A stretch of 64,000 bases of DNA from Actinotalea soli (GTDB lineage Bacteria; Actinomycetota; Actinomycetes; Actinomycetales; Cellulomonadaceae): the NCBI RefSeq assembly GCF_017565425.1, contig NZ_JAGEMK010000005.1:62001-126000 (forward strand), read 5' to 3'. The notes beneath the pieces are model-generated. The model did no database searches. It was not told the DNA's origin and saw only the letters and a program-made list of their open reading frames with translations. Each line of letters opens with the position of its first letter. The stretch's first letter is position 1. Of the stretch, positions 1 through 64,000 are shown piece after piece. Both the position numbers and the translations under genes were made by a program.

Positions 1-957
1 CTCACCGAGGTCGGCCTGGTGGCCGTCGGGCACCGCGTGGTGCAGGGTGGGGACCGCTTCACCGAGCCCGTCCTGGTCGACGACGCGGTCGAGGCCGCGA
101 TCGAGGAGCTCTCGCCCCTGGCCCCGCTGCACAACCCGCCCAACCTGGCCGGGATCCGCGCCGCCCGGCACGCCTTCCCCGAGCTGCCGCACGTCGCCGT
201 CTTCGACACCGCCTTCCACCACACCCTGCCCGCGGCCGCGCGCACCTACGCGATCGACCGCGACGTCGCCCGCGAGCACGGCATCCGGCGCTACGGCTTC
301 CACGGCACCTCCCACGCCTACGTCTCGCGGCGTACCGCGGAGCTGCTGGGCAAGGCGACCGACGAGGTCAACCTCATCGTCGCGCACCTGGGCAACGGCG
401 CGTCGATCACCGCGGTGCGCGGTGGGGAGTCGGTCGAGACCTCGATGGGCCTCACCCCCCTCGAGGGCCTGGTCATGGGCACCCGCTCGGGGGATGTCGA
501 CCCCGCCGTGATCTTCCACCTGCAGCGCGTCGCGGGCATGAGCACCGACGAGATCGACACGCTGCTCAACCGCCGCTCGGGCATGATCGGCATGGCCGGG
601 GTCAACGACATGCGCGACGTGCACGACGCCGTCGCGGCGGGGGACGCCGATGCGCGTCTCGCCCTCGACGTCTACTGCCACCGCCTCAAGCACTACGTGG
701 GTGCGTACTACGCCCAGCTCGGCCACGTGGACGCCGTCGTCTTCACCGCGGGTGTCGGCGAGAACGACGACATCGTCCGCGAGCTGGCCCTCGCCGGCCT
801 GGAGCGGCTCGGCATCGTGGTCGACCCGGAGCGCAACGCGGGGCGCAAGAAGACCGAGACCGTCATCTCCCCCGACGGGGCCGAGGTGACCGTCCTGGTG
901 GTCCCCACCAACGAGGAGCTCGAGATCGCGCAGCAGGCCGTCGCCCTGGTGGGGTGA
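1..957 (+). CDS. ackA: Acetate kinase, 3' part (5' end outside window)
   Basis: Acetate kinase interconverts acetate + ATP and acetyl phosphate + ADP in the cytoplasm, usually with phosphotransacetylase. The reading frame is open from base 1, and the first residues (LTEVGLVAVGHRVVQGG) match the conserved AVGHRVVHGG region, so roughly 80 N-terminal residues lie upstream. 318 residues are visible. Further ASKHA-fold hallmarks are HGTSHAYVS, HLGNGASI, GTRSGDVDP and FTAGVGEN. Stop TGA at 955-957. The usual partner pta would be expected just upstream, outside the window. Confidence 0.96.
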   Translation, partial: LTEVGLVAVGHRVVQGGDRFTEPVLVDDAVEAAIEELSPLAPLHNPPNLAGIRAARHAFPELPHVAVFDTAFHHTLPAAARTYAIDRDVAREHGIRRYGFHGTSHAYVSRRTAELLGKATDEVNLIVAHLGNGASITAVRGGESVETSMGLTPLEGLVMGTRSGDVDPAVIFHLQRVAGMSTDEIDTLLNRRSGMIGMAGVNDMRDVHDAVAAGDADARLALDVYCHRLKHYVGAYYAQLGHVDAVVFTAGVGENDDIVRELALAGLERLGIVVDPERNAGRKKTETVISPDGAEVTVLVVPTNEELEIAQQAVALVG

Positions 958-1007
958 CCCTGCGCCGGAGCGACCTCAGCGCGTCCGACAGCTCCCCGCG
1001 CGAGGTC

Positions 1008-1036
1008 TTCACATCGGCTCGGTTCCTGCCGATGAT
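1008..1036 (+). promoter_or_regulatory. Probable promoter of the GGDEF gene (leaderless)
   Basis: TTCACA (1008-1013), a 17-nt spacer and GATGAT (1031-1036). The -10 box ends 6 nt before the ATG at 1043, so transcription would begin at or next to the start codon. No Shine-Dalgarno is visible. Inference from sequence only. Confidence 0.45.
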
Positions 1037-1042
1037 CGGGGT

Positions 1043-2713
1043 ATGAGCCACGCCGAGCGGTCCCCGGGCGCCGTGCCCCCGGGGTCCGGGGTGGAGGTGC
1101 TCGACCTCGACCTGCCTGCGCTCGTGGCCCTGGTCGAGGCTCGGTCGAACTCGCACCCGACCGCCTGCGTCGAGATCGGCGAGCAGGCCGTCGAGCGCGC
1201 CCAGGCCGTCGGGGACCCCCTCTCGGAGATGAAGATCCAGTACTTCCTGGGCTTCTCCCGGCACCTCCTCTCCCACGACCACGCCGCCCTCGCCGCCATG
1301 GAACGCGCCCTCGCCCTGGCCGAGGAGCTCGGCGACCGGCACTGGCAGGCACGGATCCGGGGGGGCCTGGGCGCGGCGCACAGCGGCTTCGGGGACAACG
1401 CGAGCGCGATCGAGCTGCTCGAGCAGTCCCTCGCGCTGCGACGCGAGCTCGGTGACACCTTCGGCATCGCGGCCGCGCTGAACAACCTCGGGGTGACCTT
1501 CGAGGAGATGGGCCTCTTCCCCGACCGTGCCCGTGAGCTGCTGACCGAGGCCTTCACGCTCTTCGACGAGCTGGGCAACGACCACGGCCGGTGCGCCAGC
1601 CTGACCCACCTGGCCTCCCTCGACACCACGGCCAGCGAGGCCCTGGCGGAGACGGACCCGGTCGCGTCCGCGGGCCTGGCCACCCACGCCCTGCGGACGG
1701 CTCGCAGGGCCGTGGCGCATGCCCGGGCGCTCGCGGACAACAACCGACTGCTCGGCGAGTGCCTCATCCGGCAGGCTCGCGCGCACCTGGCCTGCGAGGA
1801 GGTCGAGGCCGCCCAGGTGGTCCTGGACGAGGCCGAGGCCCTGACCTCCCTGGTGGACACGACGCACTTCCTCCTGCGCCTCGCCTCGACCCGGGGCCGG
1901 CTGCACCGCACCCGGGGGGACCTGCGCGCGGCGACCGAGGAGATCGAGCGCGGCCTCGAGATCAGCGACGGCGTGCTGCGCAGCTTCGAGCGGGTCGAGC
2001 TGCTCACCGAGCTCGTCGCCATCCACGAGGAGCGGGGGGCCTACGCGGACGCCCTCGCGGCGCACCGGCAGCTTCTCACCGCGACCCTCCAGCAGCGGCA
2101 GGACGCGGCCGAGCGTCGTGCCCGCGTCATCAACGCCCAGCTGGACGTCGAGCGCTCCCGGGTCGAGGCCGAGGTCGAGCGGCTCCGCGCGGCCCAGCTC
2201 GAGGTCGCCAACCGCGAGCTGGCCTACGACGCGACCCACGACTCCCTGACCGGGCTGCTCAACCGGCGCGGCTTCGACGCCGCCCTCGCCGCCCGCACCC
2301 ACCACGACGGCGAGGCCGTGACCGTCCTGGTCGGGGACCTCGACAACTTCAAGGTGGTCAACGACAGCTGGTCCCACGCGATCGGCGACCGGGTGCTGCG
2401 CGAGGTCGCGCTCCTGGCAGGGGGCGCCGTCCGGGGCACCGACCAGGTCGCCCGGGTGGGTGGCGAGGAGATCGCCGTCATCCTCGCCGAGGGGTCCACC
2501 GAGGTGCGCGCGGTCTGCGAGCGCATCCGCGGCGCGGTCGAGGGGTTCGACTGGGGGTCGATCGCCCCCGGCATCACCGTCACGATCAGCATCGGCGCGG
2601 CGACGCGGCGCCCGGGCGAGAGCGTCGCCACCCTCCTGGACCGGGCGGACGGGCTGCTCTACGAGGCCAAGCAGGCGGGTCGCAACCTCGTCCGGACCGA
2701 CGGCGTGGGCTGA
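1043..2713 (+). CDS. TPR-GGDEF diguanylate cyclase
   Basis: Predicted cytosolic diguanylate cyclase making c-di-GMP from two GTP. Residues ~40-340 are Ala/Leu/Glu-rich helical TPR-like repeats (protein-protein sensing), ~345-395 a charged coiled-coil linker, and ~395-550 the GGDEF domain: DSLTGLLNRRGFD, then GDLDNFKVVND (metal/nucleotide site), then GGEEI as the A-site (an accepted variant of GG[D/E]EF). RGTD lies exactly five residues before GGEEI, so the product-inhibition I-site (RxxD) is intact. No EAL domain, signal peptide or membrane segment. 556 residues. It stands alone after ackA; the next gene, ptsI, is convergent. Confidence 0.9.
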   Translation: MSHAERSPGAVPPGSGVEVLDLDLPALVALVEARSNSHPTACVEIGEQAVERAQAVGDPLSEMKIQYFLGFSRHLLSHDHAALAAMERALALAEELGDRHWQARIRGGLGAAHSGFGDNASAIELLEQSLALRRELGDTFGIAAALNNLGVTFEEMGLFPDRARELLTEAFTLFDELGNDHGRCASLTHLASLDTTASEALAETDPVASAGLATHALRTARRAVAHARALADNNRLLGECLIRQARAHLACEEVEAAQVVLDEAEALTSLVDTTHFLLRLASTRGRLHRTRGDLRAATEEIERGLEISDGVLRSFERVELLTELVAIHEERGAYADALAAHRQLLTATLQQRQDAAERRARVINAQLDVERSRVEAEVERLRAAQLEVANRELAYDATHDSLTGLLNRRGFDAALAARTHHDGEAVTVLVGDLDNFKVVNDSWSHAIGDRVLREVALLAGGAVRGTDQVARVGGEEIAVILAEGSTEVRAVCERIRGAVEGFDWGSIAPGITVTISIGAATRRPGESVATLLDRADGLLYEAKQAGRNLVRTDGVG

Positions 2714-2775
2714 ACCCTGGCCCGAGGTCTGGCCCGCCCGTCACCACCGCGAGCACCGTCACCCCCGGGGTGCCG

Positions 2776-4467
2776 TCAGAGGGCGAGCACCTCGCGGACC
2801 TCAGGGTCGACCAGGGCCAGCGCGGCAGCCCTCGCCTCGGCTGCGGTGCGCCCGTCCCGCGCTGCCTCGGCGATCTCGACGCAACGAGCGCGGGTGTGCC
2901 GGGCCAGCGCGAAGCGGGCCGCGGGGACTGCCGCGGGGGACATCGACAGGCTGGTCACCCCGAGCCCGGTCAGCACGAGGGCCATCACCGGGTCCGCCGC
3001 GGACTCGCCGCACACGCCGGCAGGCTTGCCGAGCTCGGCGCCGGCCTGGGCGGTGAGGGCCACGAGGTCCAGCACCGCAGGCTGCCAGGGGTCGAGCAGG
3101 TCGACGAGCTCCCCCAGCAGGCGATCGGTGGCCATCGCGTACTGGGCGAGGTCGTTGGTGCCCAGGGAGACGAAGTCCACCTCGGCGAGCACGTCGCGGG
3201 CCCGGAGCGCCGCCGAGGGCACCTCGACCATGACCCCGACGGTCGCGACGCCGGACTCGCGGGCGATCGCGGCGAACTGGGCGGCCTCCTCGACCGTCGC
3301 GACCATCGGCGCCATGACCCAGGGCTGCTCGCCCGTCTCGCGGGCCGCGCGGCCGATCGCAGCGAGCTGGGTGCGCAGGAGGTCCTCGGCGGTCCGCACC
3401 AGTCGGAAGCCGCGGACGCCGAGGGCCGGGTTCTCCTCCCCCTGCCGCGTGACGAAGGCCAGAGGCTTGTCTGCCCCGGCGTCGAGGGTGCGGATGACGA
3501 CCTTGCGTCCGGCCAGGGCCCGGAGCACGCGCGTGTAGACCACGGCCTGCTCGTCCTCGGTGGGTGCCGTCGTCCGACCGAGGAAGAGCACCTCGGTACG
3601 GAACAGGCCGACCCCCTGCACGGCGGCGTCGGTCAGCCGCTCGGCGTCCTCCGCGGTGCCGATGTTGGCGAGCAGCGCGACCTCGTGGCCGTCGGCGGTC
3701 TGTCCGGGTCCGCTGGCCTCGGCGAGGGTCGCCAGCGCCACCCGGCGCGTCTCGACGTTCGCGCGGACCGTCTCGTCGGGATCGACGAGCACGGTGCCGG
3801 CCGCGGCGTCGACCGCGACCTCGGTGCCGTCCTGCAGCGCGGCGGCGCCGCGCACCCGCACGACGCACGGGATGCCCAGCTGACCGGCGATGATCGCGGT
3901 GTGCCCGGTGGGGCCGCCCTGCTCGATGACGATGCCGAGGACCTTGTCGAGCTCGAGGGCGGCGGTGTCCGCCGGGGAGAGGTCCTCGGCGACGACCACG
4001 GAGGGACGCGCGAGAGCGGGGACGCCCGGCTCAGGCAGGCCCTCCAGGCGCGCGACGACGCGGTCGCGCACGCTGCGCAGGTCGGTGACCCGCTCGGCGA
4101 GGTACCCGCCCGCCGCGGCGAAGAGGTCCATGAACTCGGCCGTGGCGCGGTCGACCGCGACGGCGGCGGCCGCCCCCGCGTCGATCCTCGTGCGCGTCTG
4201 GTCGACGAGCTCGGGGTCCTGGGCCATCAGGGCCGTGGCCCCGAGGACCTCGCCGATGGTGCCGCCGGCCTGCTCGGCGCGCTGCTCGAGGGACGCCGCG
4301 ACGGCGGCGAAGGCCTCGGTCACGGCGCGCTTGGCGGCCTCGCGGTCCTCGGGCCCGGGCTGGTCCTGCTGGACCCGCGGGGCCGGGTGCGCACGCGCGA
4401 CGGGTCCGACGACGGCGCCGCGCCCGACCCCCGAGCCGTGCAGGACCTGCGAGGCCACGGCGGTCAT
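2776..4467 (-). CDS. ptsI: PTS enzyme I (PEP-protein phosphotransferase)
   Basis: Takes phosphate from phosphoenolpyruvate and passes it to HPr, the first step of sugar uptake by the PTS. 563 residues, normal length. The swivelling His domain shows GGPTGHTAIIAGQLGIPCVV with the phospho-accepting His; the C-terminal PEP-binding TIM barrel has FRTEVLFLGR, SLGTNDLAQYAMATDR and GVCGESAADP with the catalytic Cys. The ATG overlaps the stop of ptsH (ATGA), so the pair is translationally coupled. Transcribed towards the GGDEF gene. Confidence 0.97.
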   Translation of the reverse strand: MTAVASQVLHGSGVGRGAVVGPVARAHPAPRVQQDQPGPEDREAAKRAVTEAFAAVAASLEQRAEQAGGTIGEVLGATALMAQDPELVDQTRTRIDAGAAAAVAVDRATAEFMDLFAAAGGYLAERVTDLRSVRDRVVARLEGLPEPGVPALARPSVVVAEDLSPADTAALELDKVLGIVIEQGGPTGHTAIIAGQLGIPCVVRVRGAAALQDGTEVAVDAAAGTVLVDPDETVRANVETRRVALATLAEASGPGQTADGHEVALLANIGTAEDAERLTDAAVQGVGLFRTEVLFLGRTTAPTEDEQAVVYTRVLRALAGRKVVIRTLDAGADKPLAFVTRQGEENPALGVRGFRLVRTAEDLLRTQLAAIGRAARETGEQPWVMAPMVATVEEAAQFAAIARESGVATVGVMVEVPSAALRARDVLAEVDFVSLGTNDLAQYAMATDRLLGELVDLLDPWQPAVLDLVALTAQAGAELGKPAGVCGESAADPVMALVLTGLGVTSLSMSPAAVPAARFALARHTRARCVEIAEAARDGRTAAEARAAALALVDPEVREVLAL

Positions 4468-4742
4468 GCGGGCTTCACCGCGTCGAGGTCGGTCGCGAGC
4501 AGCTCGGCCAGGCCGTCCAGGGCCTCGTCGGCCCCGTCGCCCTCGGCGCTGATCGTGACCTCCTCACCGTGCTTGACCCCGAGGGCCATCACCCGCAGGA
4601 TGCTCGCCGCGTCGACGGGGGGGCCGTCGCCCTTCGCGATCGTGACCCCCAGGCCGGTGGCCGCGGCCGCCTGCGTGAAGAGCTTCGCCGGACGCGCGTG
4701 CAGACCGACCCCGGACGCCACGACCACTGTTCGCTGTGCCAT
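4464..4742 (-). CDS. ptsH: PTS phosphocarrier protein HPr
   Basis: Small phosphocarrier between enzyme I and the sugar-specific EIIA. 92 residues starting MAQRTVVVASGVGLHARPAK; the active His is in GLHARPA. The ATG at 4742 is preferred to an in-frame GTG at 4748 because GGAGG ends 7 nt before the ATG but only 1 nt before the GTG. The serine site used for HPr-kinase regulation in Firmicutes is not obviously conserved (sequence here is ASILRVMALG), as expected in Actinobacteria, which lack that kinase. Overlaps ptsI by 4 nt. Confidence 0.95.
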   Translation of the reverse strand: MAQRTVVVASGVGLHARPAKLFTQAAAATGLGVTIAKGDGPPVDAASILRVMALGVKHGEEVTISAEGDGADEALDGLAELLATDLDAVKPA

Positions 4743-4829
4743 GCCCACTCCTCCGCCACCGCGGTGGCTCGTTCGTCGTGGTGCCGATCGTCGTCGACCC
4801 GTCGCACCTATCCAACACCCAACCGTCCG

Positions 4830-4858
4830 GGGACGTCGGGCCCTCGGCCCGACGTCCC
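4830..4858 (-). terminator. Terminator of the polyol PTS operon
   Basis: Perfect 13-bp inverted repeat (4830-4842 with 4846-4858, arm GGGACGTCGGGCC) closed by a 3-nt loop, 10 nt after the stop of the Zn dehydrogenase and before ptsH. No U tract, which is common in high-GC actinobacteria. Confidence 0.75.
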
Positions 4859-4868
4859 TGCCTGCACC

Positions 4869-5909
4869 TCAGGGCTCGATCGTGACCTTGATGGCCTCGC
4901 CCCGCTGCACGATCCCGATGCCCTCGAGCACCTGGTCGAGGGGCAGCAGGTGCGTGATCAGGTCCTTGACCGGGACCTTGCCGTCGGCGATCAGCTGGAG
5001 CGCCCGCTTGTTGTGCTCGGGGCTCGAGCCGTTGGCACCCACGATCGTGAGCTCGCTGTAGTGCACGAGGTTCGAGTCGAGGGTGATCGTCGGGTTGTCC
5101 TTGGGCAGCCCGCCGAAGAAGCTGATCCGGCCACCGCGGGCGAGCATCGGCAGGGCCTGCTCCTGCGCCGCGCCCGAGGCCGCCGCGGTGATCGCGACGT
5201 CCACGCCGCGTCCGTCGGTCAGCTCGAGGATCCGCGCGAGCGCGTCCTCGTCCTCGCTGCAGATCGCCGCGTCGGGGTTGACCAGGTCGGCGGCCATGTC
5301 CAGCCGCTCACGGCTCAGCTCGACCAGGAAGACGCGCGCAGCACCGAAGGACCGCGCCAGGCGGACGTGCAGGCAGCCGATCGGCCCCGACCCGACGACG
5401 ACGACGTCGTCTCCCGGGTTGATCCGGACGAGCTCCTGGGCGTTGAGCGCGCAGGCCAGCGGCTCGGCGACGCTCGCCTCGGCGAAGCTCAGCCCCTCGG
5501 GGATCCGGTTGAGCCCGTCGACCTTGAGCACGTTCTCCGGGACGACCATGTACTCGGCGAAGCCGCCGTCGAAGTGGTACCCCATCGAGACCTGGTTCGG
5601 GCAGATGTTCATCTGGTCCTTGGCGCAGAAGGCGCACTCCCCGCACGGGATGGCGGCGATGACCTGCACGCGGTCCCCGACCGCCCAGCCGCTGACCTCA
5701 CCACCGGTCTCGACGACCTCCCCGGCGATCTCGTGACCCATGACCCGTGGGGGGTGGATGTGGTGGTGCCCGAACCGGGAGATCTTGACGTCGGTGCCGC
5801 AGGTGGAGCAGGCACGGACGCGGATCTTGACCTCCCGGGGACCGGCCGACGGCTCGGGAGCCTCCTCCAGACGGACGTCACCGGGGGCGTGGAAGCGTGC
5901 GACTCTCAT
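4869..5909 (-). CDS. Zinc-dependent medium-chain (polyol-phosphate) dehydrogenase
   Basis: Medium-chain dehydrogenase/reductase of the sorbitol / galactitol-1-phosphate dehydrogenase type, 346 residues. Visible: catalytic zinc ligands in ACSTCGTD and the GHE motif (VMGHEIAGEV), a four-cysteine structural zinc lobe (CGECAFCAKDQMNIC), and an NAD-binding Rossmann motif VVVGSGPIGCLHVRLA. ATG at 5909 has GGAG upstream and overlaps the stop of the EIIA gene (ATGA). Being the last gene of a mannitol-type PTS operon, it probably oxidises the imported polyol phosphate to a ketose phosphate. Exact substrate and carbon oxidised are unknown. Confidence 0.88.
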   Translation of the reverse strand: MRVARFHAPGDVRLEEAPEPSAGPREVKIRVRACSTCGTDVKISRFGHHHIHPPRVMGHEIAGEVVETGGEVSGWAVGDRVQVIAAIPCGECAFCAKDQMNICPNQVSMGYHFDGGFAEYMVVPENVLKVDGLNRIPEGLSFAEASVAEPLACALNAQELVRINPGDDVVVVGSGPIGCLHVRLARSFGAARVFLVELSRERLDMAADLVNPDAAICSEDEDALARILELTDGRGVDVAITAAASGAAQEQALPMLARGGRISFFGGLPKDNPTITLDSNLVHYSELTIVGANGSSPEHNKRALQLIADGKVPVKDLITHLLPLDQVLEGIGIVQRGEAIKVTIEP

Positions 5910-6388
5910 CGTTCTCCTTCTCGGGTGGGCTCCGGGGTGTCCTCCGGAGCAGGGGTGAGCATGGCGAGCACCGTCTCGACGGACTCCGCAGCCCGCAGGG
6001 CCTCGGCGCGCTCGGGGTCGAGCAGGATCTGCGCCAGCTCGGCAAGGATCTCGACGTGACCGTCGCCCTGGGCAGCGATCCCGATGCAGACGGTGACCTG
6101 TGCCCCGTCCCAGTCCACCCCGGCTGGGAAGCGCACGAAGCACAGGGCGTCCCGCAGGACGGCCTCCTTGCCGGCGAGGGTCGCGTGCGGGATCGCCACG
6201 CCCTCACCGATGTAGGTCGAGACCGACTCCTCGCGCTCGAGCATGGCCGGCACGTACGAGGCCTCGACGGCCCCGCAGTCCACCAACGCCTGCCCGCACA
6301 GCCGGATGGCCTCGGTCTTGTCGGCCGCCTGCTCGGCCAGGCGGATCGCGCCTGGCGCGAGCAGGGCGGCCGGGTCGACGTCAGACAT
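5906..6388 (-). CDS. PTS EIIA, mannitol/fructose type
   Basis: Receives phosphate from HPr on a His and passes it to EIIB. 160 residues; the active site is GEGVAIPHATLAGK. This is the PTS_EIIA type-2 fold also found at the C-terminus of E. coli MtlA. It is a separate polypeptide here. Start ATG at 6388 overlaps the EIIB stop by 8 nt and its own stop overlaps the dehydrogenase start by 4 nt, so translation is coupled; no strong SD of its own is visible. Acidic tail (PEDTPEPTREGER) follows the domain. Confidence 0.92.
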   Translation of the reverse strand: MSDVDPAALLAPGAIRLAEQAADKTEAIRLCGQALVDCGAVEASYVPAMLEREESVSTYIGEGVAIPHATLAGKEAVLRDALCFVRFPAGVDWDGAQVTVCIGIAAQGDGHVEILAELAQILLDPERAEALRAAESVETVLAMLTPAPEDTPEPTREGER

Positions 6389-6689
6389 CGATCGTCTGAC
6401 CCTTCTGGATCGCGGTGACCACCTTGGTCACCGCGGGGTCGCCGAGGAAGAGGTTGAACGGCACCACCGGCGTGCTGCCGGCGACCCCCCGGGCGCGGTC
6501 GGCGAGCCCGGCGTGGGTCAGCACGACGTCGGCGTCCCCCGGGATCTCCTGGACCGAGGTGTGCTCGACGGTCACCCCGTTCTTGGCGAGCTGCTTGCGA
6601 ACCGTGCTGGCCAGCATGACGCTGCTGCCCATCCCGGCGTCGCAGGCGACGACCAGCTTGCGTACCGCACTGCCGTCGATGGTGGTCAT
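6381..6689 (-). CDS. PTS EIIB, mannitol type
   Basis: Cytoplasmic phosphotransfer domain that phosphorylates the sugar bound by EIIC. 102 residues starting MTTIDGSAVRKLVVACDAGMGSS; the Cys in ACDAGMGSS is the phosphorylated residue of lactose/mannitol-class IIB domains. ATG at 6689 is preceded by GAGGA. Encoded as a free protein between EIIC and EIIA rather than fused as in E. coli MtlA. Confidence 0.9.
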   Translation of the reverse strand: MTTIDGSAVRKLVVACDAGMGSSVMLASTVRKQLAKNGVTVEHTSVQEIPGDADVVLTHAGLADRARGVAGSTPVVPFNLFLGDPAVTKVVTAIQKGQTIDV

Positions 6690-6750
6690 GGGGTCCTCCT
6701 CGGTGAGGTGTGGATCGTGCTGACGGTCCTGCGGGCGAGATGCCCGCAGG

Positions 6751-7965
6751 TCAGGCAGTGGCCGGCGGGGCGCTCTCTGAGGTCGCGACCCCGGCCTTGG
6801 AGGCAGCCTTGCGGTCGGCCACCTGGGCGCGGGCGGCGTCGAGGTCCTCCGAGCTCGACGGCGTCCCGTCCTCGTCCTCCTTGGGCTCCTTGCGACCGAA
6901 GCCCAGCAGCACGGCCGCGACGACGAAGCTGACGACAGCGGCCACGGCGATGCCCAGCAGCACCGCGAGGTGACCGCCTCGTGGAGTGACGGCCATGTAA
7001 GCGATGATCGAGCCCGGTGCCGGAGAGGCCACGAGACCGGCACCGGTCATGATGTTGGTGAGGATCCCGGCCGCCCCGCCGAGGATGGCCGCGGCGATGA
7101 GCTGGGGCTTCATCAGGATGTAGGGGAAGTAGATCTCGTGGATGCCGCCGAAGAAGTGGATGACGACGGCCGCCGGGGTCGAGGGACGCAGCAGGCGCGG
7201 CCCGAAGAACATGAACGCGAGCAGGATGCCCAGGCCAGGACCGGGGTTCGTCTCGAGCATGAACAGGATCGACTTGCCGGCATCCTCGGACTGCGCGGCG
7301 CCGAGGGGGGTGAGAACCCCGTGGTTGATCGCGTTGTTGAGGAAGAGCACCTTGCCGGGCTCGATGATGAGCGCCGCCAGCGGCAACAGGCTGTTGTCGA
7401 CCAGGAAGCCCACGGCACCCTCGGCCCAGCCCATGATCGTGTCGACGATCGGGCCGATGGCGAGCAGGCCCGCGATGGCCATGGCCGCACCGACGATGCC
7501 GGCGGTGAAGTTGTCCACGAGCATCTCGAAGCCGGCCTTGGTGCGGTGCTGCACGGCCTCGTCGATCTTCTTGATGATCCAGGCGGCGAGCGGCCCCATG
7601 GCCATCGCGCCGAGGAACATGGGCGAGCCGGTGCCCACGATCACGCCGACGGTGGCGATCGCACCGACCACCCCGCCGCGGTTCCCGTGCACCATGCGGC
7701 CCCCGGTGAAGCCGATCAGCAGCGGGAGCAGGTAGGTGATCATCGGGCCGACGAGGCCGGTCCACGCCTCGCCGTCGGCGTTCTCGCCGAACCCGCCGAT
7801 CTGCGCGACCGGGAACCAGCCGACCTCGATGAAGATGGCCGTGATGAGGCCCCACGCGATGAACGCGCCGATGTTGGGCATCACCATGCCGGCCAGGTAG
7901 CCACCGAAGCGTTGGACGGTCGCCTTGGCCCCCGTCCCGGTGACCGTGGGTGTGTACTCGCTCAT
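6751..7965 (-). CDS. mtlA: PTS EIIC, mannitol permease
   Basis: Membrane permease of the mannitol (Fru-Mtl) PTS family, 404 residues. Hydrophobic segments run from about residue 25 to 345, and the substrate-binding signature GGIHEIYFPYILMKP is intact, as is the NNAINHGVLTPLG segment typical of MtlA. A hydrophilic, charged C-terminal tail (~345-404) takes the place of the fused IIB/IIA domains of E. coli MtlA. Start ATG at 7965 has GGAG 9 nt upstream. Family points to mannitol or a related hexitol; substrate not proven. Confidence 0.9.
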   Translation of the reverse strand: MSEYTPTVTGTGAKATVQRFGGYLAGMVMPNIGAFIAWGLITAIFIEVGWFPVAQIGGFGENADGEAWTGLVGPMITYLLPLLIGFTGGRMVHGNRGGVVGAIATVGVIVGTGSPMFLGAMAMGPLAAWIIKKIDEAVQHRTKAGFEMLVDNFTAGIVGAAMAIAGLLAIGPIVDTIMGWAEGAVGFLVDNSLLPLAALIIEPGKVLFLNNAINHGVLTPLGAAQSEDAGKSILFMLETNPGPGLGILLAFMFFGPRLLRPSTPAAVVIHFFGGIHEIYFPYILMKPQLIAAAILGGAAGILTNIMTGAGLVASPAPGSIIAYMAVTPRGGHLAVLLGIAVAAVVSFVVAAVLLGFGRKEPKEDEDGTPSSSEDLDAARAQVADRKAASKAGVATSESAPPATA

Positions 7966-8026
7966 CTCTGGAACTCCTTCGTCGCCAGTCGAACCTGCGG
8001 GGATGGTGCGGTGCTGCGGGGCGGGG

Positions 8027-8992
8027 TCACCCCGTCGCGGCGAGGGGCTCGGCGAGCCGCTCGTCGCTGAGGACGTCAGGGAGCAGGCGTACCGCTCCGT
8101 GATCGATGTCGTGCGGGCCGGGCATCTGGCTGCCGGGCAGGGTCACCGCGGCCGCCCCCCAGGCCAGGGCCTGGGCGAGGGCTGCGCGGGCAGGGGCACC
8201 GGTGGCCTCGGCAGCGAGGAAGCCGGCGAGGAAGGCATCCCCGGCGCCGACGGTGCTGCGCGGCGCGGCCACGTGGGACTCCCCCGCGACGACGCCCTCG
8301 TCGGCCACCAGGAGGGCGCCGTCGCCGCCGAGGCTCACCAGGACTCGTGCCGCTCCGAGCTGACGGAGCCGTTGCGCGGCCTCGACGACGTCGGCTCGCG
8401 AGGCGAGGGTCATCCCGGCGGCCTCGGCGAGCTCCTCGGCGTTCGGCTTGATCAGGTCCGGTCCGGCCGCGAGAGCCTCGACGAGAGCCGGACCGCTGGT
8501 GTCGAGGGCCACGCGGGCGCCGGCCTGGTGGGCCCGCCGCGTCATGGCCGCGTAGTGGTCGGTCGCCACCCCGGGTGGCAGGCTTCCGCACAGGACCACC
8601 CAGCCGTGCGGCTCGACGGCCGCCAGGGCCCCGTCGAGGAGCCGGTCGAGGTCCGCGGTGTCCAGCGCGGGGCCGGGCTCGTTGAGCTTCGTGACCGTGC
8701 CGTCCGCCTCGGCGATCGTGACGTTGGAGCGGGTCCGCCCCGCCACGGGCACCGTGGCGACGTCGACGGCCTCGGCCACGAGCAGCCCCACGAGCTGGTC
8801 GCCCTCGGCGCCCGCGACCGGCAGGACGGCGCGGCTCGCGACGCCGTTGGCCAGCAGGGCACGGGTGACGTTGACCCCCTTGCCGCCGGGGTGCAGGTGC
8901 ACCCCACGGGCACGGAGCACCTCTCCCCGCACGAGGTCGTCGACCTCGACGGTGCGGTCGAGGCTCGGGTTGAGGGTGACGGTGATGATCAT
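8027..8992 (-). CDS. fruK: 1-phosphofructokinase-family hexose-phosphate kinase
   Basis: PfkB/ribokinase-fold kinase, 321 residues. Opens MIITVTLNPSLDRTVEV, typical of FruK/LacC. PfkB signature 1 is GGKGVNVTRALL, signature 2 STVGAGDAFLAGFLA with the catalytic Asp. FruK phosphorylates fructose-1-P to fructose-1,6-bisphosphate; the family also includes tagatose-6-P kinases. Its place between deoR (4-nt ATGA overlap) and a mannitol-type EIIC suggests it phosphorylates the ketose phosphate made by the downstream dehydrogenase. Fructose-1-P or tagatose-6-P is likely but undecided. Confidence 0.85.
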   Translation of the reverse strand: MIITVTLNPSLDRTVEVDDLVRGEVLRARGVHLHPGGKGVNVTRALLANGVASRAVLPVAGAEGDQLVGLLVAEAVDVATVPVAGRTRSNVTIAEADGTVTKLNEPGPALDTADLDRLLDGALAAVEPHGWVVLCGSLPPGVATDHYAAMTRRAHQAGARVALDTSGPALVEALAAGPDLIKPNAEELAEAAGMTLASRADVVEAAQRLRQLGAARVLVSLGGDGALLVADEGVVAGESHVAAPRSTVGAGDAFLAGFLAAEATGAPARAALAQALAWGAAAVTLPGSQMPGPHDIDHGAVRLLPDVLSDERLAEPLAATG

Positions 8993-9750
8993 GCCCGCAC
9001 CACCGTCGGCCCGGCGGCCTCGATCTCGTCGGCGAGCTCGGCGTCGAGGTCGCTGTCGGAGATCACCGTGTCGATCGCGGCGAGCGGGGCGACCTGGGCG
9101 AAGTCGGCTCGGCCGACCTTGGTGTGGTCGGCCAGGACGATGCTGCGCTGGGCGGCGCCGACGAGTGCCCGCTTGACGCCGGCCTCGGCGAGGTCCGGCG
9201 TGGTCAGGCCCCGTTCGACCGTGAGGCCGTTGGTCCCGAGGAACGCGACGTCGGCGTAGACGTCGGCCATGCACCGCTCGGCCCACGCTCCGACCGCGGC
9301 GAGCGTACGTCCACGCACCGTCCCACCCAGCAGGTGCAGGGTGATGTTGGGCCTGGTCGCGAGCACCATCGCCACGGGGAGGGCGTGAGTGACCACCGTG
9401 AGCTCGCGCTCGGTGGGCAGCAGCTCGGCGAGCCGGACCGTCGTCGTGCCGGCATCCAGGATGATCGACCCACCCTCGGGAACCTCGTCGAGGGCGGCCT
9501 TGGCGATCCGCTCCTTCTGGCCGGCCATGCGGCCTTCACGGTCCGCCACGGCGGGCTCGATGCCGAGCCGCTCGACCGGGATCGCACCGCCGTGCACCCT
9601 GCGGAGCAACCCTCGTCGCTCGAGCACCGTCAGATCCCGTCGGACCGTCTCGGGGGTGACGTCGAGGGTCTCGGCGAGGTCCTTGACCTCGACCCGGCCA
9701 TCGGCACGGGCGGTGCTGATGATCTGCTGCTGACGCTCCGTCGCGTACAC
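8989..9750 (-). CDS. DeoR-family sugar operon regulator
   Basis: 253 residues. N-terminal DeoR helix-turn-helix (ERQQQIISTARADGRVEVKDLAETLDVTPETVRRDL, with RRVHGGAI following) and a C-terminal sugar-phosphate-sensing domain with LDAGTTT and FLGTNGL. Such proteins repress PTS/kinase operons and are released by sugar phosphates such as fructose-1-P. First gene of the operon, so autoregulation is likely. GTG start at 9750 preceded by GGGGAG. Confidence 0.9.
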   Translation of the reverse strand: MYATERQQQIISTARADGRVEVKDLAETLDVTPETVRRDLTVLERRGLLRRVHGGAIPVERLGIEPAVADREGRMAGQKERIAKAALDEVPEGGSIILDAGTTTVRLAELLPTERELTVVTHALPVAMVLATRPNITLHLLGGTVRGRTLAAVGAWAERCMADVYADVAFLGTNGLTVERGLTTPDLAEAGVKRALVGAAQRSIVLADHTKVGRADFAQVAPLAAIDTVISDSDLDAELADEIEAAGPTVVRA

Positions 9751-9807
9751 GCCTGCTCCCCGATCTCAGCCGGTCATCGATGACCCGCGCGGATGTTGAT
9801 ACCCCTT

Positions 9808-9836
9808 TGTTTAGTTCCGTTTGTGTCCGGTGTCAA
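9808..9836 (-). promoter_or_regulatory. Promoter and candidate DeoR operator of the polyol operon
   Basis: On the minus strand, a perfect -35 TTGACA (9831-9836), a 17-nt spacer and TAAACA (9808-9813). The spacer and -10 are strikingly A-rich for this genome, with two similar half-sites (ACACAAACGGA and ACTAAACAAAG) in direct orientation, as expected for a DeoR-type operator overlapping the promoter. Operator role is inference. The whole 9751-10069 gap (319 nt) otherwise holds only the 5' UTR of deoR, the guaB3 terminator and unexplained GC-rich sequence. Confidence 0.6.
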
Positions 9837-10012
9837 CCCTGAGAACGGACATCGGACCGCAAAGGCCGCTGCGGTCTCGCGCTCTGGCGCCCGACCCGGT
9901 CGCGATCGGGCCCTTGGTCCCGGGCGGGCGGACCGCCGAGGCGCCGGCCGCACGGCCACGGCCTCCGTGCGGCAGGGCCACGGTCGCACCGCACTCCGGA
10001 CGCCGACGCAGA

Positions 10013-10054
10013 CGACAGGACCCCGCGGCCCAGAGGGCTCGCGGGGTCCTGTCG
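10013..10054 (-). terminator. Terminator of guaB3
   Basis: Perfect 15-bp stem (10013-10027 with 10040-10054, arm CGACAGGACCCCGCG); the 12-nt loop contains a further GCCC/GGGC pairing. It lies 15 nt after the guaB3 stop. Confidence 0.8.
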
Positions 10055-10069
10055 TGCGGGTGGGTGCGG

Positions 10070-11194
10070 TCAGTGCGGCTGGTAGGGCGAGACGACGACC
10101 TCGACCCGCTGGAACTCCTTGAGGTCGGAGTAGCCCGTGGTCGCCATGGCCCGCCGCAGCGCACCCACGAGGTTGAGCGTGCCGTCGGCCTGCTGACCGG
10201 GACCGAAGAGGATCTGCTCGAGGGTGCCCGCGGTGCCGACCTCGACCCGCTCCCCCCGGGGCAGCTCGGGGTGATGGGCCTCGGGGCCCCAGTGCCACCC
10301 CTGCCCGGGGGCCTCGGCCGCCCGCGCCAGGGCGGCGCCGAGCATCACCGCGTCGGCCCCGCAGGCCACGGCCTTGACCAGGTCCCCGGAGCGGCCCACC
10401 CCGCCGTCGGCGATCACGTGGACGTAGCGGCCACCCGACTCGTCGAGGTAGTCGCGTCGCGCAGCGGCGACGTCGGCCACCGCGGTCGCGAGGGGGGCGT
10501 GGATGCCCAACGACACGCGGGTGGTGTGCGCGGCCCCGCCGCCGAAGCCCACCAGCACCCCGGCCGCGCCGGTACGCATGAGGTGCAGAGCGGCGGTGTA
10601 GGTCGCTGCGCCGCCGACGATCACGGGCACGTCGAGCTCGTAGATGAACCGCTTGAGGTTGAGCGGCTCGGAGCGGCCCGAGACGTGCTCGGCCGAGACC
10701 GTCGTGCCGCGGATGACGAAGAGGTCGACCCCGGCGTCGACCACGTGCTTCCAGTACTGCTGGGTGCGCTGGGGCGACAGGGCACCGGCGACGGTCACGC
10801 CGCTGCGCCGCACCTCCTGCAGACGCTGGGTGATCAGCTCGGGGATGATCGGCGCGGAGTAGATCTCCTGCATCCGGGCGGTCGCCTGCTCGGGGGACAG
10901 CTCGGCGATCTCGGCCAGCAGGGCCGTCGGGTCCTCGTACCGGGTCCACAGACCCTCGAGGTCGAGCACCCCGAGCCCGCCGTGCCTGCCCAGGGCGACC
11001 GCGGTCTCGGGGCTCATCACCGAGTCCATCGGGGCCGCGACGACCGGCAGGTCGAAGTGGTAGGCGTCGATCTGCCAGCCGACCGAGACCTCCTCCGGGT
11101 CCCGTGTGCGGCGCGAGGGCACCACGGCGACGTCGTCGAAGGAGTAGGCCCGGCGGCCGCGCTTGCCGCGTCCGATCTCGATCTCGTTGCTCAC
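10070..11194 (-). CDS. guaB3: GuaB3-family IMP-dehydrogenase-related protein
   Basis: 374-residue TIM-barrel protein of the GuaB3 family. It lacks the CBS pair seen in GuaB. Conserved segments are VVAAPMDSVMSPETAVALG, VADGGVGRSGDLVKA-like IADGGV, and CGADAVMLG. The loop that carries the catalytic Cys in IMP dehydrogenases (GSICTTR in GuaB) is here VIRGTTVSAEHVS with no Cys, as is usual for GuaB3. Role in purine metabolism (IMPDH- or GMP-reductase-like) is not settled for actinobacteria. GTG start at 11194 with TAGCCT 7 nt upstream and no SD. Synteny with guaB is conserved in Actinobacteria. Confidence 0.92.
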   Translation of the reverse strand: MSNEIEIGRGKRGRRAYSFDDVAVVPSRRTRDPEEVSVGWQIDAYHFDLPVVAAPMDSVMSPETAVALGRHGGLGVLDLEGLWTRYEDPTALLAEIAELSPEQATARMQEIYSAPIIPELITQRLQEVRRSGVTVAGALSPQRTQQYWKHVVDAGVDLFVIRGTTVSAEHVSGRSEPLNLKRFIYELDVPVIVGGAATYTAALHLMRTGAAGVLVGFGGGAAHTTRVSLGIHAPLATAVADVAAARRDYLDESGGRYVHVIADGGVGRSGDLVKAVACGADAVMLGAALARAAEAPGQGWHWGPEAHHPELPRGERVEVGTAGTLEQILFGPGQQADGTLNLVGALRRAMATTGYSDLKEFQRVEVVVSPYQPH

Positions 11195-11201
11195 GCGGAC
11201 C

Positions 11202-11207
11202 AGGCTA
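11202..11207 (-). promoter_or_regulatory. -10 box of guaB3 (leaderless)
   Basis: TAGCCT on the minus strand, 7 nt before the GTG at 11194; no Shine-Dalgarno. Inferred leaderless promoter; no convincing -35. Confidence 0.4.
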
Positions 11208-11250
11208 CCGGCGACCGGCCACCCCAGGACGCCGGGCGCGGCCCGGCGGA

Positions 11251-11278
11251 CGGGTCCCGGGCGCGGGCCCGGGACCCG
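11251..11278 (-). terminator. Terminator of the DJ-1/PfpI gene
   Basis: Perfect 11-bp arms (11251-11261 with 11268-11278, CGGGTCCCGGG), extendable by one C-G pair to leave a 4-nt loop, 7 nt after the stop at 11286. Confidence 0.7.
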
Positions 11279-11285
11279 GACGCCG

Positions 11286-11834
11286 CTACCCCAGCGTGCC
11301 GAGGGCCTCGCGGACGAAGGCGGGCAGGTCGTCAGGGGTCCGCGAGGTCACGAGCGGGAAGCGCTCGTGGCACACGACGACCTCGGCGTCCTGCCACGTT
11401 CCGCCCGCGTTGCGGATGTCGGTCTGCAGGCTCGGGTACGAGGTCAGCGTCTTGCCCGCCAGGAGGTCGGCCTCGACGAGGGCCCAGGGACCGTGGCAGA
11501 CGGCGGCGATCGGCTTGCCGGCCTCGGCGACCGCGCGCACGAGGGCCACGGCCTCCTTCTCGAGGCGCAGGCTGTCGGCGTTGACCGTCCCGCCGGGCAG
11601 CACGAGCAGGTCGAGGTCCTCGGCACCGACCTCGCCCAGCACCCTGTCCACCGGGTAGGTCCCCGCCGGATCGAGATCCCCGACCACCGCCTTGACCTCA
11701 CCGGCCTCGGGGGCCACCAGCAGCGGCGTGCCGCCGTGCTCCAGGACGGCCTTCCAGGGCTCGACCAGCTCAGGTTCCTCGATGCCGCGCATGGCGGTCA
11801 CGAAGACCACGGTCCTGCCGTCCAGGTGGCTCAT
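11286..11834 (-). CDS. DJ-1/PfpI-family (class I glutamine amidotransferase-like) protein
   Basis: 182 residues. The nucleophile elbow AAVCHGPWALV carries the conserved Cys, with an upstream acidic region as in PfpI/YhbO/YraA stress proteins, whose reported roles are protein deglycase/glyoxalase-like or chaperone activity (debated). Ends in the ERFPLVTSRTPDDLPAF segment typical of this subgroup (DDLPAF). ATG at 11834 chosen over GTG at 11837 because GGAGGA then sits 7 nt upstream. Single-gene unit with its own terminator. Confidence 0.9.
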   Translation of the reverse strand: MSHLDGRTVVFVTAMRGIEEPELVEPWKAVLEHGGTPLLVAPEAGEVKAVVGDLDPAGTYPVDRVLGEVGAEDLDLLVLPGGTVNADSLRLEKEAVALVRAVAEAGKPIAAVCHGPWALVEADLLAGKTLTSYPSLQTDIRNAGGTWQDAEVVVCHERFPLVTSRTPDDLPAFVREALGTLG

Positions 11835-11980
11835 CACGCTCTCCTCCTCTGTCGGGTACTTCCGTCTCCGAGCCTGCGCCAGCAGGCCACGCCCCGCATC
11901 TCGGGCGGTGCCCCGGCGTGGCCCGACGACGGTGTCGGTGCCGACTGGCAGGCTGCTGCGCAGTCGTCAGGGAGGTCGTC

Positions 11981-12700
11981 ATGGCATGGATCGAGGGTCC
12001 GGTGGTCGGGTTCGACACCGAGACGACCGGCGTCGACGTCGGTCAGGACCGGATCGTCACCGCCGCGGTGGTGCGGCGCGACGGCGACGAGACCTCGGTC
12101 ACCTCGTGGCTGATCGACCCGGGGGTCGAGATCCCCGAGGGGGCCGCGGCCATCCATGGCATCACCACCGAGCACGCCCGTCGCTTCGGCCACGCCCCGG
12201 CCGGAGCCCTCGAGGAGATCGCGACCACGCTGAGCCGGGCCCTGATGAGGGGGGAGCCCGTGGTCGCCTACAACGCCTCCTTCGACCTGTCCCTGCTCGA
12301 CGCCGAGCTCAGGCGGTACGGCCTGGCCACCGTGCCCGAGCGCATCGAGCGCGAGGTCCGCGTCGTGGTCGACCCGTTGGTCCTGGACCGGAGCCTGGAC
12401 CGGTTCCGCCGCGGCAAGCGCAAGCTCGGGGACCTGTGCGCGTTCTACGGGGTGCAGAGCACCGCGGACCTCCACACGGCCGACGTCGACGTCCTGGCCA
12501 CCCTCGACGTCCTCGCGGCGATCGCGCGTCGCTACCCCGAGGTCGCCGAGACCACCCTGGACACCCTCCACGACCGCCAGATCCAGGCCCACCGCGACTG
12601 GGCCGAGGGGTTCAACGCGTGGCGGTCACGCCAGGGGCTGACCGGCCCAGGGGCTGAGCTCACCTGGCCGGTGCGGCTCCAGGAACCCGCCCTGGTGTGA
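11981..12700 (+). CDS. DnaQ-like 3'-5' exonuclease
   Basis: 239-residue DEDD-superfamily exonuclease. ExoI motif FDTETTGVD, then IHGITTEHA, ExoII-type VVAYNASFDLSLLD, and the ExoIII region HTADVDVLAT with a His four residues before the Asp (DEDDh type). Related to the DNA polymerase III epsilon proofreading fold, but a free-standing protein; could act in repair or RNA/nucleotide turnover. ATG at 11981 has GGAGG at 11971-11975. Convergent with the next gene. Confidence 0.88.
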   Translation: MAWIEGPVVGFDTETTGVDVGQDRIVTAAVVRRDGDETSVTSWLIDPGVEIPEGAAAIHGITTEHARRFGHAPAGALEEIATTLSRALMRGEPVVAYNASFDLSLLDAELRRYGLATVPERIEREVRVVVDPLVLDRSLDRFRRGKRKLGDLCAFYGVQSTADLHTADVDVLATLDVLAAIARRYPEVAETTLDTLHDRQIQAHRDWAEGFNAWRSRQGLTGPGAELTWPVRLQEPALV

Positions 12701-12713
12701 GCAGCGGGGCTCC

Positions 12714-15797
<3,084 letters not shown>

Positions 15798-15998
15798 GAT
15801 CTCCCTCTCTGTCGGTCCGGCGGGGCGAGGGCTGCGCCGCGACAGGGTCGCGGGCGGCCACGGGCCCCGGGCACGGAAGAACTCCGTGCCCCAGAGTCAT
15901 CGGCTCGGGAGCCCCGGAACGTTAGCCCCTGTGACGGGTGAACCCCGTCAGCAGGGCACGGCCGCCGCCCGGCAGTCCGTCGCACCACCACCGAGGGG

Positions 15999-17081
15999 TC
16001 AGCGGACGACGGCGAGGATCTCGTGGAGGGCGCCGGTGAGGGTCCGGACCCGGTGCACGTCGGCCCCCGCGGGGAGGGCGATCCGTCCCGCACCCTCGAG
16101 GTGCACGAAGACCGGCATCTCGGACCGCGAGCCGGTCCGCGTGGCGAGACCGGCCCCGGCCTCGACCGCCGCGCTCACCGCCTCGACGCTCGGTCCGGCG
16201 GTGGTCCCGTCCTCGTCGGCGTGGATGTGCAGCAGGACGGCCTCGGGCCGCACCTGCGCGATCGCCTCGGTGACGGCCTCGGGGCGGCCCACCGACAGCA
16301 CGCGGGCGCGGACGCCGTGCTCCTGCAGGGCCGTGGCCAGCACATGGACGAGGAGCTCGGCACCGGGGACGCACCCGACGGCCAGGATCGTCGGCCCGGC
16401 GGCGTCGGCGCCGAGCGGGGTCCGGGAGGCCGTGACGGCCGCCCGGCTGCGCAGCTCGGCGTAGGCGGCCGAGGTGAGCGCCGGCCCCGCACTCTCCCCG
16501 GGGCCCGCGACGGCGACCTCGTCCTCGAGGGCGTCGAGGGCCGGCTGGACGAGCTGGGTCCACCACGCGACGACGTCGCCGGGGTGCACGCGGGCGAGCA
16601 TCCAGCGCACCGCCGCGTTGTCGAAGTGCACGGCTGCCGCGACCAGGCCCGGAGGGTCCGGGGCCATCGGGCCCGCGTCGGCGAAGGCGTCCACGACTGC
16701 CGCCGCCCGGGGCTCCCCGGACGCCCCGGGTGCGCCGTCGACGCCGGTCGGCTGCGACTCGAGCGCCGTCCGTGCCGCATCCGACGGGGCCACACCCTCG
16801 AGGGTGAGCCGACGCATCACCAGGAGCCGCGACACGTCGGAGGAGGAGTACCGACGGTGCGACCCGGCGAGGTGCTGCGACGGGCCGAGGCCGTAGCGCC
16901 GGTCCCAGGTGCGCAGGGTGGCGGGGGCGACGCCCAGGCGCCGGGCGACCGCCGCGACCGTGAGCGAGGGACCTGGGGCTGAGGAGTCCGTGGCCGTTCC
17001 CTTCGTGGGGAGGGTGGGGGTGGCGGGCCGGGGTCCGCCCGGGCCACCCGAGGGTTCGTGACGTCCTGCTGCAGCGGCCAT
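15999..17081 (-). CDS. MerR-family regulator with degenerate B12-binding fold
   Basis: About 360 residues. MerR-type DNA-binding domain (LTVAAVARRLGVAPATLRTWDRRYG, GSHRRYSSSDVSRLL) at ~55-125, then a helical region and a C-terminal Rossmann-like domain resembling the cobalamin domain of CarH/LitR photoreceptors. In the latter the cobalamin His of CarH is not evident (VGCVPGAELLVHVLATALQ), so it may bind another ligand or none. Start ATG at 17081 is a choice: upstream in-frame codons exist, and CACAAT lies 6 nt before this ATG. Divergent from whiB. Confidence 0.75.
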   Translation of the reverse strand: MAAAAGRHEPSGGPGGPRPATPTLPTKGTATDSSAPGPSLTVAAVARRLGVAPATLRTWDRRYGLGPSQHLAGSHRRYSSSDVSRLLVMRRLTLEGVAPSDAARTALESQPTGVDGAPGASGEPRAAAVVDAFADAGPMAPDPPGLVAAAVHFDNAAVRWMLARVHPGDVVAWWTQLVQPALDALEDEVAVAGPGESAGPALTSAAYAELRSRAAVTASRTPLGADAAGPTILAVGCVPGAELLVHVLATALQEHGVRARVLSVGRPEAVTEAIAQVRPEAVLLHIHADEDGTTAGPSVEAVSAAVEAGAGLATRTGSRSEMPVFVHLEGAGRIALPAGADVHRVRTLTGALHEILAVVR

Positions 17082-17220
17082 GAAGCGATTGTGCCCAGCA
17101 CCTGACGCGCTCCGCCACTCAGCCTCGGGGAACCACCCGGCCAGGCACGCCGATGAACCACATCGCTGGTGTTCGACGACCAAGCAACCGCGTCAGGTCG
17201 AAGAACTACGAGCAAGGGGC

Positions 17221-17249
17221 TTGACCAACTTCTGAAGCGGTTCTAAGTT
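17221..17249 (+). promoter_or_regulatory. Promoter of whiB
   Basis: TTGACC (17221-17226), 17-nt spacer, TAAGTT (17244-17249). Predicted transcription start near 17256, leaving a ~64-nt leader before the ATG at 17320, which has GGAGGAA as SD. Confidence 0.7.
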
Positions 17250-17319
17250 AGTCGTACTGCACGGCCCGCCGGCCCACGCCGAGCGATCCGCCGATCCACA
17301 GAATGACCCTGGAGGAACC

Positions 17320-17610
17320 ATGACGGAGATCTCGCGCCTGCCCGGACCGGTGATGGACCTGTGGGAGTGGCAGTACGAGGGCAAGTGCCGCGACGCCGAC
17401 CCCACCCTGTTCTTCCACCCCGAGGGCGAGCGAGGCTCGGCGCGTCGTCGCCGCGCCGAGTCGGCCAAGGCGATCTGCGCGACCTGCCCCGTGCTCAACG
17501 AGTGCCGTGAGCAGTCGCTCACGGTCCGCGAGCCGTACGGCGTCTGGGGCGGCCTCTCCGAGGAGGAGCGCGCCGCCGTCCTCTCCGAGCGTCTCCGCAA
17601 GGCCGGCTGA
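17320..17610 (+). CDS. whiB: WhiB-family Fe-S regulator (WhiB3/WhiD type)
   Basis: 96-residue [4Fe-4S] transcription factor that binds the principal sigma factor. Four cluster cysteines at 23, 53, 56 and 62 (C-x29-CxxC-x5-C), the G[VI]WGG turn (YGVWGG) and a basic C-terminal tail for DNA contact. The LPGP start, W-x-W and FFHPEGERG-xAR pattern resemble M. tuberculosis WhiB3 and Streptomyces WhiD; the location beside groES, guaB and tsaD matches WhiB3 synteny. Likely redox/NO-responsive. Confidence 0.93.
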   Translation: MTEISRLPGPVMDLWEWQYEGKCRDADPTLFFHPEGERGSARRRRAESAKAICATCPVLNECREQSLTVREPYGVWGGLSEEERAAVLSERLRKAG

Positions 17611-17658
17611 CCACCGGCCTCTCAGCCCTTCCGCAGGGCGATCACGTCGGACTCCCCG

Positions 17659-17698
17659 ACGACCAGGCCCCGTCCGATCCCGGACGGGGCCTCGTCGT
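17659..17698 (+). terminator. Terminator after whiB
   Basis: 12-bp perfect stem (17665-17676 with 17681-17692, AGGCCCCGTCCG) with a 4-nt loop, extended by five more pairs after a single C-C mismatch. Confidence 0.8.
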
Positions 17699-17788
17699 GC
17701 GTCGGCCGAGACCCCTCCCCGGACGTGGATCGGGCCGCCACGCCATGGGACGATTCTGTCCGCCAACGGGCGGACGACGGGAGCACAC

Positions 17789-18805
17789 GTGACGAACGAC
17801 GACCTGGCGGTCCTGGAGGGGCGCGGGTTGCCGCGCTGGCGCCTCGCCCTGGCCGGGCACGTCGAGTCGAGCCGCGTGCAGCGCTTCGTGGTCGCCGTGA
17901 TCCTGGTGAACGCCGTCCTGCTCGGCCTCGAGACCGACGCGAGGGTCATGGCCTCGGTCGGCGGAGCCGTCCGCCTGCTCGACACGCTCTGCCTCGCGGT
18001 GTTCGTGGTCGAGCTCGTCCTGAAGATGCTCGCCTACGGGACGTCCTTCTGGCGCAGCGGGTGGCGGGTCTTCGACTTCGTCGTCGTCGGGATCGCCCTG
18101 GTCCCGGGGGCGGGCCCCTGGGCGGTCCTGCGATCCCTGCGCGTGCTGCGGGTGCTGCGCCTGCTGACCGTCGTGCCGTCCTTGCGCAAGGTCGTCGCGG
18201 CCTTCCTGCACGCGATCCCCGGGCTGCTCGGCGTCACGGCCGTCATGGCGATCTTCTTCTACACGGCGTCCGTCCTGGCCACGCAGCTCTTCGGGGAGAC
18301 CTTCCCGCAGTGGTTCGGCGGGATCGGCGCGAGCCTCTACTCGCTGTTCCAGATCATGACCCTCGAGAGCTGGTCGATGGGCATCGTCCGGCCCGTGATG
18401 GAGGTGCACCCCTACGCGTGGGCCTTCTTCGTCCCGTTCATCATGATCGCGACCTTCACCATCCTCAACCTGTTCATCGGCATCATCGTCTCGACGATGC
18501 AGGAGCTCGCGACGGGGCCGGAGCCAGTCCCCGAGCACGGGCCTGGCACAGAGACCGCTGCGGCGACGGTGTCGCCCGCGGCACCAGCCGTCCCAGCGAC
18601 CCTGCCCGCCCTCCCGCGGCCTGCTGCCACGCAGGACGACGCGGCCGCGGAGACCCTCGCCCTCATCACCAGGCTCGAGGACGACCTCCGCCTGCTCCGT
18701 GCGCGGGTCGAGCCGACGGCGGCCCCCGCCACCGGCCCGACCGTGCGCACCGACCACGCGGCCCCCGGGAACGACGAAGCCCCGGCCCCCGGCGTGAACC
18801 GGTGA
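17789..18805 (+). CDS. Voltage-gated sodium channel (NaChBac/BacNaV type)
   Basis: 338-residue single-domain six-helix channel, active as a tetramer in the membrane. S1 ~33-48, S2 ~63-81, S3 ~94-106, S4 with arginines at 115, 118, 121 and 124 (one every third residue, the voltage sensor), S5 ~145-168, pore helix and selectivity filter TLESW at 191-195, S6 ~205-230 ending NLFIGIIVSTMQEL. TLESW is the filter of Na-selective bacterial channels. An Ala/Pro linker leads to a short Leu-heptad coiled coil (~290-310) that would hold the tetramer. GTG start at 17789; no strong SD seen. Confidence 0.9.
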   Translation: MTNDDLAVLEGRGLPRWRLALAGHVESSRVQRFVVAVILVNAVLLGLETDARVMASVGGAVRLLDTLCLAVFVVELVLKMLAYGTSFWRSGWRVFDFVVVGIALVPGAGPWAVLRSLRVLRVLRLLTVVPSLRKVVAAFLHAIPGLLGVTAVMAIFFYTASVLATQLFGETFPQWFGGIGASLYSLFQIMTLESWSMGIVRPVMEVHPYAWAFFVPFIMIATFTILNLFIGIIVSTMQELATGPEPVPEHGPGTETAAATVSPAAPAVPATLPALPRPAATQDDAAAETLALITRLEDDLRLLRARVEPTAAPATGPTVRTDHAAPGNDEAPAPGVNR

Positions 18806-18833
18806 CCGGGGCTCCCAGGCTCCCGAGGGGACC

Positions 18834-19130
18834 TCAGGCGGTGACGACCGCCAGGATGTCGCGGGCCGAGAGGATGAGGTACTCCTCGCCGGCGTACTTG
18901 ACCTCGGTGCCGCCGTACTTGCTGTAGATGACCTTGTCACCCACGGTGACGTCGAGCGGCACACGGTTGCCGTTGTCGTCGACGCGACCGGGACCGACAG
19001 CCAGGACCTCGCCCTCCTGGGGCTTCTCCTTGGCTGTGTCCGGGATGACCAGACCGGATGCCGTCGTCTGCTCTGCCTCGAGCGTACGGACGACGACCCG
19101 GTCCTCGAGCGGCTTGATGGAGACCGACAC
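18834..19130 (-). CDS. groES: Co-chaperonin GroES
   Basis: 98-residue lid of the GroEL chaperonin: [10 protein letters not shown] at the start, mobile-loop region [33 protein letters not shown] and [13 protein letters not shown]. The GTG at 19130 is chosen because GGGGAGGT lies 5 nt upstream; a longer frame would run into the operator region. No groEL follows: the next gene downstream is the convergent sodium channel, so groES is monocistronic. Controlled by two CIRCE elements. Confidence 0.96.
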
Positions 19131-19244
19131 AGCGGACCTCCCCTTCGCAATCGTGGTGACGGATGGTGGACGTGCGCCGGTCACAGGGCCTGGACCGCCC
19201 GTCGTCGCGGGTGCCGGCCAGCCCGACCGTGTGACCGGTCAGTG

Positions 19245-19271
19245 CTGGCACCCTCCGAGGAGGAGTGCCAG
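19245..19271. promoter_or_regulatory. CIRCE operator 2 (HrcA site) of groES
   Basis: CTGGCACCC-N9-GAGTGCCAG, close to the CIRCE consensus TTAGCACTC-N9-GAGTGCTAA. The palindrome extends to perfect 12-bp arms (19240-19251 and 19265-19276). It lies just after the predicted groES transcription start, so it would also be in the leader RNA. Confidence 0.85.
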
Positions 19272-19276
19272 CACTG

Positions 19277-19305
19277 AATCTAGGCTGCCGTTAGCACTCG
19301 GTCAA
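19277..19305 (-). promoter_or_regulatory. Promoter of groES
   Basis: On the minus strand TTGACC (19300-19305), exactly 17 nt, TAGATT (19277-19282); predicted start near 19270. CIRCE 1 covers the -35 and CIRCE 2 the initial transcribed region. Confidence 0.8.
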
Positions 19306-19317
19306 CACGAGTGCCAG
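19291..19317. promoter_or_regulatory. CIRCE operator 1 (HrcA site) of groES
   Basis: TTAGCACTC-N9-GAGTGCCAG: a perfect left half and a 7/9 right half of the CIRCE consensus, overlapping the -35 box of groES and ending 41 nt before the divergent methyltransferase start. Confidence 0.92.
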
Positions 19318-19358
19318 CGATCGGCCGCGATCCCCCGCCACGTGCGAGGATCGACCGC

Positions 19359-20546
19359 GTGGATGCCGCCGGTCTGACCCAGCTCCTGAGCCCTGACGGC
19401 TGGGCTCTGCTCGGCGCGCTGCCGCCCTACGACGAGTCCCGGGCGATGGTCCTCTCCGACCGGCTGCGCCGCGACGGGGTGAACCCGGACCTCGTCTCGG
19501 CCGCCCTGACCCAGTCCCGCCTGCGCGCGAAGGCGAAGGACAAGTTCGACGACTTCGCGGACGGCATGCTCTTCACCCAGGCGGGCCTCGAGCAGTCCAC
19601 CCGCCTGGTCGTCGGCGCCCGGCACGCGCGCCGCTACGCCGCCGCCGGCTGCACCCGGGTCGCCGACCTCACCTGCGGGATCGGCGGGGACGCCATGGCG
19701 ATGTCGGCCCTGGGCCTGCCCGTGCTGGCGGTCGAGGTCGACGAGATGACGGCAGCGATCGCCACGGTCAACCTGCGCCACTTCCCCGAGGCCGTCGTCC
19801 GCCACGGGGACGGCCTCGCCCTCGACCTCGCCGCCGAGGGGATCGACGGCGTCTTCTCCGACCCCGCCCGCCGCAGCGCGAGCGGGCGCCGGCGCCACGA
19901 CCCCGCCGCCTACACCCCGTCCCTCGACACCGTGCTCGCCCTGCGCGAGACCACTCCCGCCCTGGGCGTCAAGGTCGGCCCGGCCATCCCCCACGCGGCC
20001 GTCCCCGAGGACGCCGAGGCCCAGTGGGTCAGCGTCGACGGAGAGGTGGTCGAGGCCGGACTGTGGTTCGGCCCCCTCGCCCCCGACGGACCGGGGCGCA
20101 GCGCCCTGGTGCTGCGCGGAGCCGCAGCCACGATGCTGCGCGCCCCCGAGGGTGAGCTCCCGGTGGCCGAGGTGGGTCCGGTGGGCGCCTACCTGCACGA
20201 GCCTGACGGCGCGGTCATCCGGTCCGGGCTCGTCTCACTGGTCGCCCAGGAGGTGCAGGGCCGGCTGCTGGACCGCACGATTGCCTACGTGACCTCGGAC
20301 ACCCTCGCCACGAGCGACCTCGCCACGAGCTACCGCGTGCTGGACGTGATGCCCTTCGGGCTCAAGCGGTTGCGCACGGCCCTGCGCGAGCGGGGCGTCG
20401 GGCGGCTGACGATCAAGAAGCGGGGCACCGCCGTCGTGCCCGAGCAGCTGCGCAAGCAGCTCGACCTGCGGGGGGACGCCGAGGCGACCGTGGTGCTGAC
20501 CCGGATCGCCGGGAGCCAGCAGGTCCTCGTGGTGGAGCCGGTCTGA
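19359..20546 (+). CDS. Class I SAM methyltransferase with THUMP-like C-terminal domain
   Basis: 395 residues. SAM motif I is VADLTCGIGGDAMAMS, followed by an acidic residue (VEVDEMT) and a motif IV-like SDPARR; the C-terminal ~75 residues (RLTIKKRGTAVVPEQLRKQL) match the THUMP-like module of actinobacterial putative RNA methyltransferases. Substrate unknown. GTG at 19359 is preferred (GAGGA 8 nt upstream) to an in-frame GTG at 19311 that lies within the CIRCE operator. Its stop overlaps the next start (TGATG). Confidence 0.8.
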   Translation: MDAAGLTQLLSPDGWALLGALPPYDESRAMVLSDRLRRDGVNPDLVSAALTQSRLRAKAKDKFDDFADGMLFTQAGLEQSTRLVVGARHARRYAAAGCTRVADLTCGIGGDAMAMSALGLPVLAVEVDEMTAAIATVNLRHFPEAVVRHGDGLALDLAAEGIDGVFSDPARRSASGRRRHDPAAYTPSLDTVLALRETTPALGVKVGPAIPHAAVPEDAEAQWVSVDGEVVEAGLWFGPLAPDGPGRSALVLRGAAATMLRAPEGELPVAEVGPVGAYLHEPDGAVIRSGLVSLVAQEVQGRLLDRTIAYVTSDTLATSDLATSYRVLDVMPFGLKRLRTALRERGVGRLTIKKRGTAVVPEQLRKQLDLRGDAEATVVLTRIAGSQQVLVVEPV

Positions 20547-21682
20547 TGGAGATCCCCTTCGCCCGCTCGGAGCGCTCCACGATCGGGATCGAGTGGGAGC
20601 TCGCCCTCGTGGACAGCGACTCGGGGGACCTGCGTCAGGTCGCCCAGACCGTGCTCGACGCCGTGGCCCCCCCGCAGGGCGGCGAGCACCCGACGATCCG
20701 CCAGGAGCTGCTGCTCAACACTGTCGAGATCGTCACGGGGGTGTGCCGCACCGTCGGCGAGGCCACCGCGGACCTCCAGCGCAGCATCGACGAGCTGCGG
20801 GCCGTGACGGACCCGCTCCGGGTCGAGCTCATGTGCGCCGGCACCCACCCCTTCGCCCGCTGGACCCAGCAGAAGGTCACCGACAAGGCTCGGTACGCGA
20901 CGCTCATCGACCGCACCCAGTGGTGGGGCCGTCAGATGCTCATCTACGGCGTGCACGTGCACGTCGGCATCGAGGACAAGGCCAAGGTGCTGCCGATCCT
21001 GCGGGCCGTGCTCACCTGCTTCCCGCAGCTCCAGTCCCTCTCGGCCTCCTCACCCTTCTGGGGTGGCAAGGACACCGGCTACGCCTCGAACCGCGCCCTG
21101 ATGTTCCAGCAGCTCCCGACGGCGGGGCTGCCCTTCCAGTTCGACACCTGGGAGCAGCTCGAGTCCTACACGGCGGACATGATCCACACCGGCGTGATCG
21201 ACCAGTTCGACGAGATCCGCTGGGACCTGCGCCCCTCCCCCCGCTTCGGCACCCTCGAGATGAGGATCTGCGACGGCGCGTCCAACATGGCCGAGGTCGC
21301 TGCCTTCGCGGCCCTCATCCACTGCCTGGTCGAGCACTTCTCGACGATGATCGACGAGGGCGAGCCGCTGCCCGCCCTGCAGCCGTGGTTCGCCCAGGAG
21401 AACAAGTGGCGCTCGGCCCGCTACGGCATGGACGCGATCGTCATCCTCGACGCGGCGGGGCGCGAGGAGCTCGTGACCGACTCGGTCGAGCGGCTGCTCA
21501 CCGACCTCGCTCCGACCGCCGCCAGGCTCGGGTGCACCGCCGAGCTCGACGGGGTGCGCACGATCCTGCGCCGCGGCGCCTCCTACCAGCGCCAGCGAGC
21601 CGTAGCCCGACGCAACGGGGGCGAGCTCGACGCCGTCGTCGCCTCCTTGGTCGCCGAGATGCGCGCCGGCAGGCCTCTCTAG
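20546..21682 (+). CDS. GCS2-family carboxylate-amine ligase (glutamate-cysteine ligase-like)
   Basis: 378-residue member of the YbdK/GCS2 family: GIEWELALVD at the start (substrate/metal site), NTVEIVTGVC, and HVHVGIEDKAKV and FGTLEMRICD motifs. YbdK has weak gamma-glutamylcysteine ligase activity in E. coli; Actinobacteria use mycothiol, so the physiological product here is uncertain. Start ATG shares one base with the preceding stop, so it is co-translated with the methyltransferase. Confidence 0.87.
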   Translation: MEIPFARSERSTIGIEWELALVDSDSGDLRQVAQTVLDAVAPPQGGEHPTIRQELLLNTVEIVTGVCRTVGEATADLQRSIDELRAVTDPLRVELMCAGTHPFARWTQQKVTDKARYATLIDRTQWWGRQMLIYGVHVHVGIEDKAKVLPILRAVLTCFPQLQSLSASSPFWGGKDTGYASNRALMFQQLPTAGLPFQFDTWEQLESYTADMIHTGVIDQFDEIRWDLRPSPRFGTLEMRICDGASNMAEVAAFAALIHCLVEHFSTMIDEGEPLPALQPWFAQENKWRSARYGMDAIVILDAAGREELVTDSVERLLTDLAPTAARLGCTAELDGVRTILRRGASYQRQRAVARRNGGELDAVVASLVAEMRAGRPL

Positions 21683-21726
21683 CTCCCGGTCCCTCGTGGC
21701 GGTGCGGGTGGACCAGGCGCCGGTAG

Positions 21727-21755
21727 TTGGCAATGCCGAGTACCGGGTATAGCCT
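21727..21755 (+). promoter_or_regulatory. Promoter of padR cassette (leaderless)
   Basis: TTGGCA (21727-21732), 17 nt, TAGCCT (21750-21755), then 6 nt to the ATG at 21762. The spacer holds GAGTACCGGGTAT, a plausible PadR-type dyad for autoregulation (inference). Confidence 0.55.
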
Positions 21756-21761
21756 CGATCC

Positions 21762-22142
21762 ATGGCCCGGGATCCGCAGCTGCTCAAGGGCGTGCTGCCC
21801 ATGCTGGTGCTGCGGATCCTCGCCCGTCAGGAGTCCTACGGCTACGAGCTCGTGACCCGGCTCCAGGCCGCAGGCCTCCAGGACATCGCCGCCGGCACCG
21901 TCTACCCGATCCTGTCCCGGCTCGAGCGCGAAGGGCTCATCACCTCACGCCTCGTGCCCTCGACGAGCGGCCCCGCCCGGAAGTACTACCTGCTCACCGC
22001 CGCGGGCGAGGACCACCTCGAGAACGCCGTCGCCGGGTGGCACACCCTGAGCGCCACGGTCACGCAGGTGCTCGAGCGGCCACCGACCGCGGCCCGGGTG
22101 ACCGCAGCCCCTCCGACCGACACGACCAGGGACCAGCCATGA
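21762..22142 (+). CDS. PadR-family transcriptional regulator
   Basis: 126 residues with the PadR winged helix: LLKGVLPMLVLRILARQESYGYELV, then GTVYPILSRLEREGLI and the beta-wing ARKYYLLTAAG. PadR proteins usually repress neighbouring transporter or membrane-protein genes. The stop overlaps the next start (ATGA), making a co-translated regulator/membrane-protein cassette. No SD; the -10 box is 6 nt before the ATG. Confidence 0.92.
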   Translation: MARDPQLLKGVLPMLVLRILARQESYGYELVTRLQAAGLQDIAAGTVYPILSRLEREGLITSRLVPSTSGPARKYYLLTAAGEDHLENAVAGWHTLSATVTQVLERPPTAARVTAAPPTDTTRDQP

Positions 22143-22681
22143 CCACACCCCTCGAGCGACGCCAGGACCGTGTGCGGCGCGAGTGGTACCTCCTGCGCTT
22201 CGACATGGCCATGCAGGGGTACCCCTCGGCCGCGCGCAAGGCGCTCCATGACGAGCTGCGCGCCGAGATCGAGGCAGCCACCGCCGACGTCGGGCCCAGC
22301 CGCGCCCTGCCCCAGCTCGGCTCACCCCGCGGCCTGGCCGACGCCTACTACGCCGAGCTCGGCCGCCCCTGCCCGCGCCCTCTCGACGGCGCCGTGGTCG
22401 CGGCGCTGGTCGGGTTCGCCATCGCGTTGTCGTGGCTCAGCTACGCCCTGGGCTCGATCGACACCCTCGGCGTCCAGGGCGGCGGGACGGCCGAGCTCAG
22501 CTTCCTCGCCGTCGAGCTCACCACCCGCGGCGGGCCGGGCGGCATGGGCCTCGAGAGCAGCTTCTCCTGGCCGAGCCTGATGCTCCTCATGACCGTCCTC
22601 GCCGGCGCCTTCGCCCTCGGCTCGCGATCGTGGCGAGCCCTCCCGACCTTCCACCCGCGACCCCACGAGGAGCACCCATGA
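22139..22681 (+). CDS. Two-helix membrane protein with permease-prefix/DUF1700-like N-terminus
   Basis: 180 residues. N-terminal ~75-residue helical cytoplasmic region (RREWYLLRFDMAMQGYPSAA, ALHDELRAEI) ending in the LGSPRGLADAYYAELGRP element typical of HAAS/DUF1700-like signalling proteins that pair with PadR regulators. Two hydrophobic segments follow (~85-105, ~145-165). Function unknown; probably membrane sensing coupled to the PadR protein. Starts and ends with 4-nt ATGA overlaps with its neighbours, and is a paralogue of the next gene. Confidence 0.75.
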   Translation: MTTPLERRQDRVRREWYLLRFDMAMQGYPSAARKALHDELRAEIEAATADVGPSRALPQLGSPRGLADAYYAELGRPCPRPLDGAVVAALVGFAIALSWLSYALGSIDTLGVQGGGTAELSFLAVELTTRGGPGGMGLESSFSWPSLMLLMTVLAGAFALGSRSWRALPTFHPRPHEEHP

Positions 22682-23222
22682 CGACGAGTCCGACCGCCCC
22701 GGCCCCGGCCCCCAAGCCGCGCCGCGCCTCAGCCTGACCGACCGCGCCCGACGCGAGGCCTACCTGACACGGGTCAGCTGGGCCATGCAGGACTACCCGA
22801 GCAAGGCCTTCACGGGCATCAAGCGCGAGCTGCGCGCCGAGCTCACCGCGGCCGCGGCCGACGTGGGGATGCGGCAGGCCACCGCCGACCTGGGGCACCC
22901 CCGGGTGCTCGCCGAGGGGTACACGGCCGAGCTCGGCCGTCGGCTGCCCCGCTACGCCACCGGGGCCGCAGCCGCCGTCCTGGCCCTCGGCGCCCTGGTG
23001 TACCTCGCGGGTGCCTACGCCATGGGAACCCTCGACGCGATCGAGGCCATGGGCGGCGGGACCCTCACCACGCACCCGCTCGGAGCCGTGACGACCTTCA
23101 CGCACACCGCGACCGAGCTCTCGGTCCAGACCTCCATGAGCTGGCAGGGGGCACTGCTGCACGGGGCGACCGCAGCCGTGGCCTTCGTGCTCGGCTCGCG
23201 CCTGTGGCGCCTGCTCGGCTGA
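22678..23222 (+). pseudogene. Second permease-prefix membrane protein, frame interrupted near its start
   Basis: Paralogue of the preceding gene. An ATG at 22678 (ATGA overlap with its neighbour) opens MTTSPTAPAPAPK... but this frame stops at 22735-22737. The body is in another frame, where LTDRARREAYLTRVSWAMQD aligns with the neighbour's N-terminus before any start codon; the first ATG in that frame is 22785 (MQDYPSKAF...) with no SD. One extra base in the C-run at 22709-22713 (or a -1 slip there) joins both parts into ~180 residues with two membrane segments. Sequencing error, true mutation and slippage cannot be told apart here. Confidence 0.7.
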
Positions 23223-23264
23223 GGTGCCCGGGGCGCGCCGACGACCCGGTGCGGGCCCCGTGGG

Positions 23265-24323
23265 TCAGACCGTGACCTGGGTGAGCGGCATCGAGGAGTC
23301 GACCGCGAGATCGAGGGGGGAGGCCGGCAGCCCTCGCCGGACCACCGCCGCCCCGAGCGCGGCGATCATCGCGCCGTTGTCCGTGCAGTAGCGGATCGGG
23401 GGGATGCGGACCGTGATCCCCGCCTCGGCGCAGCGTCGGGTCGCCAGCTCCCGGAGCTGGGAGTTGGCCGAGAACCCACCACCGATCACCAGGGTGTCGA
23501 CCTCGTGGCGGCGGCAGGCCGCGATGGTCTTGGCGGTGAGCACGTCGGCCACGGCCGCCGCGAACGAGGCGGCGACGTCGTGGAGCGGGATCTCCTGCCC
23601 AGCGTCCTGACGGGCCTCGACCCAGCGCGCGACCGCCGTCTTGAGCCCCGAGAAGGAGAAGTCGTCCGCGTGCCGGGCCTGGTCCTTGGCGGCCGTGAGG
23701 CCCCGCGGGAAGCGGATCGCCCCGGGGTCACCCTCCCGCGCGAGGCGATCGATGTGCGGTCCGCCCGGGTAGGGCAGACCCAGCAGCCGGCCCACCTTGT
23801 CGAAGGCCTCCCCCGCGGCGTCGTCGAGGGTGTGGCCGAGCTCGGTCACGTCGGTCGCGACGTCGTCCACGAGCAGCAACGAGGAGTGCCCTCCCGAGAC
23901 GACCAGCGCCATGACCCGCTCGGGGAAGAGGCCGTGGACCATCTCGTCCACCGCGGCGTGACCGATCACGTGGTTCACCCCGTGCAGGGGGACCCCCAGG
24001 CCGACCGCGAGCGCCTTCGCCGCCGCGGCCCCGACGGTGAGCGGCCCCACGAGGCCGGGCCCTGCCGTGACGGCGACGGCCCCGACCTGCCCCAGGTCGA
24101 CGTCGGCCTCGCCCAGGGCGCGCTGGATGGTGGGCACCATGGCCTCGAGGTGGGCCCGCGAGGCGATCTCGGGGATGATCCCGCCGAACCGGGCGTGCTC
24201 GTCGACCGAGCTCGCGACGGCGTCGACCAGCAGCTCGGTGCGGTCGTCGTGGATGCGGGCCAGGGCGACCCCGGTCTCGTCGCACGAGGTCTCGATCCCC
24301 AGGACCAGGGAGGCGTCAGGCAT
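23265..24323 (-). CDS. tsaD: tRNA N6-threonylcarbamoyladenosine transferase TsaD
   Basis: 352-residue Kae1/TsaD ASKHA protein that transfers the threonylcarbamoyl group to A37 of ANN-decoding tRNAs with TsaB and TsaE. Signature [14 protein letters not shown], the iron-binding HVIGH in [29 protein letters not shown], and [16 protein letters not shown] at 24323 has TAGGCT 6 nt upstream and no SD; this box overlaps the TAG stop of rimI, suggesting an extra leaderless promoter inside the cluster. Confidence 0.97.
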
Positions 24324-24329
24324 GGGACC

Positions 24330-24335
24330 AGCCTA
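24330..24335 (-). promoter_or_regulatory. -10 box of tsaD (leaderless)
   Basis: TAGGCT on the minus strand, 6 nt before the tsaD ATG. Its first three bases are the rimI stop codon. Confidence 0.45.
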
Positions 24336-24905
24336 TTCGCCAGGCCCGGGGGTCGATGACCCCTCGACCACGCCGCGCCACGGGACCGGCGGCTGCTCAG
24401 GCTCGGCCTGCAGCGCGAGCTCCATCGTGAGGGCGTCGACGTCCTCGGGCTGGTAGTAGCGCCGACGGCGACCGATCGTGCGGAAGCCGGCCCGCTCGTA
24501 CAGGCCGATCGCCGGGGCGTTGTCGACCCGGACCTCGAGCAGCACCGCCCGGGCACCGAGCTCCCGGGCCCGGTCGAGGAGGGCGTCCAGCAGGAGGCGA
24601 CCCAGGCCACGCCCCTGCTGGGCCGGGGCGACGCCGATGGTCATCACCTGACCCACCTCGCCGTCGAACCAGAGCCCGGCATAGGCCGCGAGGGCCGGTG
24701 AGGGCCGGGCCCCGACAGGCCCTGGCGCCCCGGGACCCTCCGCGTCGAGGCCCACGTACCAGCGCCCCGGACCGTCGAGCTCCTCCCGCACCATGGCCGC
24801 CGACCAGGCCGAGGGGCCGAACAGCTCGCGCTCGAGACGCACCACCTCGGCGACGTCCGCCGGGAGCAGCAGGCGCAGCGCCGGGGCGGGGGGGCGCTGC
24901 GTCAT
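24333..24905 (-). CDS. rimI: Ribosomal protein S18 alanine N-acetyltransferase
   Basis: GNAT acetyltransferase, 190 residues: LRLLLPADVAEVVRLERELF, acetyl-CoA site VAPAQQGRGLGRLLLDALL, and LEVRVDNAPAIGLYERAGF, RRRYY as in RimI. Acetylates the N-terminus of S18. Placed in the tsaE-tsaB-rimI-tsaD cluster, start overlapping the tsaB stop (ATGA). N- and C-terminal Pro-rich extensions make it longer than the ~150-residue norm. Confidence 0.92.
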   Translation of the reverse strand: MTQRPPAPALRLLLPADVAEVVRLERELFGPSAWSAAMVREELDGPGRWYVGLDAEGPGAPGPVGARPSPALAAYAGLWFDGEVGQVMTIGVAPAQQGRGLGRLLLDALLDRARELGARAVLLEVRVDNAPAIGLYERAGFRTIGRRRRYYQPEDVDALTMELALQAEPEQPPVPWRGVVEGSSTPGPGE

Positions 24906-25624
24906 CCGCTGACCCGCTTGCGCCCGGCCGAGGGCGTGACGTCGGGGCGACGCAGGTACAAGGGCTCGGTGGGCATCGACTCGCCACGCTCGGCGCGACG
25001 CAGCGCCAGGACCGCCAGCACGGCCGGGTCCACGACGACCTCGGGGTCGCCCGCGAGGTGCTCGGGGTGCAGGGCCGCCCCCGCCCCGACGACCGTCGCG
25101 CCCTGGGCCGCGCCGCGCTCCTGGAGGGCCACCGCGGAGTCGACCAGCGGCCCGTCGAGGGCCACGACCTCGGGCAGCTCACCACGGGGCGTGGCCGGGT
25201 CGCGACGCCGGTACCGGGCCGCGTAGAGCTCGCGCCGTCGCGCGTCGGTCACCACGAGCACCTCGGCGGCCGCGTCCAGGTCGGTCAGGGCCTGGGCCGC
25301 GACCGCCTCGAGGCTGCACACCCCGTGCACGGGCACGCCGAGGGCGAGGGCGAGGGTCCGCGCGGTCACCAGCCCCGCGCGCAGCCCCGTGAAGGGGGCG
25401 GGACCGGTGCCGACCACCACGGCGGTGAGGTCGCGCCGGTCGACCTCCGCCTCGCCCAGCACCTCCTCGATCATCGGCGCGAGGAGCTCGGCGTGCCGAC
25501 GCTGCTCGACGACCCGACGTGAGGCGAGGGTCCCGAGGGTCGAGGCGAGCCACGGGCCGGGCCGCGGGTCGGCGACCAGGCTCACGCAGATGTCGGCCGA
25601 GGTGTCCAGGGCGAGCAGCGGCAC
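24902..25624 (-). CDS. tsaB: t6A biosynthesis partner TsaB
   Basis: 240-residue ASKHA-fold partner of TsaD. Opens VPLLALDTSADICVSLV; conserved GTGPAPFTGLRAGLVTARTLALALGVPVHGV follows in the usual place. GTG at 25624 is chosen because GGGAGGA is 8 nt upstream; a longer frame reads back through tsaE and is a shadow. Starts 4 nt after the tsaE stop. Confidence 0.95.
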   Translation of the reverse strand: MPLLALDTSADICVSLVADPRPGPWLASTLGTLASRRVVEQRRHAELLAPMIEEVLGEAEVDRRDLTAVVVGTGPAPFTGLRAGLVTARTLALALGVPVHGVCSLEAVAAQALTDLDAAAEVLVVTDARRRELYAARYRRRDPATPRGELPEVVALDGPLVDSAVALQERGAAQGATVVGAGAALHPEHLAGDPEVVVDPAVLAVLALRRAERGESMPTEPLYLRRPDVTPSAGRKRVSG

Positions 25625-25628
25625 GGTC

Positions 25629-26141
25629 TCATCCTCCCGTCGGGAGCTCGACGTCGGCCCACCGGGGGCCGACGGCACGGACACGGACCCGGCGGGTGCC
25701 GGCGTCAGCGGTCGCGAGGTCCTCCTCGGAGAGCCCGGCGCCACCGTGGGGCCGGTCGATGACCAGCTCGAGCCGGTCCTCGGCGAGCACCTCGGCCAGC
25801 CCTTCCCCCCACTCGACGACGGTCACCGAGTCCTCGAGGCTGGTGTCGAGGTCGAGGGCGTCGAGCTCCTCGAGGGAGCCCAGCCGGTAGGCGTCGACGT
25901 GGACGAGGGCGGGGCCGCCGACCTGCGAGGGGTGCACGCGCGCGATGACGAAGGTCGGCGAGGCCACCTGCCCGCGCACCTCGAGCCCTTCCCCGATCCC
26001 CTGGGTCAGGGTCGTCTTCCCCGCCCCCAGGGGTCCGGTCAGCACCACCAGGTCACCCGCGGCCAGGACGGTCGCCAGGCTCCGACCCCAGGCCCGGGCC
26101 GAGGCGGCGTCGGGCAGCTCGACCTCGTGCACGGCGCTCAC
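25629..26141 (-). CDS. tsaE: t6A biosynthesis ATPase TsaE
   Basis: 170-residue P-loop ATPase that drives the TsaB-TsaD complex. Walker A GPLGAGKTTLTQGIGEGL, SPTFVIARV, HVDAYRLGSLEELDALDLD and VTVVEWGEGL (Walker B region) are all present. GTG start at 26141 overlaps the stop of alr (GTGA). Confidence 0.95.
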   Translation of the reverse strand: MSAVHEVELPDAASARAWGRSLATVLAAGDLVVLTGPLGAGKTTLTQGIGEGLEVRGQVASPTFVIARVHPSQVGGPALVHVDAYRLGSLEELDALDLDTSLEDSVTVVEWGEGLAEVLAEDRLELVIDRPHGGAGLSEEDLATADAGTRRVRVRAVGPRWADVELPTGG

Positions 26142-27298
26142 CCTGCCACCCCTGCCGAGCCGACATGGACCCGGGGCAGGCGGGTGCCGACCCGGGTGAC
26201 CACCTCGTAGGAGATCGTGCCCACCACCTCGGCCCAGTCCTGCGCGGTCGGGCCGCCGTCGGCCCCGGTGCCGAAGAGCTCGACGGTCTGCCCCGCCTGC
26301 TCGGTGGCGCCGGGCCCCAGGTCGAGGACGAACTGGTCCATGCACACCCGGCCGGCGATCCCGAGACGCCGCCCCGAGACCTGCACGGGCGCCCCTCGGC
26401 GTTCGGCCGTGCCCGAGGCGTGCCGAGGGATGCCGTCGGCGTACCCGATCGGCACGAGCCCGAGGGTCGTGGGCCCGCTCGTCACGTGCTCGTGGCCGTA
26501 GGAGACCCCGTGCCCGGCAGGCACCTGCTTCACCAGGGCGAGCTCGGCCTCGAGCCGCATCGCCGGGGTCAGCCCGTAGTCGGCGGAGGTACCGAGCTCA
26601 GGCACCGGGGAGAGGCCGAAGACCGCCAGCCCCGGGCGGACGAGGTCGTAGTGCACGGACGGGTTGGTCAGGGTCGCTGCCGAGTTGGCGAGGTGGCGCA
26701 CCTCGAGCTGCGCGCCCCGGCGCTCGGCGAGGGCCACCGCCTCGGCGAAGACCTCCGCCTGCGCGAGGACGGTCGGGTGGTCCGGGGCGTCGGCCCAGGC
26801 GAAGTGCGACCAGATCCCGACCACCGCGCACGCTCCCTCGGCCTGAGCCCGCAGGGCCGTGCCGAGCAGGGCGTCGAGCTCGTCGGGCATGACGCCGTTG
26901 CGGCCCAGCCCGGTGTCGACCTTGATGTGCACGCGAGCGGTGCGGCCGGTGCTGCGTACCGCGGCGAGCAGCTCGTCGAGGGCCCACGCGGCCGAGACCG
27001 AGACGTCGATCCCCGCCAGGAGAGCCTGGTCGAGGGCAGCCCCGGGGGCGTAGAGCCAGGTCAGGAGCGGCGCCCCGATCCCCGCAGCCCGCAGGGCGAG
27101 GGCCTCGTCGACCTGGGCCGCGCCGAGCCAGGTCGCGCCACCGGCCAGGGCCGCCCGGGCGCTCGGCACCAGCCCGTGCCCGTAGGCGTCGGCCTTGACC
27201 ACGGCCATCACCGCGGCCGGACCGGCACGGTCCGCGAGGGCGGTCACGTTGGAGCTGATCGCGTCGAGGTCGACGACGGCGCGGGCGGGGTAGGTCAC
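26138..27298 (-). CDS. alr: Alanine racemase
   Basis: PLP enzyme making D-alanine for peptidoglycan. 386 residues: the PLP lysine lies in AVVKADAYGHGL, the second catalytic Tyr in GHGVSYGHEH, with VRPGLAVFGLSPVPE and RVCMDQFVLDLG. GTG at 27298 (VTYPARAVVDLDAI) fits the family start; an upstream in-frame GTG at 27340 would add 14 residues. AAGACT lies 7 nt before 27298 and no good SD is seen. Overlaps tsaE by 4 nt. Confidence 0.95.
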   Translation of the reverse strand: MTYPARAVVDLDAISSNVTALADRAGPAAVMAVVKADAYGHGLVPSARAALAGGATWLGAAQVDEALALRAAGIGAPLLTWLYAPGAALDQALLAGIDVSVSAAWALDELLAAVRSTGRTARVHIKVDTGLGRNGVMPDELDALLGTALRAQAEGACAVVGIWSHFAWADAPDHPTVLAQAEVFAEAVALAERRGAQLEVRHLANSAATLTNPSVHYDLVRPGLAVFGLSPVPELGTSADYGLTPAMRLEAELALVKQVPAGHGVSYGHEHVTSGPTTLGLVPIGYADGIPRHASGTAERRGAPVQVSGRRLGIAGRVCMDQFVLDLGPGATEQAGQTVELFGTGADGGPTAQDWAEVVGTISYEVVTRVGTRLPRVHVGSAGVAG

Positions 27299-27347
27299 GG
27301 CGCCCAGTCTTCCATCCCGCGGCGCCCTCCCGGGTGCCACCCCACGG

Positions 27348-27977
27348 TCACGGGACCAGGACGTGACGGGTCGCGCGCCCGCGGCCCCGGGAGATCAGCT
27401 CGGCGTTCGGCTCGTCGGTCCCGAGCACCCAGGCGAGGGCCGCCTCGGGGCTGCGGCCGTGGGCGACGTGCCGGGCCACGAGGCGCTCGCGGCGCGTGGC
27501 GGGGTCCAGGTCGAGGTACCAGCACTCGTCGAGCAGCGGGGCGACGCGAGCCCACGCCCCCTCGTCCTGCAGCAGGTAGTTGCCCTCGACGACCACGAGC
27601 GGCACCTCCGCCTCGACCGCGATCGCCCCCGCGACGGGCTCCTCGCGGTGCCTGTCGAAGCGCGGGGCGTAGACCGTCTCCCCCGTCGCACCGAGCCCGG
27701 GCCGCTGGTCGGCCAGGCGCCCCAGGAGGGCCACGAACCCCGGGGCGTCGAAGGTGTCCGGGGCACCCTTGCGCCCGGCCCGACCGAGCCGTTCGAGCTC
27801 GGCCTGGGCCAGGTGGAAGCCGTCCATGGGCACGAGGGCCGCCAGCCCGTCGAGGTCGGCCACGAGCTGCGCCGCCAGGGTCGACTTGCCCACCCCGGGC
27901 GGGCCGGCGAGCCCGAGCAGCCGACGGCGTCCCGGGACCGCGAGCCCCGCCGCGAGCGCCAGGAGATCAGCGGCCAC
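27348..27977 (-). CDS. P-loop nucleoside/nucleotide kinase-family protein
   Basis: 209 residues related to YggC/uridine kinase/PanK-like proteins: Walker A GLAGPPGVGKSTLAAQL, VPMDGFHL (substrate-binding), GAPDTFDAPGF, YAPRFDRHREEPV and VVVEGNYLL. The same PMDGFH / FDR..E pattern occurs in fructose- or pantothenate-like small-molecule kinases; substrate unknown. GTG at 27977 lies inside the nnr gene end (11-nt overlap). Confidence 0.82.
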   Translation of the reverse strand: MAADLLALAAGLAVPGRRRLLGLAGPPGVGKSTLAAQLVADLDGLAALVPMDGFHLAQAELERLGRAGRKGAPDTFDAPGFVALLGRLADQRPGLGATGETVYAPRFDRHREEPVAGAIAVEAEVPLVVVEGNYLLQDEGAWARVAPLLDECWYLDLDPATRRERLVARHVAHGRSPEAALAWVLGTDEPNAELISRGRGRATRHVLVP

Positions 27978-29619
27978 CGAGGACCGCCGCCACGGTCGCG
28001 GGCAGGGCCTCGGCCACGGCACCTGCGGTCACCGGCCCGCCCCCGCTCGCCCGCTCCGCAGCCCTGCCGTGGACGAGGGCCGCGGCAGCCGCGCACCGGG
28101 CGACCAGCGCGGGCTCGTCCACCAGGTCCGCGGCCCGCCCGGCGAGCAGCGCACCGAGGGTCCCGGCGAGGACGTCACCGGCTCCCGCTGTCGCGAGCCA
28201 GGCCGGGGCCTCGGCCTGGCTCAGGACCCCCGAGGCACCGACGACGACGGTGGTCGCGCCCTTGAGGAGCACCGTCGCCCCGGTGCGGCGATGGACCTCG
28301 GCGGCCCACCGGACCGGCTCGGCCTCGACCTGCTCCCTGGCGACTGCGACCCCGCGCGCCACCAGGAGGGCTGCGAGCTCGCCGGCGTGCGGGGTCAGCA
28401 CCACGAGCGGATCGAGCTGCTCGGGCAGCAGGGAGAGCCCTCCGGCGTCGACCACCACCGGGAGCCGCTGCACCAGGGCCTGGGCCAGGGCGACCCGGGC
28501 CCGCCCCGACTGCTCGTCCTCGGCGGACAGCCCGGGGCCCAGCACCCAGGCCTGGACGTGGACCTCGGCCGTCGAGGAGGCGACGACCTCAGGATGGGCC
28601 GCCACCACGGCCGTGGTCACTGCCTCGGGCCCCACGTGGCGCACCATCCCGCAGCCCGCGCCCTGGGCTCCGGCCACCGTGAGGACAGCGGCCCCCGGGT
28701 AGGCCGAGGTGCCGGCGACCACACCGACCACGCCGCGGCTGTACTTGTGGTCCGACCCCCGCGGCACGGGCCAGAGCCGGCGCACGTCCCCGACCTCGAG
28801 CCGCTGGACCGGACCACGGCTCACCTGGTCCGCGAGCACGGGCTCCAGGCCGAGGTCGACCACCTCGAGCCGACCGACCAGGGCGGTGGCCGGGGGCAGC
28901 AGCAACCCGGCCTTGACGGCCCCGAAGCACACGGTCCGGTCAGCCCGCAGCACGGGTCCCGGCAGACCGCCGTCCTCGACGCCGATGCCGCTCGGGACGT
29001 CGACCGCGATGACCCTGGGCCGGCCGGCGTCGGTGCCCGGGCCCTGGCCCTGCGGGTCGACGTCGCGGCAGAGCTCGTCGAGCCCCCCCACCAGCTCGGC
29101 GGCCGCACCCCGCAGCCCGCCCCGGCCCCCGATGCCGAGCAGGCCGTCCAGGACGACGTCGGCCGCGAAGGCCTGGGCCAGGGCCTCACCGGCCCAGGTG
29201 CGGTCGCCCGGGGCCCCGGGGTCCAGGGTCAGGAGCCGACCGCCGGCCGCGCGGACCGCGGCCAGCCCGGCCTCGTGGACCGAGGCCGAGGTCAGGACGG
29301 CCGTGACGCCCACCCCCCGGGCCGCGAGCAGGGCCAGGGCGTGCAGGGTGTCCCCGCCGTTGTTGCCCGGACCCACGAGACCGACCACGGTCGCGCCGAC
29401 CACGGTGCCGCTGCCGGTGCCGTCCTGCCCCCGGGGCCGCCCGGCTCTGAGGGGGCGGACGGGGCGCCTCGCCCGCAGGGTGCGCAGCTCCTGGACCGCG
29501 GCCAGGGCGAGGGCCGTCGCGGCGCGGTGCATCAGCCCTCCGGCGAAGCCGCGCTCGACGGCGAGCAGGGGGGCCTCGGCGGCGCGGACCTGGTCAGCGG
29601 TGAAGGCCTCGATCACCAC
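27967..29619 (-). CDS. nnr: Bifunctional NAD(P)H-hydrate epimerase / ADP-dependent dehydratase
   Basis: Repairs damaged NAD(P)HX. 550 residues: epimerase domain (~1-230; GLVGPGNNGGDTLHALALL, VIAVDVPSGI) and a ribokinase-like dehydratase domain (~270-550; HKYSRGVVGVVAG, VLTPHAGELAALL, LKGATTVV, ATAGAGDVLAGTLGALLAG). The insert after residue 45 (RPVRPLRAGRPRGQDGTGSG) is longer than usual. Two adjacent GTG codons at 29619 and 29616 could start it. Confidence 0.94.
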   Translation of the reverse strand: MVIEAFTADQVRAAEAPLLAVERGFAGGLMHRAATALALAAVQELRTLRARRPVRPLRAGRPRGQDGTGSGTVVGATVVGLVGPGNNGGDTLHALALLAARGVGVTAVLTSASVHEAGLAAVRAAGGRLLTLDPGAPGDRTWAGEALAQAFAADVVLDGLLGIGGRGGLRGAAAELVGGLDELCRDVDPQGQGPGTDAGRPRVIAVDVPSGIGVEDGGLPGPVLRADRTVCFGAVKAGLLLPPATALVGRLEVVDLGLEPVLADQVSRGPVQRLEVGDVRRLWPVPRGSDHKYSRGVVGVVAGTSAYPGAAVLTVAGAQGAGCGMVRHVGPEAVTTAVVAAHPEVVASSTAEVHVQAWVLGPGLSAEDEQSGRARVALAQALVQRLPVVVDAGGLSLLPEQLDPLVVLTPHAGELAALLVARGVAVAREQVEAEPVRWAAEVHRRTGATVLLKGATTVVVGASGVLSQAEAPAWLATAGAGDVLAGTLGALLAGRAADLVDEPALVARCAAAAALVHGRAAERASGGGPVTAGAVAEALPATVAAVLGGR

Positions 29620-29620
29620 C

Positions 29621-29700
29621 CCATCCTGCCCCGTCCCGCGCCGTCCTGCGCCGTGCTGGGCCGTGCTCGGCCGTCCGGGGCCGTGCTGGGCAGTCCTGGG
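29621..29700. repeat. 10-bp GC-rich minisatellite
   Basis: Eight consecutive degenerate copies of a 10-bp unit, consensus CCGTSCTGSG, in perfect 10-bp register between the divergent nnr and LLM-oxidoreductase starts. Best copies are CCGTGCTGGG at 29651 and 29681. Confidence 0.85.
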
Positions 29701-29744
29701 CGCCGCTGACCCCGTGCCGCCCTGCGGCGGGCAGCGCCGGCCGG

Positions 29745-29750
29745 TAGCGT
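29745..29750 (+). promoter_or_regulatory. -10 box of LLM oxidoreductase (leaderless)
   Basis: TAGCGT followed by GCGGGC and the ATG at 29757; no SD. The same TAGCGTGCGGG string precedes the alpha/beta hydrolase start near 43.8 kb. Confidence 0.5.
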
Positions 29751-29756
29751 GCGGGC

Positions 29757-30746
29757 ATGCGCTTCGGACTCTTCATCCCGCAGGGCTGGCGGATGGACCT
29801 CGTCGGCATCGACCCCGCCCAGCAGTGGGCCACCATGCACGGCCTCGCCGAGCACGCCGACGCCGGCACCGCGTGGGAGTCGATCTGGGTCTACGACCAC
29901 TTCCACACCGTGCCCGAGCCGACCCTCGAGGCCACCCACGAGGCGTGGACCCTCATGGCGGCCTTCGCGGCCTCGACCTCGCGGGTGCGCCTCGGCCAGA
30001 TGTGCACGTGCATGGCCTACCGCAACCCCGCCTACCTCGCCAAGGTCGCGGCGACCGTCGACCTGGTGAGCGGTGGGCGCACCGAGATGGGCATCGGCGC
30101 CGGCTGGTACGAGCACGAGTGGCTCGCCTACGGCTACGGCTTCCCGAGCGCGGGGGACCGACTCCGCGCCCTCGAGGAAGGCGTGGAGATCATGAAGCAG
30201 GCCTGGGAGAAGGGTGAGGCGACCCTGGACGGCCGGTACTACCAGGTGGACGGCGCCCGCGTGCACCCGCAGCCCCTTCAGCCGGGTGGGATCCCCTTCT
30301 GGATCGCGGGGGGCGGGGAGCGCAAGACCCTGCGGATCGCCGCGCAGTACGCCCGGTACACCAACTTCGACGGCACCCCCGAAGGATTCGCCCACAAGTC
30401 CTCGGTCCTCGAGGGCCACTGCCGCGACCTGGGTCGCGACATGGACGAGATCACGCGCTCGGCCAACTACAACGTCGTGATCGGCCGCGACCAGGCCGAG
30501 GTCGACGAGCGTCTGGCCTGGATCGGCGAGCACTACCGCCGTTCGGTCCCGGCCAAGGCCGACGAGACCCTCGAGCAGTTCCGCACGGGTCCGCTGGTCG
30601 GCACCCCGGAGCAGATCGTCGAGAAGCTCACCGAGCTGCGCGGCCTGGGCATGACCTACGCGATCACGTACTTCGCCGAGGCCGCCTACGACCGCTCGGG
30701 CATCGAGCTCTTCGAGCGCGAGGTGGTCCCGGCCCTGCAGGGCTGA
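29757..30746 (+). CDS. LLM-class F420-dependent oxidoreductase
   Basis: 329-residue luciferase-like TIM barrel: MRFGLFIPQG, YDHFHTVP, RLGQMCTCMAYRNPAYLAKVAATVD, LGIGAGWYEHEW-type GIGAGWYEHEW, and GTPEQIVEKLTELRGLG at the end. The family uses coenzyme F420 or FMN; Actinobacteria normally make F420. Substrate unknown. Last 10 nt before acpS are convergent. Confidence 0.88.
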   Translation: MRFGLFIPQGWRMDLVGIDPAQQWATMHGLAEHADAGTAWESIWVYDHFHTVPEPTLEATHEAWTLMAAFAASTSRVRLGQMCTCMAYRNPAYLAKVAATVDLVSGGRTEMGIGAGWYEHEWLAYGYGFPSAGDRLRALEEGVEIMKQAWEKGEATLDGRYYQVDGARVHPQPLQPGGIPFWIAGGGERKTLRIAAQYARYTNFDGTPEGFAHKSSVLEGHCRDLGRDMDEITRSANYNVVIGRDQAEVDERLAWIGEHYRRSVPAKADETLEQFRTGPLVGTPEQIVEKLTELRGLGMTYAITYFAEAAYDRSGIELFEREVVPALQG

Positions 30747-30756
30747 GGCCGACGGC

Positions 30757-31116
30757 TCAGGCGGGGTCCCGCTCAGCCACCACGACCGCCGAGGCGATCC
30801 CGGCGTCGTGGGACAGCGAGATGTGGAACCGGTCGATGCCGAGGTCCGCAGCACGTCGAGCGACCGTGCCACGGATCTCGACCACGGGCGGTCCGCCGAC
30901 CACCCGCAGCACGGTCGCGTCGTGCCAGCTCATGGTGCCGGGCGCCCCGAGGGCCTTGGCCATCGCCTCCTTCGCGGCGAACCGCGCCGCGAGGGAGGTC
31001 GGCGGGACGTCCCGCTCTGCCGGGGTGAAGAGCTTCTCGATCATCCGGGGCGCCCTGTCGAGGGTCGCGAGGAAGCGCGCGACGTCGACCACGTCGATGC
31101 CGACCCCGACGATCAC
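30757..31116 (-). CDS. acpS: Holo-[acyl-carrier-protein] synthase
   Basis: 119 residues. Transfers 4'-phosphopantetheine from CoA to ACP. Motifs [12 protein letters not shown] (Mg-binding Asp) and [15 protein letters not shown], with [19 protein letters not shown] at the end. GTG at 31116 lies 4 nt after the glmS stop, so the two are co-transcribed. Confidence 0.95.
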
Positions 31117-31120
31117 CGGC

Positions 31121-32986
31121 TCACTCGACCGTGACGGACTTCGCCAGGTTCCGCGGCTGGTCGACGTCGAGCCCCTTGGCCGTCGCGAGCTCGCAGGCGA
31201 AGATCTGCAGGGGCACCACCGAGACCAGCGGGGCGAGCAGCACCGGGGTCTGCGGGACGAAGAAGACCTCGTCCGCGAAGGGCAGCACGGCCTCGTCCCC
31301 CTCCTCGGCGATGACGAGGGTGCGGGCACCGCGGGCACGGATCTCCTGGATGTTGGAGATCACCTTGCTGTGCAGCGAGTGCCTACCCCGGGGGGAGGGC
31401 ACGACGACGAAGACCGGCTGGCCCTCCTCGATGAGCGCGATGGGCCCGTGCTTGAGCTCCCCCGCCGCGAACCCCTCGGCGTGGATGTAGGCGAGCTCCT
31501 TGAGCTTGAGTGCGCCCTCCATCGCCACCGGGAAGCCGACGTGACGACCGAGGAAGAGCACCGAGGTCGCCTCGGCCATCGAGCGGGCGGTCTCCCGGAC
31601 CTGCTCGGCTGCGTCGAGGACCTGCTGGATCTTCTCCGGGATGGCGCGCAGCGCGGCGAAGGACTCGGCGATCTCGTCGGGGAACTTGGTGCCGCGGAGC
31701 TGGGCGAGGTACAGGCCCAGCAGGTAGCTCGCGGTGATCTGCGCGAGGAACGCCTTGGTCGAGGCGACCGCGACCTCCGGCCCCGCGTGGGTGTACAGCA
31801 CCGCGTCGGACTCGCGCGGGATCGTCGACCCGTGGGTGTTCACGATCGCCAGGACGGTCGCCCCCTGCTCGCGCGCGTGCCGCACGGCCATGAGGGTGTC
31901 CATGGTCTCCCCGGACTGCGAGACCGCGACGACGAGGGTCTTGGCGTCGACGACCGGGTCCCGGTAGCGGAACTCGTGGGCGAGCTCGACCTCGACCGGG
32001 ATCCGGCACCAGTGCTCGATCGCGTACTTCGCGACCTGGCCCGCGTAGGCGGCCGTCCCGCAGGCGACCACGATGATCTTGTCGACCTGGCGCAGCACGG
32101 CCTCGTCGACGCGAAGGTCGTCCAGGACCAGGCGACCCTCGAGGTCCGTGCGCCCCAGGAGGGTGTCCGCGACCGCTTGGGGCTGGTCGTGGATCTCCTT
32201 GTCCATGAAGGAGGCGAAGCCACCCTTCTCGGCGGCGGCGGCATCCCAGTCGACCGTGAACCGACGAGGCTCGACCACGACGCCGTCGAAGCCGATCACG
32301 CTCACGCTGCCGGGCGTGAGGGTCACGACCTGGTCCTGGCCGAGCTCCATCGCCTCGCGGGTGTGGGCGATGAAGGCGGCGACGTCCGAACCGAGGAAGT
32401 TCTCCCCCTCCCCCAGGCCGACGACGAGGGGGGAGTCGTGCCGGGCCCCGACGACGGTGTCCGGCACGTCGGCGTGCACCGCCAGGAGGGTGAAGGTGCC
32501 CTCGAGCCGCTGGGCCACGGTGCGCAGCGACTCGGTGAGGTCGCCGGTGGCGCGGTACGCCGCGCCGACCAGGTGGGCGACCACCTCGGTGTCGGTCTCC
32601 GAGACCAGGACGACCCCAGCGCCCTCGAGCTCGGCGCGGAGCTGGACGAAGTTCTCGACGATCCCGTTGTGGATGACAGCGAGACGGCCGTCCTCCGACA
32701 GGTGCGGGTGGGCGTTGACGTCGTTCGGGGCACCGTGGGTGGCCCACCGGGTGTGACCGATCGAGGCGGTCCCCTCCGGCAGGGGCTCCGCCTCGAGGAG
32801 GGCTGTGAGGTTGGCCAGCTTGCCGGCCTTCTTGGCCGTCGCGAGGTCAGCACCTCCCAACGTGACGACCGCGACCCCCGCCGAGTCGTAGCCCCGGTAC
32901 TCGAGCCGGGCGAGCCCGCCCATGGCCACCTCGAGCGGACGTCCGCTCGGCTGCTGGGCACCGACGTACCCCACGATTCCGCACAT
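31121..32986 (-). CDS. glmS: Glutamine-fructose-6-phosphate aminotransferase
   Basis: Makes glucosamine-6-P, first step to UDP-GlcNAc. 621 residues: Cys-2 amidotransferase start [32 protein letters not shown], then two SIS sugar-isomerase domains ([35 protein letters not shown]) and the C-terminal [11 protein letters not shown] at 32986 fixed by the obligatory N-terminal Cys; TAGACT lies 7 nt upstream and no SD is present. Confidence 0.97.
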
Positions 32987-32993
32987 GGGCGGG

Positions 32994-32999
32994 AGTCTA
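32994..32999 (-). promoter_or_regulatory. -10 box of glmS (leaderless)
   Basis: TAGACT on the minus strand, 7 nt before the glmS ATG; no SD. Confidence 0.45.
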
Positions 33000-33062
33000 G
33001 TGCGCCCCGGGGCAGGTCCGTGGCCAGCTGCGCCAGGTTCGCGGAGGGGGCGTCCCAGGCGG

Positions 33063-33068
33063 CAGACT
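33063..33068 (+). promoter_or_regulatory. -10 box of coaA (leaderless)
   Basis: CAGACT, 6 nt before the GTG at 33075, no SD; nearly the same hexamer as in the divergent glmS promoter. Confidence 0.35.
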
Positions 33069-33074
33069 GCTCGG

Positions 33075-34025
33075 GTGGCCCCAGACATCGCCCCGTCGAC
33101 CCCGTACGTGGACCTCGACCGTGCGGCCTGGAGCCGGCTGTCCTCCTCGACCCCGCTGCCCCTGACCGGGGCGGACGTCGCTCGCCTGCGCGGCCTCGGC
33201 GACCCGATCGACCTGGCCGAGGTCGACGCCGTCTACCGTCCCCTGTCGCGGCTGCTCAACCTGTACGCCAACGCCACGGGCGCCCTGCACACGGCCTCCT
33301 CGACCTTCCTCGGCGAGGCCGCGGCGCGGACCCCGTACGTCATCGGGGTCGCGGGGTCGGTCGCCGTGGGCAAGTCGACCACGGCCCGGGTGCTGCGCGA
33401 GCTGCTGGCTCGCTGGCCCGAGACCCCTCGGGTCGCCCTGATCACCACCGACGGGTTCCTGCACCCCAACGCCGAGCTGGTCCGCCGCGGGATCATGCAC
33501 CGCAAGGGGTTCCCCGAGTCCTACGACCGGAGGGGTCTGCTGCGCTTCCTCGCCGCGGTGAAGGCCGGGCGCTCTGAGGTCCGTGCCCCGGTCTACTCGC
33601 ACCTGACCTACGACATCGTGCCCGACGAGCAGGTCGTGATCCGCAGGCCCGACGTCCTGATCGTCGAGGGGCTCAACGTGCTCCAGCCCGCCCGTCCCAC
33701 CGCGGTCGGCGGCTCGAGCCTCGCGGTGAGCGACTTCTTCGACTTCTCGATCTACGTCGACGCCCGGACCTCTGACGCGCGCCAGTGGTACGTCGACCGG
33801 TTCCTCTCCCTGCGGGCGACGGCCTTCGCCCAGCCCGAGTCCTACTTCCACCGCTTCGCGGAGCTGGACGACCACCAGGCCATCGACCGAGCCGAGGAGA
33901 TCTGGGACTCGATCAACGCCCCCAACCTCGAGCAGAACATCCTGCCGACCCGGGGCCGCGCGACCCTGGTCCTGCGCAAGGGGGCCGACCACGCCGTCGA
34001 GCGGGTGCGGCTGCGCAAGCTCTAG
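33075..34025 (+). CDS. coaA: Type I pantothenate kinase
   Basis: First enzyme of CoA synthesis. 316 residues: [12 protein letters not shown] start, [12 protein letters not shown]-loop [60 protein letters not shown], and [14 protein letters not shown] at 33075 fits the family; upstream frame overlaps glmS. Divergent from glmS, and acpS in the glmS operon uses CoA as donor. Confidence 0.96.
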
Positions 34026-34026
34026 G

Positions 34027-34090
34027 CCCGTCCGCGGGCCTGTCCGCCCCGGTGTGTCCGCGCCGGCCCGTCCGCGCGGACCCGTCCGCC
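34027..34090. repeat. 14-bp GC-rich minisatellite
   Basis: GTCCGC recurs at 34030, 34042, 34056, 34070 and 34084, five degenerate copies of a ~14-bp unit (CCCGTCCGCGCCGG-like) in the gap between convergent coaA and the DedA gene. Confidence 0.7.
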
Positions 34091-34110
34091 GCCCCCGTGA
34101 GACGGGCCCT

Positions 34111-34776
34111 CTAGACGCGGCTGGACTCGTGGAGCGGGCGCGGCGGCGTCCCGGGGACGGCGTCGGCCGCGGTGCGTGGCCCCCGGCCTCGCACCAGACG
34201 CCGCAGCAGCGCATCGAGCACCAGCCCGAGCAGCAGGCCACCCAGCACGCCGACCACCACCGCAAGCACCGGGTGGTCCGCGAACCAGACCCCTGCGCCC
34301 ACGCCCAGCAGCACCGAGTACACCGACCACGAGATCCCCGCGAGGGCGGCCAGCCCCGTGAACCGCCGCCGCGGGTAGCCGACCGAGCCGGCGGTCAGGT
34401 TGACCGCCACCCGGCCCACCGGGACGTACCGGGCCGCGAGGATGAACGCGGCACCTCGGTGCGCCAGGGCGCGCTCGGCCCGGTCGACCATGCGCTGGGC
34501 GCGGGGCGAGGCGAGCAGCCGCATGCGTCGCACCGGGATGTGCCTGCCGATCGAGAACGCCAGCAGGTCCCCGGAGAAGGCCCCGGCCGCCGCGACGGCA
34601 GCGACGAGCCAGAGCGCGGGCTCCCCCGTGCTGACCGCGAGCGCCGCGAGGGCGATCACCGCCGACTCGCTCGGGACGGGCGGGAAGATCCCGTCGACGA
34701 CGGTGAGGAGGTAGAGCACGACGAGGGCCCAGGGCGCCCCGGCCAGGGCCACGAGCCAGTCCTCGAGCACGGTCAC
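34111..34776 (-). CDS. DedA-family membrane protein
   Basis: 221 residues, multi-helix inner-membrane protein (SNARE-associated/VTT fold). Hydrophobic segments at ~14-30, ~35-65, ~125-160; signature FPPVPSESAVIALAALA, GDLLAFSIGRHI and ARYVPVGRVAVNLTAGSVGY. Family members are proposed undecaprenyl-phosphate or PE flippases. GTG at 34776 (GGGAGG just upstream) is preferred to GTG/ATG codons further upstream. Confidence 0.88.
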   Translation of the reverse strand: MTVLEDWLVALAGAPWALVVLYLLTVVDGIFPPVPSESAVIALAALAVSTGEPALWLVAAVAAAGAFSGDLLAFSIGRHIPVRRMRLLASPRAQRMVDRAERALAHRGAAFILAARYVPVGRVAVNLTAGSVGYPRRRFTGLAALAGISWSVYSVLLGVGAGVWFADHPVLAVVVGVLGGLLLGLVLDALLRRLVRGRGPRTAADAVPGTPPRPLHESSRV

Positions 34777-34899
34777 GCACCTCCCGGGTGTCGACGCCTG
34801 GCCATGCTGGCAGGCCCAGATGTCCACGCTAGGACCAGAAGGTGACAGTTCGGTATGGGTTATCCCCCCGAGTCGACCCTGAGTCCGGGCCCGCCGACC

Positions 34900-35532
34900 T
34901 CAGGCGAGCGGGAAGCCGAGCTCCTGGGCGGCGCGCTCAGGGGTCGGGTCGGCCCAGCGCAGCGCATGGTCCGGCCCGGTCAGGGAGCGCATCTCGGCCT
35001 GGTCGACGTAGAGCCGGCCGCCGAGGTGGTCGGTCTCGTGCTGCACGATCCGCGCGGGCCACCCGTGCACCAGCTCGTCCAGGGGGTGGCCGTGCTCGTC
35101 GCTGCCGGTCAGGTGGACCGTGCGCCAGCGCGAGGTCACGGCCTGCCACCCGTGCACGCTCAGGCAGCCCTCGTAGAAGGCGACCCTCTCGGTGCCGTGC
35201 GGGGTGTAGGCCGGGTTGACCAGCACACGGAACGGCAGCGGCTCGCGCTCCCGGGCCCGGGCGTGCTCGTCGTCGACCGGCCAGCCGTCCTCGAGCACGG
35301 CGACGGCGAGGCTCAGCCCCACCTGCGGGGCGGCGAGGCCGACGCCGGGCGCCTCGCGCATCGTGCGCCGCATGGCGGCGAGGAGGAAGGACAGCCGCGC
35401 GTCGTCGAGCTGGCCGTCGTACCGGGCGGCCGGACGCCGCAGGACGGGATCCCCCGCCTGGACGATCGGGAGCGGACCGTCGACCTCGAGCAGGGCGTCC
35501 ACCTGGTCCAGCAGGGCGCGGTGCGCGCTCAC
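34900..35532 (-). CDS. def: Peptide deformylase
   Basis: Removes the N-formyl group of nascent proteins. 210 residues; all three metal/substrate motifs are intact: [16 protein letters not shown] and [12 protein letters not shown] at 35532 overlaps the glmM stop (GTGA), so it is coupled to glmM. A second deformylase elsewhere is likely but cannot be seen. Confidence 0.95.
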
Positions 35533-36878
35533 AGGGCGAGGCGGGCCTGGACGACCTCGGCGAGCCGCCCGGCCATGCGGTCGGCGACCTCCTGCTCGGC
35601 GGCCTCGACCATGACCCGCACGACCGGCTCGGTGCCCGACGGGCGGAGCAGCACACGCCCCTCGCGGCCGAGCTCGGCCTCGGCGGCGGCAACAGCCGCG
35701 AGGACCCCCTCGTCCGCGCCGGCACGCGTCCGGTCCACCCCGGAGACGTTCACGAGCACCTGGGGCAGGCGCGGCACCTGGGCGGCGAGGTCGGCGAGGG
35801 AACGTCCCGTCGCAGCCACCCGAGAGGCGAGCTGCAGGGCCGTGAGGGTCCCGTCACCCGTGGTCGAGTGACGCGCGAGGATGAGGTGACCGGACTGCTC
35901 GCCGCCCAGGGTGAAGCCTCCCGAGCGCATCTCCTCGAGCACGTACCGGTCCCCGACCCCGGTCTGCACGGTCCGCACCCCCGCGTCCGCCATCGCGAGC
36001 TGGAGGCCCAGGTTGCTCATCACCGTGGTCACCAGCGTGTCGTGGGCGAGCTCTCCCCGCTCACGCAGCGCGACCGCGAGGATGCCCATGATCTGGTCGC
36101 CGTCGACGAGGTGGCCCTCCCCGTCGACCGCGAGGCAGCGGTCTGCGTCCCCGTCCAGCGCGACACCGAGGTGGGCCTGGGCGGCGACCACCGCCGCCTG
36201 GAGCTGCTCGGGGTGGGTCGAGCCGCACTTCTCGTTGATGTTGCGCCCGTCGGGCGAGGCGTTGATCACCACGACGTCCGCACCGGCGGCGCGCAGGGCC
36301 GCCGGGGCGACCTCGCTCGCGGCACCGTTGGCGGCGTCGATGACGATCCGCAGCGCGTCGAGGCCGGCCGGGATCGTCGAGACGAGGTGCTCGACGTACT
36401 GCTCGCCCGCCGCGCCCACGTCCTGGGTGATGCGGCCGACGGCGGCCCCCGTCGGCCGCTCCCAGGGCTCGCGCATGCGGGCCTCGATCGCGTCCTCGAC
36501 GTCGTCGGGGAGCTTGTGGCCACCTCGGGCGAAGAACTTGATGCCGTTGTCGGGCATGGGGTTGTGCGAGGCCGAGAGCATGACGCCCAGGTCGACCTCG
36601 CGCGTGCCGGTCAGGTGGGCGACCCCTGGGGTCGGGATGACCCCCAGGTTGACCACGTCGACCCCGGCGCTCGCCAGCCCTGCCGCCACGGCGGCCGACA
36701 GGAACTCCCCCGAGGCGCGGGGGTCACGGCCGATCACCGCTCGCGGCCGGTGCCCCGCGAAGGCCCCCGAGGCTGCCAGCACGTGAGCAGCCGCGACCGA
36801 GAGGTCGAGCGCGAGCTCGGCCGTCACGTCGCGGTTCGCGACCCCGCGCACCCCGTCGGTTCCGAACAACCGCCCCAT
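35529..36878 (-). CDS. glmM: Phosphoglucosamine mutase
   Basis: Converts glucosamine-6-P (product of GlmS, also in this window) to glucosamine-1-P. 449 residues from [15 protein letters not shown]; phosphoserine loop [16 protein letters not shown], metal loop [21 protein letters not shown] and [18 protein letters not shown] at 36878 with GAGG upstream. Confidence 0.97.
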
Positions 36879-36940
36879 CGCCAACCTCCTCGTCGTGCCC
36901 GGCCCTACACCTGCACCGCCCCCTGGCGGGCGCACAGATG

Positions 36941-36975
36941 CCGACGGCCCCGATGGTGTCCATCGGGGCCGTCGG
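36941..36975 (-). terminator. Terminator of rplM-rpsI
   Basis: Perfect 16-bp stem (36941-36956 with 36960-36975, CCGACGGCCCCGATGG), 3-nt loop, 9 nt after the rpsI stop. Confidence 0.85.
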
Positions 36976-36984
36976 CGCGCTGGA

Positions 36985-37473
36985 TCAGCGCTTGGAGTAC
37001 TGGGGCGCCTTGCGCGCCTTCTTGAGCCCGGCCTTCTTGCGCTCGACGACCCGGGGGTCGCGGGTCAGGAAGCCGGCCTTCTTGAGCGCCGGGCGGTTGT
37101 GCTCGGCGTCGATCTCGTTGAGGGCCCGGGCGATGCCGAGACGCAGCGCGCCGGCCTGGCCGGAGGCGCCGCCGCCGTGGATCCGGGCGATGACGTCGAA
37201 GCGTCCCTCGACGTCGACCAGCTTGAGCGGGTCGTTGACGAGCTGCTGGTGGACCTTGTTCGGGAAGTAGTCCTCGAGCGTGCGCCCGTTGACCTTCCAC
37301 TGCCCGGTGCCCGGGATCAGACGGACCCGGGCCACGGCCTCCTTGCGGCGGCCGAGGGCCTGGGCCGGAGCGGTCAGGCTCTGGCCCTGCCCCGTGGGGG
37401 CACTGGTCTCGGAGGTGTAACTGGAGGGCGTGTCGTCGCCCTCAACGTCGATGTCGACGGTGGTCTCGGCCAC
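36985..37473 (-). CDS. rpsI: 30S ribosomal protein S9
   Basis: 162 residues. Core starts at ~40 ([19 protein letters not shown]) and ends with the invariant SKR that reaches the P-site tRNA. The first ~38 residues are an acidic/Ser/Thr extension, as in other actinobacterial S9. GTG at 37473. Confidence 0.97.
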
Positions 37474-37520
37474 TGGTGGTGTCCTCGCGTCCTGTATGGA
37501 TGGTGGCAGCGGGCCGGGGC

Positions 37521-37964
37521 CTACTGCGCGACCTGGGTGATCTCGAAGGGCTTCGGCTGCTGAGCCGAGTGCGGGTGCTCGCTCCCGGCGTAGACCTTGA
37601 GCTTGCCCATCTGCGTGCGGGCGAGCGAGGTCTTGGGGAGCATGCCGCGCACGGCCTTCTCGACGGCCCGGTCGGGCTTGGAGGCGAGCAGCTCGCTGTA
37701 GGGGATGGCACGCAGACCACCCGGGTAGCCCGAGTGGCGGTAGGCGAGCTTCTGCTCGCGCTTGTTGCCGGTCAGGGCGACCTTGTCGGCGTTGATGACG
37801 ATGACGAAGTCACCGGCGTCGACGTGCGGGGCGAAGGTCGCCTTGTGCTTGCCGCGCAGGAGGACAGCGACCTGCGAGGCCAGGCGACCCAGGACGACGT
37901 CGGTCGCGTCGATGACGTGCCAGGTCCGCTCGACGTCGCCGGGCTTCGGGGTGTACGTGCGCAC
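37521..37964 (-). CDS. rplM: 50S ribosomal protein L13
   Basis: 147 residues from [41 protein letters not shown] and [20 protein letters not shown] are typical. GTG at 37964 fits the family N-terminus; GAAGG lies upstream. First gene of rplM-rpsI, with a ~160-nt leader. Confidence 0.97.
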
Positions 37965-38134
37965 GGTCGTAGCCTTCGTTTCGTGTAGCTGATGAGTGGC
38001 ATCAGGCCTCGGGGCACGCCGTGCGGAGCACGCGCAGGTCCCCTCGTCTCCCGATGAGGTCGTCCGTCGTCGTCCTCCGCGGATCTCGGCGAGTGGGAGC
38101 GCACGAGAGATGCTGGGACGCACAACGACACGCC

Positions 38135-38164
38135 AGAGTACCCGCCCAGGGGCCAGGGGGTCAA
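38135..38164 (-). promoter_or_regulatory. Promoter of rplM-rpsI
   Basis: TTGACC (38159-38164), 18-nt spacer, TACTCT (38135-38140) on the minus strand. Predicted leader of ~160 nt to the rplM GTG, long enough for autogenous L13 control; no structured element was identified. The remainder of 37965-38239 shows nothing else. Confidence 0.7.
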
Positions 38165-38239
38165 AAGCGCCCGCGGCGCCCGGCCGGAGGACGAGGGTCG
38201 CTCACCGTCCGCACCCCCTCGGGCCTCTGGTCCGGGCGC

Positions 38240-39934
38240 TCACCGCGCACGCTCGACCCGGGCGACCTCCCAGACCGCCTCGTCGCGCTCGAGCACCTCG
38301 CCGTCCTCCCCGAAGACCAGGAAGCGGTCGAAGCCCCGGGCGAACCAGCGGTCGTGGGTCACCGCGACGACCGTCCCCTCGAAGCTCGCGAGCCCACGCT
38401 CGAGGGCCTCGGCCGAGTGCAGGTCGAGGTTGTCGGTGGGCTCGTCGAGGAGCAGCAGGGTCGCCCCCGAGAGCTCGAGCAGCAGGATCTGGAACCGGGC
38501 CTGCTGACCGCCCGAGAGGGTGTCGTACGTCTGCTCGGCGGCCGCGACCAGCTCGTAGCGGTCCAGGGCCTTGCTCGCCGGCTCGCGGCCGAGGCCGCTG
38601 CGGTCCCCCTCCCCCCGGTGGAGGATGTCCAGCAGCGTGCGACCGGCGAGCTCGGGGTGCGTGTCGTTCTGGGCGAACCAGCCCGGGCGGACCCGCGAGC
38701 CGAGCACCGCGCGACCGGTGTGCTGCACGGCCTGGTGCCCGCGGCGGTGGGCCTCGTCCAGGACCGGCGCGTGGTCCCGGCCCGGGTCGCTGCCGCCGGC
38801 CGCCAGGAGCCGCAGGAAGTGCGACTTGCCCGAGCCGTTCGCTCCGAGCACCGCGACCCGCTCGCCGAACCACAGCTCGGCGTCGAACGGGCGCATCAGC
38901 CCGGTGAGCTCGAGCGCCTCGACCACCACGGCCCGCTTGGCGGTGCGCCCGCCGACCAGACGCACCCGGACGTCCTGCTCCTTCGCCATGACCTGGGGCG
39001 GCCCGGCCTCCTCGAACTTGCGCAGACGGGTCTGGGCCGCCTGGTAGCGCGAGGCGAGCCCGTCGTTGAAGGCCGCCTTGTTCTTCAGGGCGCTCACCAG
39101 GTCCCGCAGTGCGGTGTGCTGCTCCTCCCACCGCCGGGTCATCTCCTCGAGACGGGCCTGGCGGTCCGCGCGGGCCTGGCCGAACGTCGAGAACCCTCCC
39201 CCGTGCACCCACAGGGTCGAGCCGGCCGGGGTCGGCTCGAGGCTCGCGACGTGCGTGGCGGTCCGGGCGAGGAGCTCGCGGTCGTGGCTGACGAACAGCA
39301 CGGTCTTGCCCGAGTCCACCAGGGCCCGCTCGAGCCACCGCTTGGCGGGGACGTCCAGGTAGTTGTCGGGCTCGTCGAGCAGCAGCACCTCGTCCGGTCC
39401 GCGCAGCAGCGCCTCGAGGACCAGCCGCTTCTGCTCGCCGCCCGAGAGCGTGCGCACCTCGCGGTGCTGAGCACGCTCGAAGGGCAGCGAGAGCACGGCA
39501 TCGGTCACGCGGTCCCAGCCGAGCTCGGCGTCGTACCCGCCGACGTCGGCCCAGTCCGCGAGGGCCTGGGCGTAGCGCATCTGCGCCGGGGTGTCGTCGA
39601 CCTCCATGATCGCCAGCTCGGCCGCCGCGAGCTCGACGGCTGCCTGCCGCACAGCCTCAGGGGACAACGAGGCCAGCAGGTCACGCACCGAGCGGTCGTC
39701 GTCGATGCGGCCCACGAACTGCCGCATGACGCCCATGCTCCCGGTCCGCGCGACGGCTCCCTGGTGGGGCTGCTCGTCGCCCGCGACCATGCGCACGAGG
39801 GTCGTCTTGCCCGCCCCGTTGGGCCCGACCAGGGCCACACGACTGCCCTGGCCCACGCGCAGGTCGACCCCGGCGAGCAGCGGACGGCCGTCGGGCAGGA
39901 CGTAGCCGACGCCGCTGATGTCGAGGTGTCCCAT
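38240..39934 (-). CDS. ABC-F family ATPase
   Basis: 564 residues, two ABC ATPase domains and no membrane segment, so a soluble ribosome-associated ABC-F protein. Walker A GPNGAGKTT (~40) and GANGSGKSHF (~370), signatures LSGGEQKRL and LSGGQQARF, Walker B LLDEPDNYLD and LLDEPTDNLD, joined by a charged ~80-residue linker (ADRQARLEEMTRRWEEQ). Members act as translation factors or antibiotic-protection proteins; which applies cannot be decided. ATG at 39934 with GGAG. Confidence 0.9.
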   Translation of the reverse strand: MGHLDISGVGYVLPDGRPLLAGVDLRVGQGSRVALVGPNGAGKTTLVRMVAGDEQPHQGAVARTGSMGVMRQFVGRIDDDRSVRDLLASLSPEAVRQAAVELAAAELAIMEVDDTPAQMRYAQALADWADVGGYDAELGWDRVTDAVLSLPFERAQHREVRTLSGGEQKRLVLEALLRGPDEVLLLDEPDNYLDVPAKRWLERALVDSGKTVLFVSHDRELLARTATHVASLEPTPAGSTLWVHGGGFSTFGQARADRQARLEEMTRRWEEQHTALRDLVSALKNKAAFNDGLASRYQAAQTRLRKFEEAGPPQVMAKEQDVRVRLVGGRTAKRAVVVEALELTGLMRPFDAELWFGERVAVLGANGSGKSHFLRLLAAGGSDPGRDHAPVLDEAHRRGHQAVQHTGRAVLGSRVRPGWFAQNDTHPELAGRTLLDILHRGEGDRSGLGREPASKALDRYELVAAAEQTYDTLSGGQQARFQILLLELSGATLLLLDEPTDNLDLHSAEALERGLASFEGTVVAVTHDRWFARGFDRFLVFGEDGEVLERDEAVWEVARVERAR

Positions 39935-40019
39935 GCCCGGAGTCTCCTCTGCCCGCGCCCGTCCCGTCCACGCGATACCCCCGGATGCGGTCCCCGCACG
40001 GCGGTGCGACGGTGGAGCC

Positions 40020-40451
40020 ATGAGCGAGAACTACGGCGACACCCCGGCCACCTCCCCCGACCCCGAGTCCGCCGCCGAGGGCGACACCGACCAGCTGCAG
40101 CAGGAGGACACCCTGCTCGACCGCGGGGTGGAGAACGTGCTCGACGAGGGCTACTCGCCGCCCGACCACCCGCCCAACCCCTACCGGCTCGAGACGGCCG
40201 AGGAGGAGCGCAAGGGAGACAGCCTGGACGACCGCCTCGACCAGGAGCAGCCCGAGGTGTGGGAGACGGTCGACGCGCCCGACGCCGGAGCGAGCGAGCC
40301 CGACCGGGCCGGGCGCCTCGCGGTGGACGAGAGCGAGCCCTCCGGAGCCTCGGCGGCGAGCCTCATGGCCCAGGACGTCGGGATCGACGGCGGGGCCGCG
40401 AGCGTCGAGGAGGCCGCCGTGCACGTGGTCGAGGACGAGTACCCCGTCTAG
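40020..40451 (+). CDS. DUF5709 family protein
   Basis: 143-residue very acidic, hydrophilic protein without cysteines or membrane segments. DTLLDRGVENVLDEGYSPPD followed by ETAEEERKGDSLDDRLDQEQPEV is the DUF5709 pattern seen across Actinobacteria. Function unknown. ATG at 40020 with GGTGGAG upstream; divergent from the ABC-F gene. Confidence 0.85.
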   Translation: MSENYGDTPATSPDPESAAEGDTDQLQQEDTLLDRGVENVLDEGYSPPDHPPNPYRLETAEEERKGDSLDDRLDQEQPEVWETVDAPDAGASEPDRAGRLAVDESEPSGASAASLMAQDVGIDGGAASVEEAAVHVVEDEYPV

Positions 40452-40492
40452 GGACCGCCCGACGCGGTGTCGACCGGGCTCCCCCGGGGCGG

Positions 40493-41206
40493 CTAGCCCT
40501 CCTCGACCAGTGCCCGGGCCACGACGCTCAACGGTGTCGAGGTCTCGCGCGAGCGGCGCCGCAGCTCGACGAACGCCTCGGCCACCGTGATGCCCTCGCG
40601 CTCCGCGAGCCGGCCCTTGGCCTGCTCGAGGACGATCCGCGAGTGCAGGGCGCCCTGGAGCTGGGTCGTGAGGCTCTCGGCGCGGTCGAGCACCCGGTGC
40701 TGGATGATGCCGACGGTCGCGACGTCAGCCATGGCCCGGGCGACGGCGACGTCCTCGGCAGCCAGGCCGTCGGTGCCGGTGCGGAAGAGGTTCAGGGCCC
40801 CCACCGTCTGCCCCTGCAGCCGCAGCGGGATGCCGTAGGCCTGCCGGACCCCGATGGCACGTGCCCCGGCCACCCACTGGGGCCACTCCTGCTCGACGGC
40901 GGCGAGGTCCTCCACCACGACGACGTCGTCCTGGTCCATCGCGGCCAGGCACGGCCCCTGCCCCGACTGGACCTGGACGAGCTCGAGGAGCTCAGCCTGG
41001 TGGGTGCTCGCGGCGAGCACCTTGGGGGTCGACCCCGGGTCGAGGAGGAGCAGACCGGCCGCCCAGACGTCCAGGAGGTCCACGGCGCGGTCGACCAGTC
41101 GCTGGGCGAGGTCGGAGACCTCGTACGGCCCGACGAGGGTCGAGGCGAGCTCGACGAAGACCCCGGCCAGGGTCACCCGGTCGGCGCTGCGGCGGACGTC
41201 GGTCAT
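40493..41206 (-). CDS. GAF-ANTAR domain regulator
   Basis: 237 residues: GAF sensory domain (~12-165; [21 protein letters not shown]) and a C-terminal ANTAR RNA-binding three-helix domain ([31 protein letters not shown]). ANTAR proteins prevent transcription termination by binding paired hexaloop hairpins in target leaders. ATG at 41206 overlaps the truA stop (ATGA), so it is co-translated with a tRNA modification gene; targets unknown. Confidence 0.9.
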
Positions 41207-42180
41207 GTCATCTCCTGACTGGCCCCGGTCCTCGGTGCCCGGGCCTCCTCGGTACGGCGGGCCCGCGTCGTCGTCGCACGTGACGCGAGCCCTGAGTCCG
41301 GAGGGTACTCGACCCCCTCGAGGGTCAGACCGGCCGCCGGGGCGACGAGCACCCCGCGGCGACCGTTCGTCAGGAGCTCGGCGGGCCAGCCCTCGGAGCG
41401 ACGCCCCTCACCCACGGCCAGCAGCGCCCCGACCAGGGAACGCACCATCGAGTGGCAGAAGGCGTCGGCCGTGACGCCCAGCACCACCAGGCCGGCGTCT
41501 GCCCCCGCGCGCGGCCGCCGGACCTCGAGCCCCTCGAGGGTCCGGATCGTCGTCGCCCCGGGGCGGGGGCGGCAGAAGGCCGCAAAGTCGTGCTGCCCGA
41601 CCAGGGGCTGGGCGGCGCGGTCCATCGCCGCCTCGTCGAGCGGCAGCCGGTGCCTCAGGACGTGGTCACGGCGCAGCGGGTCCACCGCCCGCGGGTCGTC
41701 GGCCAGGCGGTACGCGTAGCGCCGGCGCAGGGCCGAGAACCTCGCGTCGAAACCTGCCGGGGCCCGGTCGGCGCGGTGCACCACGACGTCGGGAGGGAGC
41801 ACCCCGGCGAGGCGCCGCGTGAGGGCGACCCCCGGCGGCGCGGTCTGGCGGCCGCGCACGGCGAACCAGGTCTCGGACTCGAGGTCCAGGTGCGCGACCT
41901 GGCCCCGGGCGTGCACCCCGGCGTCGGTGCGCCCGGCGACCGTGAGCCGCGGCTCGACGCACCGCAGCACGGTGCCCAGGGCCGCCTCGAGGGTGCCCTG
42001 GACCGTGCGCAGGGAGGGCTGGCTCGCCCACCCGGCGAAGCGGGTGCCGTCGTAGGAGAGGTCGAGGCGCACCCGCACCAGCCCGTCCTCGGGGACCGGT
42101 GGGGCCGCTGCGGTCGCTGTGCCCTCAGGTGCCGGGGTGGCCTGGACCGGGGCCGGCGGTGCTGGGTCTGCTGGGCTCAC
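41203..42180 (-). CDS. truA: tRNA pseudouridine(38-40) synthase TruA
   Basis: Makes pseudouridine 38-40 in the tRNA anticodon arm. 325 residues with the catalytic Asp in [31 protein letters not shown] near the start, and [13 protein letters not shown]-type [11 protein letters not shown] at 42180 has GAGGA 7 nt upstream; this gives an Ala/Pro-rich N-terminal ~35 residues. In many Actinobacteria truA follows rplQ; here it is separated by two genes. Confidence 0.93.
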
Positions 42181-42271
42181 GGCGCGGTCCTCGTGGTCAC
42201 GGGTCAACGCTACCCACCGTGCGGCACCCGTCGGGACGCCCCTGCCGCCCCGCAGGTCCGCACCGGCGTCG

Positions 42272-42277
42272 TACGCT
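42272..42277 (+). promoter_or_regulatory. -10 box of the ROK kinase gene (leaderless)
   Basis: TACGCT, then 6 nt, then the ATG at 42284; no SD. Confidence 0.45.
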
Positions 42278-42283
42278 CGGCCC

Positions 42284-43078
42284 ATGACCGACCCGGCCCC
42301 GGCCACGCCGCGTACCCTCGCGGTCGACTGCGGGGGCGGCGGGATCAAGGCCTCGGTGCTCGACGCGGCCGGCACCCTGCACGTCCCCGCCGTGCGGGTG
42401 CCCACCCCGTACCCCCTGCCTCCCGAGCGCCTGGTCGAGACGGTGCTCGCGATCGCAGGGGACCTGCCCGCCGCACAACGGGCGACGATCGGCATGCCCG
42501 GGATGATCCGGCACGGCGTGGTCATCGCGACCCCGCACTACGTGACGCGGGCCGGTCCGCGCACCCGCGTCGACCCCGGGCTCGTGGACGCCTGGTCGGG
42601 GCACGACGTCGCGGCCGCGATGGGCTCCGCCCTCGGGCTGCCCACCCTGGTGCTCAACGACGCCGAGGTGCACGGTGCCGGCGTCGTCTCCGGCGCAGGG
42701 GTCGAGCTGGTCCTGACGCTGGGCACCGGTCTGGGATCCGCGCTGTTCGACGGCGGACGCCTCGCCCCGCACCTCGAGCTGTCCCACGCCCCGGTCCGCC
42801 GCGGCGTGACCTACGACGGCTACCTCGGCGAGCACGAACGACGTCGGCTCGGTGACGGGTCGTGGTCCCGGCGGGTGCGGCGTGCCGTCGAGGGCCTGCG
42901 CCCGGTGGTCCGCTGGGACCGCCTCTACCTGGGCGGGGGCAACGGGCGGCGGATCACCCCCACCGTGCTCGCAGCCCTCGGAGACGACGTGGTGGTGGTG
43001 CCCAACTCCGCGGGGATCGTCGGCGGGGTCCGCGCGTGGTCGCTGCCCGGCATCCGCACGGACGACGCCTCGGCCTAG
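42284..43078 (+). CDS. ROK-family sugar kinase, polyphosphate glucokinase-like
   Basis: 264 residues of the PPGK type: phosphate-1 loop [26 protein letters not shown] with the catalytic Asp region, [15 protein letters not shown], and LELSHAPV in place of the ExGH/LELGHHP motif. It lacks the CXCGXXGC zinc motif, as PPGKs do. It probably phosphorylates glucose with polyphosphate or ATP. Ends with overlapping TAG stops (CTAG) shared with the convergent hydrolase. Confidence 0.83.
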
Positions 43079-43830
43079 GCGTGCCGGGCCTCGTGGCCCT
43101 CCCTGGCCCGCTCGAGCTCGTCGAGCTCGTCGAGGGCCTCGAGCAGGACGCGGGTGAAGCCCACGGGCCGGACGACGTTGACCAGGTGGGTGGCCCCCCG
43201 CACCGTGACCAGCCGCCCGTCCGGGCAGGAGTCGACCAGCCGTCGCTCCTGGGTACGGAAGTGGTCCCACCTGCCGTTCACGACCCAGACCGGGCACCGC
43301 GTGCGGGCGAGGTCCTCGAGGAGCCGGACCTCGCGGATGGTCCGCAGGAGGTCGACCATCACGTCGAGCGCGAAGCCGCCCTCAGCCAGCGCTGCGGCGC
43401 CCTCCTCGGGCAGCGCCCGCTCGACCAGGGTGCGGTTGAGCCACGCGCCGCGGTCCGGCAGGCGCGCGATCCCCCGGGCCAGCCGTAGCCAGGCGCCCGT
43501 CAGCCACGTGTCGGGGTCCGTGCTGCAGCCGGCGGCGACGAGCCCGGCGACCCGGTCACGGTGGCGGGCCGCGTAGGCGATGCCGAGGTAGCCCCCCAGG
43601 GAGAGCCCGACCAGCACCGCCCTGCCCCCCACCTGCTCGACGGCCTCGTCGATCGCGTCCAGACCGCGTCTGACGTCGAACCGTTCCTCGAGGCGACGGC
43701 CGTGACCCGGGAGGTCGATGGCCAGATGGGGCCGTCCGAGGCGGGTGAGGGCGTCGACCTGCGGGCGCCACATGGTCCGGGAGACCCGTGCCCCGTGGAC
43801 GAGGACCACGGGCAGGGGGGATGAGGGCAC
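43075..43830 (-). CDS. Alpha/beta hydrolase
   Basis: 251 residues: oxyanion VVLVHGARVSRTMW, nucleophile elbow LVGLSLGGYLG (Ser), acid WVVNGRWDHFRTQ and the His in VRGATHLVNVVRP. No lipid- or substrate-specific feature. GTG at 43830 with TAGCGT 6 nt upstream and no SD. Confidence 0.88.
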   Translation of the reverse strand: MPSSPLPVVLVHGARVSRTMWRPQVDALTRLGRPHLAIDLPGHGRRLEERFDVRRGLDAIDEAVEQVGGRAVLVGLSLGGYLGIAYAARHRDRVAGLVAAGCSTDPDTWLTGAWLRLARGIARLPDRGAWLNRTLVERALPEEGAAALAEGGFALDVMVDLLRTIREVRLLEDLARTRCPVWVVNGRWDHFRTQERRLVDSCPDGRLVTVRGATHLVNVVRPVGFTRVLLEALDELDELERAREGHEARHA

Positions 43831-43836
43831 TCCCGC

Positions 43837-43842
43837 ACGCTA
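43837..43842 (-). promoter_or_regulatory. -10 box of the alpha/beta hydrolase gene (leaderless)
   Basis: TAGCGT on the minus strand, 6 nt (GCGGGA) before the GTG at 43830. Confidence 0.45.
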
Positions 43843-43860
43843 CCGAAGCGCGGAGGACGC

Positions 43861-43895
43861 CGCAGGGCCCGGACCGTGACGGTCCGGGCCCTGCG
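43861..43895 (-). terminator. Terminator of the alpha operon
   Basis: Perfect 15-bp stem (43861-43875 with 43881-43895, CGCAGGGCCCGGACC), 5-nt loop, 27 nt after the rplQ stop. Confidence 0.85.
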
Positions 43896-43922
43896 GTGCC
43901 GGCGTGCCGGGGTGACCTGGGA

Positions 43923-44483
43923 TCAGGCCTTGTCGGTCTCCGCAGCCTCGGTCGACTCCTCGGCCGGGGCCTCGGTGGTCTCCTCGGTGGCGGTCTCCTC
44001 GACGGGGGTCTCCTCAGCGGGAGTCTCCTCGGCCGTGGGCTCGTCCTCGACCGGCTCGGCGGTCTTCGCCGCGGACTTCTTGGTGGCCTTCTCGGCCTCG
44101 CGCACGGTCGCCTGCTTGGCGCTGACGGGCTCCATCACGAGCTCGATGACGGCCATGGGGGCGTTGTCGCCCTTGCGGTTCCCGACCTTCGTGATGCGCG
44201 TGTAGCCACCCTGACGCTCGGCCATGGCCGGGGCGATCTCGGTGAACAGCTCGTGCACGACCTCCTTGGAGCGCACGGTCGCGAGCACCCGGCGGCGCGA
44301 GGCGAGGTCGCCACGCTTGGCGAAGGTGATGAGGCGCTCGGCCAGCGGGCGCAGCCGCTTGGCCTTGGTCTCCGTGGTGGTGATGCGGCGGTGCTCGAAC
44401 AGGCTCGTCGCCAGGTTGGCGAGGATGTGCCGCTCGTGCGCCGGGCCACCGCCGAGCCGCGGACCCTTGGTGGGCGTAGGCAT
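43923..44483 (-). CDS. rplQ: 50S ribosomal protein L17 with acidic C-terminal extension
   Basis: 186 residues. Core [20 protein letters not shown] to ~118 ([13 protein letters not shown]); the last ~66 residues are a low-complexity Glu/Thr/Ala/Pro tail with repeated EET(P/A) units. The core alone is normal length. Last gene of the alpha operon, followed by a strong hairpin. Confidence 0.97.
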
Positions 44484-44550
44484 GGTCTGTACTCCTCAGT
44501 TCTCGAAGATCTGCGGGCCGCTCGGTCTCACCGGACGGCCCTGCACGGGG

Positions 44551-45555
44551 TCAGGACGGCTCGTCCTCGGTGTACTCGCTGTCGTCGTAGTACGCCGCGG
44601 CGGTGGGGTCGAAGTCGATCGGGCTGTCCTTGAGGGACAGTCCGAGACCCTGGAGCTTCTCCTTGACCTCGGTGATCGACTTCGCACCGAAGTTGCGGAT
44701 GTCCAGCAGGTCCGCCTCGCTGCGGGCCACGAGCTCGCCCACGGCGTGGATGCCCTCGCGCTTGAGGCAGTTGTACGAACGGATCGTGAGCTGGAGCTCC
44801 TCGATCGGCAGGGCCAGGTCGGCCGCGAGCGCGGCGTCCGTCGGCGACGGGCCGATCTCGATGCCCTCGGCCTCGACGTTGAGCTCACGGGCCAGGCCGA
44901 AGAGCTCGACGAGCGTCTTGCCGGCCGAGGCCAGCGCGTCGCGGGGCGAGATGGCCGACTTGGTCTCGACGTCGACGATCAGCTTGTCGAAGTCCGTGCG
45001 CTGCTCGACACGGGTCGCCTCGACCTTGTAGGTCACCTTGAGCACGGGCGAGTAGATCGAGTCGACCGGGATGCGGCCGATCTCGGAGTCGTAGGCCTTG
45101 TTCTGCGAGGCCGAGACGTAGCCGCGACCGCGCTCGACCGTGAGCTCGATCTCGAGCTTGCCCTTGCCGTTGAGGGTGGCGATGTGCAGGTTCGGGTTGT
45201 GGATCTCGACGCCGGTGGGCGGGGTGATGTCCGCGGCGGTGACCGTCCCGGGGCCCTGCTTGCGCAGGTACATCACGACGGGCTCGTCGTTCTCCGAGGA
45301 GACGACGAGCTCCTTGATGTTCAGGATGACCTCGGTGACGTCCTCCTTGGCACCGGTCACGGTGCTGAACTCGTGCAGCACGCCGTCGATGCGGATCGAG
45401 GTGACCGCGGCCCCCGGGATCGAGGACAGGAGGGTGCGGCGCAGGGAGTTGCCGAGGGTGTAGCCGAAGCCAGGCTCGAGCGGCTCGATGACGAACCGCG
45501 AACGGCTGTCGGTGAGGACCTCTTCGGTCAGGGTGGGGCGCTGTGCGATGAGCAC
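44551..45555 (-). CDS. rpoA: RNA polymerase alpha subunit
   Basis: 334 residues: N-terminal assembly domain ([37 protein letters not shown]) and alpha-CTD (LELSVRSYNCLK-type [35 protein letters not shown]) joined by a short linker; acidic tail. GTG at 45555 ([13 protein letters not shown]). Confidence 0.98.
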
Positions 45556-45679
45556 GGTGGTGTTCCTCTCAGTGTGCGTCCGCCATATGACGCATCACGC
45601 TGTGCGGCCTGCTGGATCTCGGTCCACCCGGCAGGGTCGAGATGAGGGGTCTGCGGGAGCCGGGCTCACCAGCAGACCT

Positions 45680-45720
45680 GCTCAGGGCCGGACGAGGGGT
45701 GCCCTCGTCCGGCCCTGAGC
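45680..45720 (-). terminator. Strong hairpin between rpsK and rpoA
   Basis: Perfect 18-bp stem (45680-45697 with 45703-45720, GCTCAGGGCCGGACGAGG) with a 5-nt loop, 4 nt after the rpsK stop. It is as good as the terminal hairpins in this window, so it likely terminates or attenuates transcription at the place where rpsD sits in many bacteria. A separate rpoA promoter in 45556-45679 is expected but not clear. Confidence 0.75.
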
Positions 45721-45724
45721 CACG

Positions 45725-46126
45725 TCAGACGCGACGGCGCTTGGGCGGACGGCAGCCGTTGTGCGCCTGGGGCGTCACGTCCTGGATCGAGCCGACCTCG
45801 AGGCCGGCCGCGGTGAGCGAGCGGATCGCGGTCTCACGGCCCGAGCCGGGGCCCTTGACGAAGACGTCGACCTTCTTCATGCCGTGCTCCTGCGCGCGGC
45901 GCGCGGCGGCCTCGGCGGCGAGCTGGGCGGCGAAGGGCGTCGACTTGCGCGAGCCCTTGAAGCCGACCTGGCCCGAGGAGGCCCACGCGATCACGGCCCC
46001 GGCAGGGTCGGTGATCGAGACGATCGTGTTGTTGAACGTGCTCTTGATGTGGGCCTGGCCCACGGCGATGTTCTTCTTCTCCTTGCGACGCGGCTTGCGC
46101 GACGCGGTGCGGGTCTTGGGAGGCAT
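45725..46126 (-). CDS. rpsK: 30S ribosomal protein S11
   Basis: 133 residues: [39 protein letters not shown], and [17 protein letters not shown] at the end. No rpsD follows. Confidence 0.98.
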
Positions 46127-46206
46127 AGCGGTTCTTCTCCTGGTCTGAGGTCGTCGGACCGTCCGGGTGCACGGCGAGCCGTGCTGTCCACGCAGACGGA
46201 CTGCTA

Positions 46207-46584
46207 CTACTTGCGGGCCTTCTTCTTGCCGGCCACGGTGCGCTTGGGGCCCTTGCGGGTACGCGCGTTGGTCTTGGTCCGCTGACCACGGACGGGCAGC
46301 CCGCGGCGGTGCCGGATGCCCTCGTAGCTGCCGATCTCGACCTTGCGGCGGATGTCCGCGGCGACCTCACGGCGGAGGTCACCCTCGAGCTTGAAGTTGC
46401 CCTCGAGGTGGTCGCGGAGGGCGACCAGCTCGGCGTCACCGAGGTCCTTGACGCGAAGGTCGGGGCTGATCCCCGTGGCGGCCAGCGTCTGCTGGGCGCG
46501 GGTACGGCCGACGCCGTAGATGTAGGTGAGCGCTACCTCGAGCCGCTTGTCGCGGGGGAGGTCGACGCCGACGAGACGTGCCAT
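46207..46584 (-). CDS. rpsM: 30S ribosomal protein S13
   Basis: 125 residues from [52 protein letters not shown] and a basic tail. The 198-nt gap to rpmJ shows only GC-rich sequence with a short CCCGCC/GGCGGG dyad. Confidence 0.98.
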
Positions 46585-46782
46585 GTGCCAGGTGCTCCTG
46601 TACTACGTCGGAGGTCTTCCGCACGGTCTTCCCGCTGGTGCGGGCCCCGGCCTCCGACCGGGGGTTGCCTCACGCCTGAGGGCGATGAGCGCTGACCGTG
46701 CGCTGATGACTGCCCGCCGAGGCGGGCCGTCGGGTCGATCTGTCGACCTGGTGCACCCCGGGGTGAGCCGGGACGCCGGGGC

Positions 46783-46896
46783 TCAGCCCTGGCGCTGCTT
46801 GTGCCGCAGGTTGTCGCAGATGACCATCACGCGACCGTGCCGGCGGATCACCTTGCACTTGTCGCAGATCTTCTTGACGCTGGGCTTGACCTTCAT
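46783..46896 (-). CDS. rpmJ: 50S ribosomal protein L36
   Basis: 37 residues beginning [19 protein letters not shown]. The zinc ligands C11, C14, C27 and H32 are present, so this is the zinc-containing (C+) form rather than a zinc-independent paralogue. Short gene read directly from the sequence. Confidence 0.97.
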
Positions 46897-46977
46897 TGCT
46901 CGTTCCTCCGCCGCCGCACGCGCACTAGCGTGCGACGGGCGACAGTGTCGTCGGGGCGCCCGGAGGGCGCCGGCGGA

Positions 46978-47199
46978 CTACTTGTAGCGGTAGACGATCC
47001 GGCCACGGGACAGGTCGTACGGGCTCAGCTCAACAACCACCCGGTCCTCGGGGAGGATCCGGATGTAGTGCTGACGCATCTTGCCCGAGATGTGGGCGAG
47101 CACCCTGTGGCCGTTCGCCAGCTCCACGCGAAACATCGCGTTCGGCAGGGCCTCGACCACGCTGCCCTCGATCTCGATGACACCGTCCTTCTTCGCCAT
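46978..47199 (-). CDS. infA: Translation initiation factor IF-1
   Basis: 73 residues, [20 protein letters not shown] to IVYRYK, the usual length of this OB-fold factor. ATG at 47199 has GGAGG 4-5 nt upstream. Normally just downstream of map; here ~9.8 kb away because of the inserted regulator and surface-protein genes. Confidence 0.98.
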
Positions 47200-47334
47200 A
47201 TCCTCCGCTAACTCTCTGGGACTCCTGCAGGACCGCGCCGCGGACGACCGGCCGGAGCCGTTCGACGAGACGTGGGGTGACGTGTGCTGCACCGGACGGA
47301 CCGGACATGACCGAAGTCGCACACCCAACGGACC

Positions 47335-47340
47335 ATCCTA
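47335..47340 (-). promoter_or_regulatory. Candidate -10 box of infA operon
   Basis: TAGGAT on the minus strand, 15-20 nt after the surface-protein stop, with a weak TTCCGA 17 nt upstream inside its last codons. It would give infA its own ~125-nt leader. No terminator hairpin was seen between the surface-protein gene and this box. Confidence 0.4.
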
Positions 47341-47354
47341 CGCCATCCTCAGCC

Positions 47355-50300
47355 TCATCGGAAACGGCCCCGGATCACCCCCGAGCGGGCCGTGAGGACC
47401 GCTCCGGCGGTCACGAGGAGCGCTGCCGTGAGGACGAGGCCGAGCATCCCGCCCGGCCCGGTCCAGGCCAGCCGACCGGCCGGGGCCGAGGCCTCGGTCT
47501 GCGCGCCGGCACCAGGGCGCTCGTCCCCGGAACCCGTCCCGCCGGGCACCTCCTCGTCCGTCCCGCCGCCGCCGTCGGGGGACCCGTCGCTGCCCGAGGT
47601 GTCGACGACGAAGCCGAAGTCCAGGGTCAGGTCCTCCTCTCCCCCGACGAGGGTCCGCGACCAGGCACGCCAGGTCGAGGAGTCGATCGCACGGTCGTCC
47701 CCCGCGTCGCTGCGCGTCGGGCTCAGGCCTGCGAGCGCCCGCGCCGAGGCCGCGGTGTCGATCGTGACGCGGTAGCGACCCGGCGGCAGCCCCTCGAACA
47801 GGTAGTCGCCGTTGGCGTCGGTGGTCCGGGGACCGACCAGCGCCCCCGTCACGTCGCGGACCTGCGTGCCGTCCGGGTTCCGCACGACCAGGACGACCCC
47901 GGCGATGCCGGGCTCACCCGGCCCCTGCAGGCCGTCGCCGTCGGTGTCGAACCAGACCCGGTCGCCGACCCGCACGGGCAGCTCGACCAGACCCGCGTCG
48001 CGCGTCGGGTCGAGGTGGTCCGCGGCGATCCCGTCCGACGGCGCCGCAGGACGCTGGAACGGGTTGGCCGCCCCGGGGCCGAGGTCGAAGACCGCGGTCC
48101 TGCTCACCCTGGGGGCCTCGGTCACGGCAGCGTCGGAGTCGGTGTGGCCGTCCGTCCCCTGCAGCGGCTGGGTGAAGCGGTAGCGCGCGGCCTGGTCCTC
48201 GTCGAGGACGAAGCCGATCGTCCAGCTCCCCGCGGGGACCGTGTCGAACAGGTACCGCCCGTCGGCACCGGTCGTCGTGACGGCCCAGGCCTCGGTCTCA
48301 CCCTCGCGGAAGAGCAGGACCTGCACGCCCTCGACGCCGGGCTCCCCCGCGCCCTGCCGGCCGTCACGGTCGCGGTCGAGCCAGACCCTGTCGCCCACGG
48401 CGTAGGTCGGGGTCGCGTAGCGGATGCCGGCCTTGAGCGGCACCGAGGTCAGGGGCAGCGCACTGCCCTGGGGCTGGACGCGGAAGGCGAACGAGTTCCA
48501 GGCGTCGGTCCCGTTGGCCGCACCGCCCTCCGGGGCGAGCATGGACCACTCGACCCCCAGGCTCTGGCCCGTGAGCCAGAGGTTGCCGGGTGCCAGGTCG
48601 ACGACGAACCGGAAGCCTGTCACCTGCGCGGCCGCAGCCGGAGCCAGGTCGGCCGTGACCTCGGTCCACGTCCCGGGGACGGGGTCGAAGGCGGTGGACC
48701 CGGTGGTCTGACCCGCGCGGTGCGGCTCGGTCGTCACCCACACCGTGAGCTCGGCACCGGGGTGCGCGGCCGACGTCGCGTCGAGCACCGGCAGCACGCC
48801 GTCCCACCGAGGGGTCCAGGCGCTCCCGCGCGATCCCGTCGTCAGCGGCGAGTAGTCGCCCGGGGTCGGCAGCATGTCGATGATCTCGAGGCGAGGCGTC
48901 GGTGCCGAGGCCAGGCTGGTGACCTCGACCTTCCAGTCGATCGTCCCGCCCGCGAGCACCTCGGCCGAGCACGGGAAGCGGAACCAGGTCGCGTCGGCCC
49001 CGGGGCCCCGGGGCGCGCAGGTGGCGGACGGGTCGACGGTGTGGACCGCTCCCCGACCCGTGCTCACCCACTTCTGCGAGACGAAGGTGTCCGCACCACC
49101 CAGCACGAGGGCGGCCGAGCTCCTGGTGCACGTCTCCGTGCCGGGGTCGTAGGTGGACGGCGCCGCGCACGAGGAGGCCGATCCCGGGTCGGACGAGTTC
49201 CCCGAGACGGGGCGGCCGGTCGCGGTCACGGACGCCTGGTTGACGACCTGGATGGTCGACAGCTGCTGCGAGAGCCGCAGGCTCAGGTCGATGGTGACGG
49301 TCTGCCCCGGCGCGAGGCGCGCGTCCTCGGGCCAGGTGAAGGTCACCGTCCGGGCCGTCGTGTCGTGCGTGACCACCGGCAGCCCGAGCTGGTCGGGGCC
49401 CGGGGAGACCGCGACCGCCCAGGTCGAGGAGTCGACGAAGTCGAGGGACTCGTCCGCGGGCAGGTGGTCGACGACCACCAGACCCAGGACGTCCGCCCCC
49501 GTGGCGACCGGGGCACCGTTGGCCACGGTGATCGTGTAGTCGACCATGTCCCCCGGGGCGTAGCCGCCCGAGGGAGCCGCCTGCTTGTCCATCGACAGCT
49601 GGGCGCGGCCGGCCCGGACCTCGAGGGTGTCGGTGTGCTCGGTCCGCGTCCCGGAGGTCACGCCCGTCCGGTAGGCCTGACCGGTGACCACGTTCGTCAC
49701 GCGGCCCGTCACCGTCTCCCCCGGGTTGGTCGCGGACTCGTCGGCCCAGTCGGCCGGCGCACCCACGGCGCTCGGCAGTCCCCCGCTCAGCAGGGCAGGG
49801 CGCAGCCGGCCCGCGAGGACCACGACACCCAGGTCGGTGCCCGGGCTCAGGATCAGCTCGCCGTCGGTGTCGACCATCGTCACGCGCACCGCGATGACGT
49901 CGGACCAGGCTGCCCCGGCGGTGTCCTGCCCCAGGACGAGCTCCCCCGGACCGGACCGTACGTCCGCCTCGACCCAGTTCAGCGCCCCCGAGTACTCCCC
50001 GGCGGTCGTGACGGTGAGGCCCTCGTCCCGCAGGACGACCTCCAGACGCGCCTCCTCGGCCCCGCCCACCAGGGCGTCCAGCCGGGCGCCGGTCAGTCCC
50101 ACCGCGTTGTAGAAGCGCGGATCGGCGTCGACCAGCTCGAGGCTCTCGGCGGCGCTGTTGCCGAAGCTCTGGACGTCGAGGCGCACCTCGAGGTCATGGT
50201 CGGCGTCACGGTGCACGGTCGCCCGGTCGATGCTCTTCGTCACGAAGGCCTTCACCTCGGCGTCGGCGATCGTCAGGGTGTCCTGCGCCGTCGCGGAGGC

Positions 50301-53300
50301 CGGGTCCATCGCGCAGTCCGGCGTGGCAGTCGTGCCGTCGTCGCCGTCGTTCTCGGCCACGCACACCCGCTGGTCACGCACCTCTGCTCGGACCTGGTTG
50401 TCGATGGCGAGCCCCGGCCCGGGCGCGACGCCGGTCACCCGGTGCTCCGCGCGGAGCTGCGTCACGAGCTCGAGACCCACCTGGGCCGTGAGCGACCGCG
50501 GGATGCGGCCCTCGTACTCGACCGTGATGCCGACGACGTCGGCGAGCTGCTCGGTCGACATCGCCAGGAGCTCGTCCCGGGTGACCTGGCGGCTCACGAC
50601 GTCGTCGGTCGCGGGGACGTGCTCGTGCAGCTGCACCGTCAGCCCCGTCGCGCCGGGGACGTCGCCCACGGGGGTGAGTCCCACGACGTCGGTCACGTCG
50701 AACCAGCCGAACGGCGCGCCCTCGGAGACGAGGTCGTCCAGGTCGGTGAGGGCCGGCTCGTGCAGGGTCAGGAGGTCGACCGGCACGGGGCTCGCGTTGC
50801 GGCCCGTCACGGTGAGGGTCGCCGTCGGCCACACCGGCGCGTCGGCGTCGACGGGCAACGGCAGCTCGCGGACCTCGGAGTTGTCCGCCCCGCCCGCGGA
50901 GTTGTCCGCCGCGCGCCGCCAGTCCTTGGTGGTGGCGGCCGCGAGGACAGCAGGGGTGATGTCCACGGTCCGGTCCTCGACGTGACCGACCGGCCCGCCC
51001 AGGCGCGTCCCGTCCCCGGCGACCTCGGCGTCGTTGACGACCCTGCCCGGCTCCCCCGGGACGTTGTACTCGAGGGCGTCGTTGATCACCGTGCCGTCGG
51101 CCCGCGAGACGTCGCGCAGCGACACCGCGAGGACGATCCCCCGCGCGGGATGGACCGAGCTCGCGACCTCGCCGGTCACCAGGCTCGGGGCGAGCGAGGC
51201 CCGCCAGTCACCCTGCGCCGCGAGGGCGCCGACGACGGCGGCGCGCTCGACGTCGGAGAGCGGCGAGTAGACGAGCCGGACCCCTCCCGCGACCTCCCGC
51301 TCGGCGGGACTCAGGTCGATCCGAGGCATCACGACCCAGTCGTTGCCGGGCCCTGCAGCTGCACCCGCGTACGGGACGGCGGCCGCCCCGACCGGCTTCC
51401 AGCTCGCGTCGGTGGTGTCGAAGTACTCGACCGCGGTGATCTGGTCGAACACGAGGTACGGGTCGTAGGCCCCCGTCCCGGCGGCGGGCCCGGAGGTGAT
51501 CCGTCCTACGGCGTCCAGGTCGAAGCTGTCCCAGAAGCTGCTGCTCGCCCCCGTGGCGGGGTCGCCCGCGGTGAGGTCGTTGCCGTCCGTCACCGTGACC
51601 GAGCCGTGGCCGGTCCCCCGCGTGCCCCAGGTGAGGCGCGCGGCGAGCTGCCCCCGACCGCCCTCGGTGACGTCGCCGGCGATCCTCTTCACCAGGGCGG
51701 CGGGGCCGCCGGCGCCCGCGTCGTAGGCCTCGACCTCGTCGCAGGCCGGCCCGCTGCGGTCGGAGTACACCTGGCCGCCGTACTCGACCGAGCCGACGGC
51801 GTGCGCGCAGTTGACCAGCAGCTCACCGGGAGCGACCGCCGCGCCCGAGGTGGGCGACGGCCGCACCGCGAAGGTCACGAGGGCCTGCACGCGGCTGGAT
51901 CCCTCGAAGCCCGCGGCCCGACGGTGCTCGACCCGCAGCCCGGTCCACGCCGAGGTGTCGCCGAGGGCGACGTCGGTGGTGTCCGTGTAGGTGCCGTGCA
52001 CGTTCCAGTCGCCGGCCGCGTCGCGGAAGGAGACGGTCGCCTCGTCCCCGGCCGCGACCTGCAGGTCGATCGAGGTCGGAGCCATGACGGCCCACCAGCG
52101 CGGTGAGGCGTCGGCGCTCTCCTCGATGATCAGCGAGGTCGGGTTCGTGTTGCCCGGCACCGAGGTGGCCTGGAGCACGGCCAGCACGGTCGAGCCTGGC
52201 GCGGTCGAGACGTACCCCTGCGGGATCCGCTTGGTGATCTCGGCCCCCACGCTCGGAGCCTCGACCCCGAGGTCGGCCCGCGAGACGGGGCGGTTGCCGC
52301 TGTCCGGCGTGCGGGGCGCGACCCCGGAGACCTCGCCGCCGATCGACGTCGTGGCGAGGACGTGGTTCGCGTACACGCCCGGCTCTGCGTCCGCGCCCGG
52401 GGTGAGCAGGTACGGGAGCGAGGCCCGCGCACCGGTCGGGATCGGGTCACCGCCGCGGTCCACGAAGGTCGCGGTCAGGCCGGTGACGGCCGCCCAGGAC
52501 CCGATGCTCTGGGGGGCGGTGAGCGCGCCCAGCCCCGGCAGCAGATCACCGGGGACGAGGGTCACCGTCGCTGTGCCGGCCGCCGAGGTCACGGTGAGCT
52601 CGAGCTCCTCCGCGTCGCTCGGCCAGACCAGGCCGGTGCCGTTCGGCCCCGACGCCGGGTCGCCGTCGACGAACCCGTCGCCGAACCCCGCGAAGACGAG
52701 GCCGGAGTCGGCGAACATGGCGCCGTCGATGTCCCCGAGGCCGAGGGCCGGCGGGTTGGCGTCGAGGTCGCCCTGGGCGGGGCGCTCGACCAGGCTGAGG
52801 GAGTCGACGCCCTGACGGGTCCAGTTGGTCCCCGTGATCGTCGCGACGGCGTACGAGCCGACGGGCACCTCGGTCAGGGCATCCCCCGACCCCGGCGCCG
52901 TGTACCGCTTCGTCGAGCTCGCGTACGGGCGCGGGTCCAGGATCTCGGCGAGGGCGGTGTCCTGGGAGGTGCCCGGCGCCTCCCCCGTGATGCCGGAGGT
53001 GGCCACGGTCCGTGCGGTGTTCTCGATCCTCAGCACCCCGAAGCTGTCCGACGGGCCACCGCCGGAGTCGAAGTCCACCGTGCCGTGACGGGCGAGGACG
53101 GACCCGGCGTCGTCCCCCCACTGCTCGGTGCTCAGCTCCAGCCCTGCCGCGGCCCCGGTGGCGATGTGGGCACCCTCCGGCGCGGCGAAGACCGCGCGCA
53201 GCCCGGTCACGTCCCGCGGGGACGCCAGGGCGGCGAGCCACGCGTTCGCCTCGGCCAGGTCGGCCAGCGCGGGAGAGGTCGCCTGCTCGACGCCGTCGGC

Positions 53301-54218
53301 CCACGTGGTCAGGACCAGGGAGGTGGCGCCCGCAGGCCACTGGGTGATCTCGGCCCCGGTCAGCGCGACGAGGTTGAAGGCCGCAGCGCCGGCGGGCACC
53401 GCCGTCGGGTCGGCCGGCTCGGTGATCGTCAGGGTCCGCGTCGGCTCGCCCGCGTTCGTCCCGAGGATCGATGCGGTGTCGGCCGTGCTCGCCCCCTGGC
53501 CCGACAACCAGGAGCCCTGGGCCCAGGACTTCGCGGTCTCCGTCGACAGCACGGGCACGAAGGTGGTCGTCACGCTGATGCCTGCGACGGGGCCGCTGCC
53601 GGTCTCGTCCTCGGGGGTCACGACCACGGTGCCGGTCTGCTCCCCCCCGCCCACCGGGGGGCGGACCACGGCGCGCAGCAGGAGGTTGCCGGTGGTGCCG
53701 CTCACCAGACCCGCGGTGCCCGCGACCTCGTCGGCGAACCGGATGCGGATCGCGGCGACGTCCGCCAGGACGCCGCTGCCGGCCGGGACCTCCACGCCCC
53801 CGGCGTCGAGGTGCGTCACCGTGTAGGCCCCCGGGGACGTGGCGCTCGGCGTGAGCCAGGCCTCCAGGACGAGGTCCTCGAGGCCCAGGGTGAACGCTGC
53901 GCCCAGGCAGCCGTCGGCGCCGTCGGCCGGGCAGGTGTAGGACAGCGCGAACTGCTGCGCGTCGCGCGCGCGGTCGCTGTCGAGGGTGTAGACGCCGTCC
54001 TCGCCGGTGAGCCCGGGCGCAGGGATCATGCCGCTCGCCGTGAGCTGCAACCGGGCTGCCGGGTCCGCGGCCGCGGGAGCCGCGACACCCACCGTCGCCA
54101 GGCCCATCGTCACGACCGCGACGAGGAGGGCGGCGAGCCCGCGGGCCGCCCCACGCCTCGAGTCGCGTCGGGCACGGGAGAACGGCAGCAGAGCAGCGCG
54201 GGTCATCGTCACGTCCAT
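47355..54218 (-). CDS. Giant modular, sortase-anchored surface protein
   Basis: 2287 residues, secreted and probably wall-anchored. Basic n-region and hydrophobic core give a signal peptide with likely cleavage after A51 (APAAA|D). Eight successive modules of ~170-255 residues each begin with a Lys at about 229, 437, 663, 844, 1098, 1328, 1545 and 1716; the one at 1545 is a recognisable DUF11 domain (GDMVDYTITVANG). Two SdrD B-like (Cna-B) domains begin at ~1937 and ~2081 (VGDRVWLDRDRDG, VGDRVWFDTDGDG, Ca-binding-like). A Gly/Asp/Glu linker precedes LAWTG (2250-2254), a membrane helix and an Arg-rich tail: an LAXTG sortase-E-type signal. Only 12 lysines in total. Likely an adhesin or fibre; ligand unknown. 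No SD at 54218. Confidence 0.88.
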   Translation of the reverse strand: MDVTMTRAALLPFSRARRDSRRGAARGLAALLVAVVTMGLATVGVAAPAAADPAARLQLTASGMIPAPGLTGEDGVYTLDSDRARDAQQFALSYTCPADGADGCLGAAFTLGLEDLVLEAWLTPSATSPGAYTVTHLDAGGVEVPAGSGVLADVAAIRIRFADEVAGTAGLVSGTTGNLLLRAVVRPPVGGGEQTGTVVVTPEDETGSGPVAGISVTTTFVPVLSTETAKSWAQGSWLSGQGASTADTASILGTNAGEPTRTLTITEPADPTAVPAGAAAFNLVALTGAEITQWPAGATSLVLTTWADGVEQATSPALADLAEANAWLAALASPRDVTGLRAVFAAPEGAHIATGAAAGLELSTEQWGDDAGSVLARHGTVDFDSGGGPSDSFGVLRIENTARTVATSGITGEAPGTSQDTALAEILDPRPYASSTKRYTAPGSGDALTEVPVGSYAVATITGTNWTRQGVDSLSLVERPAQGDLDANPPALGLGDIDGAMFADSGLVFAGFGDGFVDGDPASGPNGTGLVWPSDAEELELTVTSAAGTATVTLVPGDLLPGLGALTAPQSIGSWAAVTGLTATFVDRGGDPIPTGARASLPYLLTPGADAEPGVYANHVLATTSIGGEVSGVAPRTPDSGNRPVSRADLGVEAPSVGAEITKRIPQGYVSTAPGSTVLAVLQATSVPGNTNPTSLIIEESADASPRWWAVMAPTSIDLQVAAGDEATVSFRDAAGDWNVHGTYTDTTDVALGDTSAWTGLRVEHRRAAGFEGSSRVQALVTFAVRPSPTSGAAVAPGELLVNCAHAVGSVEYGGQVYSDRSGPACDEVEAYDAGAGGPAALVKRIAGDVTEGGRGQLAARLTWGTRGTGHGSVTVTDGNDLTAGDPATGASSSFWDSFDLDAVGRITSGPAAGTGAYDPYLVFDQITAVEYFDTTDASWKPVGAAAVPYAGAAAGPGNDWVVMPRIDLSPAEREVAGGVRLVYSPLSDVERAAVVGALAAQGDWRASLAPSLVTGEVASSVHPARGIVLAVSLRDVSRADGTVINDALEYNVPGEPGRVVNDAEVAGDGTRLGGPVGHVEDRTVDITPAVLAAATTKDWRRAADNSAGGADNSEVRELPLPVDADAPVWPTATLTVTGRNASPVPVDLLTLHEPALTDLDDLVSEGAPFGWFDVTDVVGLTPVGDVPGATGLTVQLHEHVPATDDVVSRQVTRDELLAMSTEQLADVVGITVEYEGRIPRSLTAQVGLELVTQLRAEHRVTGVAPGPGLAIDNQVRAEVRDQRVCVAENDGDDGTTATPDCAMDPASATAQDTLTIADAEVKAFVTKSIDRATVHRDADHDLEVRLDVQSFGNSAAESLELVDADPRFYNAVGLTGARLDALVGGAEEARLEVVLRDEGLTVTTAGEYSGALNWVEADVRSGPGELVLGQDTAGAAWSDVIAVRVTMVDTDGELILSPGTDLGVVVLAGRLRPALLSGGLPSAVGAPADWADESATNPGETVTGRVTNVVTGQAYRTGVTSGTRTEHTDTLEVRAGRAQLSMDKQAAPSGGYAPGDMVDYTITVANGAPVATGADVLGLVVVDHLPADESLDFVDSSTWAVAVSPGPDQLGLPVVTHDTTARTVTFTWPEDARLAPGQTVTIDLSLRLSQQLSTIQVVNQASVTATGRPVSGNSSDPGSASSCAAPSTYDPGTETCTRSSAALVLGGADTFVSQKWVSTGRGAVHTVDPSATCAPRGPGADATWFRFPCSAEVLAGGTIDWKVEVTSLASAPTPRLEIIDMLPTPGDYSPLTTGSRGSAWTPRWDGVLPVLDATSAAHPGAELTVWVTTEPHRAGQTTGSTAFDPVPGTWTEVTADLAPAAAAQVTGFRFVVDLAPGNLWLTGQSLGVEWSMLAPEGGAANGTDAWNSFAFRVQPQGSALPLTSVPLKAGIRYATPTYAVGDRVWLDRDRDGRQGAGEPGVEGVQVLLFREGETEAWAVTTTGADGRYLFDTVPAGSWTIGFVLDEDQAARYRFTQPLQGTDGHTDSDAAVTEAPRVSRTAVFDLGPGAANPFQRPAAPSDGIAADHLDPTRDAGLVELPVRVGDRVWFDTDGDGLQGPGEPGIAGVVLVVRNPDGTQVRDVTGALVGPRTTDANGDYLFEGLPPGRYRVTIDTAASARALAGLSPTRSDAGDDRAIDSSTWRAWSRTLVGGEEDLTLDFGFVVDTSGSDGSPDGGGGTDEEVPGGTGSGDERPGAGAQTEASAPAGRLAWTGPGGMLGLVLTAALLVTAGAVLTARSGVIRGRFR

Positions 54219-54401
54219 CAGGAGTCGGGGTCACGTCCAGGGCCCCGACCGACGGCCGGGTGCTCCTCGTGACTCCTCGTCGCGCCGTGGGGGAAGCACG
54301 AGATGAAAGCCGAGGTGAACCGAGGAGGCGGCCTGGTGCGCCCGGACGCCGAGCCACGGCCACCGTCCTCGGACCGAGGGCGGTACCCCCGGTGGGTCGG
54401 C

Positions 54402-56960
54402 TCAGGACGCGTCGGAGGTGAGGGAGAACCCGTGGGCGAGGGCCGCAGCGAGGGTCTCGGACCGCGTCCTCGTGCCGAGCTTGCGGTAGATGCTGCGCAC
54501 CTGCGTCTTGACGGTGTTGATCGACACCACCAGGGTCTGGGCGATCTCCTGGTGAGAAGCGGTGCGGGCGAGCTCGATCAGGACCAGCCGCTCGCGCTCG
54601 CTGAGCTGGACCACCGCGAGGTCGGGCATCGCCTCGGGGGCCCGCACCACCCAGTCGGGCAGCGGGACGTCCCCCGCCGCTCGTGCCAGGGCGAGGACGT
54701 CCGCCCGAGGCGCGGTGGCGATGCCTCGCCAGCACTCGTCACGGCGCGCCCGTCCCACGGCGTCGGCGAAGTGCTCCACGCCGCCCCGGGGATCGAGTCG
54801 ACGTTCCGCCACGGCGAGGGCGACCAGCAGGTCCACCCGGCGGAACCCGTAGGCCTCAGGGGACACCAGCCCGGCGGCCGCCTCGACCTTGGCTGTCTCG
54901 GGGTCCCCCACCGCCAGGGCGAGACGCGCGCGCGCAGCCCGGAGCAGGTGCCCCTCCCCTGCCCCGTCGAGTAGCTCCTGGGCGTGGGCCGACCGTCCCA
55001 GCCGGAGGTCGAGGTCCACCGCCACCGACGTCAGCAGCCCGTGGGCCAAGGAGCCCACCTGGCCTGTCTCGGGCTCCGCCATGGCGTGGTTCGCGAGCTC
55101 GGCCGCGACCTCGCGGGGACGCGAGCCGTAGACCGCAAGATGGGCGCGGACGTAGGCCTCGACGATCCACCCGGGGTGTGCACCCTCCAGGGACGTGAAA
55201 CCCGCCAGCGCCACGTCCGCCTCGGCCAGCTCCCCCGCCTCGCTCGCCAGCAGTGCCTCGACCAGGGGGTCCCACTCCTCGACGAACTGCCGCAGGAACC
55301 CCTCCGCCCGCGGGAGGCCGGACGCCCGGTCGAGCCACCGCCGAGCCCGGGCCCGGTCTCCGTGCAGGGCGTGGACCAGGGCGGCGTTGGTCGCGCCGTT
55401 GCGGGCGACGTAGGACGTGTCCGTGGACCGGCCGGTCCAGTACCCCTCCTGGAAGTCGCGCACCGCCTGGGTGAGGTCCCCCGCCAGCAGGCTCACCAGG
55501 CCCCACTGGACGTACAGCAACGACCGCAGGTCCGGGGCGAGCGCGACCCAGCCCTCGGGCTCGTCGCGGGCGAGGGCCCGCTGCTGGTCGACGACAGGCA
55601 CCGCGAGCAGGGGCTGGCGCGCGGAACGGAGTGCGACGAGGAGCGCGACGCCCTCGGTCAGCGTGTCCTGCATGGGCCGGTCCACGAGGCCGGCCCCGAG
55701 CGTGCCCGCGAAGGCCTCGGCGCCGACCGCGTCGGAGGGGAACTCGACGAGCAGGGTCCGGACGAGCGCGATCGACGGGCGCGCCAGGAGCAGCTCCTCA
55801 GGCACCCCACCGATCCAGGTGCCCAGACGGTTGCCGTGGTGCACCGCGAGGCTCGGCCAGTGCAGGTCGAGCACGGTCACCATCGTCTCGTGGTCCTCGG
55901 CCAGCCAGGCGGCCTCGGCTGCGGCGTCCGGCAGGCCCTGCTCCAGGTACCACCGCGCGGCCCACCGCAGCAGGGCGACCTCCTCCGCACCGAGCGTGGC
56001 GTCCGCTCGCGCTCCCTGGAGCGCGTCCCGGACGCCCGGGGCCTGCTCGAGCGGGGCGTCCGCGTCCGGGCCGACCGCGACGCACAGACCCGAGTCGACC
56101 AGCTGGCCGACCACGTCGTTCTCCTGGTCGAGGCCTGCCTCCGCCGCGAGGGCGACCACGATGCCACGGTGCAGGCGCGGGAGGAGCGCGAGCTGCGACG
56201 CCAGCCTCCGCAGCGGGACCGGCTCGAGCGTGCTGAGGACGTACCGCACGAAGTCCCGTGCCGCGACGCCCCCGGGGTCCCGCACCAGCGCGACCGTCGG
56301 TCCGGTCCACCCGTCGTAGGTGCGGCGGATCTCCTCGGCGTCGGCGAGGCCCGCGGCGTCCTCGTCGGGGTCGCCCTCGGGGCCACCGGGCAGCGCTCGC
56401 GCCGTGCCCTGCAGGGCGGACGGCCCCTTCTGCAGGGTGCGCACCTCCGCCGCCGAGAGGGCGAGGTCGGGGGCTGTGAGAACCGTCGCGGCGTGCTCGA
56501 CCCGACCGAGCACCTCGACCGGGCGCAGCACCTCGGTCGAGACGAGCACACGAGTCGCCGGGCACCGGCGCAGCAGGGTCATCAGGTCCCGGTCGAGGGT
56601 GTCGTCCGCGAGCAGCTCGGCACGTTCCACGACCAGGACGGCGCGGACGGTCTGGCGCTCGAGGACGTCGAGGACCTGCCGCGCGACGCTGCGCCCTGGG
56701 TCGCTCTCGACGCCGAGCCGGGACAGGACCTCGGTCCACACCTCGGCCGCCTCGGCGTGCCCCGGGTCGACCTCGACGCGGAGCACCCGGCGCTCACGGG
56801 ACCGGCACGCCGCGACCCACTGGTCGACCAGGACCCTCTTGCCCGAGCCCCTCGGACCGCGGAGCACCGTGAGCCGCGACCCGTCCTCGACCCGCGCCAG
56901 GAGGCCGGCCCGCTCGATCAGTTCGTCGTCCGATCCGACCTTCCCGGCCTCGCGCGGCAC
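54402..56960 (-). CDS. Large LuxR (LAL/MalT-like) transcriptional regulator
   Basis: 852 residues. N-terminal STAND-type ATPase region with P-loop-like GPRGSGKRVLVDQW (~35-48; Arg where Ser/Thr normally follows Lys, so nucleotide binding may be weak), a long helical TPR-like middle (~330-770), and a C-terminal LuxR helix-turn-helix (LSERERLVLIELARTASHQE, INTVKTQVRSIYRKLGTRTR). GTG at 56960 with GGAGGAGG upstream, 46 nt after map, so it can be co-transcribed with secY-adk-map. The giant surface-protein gene starts 183 nt downstream and is its probable target; that 183-nt gap shows no clear promoter. Confidence 0.88.
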   Translation of the reverse strand: MPREAGKVGSDDELIERAGLLARVEDGSRLTVLRGPRGSGKRVLVDQWVAACRSRERRVLRVEVDPGHAEAAEVWTEVLSRLGVESDPGRSVARQVLDVLERQTVRAVLVVERAELLADDTLDRDLMTLLRRCPATRVLVSTEVLRPVEVLGRVEHAATVLTAPDLALSAAEVRTLQKGPSALQGTARALPGGPEGDPDEDAAGLADAEEIRRTYDGWTGPTVALVRDPGGVAARDFVRYVLSTLEPVPLRRLASQLALLPRLHRGIVVALAAEAGLDQENDVVGQLVDSGLCVAVGPDADAPLEQAPGVRDALQGARADATLGAEEVALLRWAARWYLEQGLPDAAAEAAWLAEDHETMVTVLDLHWPSLAVHHGNRLGTWIGGVPEELLLARPSIALVRTLLVEFPSDAVGAEAFAGTLGAGLVDRPMQDTLTEGVALLVALRSARQPLLAVPVVDQQRALARDEPEGWVALAPDLRSLLYVQWGLVSLLAGDLTQAVRDFQEGYWTGRSTDTSYVARNGATNAALVHALHGDRARARRWLDRASGLPRAEGFLRQFVEEWDPLVEALLASEAGELAEADVALAGFTSLEGAHPGWIVEAYVRAHLAVYGSRPREVAAELANHAMAEPETGQVGSLAHGLLTSVAVDLDLRLGRSAHAQELLDGAGEGHLLRAARARLALAVGDPETAKVEAAAGLVSPEAYGFRRVDLLVALAVAERRLDPRGGVEHFADAVGRARRDECWRGIATAPRADVLALARAAGDVPLPDWVVRAPEAMPDLAVVQLSERERLVLIELARTASHQEIAQTLVVSINTVKTQVRSIYRKLGTRTRSETLAAALAHGFSLTSDAS

Positions 56961-57006
56961 GGCGCCTCCTCCTCGATCCTGGCTGCCGCAGCAGTCCGGT
57001 GCGTCC

Positions 57007-57831
57007 CTAGGGCTCCCACGGCGCGATGGTCACGCCGAGGGCGGCGAGCCGCTCGGCGCCGCCGTCCGGGGCGGTCAGGACCCACACGCCCTCGGGCCCG
57101 ATGGCCACGGTGTGCTCCCAGTGCGCGGCACGCTGACCGTCCATGGTCACGACCGTCCAGTCGTCCTCGAGCACCTGCGTGGCCCGCGATCCCCGGGTCA
57201 GCATCGGCTCGACGGCCACGCAGAGCCCGGCCCGGAGCCGCGGGCCCTTGTCGCGGGTCCGGTAGTTGAGCACCTCCGGTGGCTGGTGCATGGCGCTGCC
57301 GATCCCGTGTCCGACGTACTCCTGCACGATCCCGTAGCCCGTGCCGGAGGCCGCCACCACGTCCTCGACGGCATCGCCCACGACGCCGAGCCGGTCGCCC
57401 TTGGCCAGGGCCGCGATCCCGGCCCACATGGCCTGCTCGGTGGCGTCGCTCAGTGCGAGGTCACCGGGATCGGCGTCGGGGAGGACGGTGGTGAAGGCTG
57501 CGTCGCCGTGCCACCCGTCCACGACCGCGCCGCAGTCGACCGAGACCACGTCGCCGGGCCCGAGCACCCGCGGACCGGGGATGCCGTGCACGATCTCGTC
57601 GTTGACCGAGACGCAGATCGACGCCGGGTAGCCGTGGTACCCGAGGAAGGAGGACGTCGCCCCGGCCTCGGCGAGGGTCGCGGCGGCGACGTCGTCGAGG
57701 TCGGCCGTCGTCACGCCGGGCCGCATCGCCTCGCGGACGGTGCGGTGGATGTCGGCCACGACGAGGCCCGCACGACGCATGGTCTGCACCTGCGCGGCCG
57801 TCTTGTACTCGATCTTCTCGCGTCCGAACAT
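57007..57831 (-). CDS. map: Methionine aminopeptidase type I
   Basis: 274 residues from MFGREKIEYK. Two-metal site: D in VSVDCGAVVDGWHGDAAF, H in YVGHGIGSAMHQPPEV, E in VAVEPMLT and WEHTVAIG. ATG at 57831, 13 nt after the adk stop. Cleaves initiator Met after deformylation (a def gene is also in the window). Confidence 0.97.
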   Translation of the reverse strand: MFGREKIEYKTAAQVQTMRRAGLVVADIHRTVREAMRPGVTTADLDDVAAATLAEAGATSSFLGYHGYPASICVSVNDEIVHGIPGPRVLGPGDVVSVDCGAVVDGWHGDAAFTTVLPDADPGDLALSDATEQAMWAGIAALAKGDRLGVVGDAVEDVVAASGTGYGIVQEYVGHGIGSAMHQPPEVLNYRTRDKGPRLRAGLCVAVEPMLTRGSRATQVLEDDWTVVTMDGQRAAHWEHTVAIGPEGVWVLTAPDGGAERLAALGVTIAPWEP

Positions 57832-57844
57832 CGGCGGAGAGCCC

Positions 57845-58420
57845 TCAGGCCGCAGGGGTCGACGCGGCGACCACGCGGGCCGTGACCTCGTCGATGGTGC
57901 CGATCCCGTCGACGCGGACGAGGAGGCCACGCTCGGCGTAGGCCGAGGTGAGCGGAGCGGTCTGCTCGGCGTAGATGTCCAGCCGCCGGGCGATCGCCTC
58001 CTCGGTGTCGTCCTCACGGCCCTCGGTCTCGGCCCGCTGGCGCAGCCGGGTGAGGAGCTCGGACCGGTCGGCGGTCAGCTCGACCACGCGGTCGAGGGCC
58101 ACCCCGAGGCTGGTGAGGATGTCGTCGAGCTCGACGACCTGCGCGGCGTTGCGCGGGTACCCGTCGAGGATGAAGCCGCCGGCCGCGTCGGACTGACCGA
58201 GCCGGTCCCGCACCATCGCGTTGGTGACCTCGTCGGGCACGAGGTCTCCCTTGGAGGTGTACGACTGCGCGAGGACACCGAGCTCGGTGCCGCCCTTGAT
58301 GTTGGCGCGGAAGATGTCGCCGGTCGAGATCGCCGGGACGCCCAGCCGCTCGGCGAGCCGCTGGGCCTGGGTGCCCTTGCCGGCTCCCTGCGGGCCCATG
58401 ATCACCAGACGTGAGCTCAC
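57845..58420 (-). CDS. adk: Adenylate kinase
   Basis: 191 residues: P-loop GPQGAGKGTQAQRLAERL, ISTGDIFRANI, ILDGYPRNAAQ. Short-LID form without zinc cysteines, as in other Actinobacteria. GTG at 58420 overlaps the secY stop (GTGA). Confidence 0.97.
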   Translation of the reverse strand: MSSRLVIMGPQGAGKGTQAQRLAERLGVPAISTGDIFRANIKGGTELGVLAQSYTSKGDLVPDEVTNAMVRDRLGQSDAAGGFILDGYPRNAAQVVELDDILTSLGVALDRVVELTADRSELLTRLRQRAETEGREDDTEEAIARRLDIYAEQTAPLTSAYAERGLLVRVDGIGTIDEVTARVVAASTPAA

Positions 58421-59715
58421 CGCAGGAACCCTTCGTAGTGCCGCTGCTGGAGCTGAGACTCGATCTGCTTGACGGTCTCGAGGCCCACGCCGACGACGAT
58501 GAGGATGGACGCCCCGCCGAACGGGATGTTCGCGCCGACCCCGAGCCAGATGAACACGAGCAGCGGGATGAGGGCGACGAAGGCGAGGTAGACCGACCCG
58601 GGAGCGGTGATGCGGGAGATCACGTAGTCGAGGTACTCGGCCGTGGGGCGCCCTGCCCGGATGCCCGGGATGAAGCCGCCGTACTTCTTCATGTTGTCTG
58701 CGACCTCGTCCGGGTTGAACGTGATCGCTGTGTAGAAGTACGCGAAGAAGATGATGAGGACCAGGTAGAGCGCGATGTGCAGCGGGGCCTCGGGAGCGGC
58801 GACGTAGGTCGACAACCAGATCACCCACCCCGCGGTCTGGTCGCCGAACTGAGCGGCGAGACCCGGGATCGCGAGCAACGAGGAGGCGAAGATGACCGGG
58901 ATGATCCCCGCCATGTTGATCTTGATCGGGATGTAGGTGCTCGACCCGCCGTACATCTTCCGGCCGACCATCCGCTTGGCGTACTGCACGGGGATGCGTC
59001 GCTGGGACTGCTCGACGAAGACCACGAGGGCGATCACGAGCAGGATCACGAGCATCACGATCACGAAGTTCGTGAGGCCGTTCTCGCCACCGGCGATCGA
59101 CCACATCGCACCGGGGAAGGTGGCCGCGATCGAGGTGAAGATCAGGAGCGACATGCCGTTGCCGATGCCCCGCTCGCTGATGAGCTCCCCGAGCCACATG
59201 ATCAGCGCGGTGCCGGCGGTCATCGTGATGACCATGAGGACGATCGTGGTGACCGAGTCGTCCGGGATGAGCGGCACAGGGCACTCGGGGAAGAGCAGGT
59301 TGTTGCGGGCGACCGTGATGACGGTGGTCGACTGCAGGATCGCCAGCCCGATCGTCATGTACCGCGTGTACTGGGTGAGCTGGGCGGTGCCCTGCTGGCC
59401 CTCCTTGTGGAGGGCCTCGAAGCGCGGGATGACCACGCGCAGCAGCTGGGTGATGATGCTCGCCGTGATGTACGGCATGATCCCCAGCGCGAACACCGAG
59501 AGCTGGAGCAGCGCCCCACCGCTGAACAGGTTCACCAGACCGAGCAGGTCGTTGGTGCCGTCCATCGACGCGACGCACTGCTGCACGTTGCCGTAGTCCA
59601 CACCCGGGGTCGGGATGAAGGACCCCACCCGGAAGATCACCATGATGGAGATCGTGAACAGCAGCTTGCGCCGCAGGTCGGGCGTCCGGAACGCCCGCAC
59701 GAATGCGCTGAGCAC
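58417..59715 (-). CDS. secY: Preprotein translocase subunit SecY
   Basis: 432 residues with ten hydrophobic segments, the core of the SecYEG channel. LRRKLLFTISIMVIFRVGSF start, PYITASIITQLL, GIIPVIFASS and TFFSYFYT-like FFAYFYTAITFNPDEVADN. GTG at 59715 with GGAGG. Opens the secY-adk-map group after a hairpin. Confidence 0.98.
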   Translation of the reverse strand: MLSAFVRAFRTPDLRRKLLFTISIMVIFRVGSFIPTPGVDYGNVQQCVASMDGTNDLLGLVNLFSGGALLQLSVFALGIMPYITASIITQLLRVVIPRFEALHKEGQQGTAQLTQYTRYMTIGLAILQSTTVITVARNNLLFPECPVPLIPDDSVTTIVLMVITMTAGTALIMWLGELISERGIGNGMSLLIFTSIAATFPGAMWSIAGGENGLTNFVIVMLVILLVIALVVFVEQSQRRIPVQYAKRMVGRKMYGGSSTYIPIKINMAGIIPVIFASSLLAIPGLAAQFGDQTAGWVIWLSTYVAAPEAPLHIALYLVLIIFFAYFYTAITFNPDEVADNMKKYGGFIPGIRAGRPTAEYLDYVISRITAPGSVYLAFVALIPLLVFIWLGVGANIPFGGASILIVVGVGLETVKQIESQLQQRHYEGFLR

Positions 59716-59801
59716 TAGTCCTCCTGCTCCGCCCGAGAGCGGTGTGTCGTCATGCCGGTGCCCCGGCGTACGGGTTGATCACCCGCGGGAGGCCGCTTGG
59801 A

Positions 59802-59807
59802 ACCCTA
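59802..59807 (-). promoter_or_regulatory. Candidate -10 box of secY-adk-map
   Basis: TAGGGT on the minus strand, between the rplO hairpin and secY, in the only AT-richer patch of the gap. No clear -35. Would leave a leader of ~80 nt. Confidence 0.35.
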
Positions 59808-59831
59808 ACCGACGTCCGACCCGGGACGGCA

Positions 59832-59866
59832 CAGGGGCCGGGTCGCGCGTCGCGTCCCGGCCCCTG
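59832..59866 (-). terminator. Hairpin between rplO and secY
   Basis: 11-bp stem (59832-59842 with 59856-59866, CAGGGGCCGGG) and an inner CGCG/CGCG pairing, 7 nt after the rplO stop. Likely terminates or attenuates the ribosomal part of the spc operon. Confidence 0.7.
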
Positions 59867-59873
59867 GTCCATC

Positions 59874-60629
59874 TCAGTCCTGGTCGACGGACCCGCCAGC
59901 GGCGAGGATCTTCTCCTTGGCCGAGGCCGAGACCGCCTGCACCTGGACGTTGAGCTTGACGCTCACGTCGCCGCTGCCGAGGACCTTGACCGGCGAGCCC
60001 TTGCGGACCGCGCCCTTGGCCACGAGGTCCTCGACCGTCACGTCGCCACCCTGCGGGTACAGCGAGGCGAGGCTGTCCAGGTTGACCACCTGGTACTCCA
60101 CGCGGAACGGGTTCCTGAACCCACGGAGCTTGGGCAGCCGCATGTGCAGCGGCATCTGCCCGCCCTCGAACCGCTCAGGCACCTGGTAACGGGCCTTGGT
60201 GCCCTTGGTGCCTCGTCCGGCGGTCTTGCCCTTGGACGCCTCACCACGACCCACACGGGTCTTGGCGGTCTTCGCGCCGGGTGCAGGCCGCAGGTGGTGC
60301 AGCTTGAGCGTGCCGCCGGCACCTTCGGTGGTCGACGACCCCTTGGTGGCCGAGGACTTCGTCGTCGATGCCTTCGCCGCGGGGGCCTTCGACGCCGACG
60401 CCGTGGGCTCGGAGGCCTTGGCTGCGGACGTGCTCGGCTTCTCGGCCTTGGCGGCCGAGCCCTCGGTCTTGGCCTTGCTGGCCGTCCCGGCGGACTTCGT
60501 GGTGCTGCTCTTGGCCTTGGCGGGCTTGTCGGCCGCCGCGGTCTTCGCTGCAGCCGTCTTGCTCGCGGGCTTCTTGGTGGGAGCCGCGGCCGAGGTGTCC
60601 TCGGACGGGTCCTTGGTGCTGTCTGCCAT
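59874..60629 (-). CDS. rplO: 50S ribosomal protein L15 with long N-terminal extension
   Basis: 251 residues. The L15 core begins at ~105 ([23 protein letters not shown]) and ends [12 protein letters not shown]. The first ~104 residues are a low-complexity Ala/Lys/Ser/Thr tail resembling histone H1 or HupB tails. There is no Met/Val start at the normal position, and the ATG at 60629 sits 2 nt from the rpmD stop, so the tail is probably translated. Usual L15 is about 147 residues. Confidence 0.95.
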
Positions 60630-60631
60630 GG

Positions 60632-60814
60632 TCAGTCGACCTCCTCGACGGTGACGAGGTGCGCCACCGTGACGACCATGCCGCGGATCTCAGGACGGTC
60701 CTCCTTGACGACGACGTCGCCGATGCGCTTGAGGCCGAGGGTCCGCAGCGTGTCGCGCTGGTTCTGCTTGCCGCCGATGGCGGACTTGGTCTGGGTCACC
60801 TTGAGACGAGCCAT
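60632..60814 (-). CDS. rpmD: 50S ribosomal protein L30
   Basis: 60 residues, [20 protein letters not shown] with [15 protein letters not shown], standard length. Start shares a base with the rpsE stop (TGATG). Confidence 0.97.
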
Positions 60815-61443
60815 CAGGCACCTGCCTTCGCGGCGACGCCCTTGGCACGGGCACGCAGCATCGAGGCCGGCGTGACGTGCTCGAGGGGCAGGCCACGACG
60901 AGCGGCCACGGCCTCGGGCTCCTCGAGCCCGCGCAGAGCAGCCACCGTGGCGTGCACGATGTTGATCGCGTTGGTCGAGCCCATCGACTTGGAGAGCACG
61001 TCGTGGATCCCGGCGCACTCCAGGACGGCGCGCACCGGTCCACCGGCGATCACACCGGTACCCGGGGACGCGGGCCGCAGGAAGACGACTCCGGCCGCGG
61101 CCTCACCCGTGATGGGGTGCGGGATCGTGCCCTGGATGCGGGGGACGCGGAAGAAGCTCTTCTTCGCCTCCTCGACGCCCTTCGCGATCGCGGCGGGCAC
61201 CTCCTTGGCCTTGCCGTAGCCGACACCGACGGTGCCGTCGCCGTCGCCCACGACGACAAGCGCCGTGAAGCTGAAGCGTCGACCGCCCTTGACGACCTTC
61301 GAGACGCGGTTGATGGTCACCACGCGCTCGAGGAAGGCGCTCTTGTCGGGCGCGTCGCCGCGGCGACCGCCGCCGTCCCGACGACCGCCGTCACGGCCGC
61401 CGCCGGCCTGACCGCCGGTGTTGCTGCGCTGAGGTGCAGCCAT
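60814..61443 (-). CDS. rpsE: 30S ribosomal protein S5
   Basis: 209 residues from [11 protein letters not shown]; Gly/Arg/Asp-rich N-terminal ~35 residues, then [36 protein letters not shown] and [22 protein letters not shown] at 61443 with GAGGA upstream. Confidence 0.98.
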
Positions 61444-61483
61444 CAGTGAATCCTCTTCTTCCGAACGGGAGTGGTGGTCGTCG

Positions 61484-61855
61484 TCACAGGGACAGCCCGC
61501 CCTCGCGGGCGCCGTCGGCGACCGCTGCGACCCGGCCGTGGTACTTGTTCCCACCACGGTCGAAGACGACGGCCTCGACGCCGGCGGCCTTGGCGCGCTC
61601 GGCGATGAGCTCGCCGACACGCTTGGCCTTGGCGACCTTGTCGCCGTCCAGGGCGCGCAGGTCGACCTCGAGGGTCGACGCGGAGGCGACCGTGCGGCCG
61701 ACCGAGTCGTCGACGACCTGGGCGACCATGTGCCGGCTGGACCGGCTCACGACCAGGCGGGGACGCTGCGGGGTGCCTGAGACCTTCTTGCGCAGTCGCA
61801 GGTGACGGCGGGCGCGGGCTACTGCCTTGCCCTTGCCACGAATGGTGAGTGCCAC
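61484..61855 (-). CDS. rplR: 50S ribosomal protein L18
   Basis: 123 residues: [52 protein letters not shown] at 61855, one base from the rplF stop. Confidence 0.97.
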
Positions 61856-61856
61856 G

Positions 61857-62393
61857 TTACTTACCAGCCTTTCCGGCCTTGCGGCGGACGACCTCGCCGG
61901 CGTAGCGCACGCCCTTGCCCTTGTAGGGCTCGGGCTTGCGGATCTTGCGGATGTTCGCAGCGACCTCGCCGACCTGCTGCTTGTCGATGCCGCTCACCGA
62001 GAAACGGGTGGGCGACTCGACAGCGAAGGTGATGCCCTGCGGGGCCTGCACGACGACCGGGTGGCTGAAGCCGAGGGCGAACTCGAGGTCCGATCCCTTG
62101 GCGGTCACGCGGTAGCCGGTCCCGACGATCTCGAGCTTCTTCTCGTAGCCGGCGGTGACGCCGGTGACGAGGTTGGCGAGCAGCGTCCGGGTGAGGCCGT
62201 GCAGCGATCGCGACGCACGCTCGTCGTCAGGTCGGGCGACCACGAGGGTGCCGTCCTCCTGCACGACCGTGATCGGCGCGGGGATGGTGTGGGACAGCTG
62301 TCCCTTGGGGCCCTTGACGGTCACCGCGGCGCCGTCGATGGTGACGTCCACGCCGGTCGGGACCGGGACGGGGACCTTGCCAATTCGAGACAT
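61857..62393 (-). CDS. rplF: 50S ribosomal protein L6
   Basis: 178 residues: [30 protein letters not shown], and [20 protein letters not shown] at the end. Confidence 0.98.
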
Positions 62394-62416
62394 GGTTCTC
62401 TCCTCTCGGTCTCGGG

Positions 62417-62815
62417 CTACCAGACGTAGGCGAGGACTTCCCCACCTACGCCCTTCGTGGCGGCCTGCTTGTCGGTCAGGAGGCCGGAGGACGTGGACAG
62501 GATCGCCACGCCGAGGCCGCCCAGCACACGGGGCAGGTTGGTCGACTTCGCGTACACACGCAGGCCCGGCTTGGACACGCGGCGCACACCCGCGAGCGAG
62601 CGCTCACGGTTCGGGCCGAACTTGAGCTGGATGGTGAGGTTCTTGCCCACCGGCGCGTCCTCGACGCTCCAGCTCGCGATGTAGCCCTCGGCCTGGAGGA
62701 TCTCAGCGATGTGAGACTTCAGCTTCGAGAACGGCATCGTCACGGAGTCGTGGTACGCGGAGTTCGCGTTACGCAGACGGGTCAGCATGTCTGCGATCGG
62801 GTCGGTCATCGTCAT
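62417..62815 (-). CDS. rpsH: 30S ribosomal protein S8
   Basis: 132 residues, [20 protein letters not shown] and a C-terminal [20 protein letters not shown]. Start at 62815 with GAAGG upstream; an internal ATG two codons later is an alternative. Confidence 0.98.
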
Positions 62816-62882
62816 CGGGCTTGTGCCCTTCCTCGCCGGGGTATCCCCGCGCTAGTGCGCAAGGGGACCTGCGACGTAGTTG

Positions 62883-63068
62883 TTACCAGCTGCTCTTGGT
62901 GACGCCGGGAAGCTCACCACGGTGCGCCATCTGGCGCAGGCAGATCCGGCAGAGGCCGAACTTGCGGTAGACCGAGTGCGGACGGCCGCACTTCTGGCAC
63001 CGGGTGTAGGCGCGCACGCTGAACTTGGGCTTGCGTGCCGCCTTCTTGATGAGGGCAGTCTTCGCCAT
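62883..63068 (-). CDS. rpsN: 30S ribosomal protein S14 type Z
   Basis: 61 residues with two CxxC zinc pairs (RCQKCGRPH and LCRICLRQM), the zinc-binding short form. Zinc-free S14 paralogues are often elsewhere in Actinobacteria under Zur. Confidence 0.98.
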
Positions 63069-63069
63069 G

Positions 63070-63639
63070 TCAGTTCTCCTTGAAGGGGAAGCCCAGACGG
63101 CGGAGCAGCGAACGGCCCTCGTCGTCGGTGGTCGCGGTCGTCACGATCGTGATGTCCATGCCACGCACCCGGTCGGTCTTGTCGGGGTCGATCTCGTGGA
63201 ACATCACCTGCTCGGTCAGGCCGAAGGTGTAGTTGCCGTGCCCGTCGAACTGCTTGGGCGACAGACCGCGGAAGTCACGGATGCGGGGAAGGGCCAGCGA
63301 GACCAGGCGGTCTGCGAACTCCCACATCCGGTCTCCGCGCAGCGTGACGTGCGCACCGATGGGCATGCCCTCACGGAGCTTGAACTGGGCGATCGACTTG
63401 CGGGCCTTGGTGACCTGGGGCTTCTGCCCCGTGATCGCGGTCAGGTCGCGGATCGCGCCCTCGATCAGCTTGGAGTCCTTGGCGGCGTCCCCGACACCCA
63501 TGTTCACGACGATCTTCGTGAGCCGGGCGACCTGGTTGATGTTCTCGTGGCCGAACTCCTCACGCAGGCCGGGGAGGATCTCCTCGGCGTAGCGCGTCTT
63601 GAGGCGCGGCGCGACCTTGGTCTCAGTCGTGGTGCTCAT
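63070..63639 (-). CDS. rplE: 50S ribosomal protein L5
   Basis: 189 residues: [57 protein letters not shown]. Start overlaps the rplX stop by one base. Confidence 0.98.
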
Positions 63640-63980
63640 CAGATGTCCTTACCGGAGCGCTTGGCCACGCGGACCCGCACGGTGCGGGTCCGGCCGTCGC
63701 GCTCGATCTCCTCGGTGCGGTACCCGACCCGGGTGCCCTTCTTGGTCTCCGGGTCGACCAGCATGACGTTGCTGACGTGGATGGCGGCCTCGACGGTCTC
63801 GATGCCCCCGGTCCGCGTCCCGCGGCTCGACTGGCCCGCCTTGACGTGCTTGGTCACGCGCTGGACACCCTCGACCACGATGCGGTCGGTCTCCGAGAAG
63901 ACCTCCAGCACGCGGCCCTGCTTGCCCTTGTCGCGGCCCGAGATGACGACGACGAGGTCGCCCTTCTTGATCTTTGCCAT
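63639..63980 (-). CDS. rplX: 50S ribosomal protein L24
   Basis: 113 residues: [23 protein letters not shown] motif, [14 protein letters not shown], and a [20 protein letters not shown] tail. ATG at 63980, 2 nt from the L14 stop. Confidence 0.98.
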
Positions 63981-63982
63981 GG

Positions 63983-64000
63983 TCAGAGCACCTCCGGCGC
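63983..64000 (-). CDS. rplN: 50S ribosomal protein L14, last codons
   Basis: Only the C-terminal APEVL-stop is in the window (TGA at 63983-63985). APEVL is the conserved L14 end, and L14 precedes L24 in the spc operon. The rest lies beyond the window. Confidence 0.85.

Follow-up and report, generated by a model that had tools for sequence, protein, structure and literature searches.

A LAL-type regulator and a giant surface protein between map and infA in two sister Actinotalea species: a candidate regulated adhesin cassette

We analysed a 64,000-nucleotide stretch of the Actinotalea soli genome (called the window throughout), in which the genes of a LuxR regulator of the LAL type and of a giant surface protein lie between map and infA. 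It is fairly probable, in our view, that these two genes form a cassette which entered the map-infA gap and in which the LAL regulator controls the sortase-anchored protein via a direct-repeat operator. The gene content, the insertion, a promoter-like element ahead of infA, the recurrent pairing of related LALs with giants and the conservation of the repeat can be read from the sequences that we compared. Because the pair recurs in related bacteria together with a common candidate DNA switch, the locus looks like a movable regulated adhesin cassette.

The map-infA junction and its insert

On the minus strand the gene order is secY, adk, map, the LAL-type LuxR regulator, the giant surface protein, infA, rpmJ and rpsM (Table 1). 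With the map stop codon at 57009-57007 and the infA start at 47199, the separation is about 9.8 kb, the distance also given by a first-pass annotation of this DNA. The same annotation had placed a LAL-type LuxR gene 46 nt past map, preceded by a Shine-Dalgarno sequence, and a co-oriented 6.9-kb sortase-type surface gene behind it. Both were found: the regulator gene starts with GTG 46 nt downstream of map, with GAGGAGG immediately 5' of it, and the surface gene, 6,864 nt on the minus strand, encodes a LAWTG signal.

Table 1. Positions of the features discussed (numbering of the window)
Feature	Position	Strand	Basis or remark
map (methionine aminopeptidase), left slot flank	57007..57845 (start approximate)	-	ORF 57007-58017 contains the Map sequence
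LAL-type LuxR regulator, 852 aa: AAA ATPase, middle region, C-terminal LuxR HTH	54402..56960	-	Pfam
Surface-gene leader, conserved footprint, limits by eye	54219..54330	-	Pairwise alignment with G005
Candidate LAL operator TCACCTCGGCTTTCATC, 12-bp-period direct repeat	54302..54318	-	83 nt before the surface-gene ATG
Giant surface protein, 2,287 aa	47355..54218 (6,864 nt)	-	Signal, beta-rich region, SdrD_B, linker, LAWTG
infA promoter-like element	47325..47365	-	Genus-wide conservation
infA (73 aa), right slot flank, then rpmJ and rpsM	46978..47199	-	

When the locus was compared across relatives, a check already proposed with the first-pass annotation, 17 of the 18 same-genus genomes were found to lack the insert, their map-infA gap being only 155-306 nt long. 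The exception is G005 (the sister species Actinotalea sp. C106), whose locus has the same structure as the window, and thus the 9.8-kb insert is not an artefact of one assembly. Judged by these genomes, the insert is lineage-specific and occurs in two sister species of Actinotalea, a genus assigned to Cellulomonadaceae, Micrococcales, in the NCBI taxonomy. The identity of map by tblastn was 77-96% in the 18 same-genus relatives, apart from G010 and G014 with 68%.

It may be assumed that transcription reads through the whole row of genes, so that one operon, secY-adk-map-LAL-surface-infA, ties adhesin output to growth rate while the regulator only trims it. The co-orientation of the genes and the short map-LAL gap with its Shine-Dalgarno sequence fit this idea, as does the orientation of the LALs found in the slot of other genera, which is the same as that of map and infA. 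So does the earlier remark that no terminator is seen before infA: a scan of 44500-60500, weak at the G+C of this region, returned no terminator-like site on the minus strand and one on the plus strand, with a mean of 1.8 in shuffled sequences. However, a conserved promoter-like element follows the surface gene. Its tentative -35 hexamer, GTTTCC (47365-47360), lies within the last codons of that gene, and TAGGAT (47340-47335), followed by a CGTTGG start region, forms an element (47340-47325) past the stop codon. TAGGAT and the CGTTGG start region are common upstream of infA in the genus, and TANNNT-N1-5-CGTYGG was found 5' of infA in 61 of 99 loci, as compared to 0.8 expected from mononucleotide shuffles (the infA-upstream loci, 100 in number, were taken from 119 relatives; most are about 16 kb long and one is a 1.8-kb stub). 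The element is kept in slots that bear a LAL (L038, L066, L068, L073, L085, L090, L099, L110, L111 and L112) and in slots with an LPXTG-type protein alone (L065, L069, L072, L083 and L098), and it is absent from L106. As it stands between the surface gene and infA, infA need not rely on read-through, and a dependence of infA on read-through is disfavoured. We regard the read-through operon as unlikely. One part of the earlier proposal stands: judging from the 46-nt gap, co-transcription of the regulator with map is plausible, and a coupling to growth rate via secY-adk-map could hold for the regulator gene. A need for transcription to continue as far as infA is unsupported, given the promoter-like element of infA itself.

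In a survey of the slot in family f1, 67 of 72 relatives were entered, the exclusions being G039 and G043 (no infA match), G019 (the 1.8-kb stub) and G052 and G068 (infA less than 1 kb from the contig start). Seven of the 67 loci have a LAL in the slot (L038, L066, L068, L073, L085, L090, L099) and seven have an LPXTG/LAXTG-type protein there (L038, L065, L066, L069, L072, L083, L098); 12 loci thus have at least one of the two kinds and two have both. G034 (L066), from a different genus, has the order adk, LAL, a 1,473-aa LPSTG protein, infA. A small membrane-like ORF occupies the slot of six other loci (L056, L074, L078, L082, L093, L097), and two LALs lie upstream of infA in Georgenia and in the f13 genomes (G084, G101, G116), which were chosen partly for their LAL matches. 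In other families unrelated slot genes were seen by eye, namely a PTS-like cluster in L113 and transporter genes in L119.

The regulator, the giant protein and related pairs

The regulator combines the two hallmarks of the LAL family, an N-terminal nucleotide-binding domain with Walker A at residue 35 (Pfam AAA_22, 32.4 bits, cut-off 27) and a C-terminal LuxR-type HTH (Pfam GerE, 37.5 bits, cut-off 23.5, residues 785-836). Its middle region has no Pfam match above cut-off, no SARP domain was matched by Pfam in the protein, and the NCBIfam MalT model PRK04841 aligned to the HTH part only, with 40.2 bits against a cut-off of 537.

The surface protein begins with a hydrophobic N-terminal signal; a long beta-rich region (DUF11/DUF7507 matches below cut-off), two SdrD_B stretches (Pfam, 5.8e-43) and a Gly/Pro/Asp-rich linker are present, and LAWTG at residue 2250 is followed by a hydrophobic stretch and a basic tail. 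By motif it is thus a sortase-anchored surface protein, with an N-terminal signal, L(P/A)XTG, a hydrophobic stretch and a basic tail; PF00746 gave no match at E <= 0.01 anywhere in the genome, and the full-length Sdr models of NCBIfam scored 80.7 bits with a cut-off of 1700 (SdrC) and 74.8 bits with a cut-off of 2500 (SdrD). For residues 1121-1700 the predicted model was weak (mean pLDDT 64) and the PDB matches listed were strings of beta/Ig-like domains with TM of at most about 0.3, hence no specific fold is claimed. Two sortase matches are present in the genome, one of class E (NF033747, 263 bits, cut-off 160) and one nearest to class F, yet below its cut-off (131 versus 166 bits). LAXTG is described as recognised by class E sortases in passages of PMC5148588; with LAWTG and a class E sortase in the same genome, the protein is a predicted class E substrate. 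The dN/dS values between the window and G005, 0.25 for the LAL gene and 0.23 for the surface gene (secY 0.014, map 0.056), indicate purifying selection on both.

In a 31-row tree the window LAL falls into a set of seven (96/96), each member of which adjoins a giant LPXTG/LAXTG protein or is one gene away from it, with six giants in total; in G036 and G056 the intervening gene is on the opposite strand and encodes 332-339 aa. The same seven LALs stay together (SH-aLRT 93) in a 121-row tree, for which 125 of 131 profile matches covered the model enough and four rows from three duplicate loci were removed. With seven later rows added, the clade comprises 10 rows with weaker support (93/89), and the position of the window pair inside it is not settled by the tree.

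These trees bear on the idea that the LAL is a resident slot regulator of infA and the ribosomal operon, the giant being a later guest. On one hand, LALs without a giant do lie directly before infA in g19 (Sanguibacter), g25 and Georgenia-type genomes. On the other hand, the 31-row, the 121-row and the later trees all group the window LAL with giant-linked LALs found elsewhere and not with slot LALs. By its place in the trees, it is different from the LAL kinds resident in the map-infA slot of other genera, and the resident reading, disfavoured on these grounds, appears highly improbable to us.

Another explanation is that of chance docking, in which the gap is simply permissive for insertions and no regulatory link exists between the neighbouring LAL and giant. 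Unrelated genes indeed fill the slot in other families (L113, L119). However, LPXTG-type ORFs of at least 150 aa were found in 11 of 20 unlinked LAL regions and in only one of 20 control regions. The LAL regions were picked from higher-scoring matches (two of them span only 6.9 and 10.6 kb, and there is overlap between two), the controls were fixed positions in 8 of the genomes, and the LPXTG test was a home-made expression applied to crude gene calls. Of the LALs in the 121-row tree, 24 lie within 3 kb of an LPXTG-type ORF of at least 800 aa (21 with a giant, 3 with both slot and giant; tandem LALs sharing one giant, L134 and L254, are counted twice), 19 are slot LALs only, 5 have a smaller LPXTG-type ORF and 73 have none. 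A 27-row LAL clade (Rhodococcus and kin) has no LPXTG-type ORF of at least 250 aa in its loci.

The giants in these pairs are themselves homologous. Among 29 giants compared, that of G005 apart, the LAL-linked G054 giant comes closest to the surface protein (35% over 1,539 aa), followed by those of G071, G056 and G036. The related LAL-giant pairs of G054, G071, G036, G056 and G155 are located away from the map-infA slot, which speaks against the read-through operon. Homologous giants thus accompany related LALs at more than one locus, in keeping with joint movement of the two genes.

A direct repeat in the leaders of the giants

The first-pass annotation suggested that the regulator gates the adhesin, and comparative support for this came from the recurrent pairing and from the 183-nt gap between the LAL and the surface gene (54219-54401), which contains a direct repeat and the part of the leader that is kept in G005. 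The two species are nearly identical in the leader around the repeat, while they differ more in the early part of the gap. A leader of this length with a conserved repeat is a further argument against the read-through operon. TCACC-N7-TCAYC has a single match within the window (54302-54318), as compared to 0.30 expected. The repeat reads TCACCTCGGCTTTCATC in both the window and G005, TCACCCCGGGAATCACC in the giant leader of G054, TCACCCCGGATTTCACG in that of G071, TCACCCCGGCATTCACC in that of G036 and TCACCCCGGGATTCACC in that of G056, and the common form in the clade is TCACC-N7-TCAYS with a 12-bp period, seen in six giants at first and in one later. The giant leader of G034 has TCACCCGGAGACTCACC, and the LAL of that genome belongs to a different clade. 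We read the 12-bp-period repeat as the candidate operator of the LAL.

The repeat was first spotted by eye and counted afterwards, and the giants of the clade represent about three lineages (window/G005, G054/G155 and G071/G036/G056). In a looser scan, 10 of 23 LAL-linked giants had a match, versus 1.2 expected in Markov-resampled sequence. A period of 12 at no more than 135 nt from the ORF start was found in 8 of the 23, including 6/6 of the clade; 15 giants, those outside the clade with G034 and G101 set aside, have no period-12 repeat. TCAYC-N7-TCAYS occurs within 150 nt upstream of 22 out of 2,147 called genes, six of these being LAL-linked giants; the remaining 16 (out of 2,141) include two LAL genes themselves (L145, L146). 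When the spacer is narrowed (N, then two A/T), the six clade sites alone remain of the 79 listed matches, this rule having been framed after the sites had been seen. The idea that the repeat is unique in the whole genome was refuted, as TCACCYCGGNNNTCAYS occurs 7 times in its own genome and is present in 15 of 16 genomes searched; the sequence alone thus does not show one target, and it is the position in the leader that carries the signal. In the gaps between slot LALs and infA we saw no repeat site that was consistently shared; TCACC-N7-TCACC lies some 127 nt upstream of the start of two g25 slot LALs, L282 and L283.

After the motif had been fixed, another 20 LAL regions were taken. One of them, G155, contains a LAL that is the sister of that of G054 (100/100), which makes it a sister of a case already used, and a giant LALTG protein of 2,622 aa, 33% identical over 1,820 aa to the window surface protein, with TCACCCCGCGAATCACC in its leader. 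A profile of the giants was made with six of the top seven, whose high scores are therefore by construction; with it G155, the only new one, scored 441 bits and the next giant 309. None of the seven LPXTG genes in L285-L290 and L297, later regions from other LAL groups, is preceded by the repeat. The pairing counts, the homology of the paired giants and the common repeat, which the new G155 pair also has, disfavour a pure coincidence of neighbours, and we hold chance docking to be quite improbable, more so than read-through.

Not all members of the 10-row clade are alike. GerE scores of 33-47 bits were obtained for the LALs of the window, G005, G054, G036, G056 and G155 and for the first LAL of G071, and 7/7 of these go with a giant and the repeat. 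The second G071 LAL and those of G256 and G258 form one subclade, in which GerE scores 11.5 bits (G071), 25.9 bits (G256) or is missing (G258). No LPXTG-type ORF of at least 250 aa is present in the 19.4-kb regions of the G256 and G258 LALs, and the repeat is absent from the G256 region and scattered, six times, over that of G258. We considered a loss of the HTH following the loss of the giant, and dropped this idea: the second G071 LAL, their nearest kin, has a weak GerE match and adjoins a giant, so HTH decay is a trait of the subclade and no evidence on giant loss. Within the clade, AAA was above cut-off only in the window LAL and the first G071 LAL, and the LAL ORFs of G054 and G155 reach only 674 and 423 aa, which means that the ATPase part varies across the clade.

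Proposed mechanism and its relation to known systems

We propose that, in an ancestor of the two sister Actinotalea species, the cassette was inserted downstream of the map stop codon and upstream of the infA promoter, co-oriented with its neighbours, and that this promoter was left in place. The regulator would probably be transcribed with secY-adk-map, as the 46-nt gap suggests. In the presence of a signal or ligand and ATP, the LAL would multimerise and bind the repeat, which lies 83 nt upstream of the surface gene; once bound, it would activate that gene, repression being less likely. As the 183-nt leader holds a conserved candidate operator, the surface gene more likely has its own promoter. 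The exported protein would then be anchored at LAWTG by the class E sortase. Co-transcription, DNA binding, activation, the signal and the adhesive function are what we infer from the comparisons above.

Both LAL regulators and sortase-anchored giants are already known kinds of proteins. Like MalT and other LAL/STAND LuxR regulators, the window LAL has an N-terminal NTPase and a C-terminal GerE HTH, and TPR_MalT matches, below cut-off, were found in the LALs of three relatives (L134, L279, L284). Passages of PMC9628970 give the MalT box as GGA[TG]GA, to which the half-sites of the candidate operator, GGTGA/GATGA on the opposite strand, are close, and cooperative box binding by MalT as a multimer is described in part of PMC4381067. 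Unlike in those systems, the putative target is a giant wall-anchored protein and not a sugar regulon or an antibiotic cluster, and the NCBIfam MalT score is far under the cut-off (40 vs 537 bits). SARP-LAL regulators of Streptomyces act on heptameric direct repeats, according to PMC5930380, and so combine a LAL-type regulator with direct repeats as is predicted here; however, the window LAL has no SARP domain match, and both its repeat and its target are different. The surface protein resembles the MSCRAMM Sdr adhesins in its SdrD_B stretches and wall-anchor signal, and differs from them in SdrC and SdrD scores far under the cut-off, in LAWTG instead of LPXTG, and in a long unannotated N-terminal region. 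With class E sortase substrates such as the chaplins it shares the LAXTG signal and the presence of such a sortase in the genome; unlike the chaplins, it is a giant, multi-domain protein, and its anchoring is predicted. Full-text searches of one open-access library listed no paper on a LAL family that goes with giant surface proteins, and none on the map-infA slot.

A broader idea, which we put forward only tentatively and consider rather doubtful, is that a family of dedicated STAND regulators travels with giants as a self-contained cassette of regulator, operator and adhesin, that the map-infA junction is their preferred docking slot in Micrococcales, and that the ATP-binding regulator, through its place behind secY-adk-map, is made there in step with secretion capacity and adenylate kinase. 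If true, a very large secreted protein would be made only when export and energy supply allow it, with the infA promoter remaining independent. The LAL family with its candidate operator provides very large actinobacterial surface proteins with a specific putative switch that can be put to the test, and a highly conserved gene junction appears as a recurrent insertion slot in which the promoter-like element before infA is kept.

Occupants of the map-infA slot

LAL genes (large ATP-binding LuxR regulators) from clades other than the window's lie upstream of infA, between it and map, in L068, L085, L099, L073, L090, L110, L111, L112, L205, L226, L228, L238 and L280-L283; in L228, map falls outside the stored stretch. 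All of these slot LALs occur without a giant surface-protein gene. Georgenia and the genomes of family f13 carry a tandem pair of LALs upstream of infA. A small membrane-like frame (133-177 aa), ending in a G(P/L)PGVxYDL-type C-terminus, lies in the gap in L056, L074, L078, L082, L093 and L097, across three other genera (g3, g7, g14). Ahead of infA, the element TANNNT-N1-5-CGTYGG is found in the window and in 61 of 99 infA upstream regions, spanning several families of the order, and the start region is unusually conserved.

LALs with a weak HTH and a distant LAL-giant pair

One LAL subclade (L278, L279, L134) keeps long open frames (866-889 aa), with a weak or absent LuxR HTH match; one of its three members adjoins a giant, beside an intact LAL, and two have no giant nearby. 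The window's LAL-giant arrangement has a remoter counterpart in Nesterenkonia ebinurensis, where two LAL genes precede the gene for a LAITG protein of 2,389 aa.

Coordinates of the features discussed
Feature	Locus	Positions
Weak-HTH LAL	L278	7264-9879
Weak-HTH LAL	L279	8851-11451
Weak-HTH LAL	L134	6684-9353
Two LALs and LAITG protein	L254	7604-20261
TCACC-N7-TCACC	L282	11768-11784
TCACC-N7-TCACC	L283	11639-11655
TANNNT-N1-5-CGTYGG	window	47325-47340

Direct repeat ahead of slot LALs

In both the L282 and L283 genomes, TCACC-N7-TCACC lies about 127 nt 5' of the slot LAL start; these LALs may be autoregulated.
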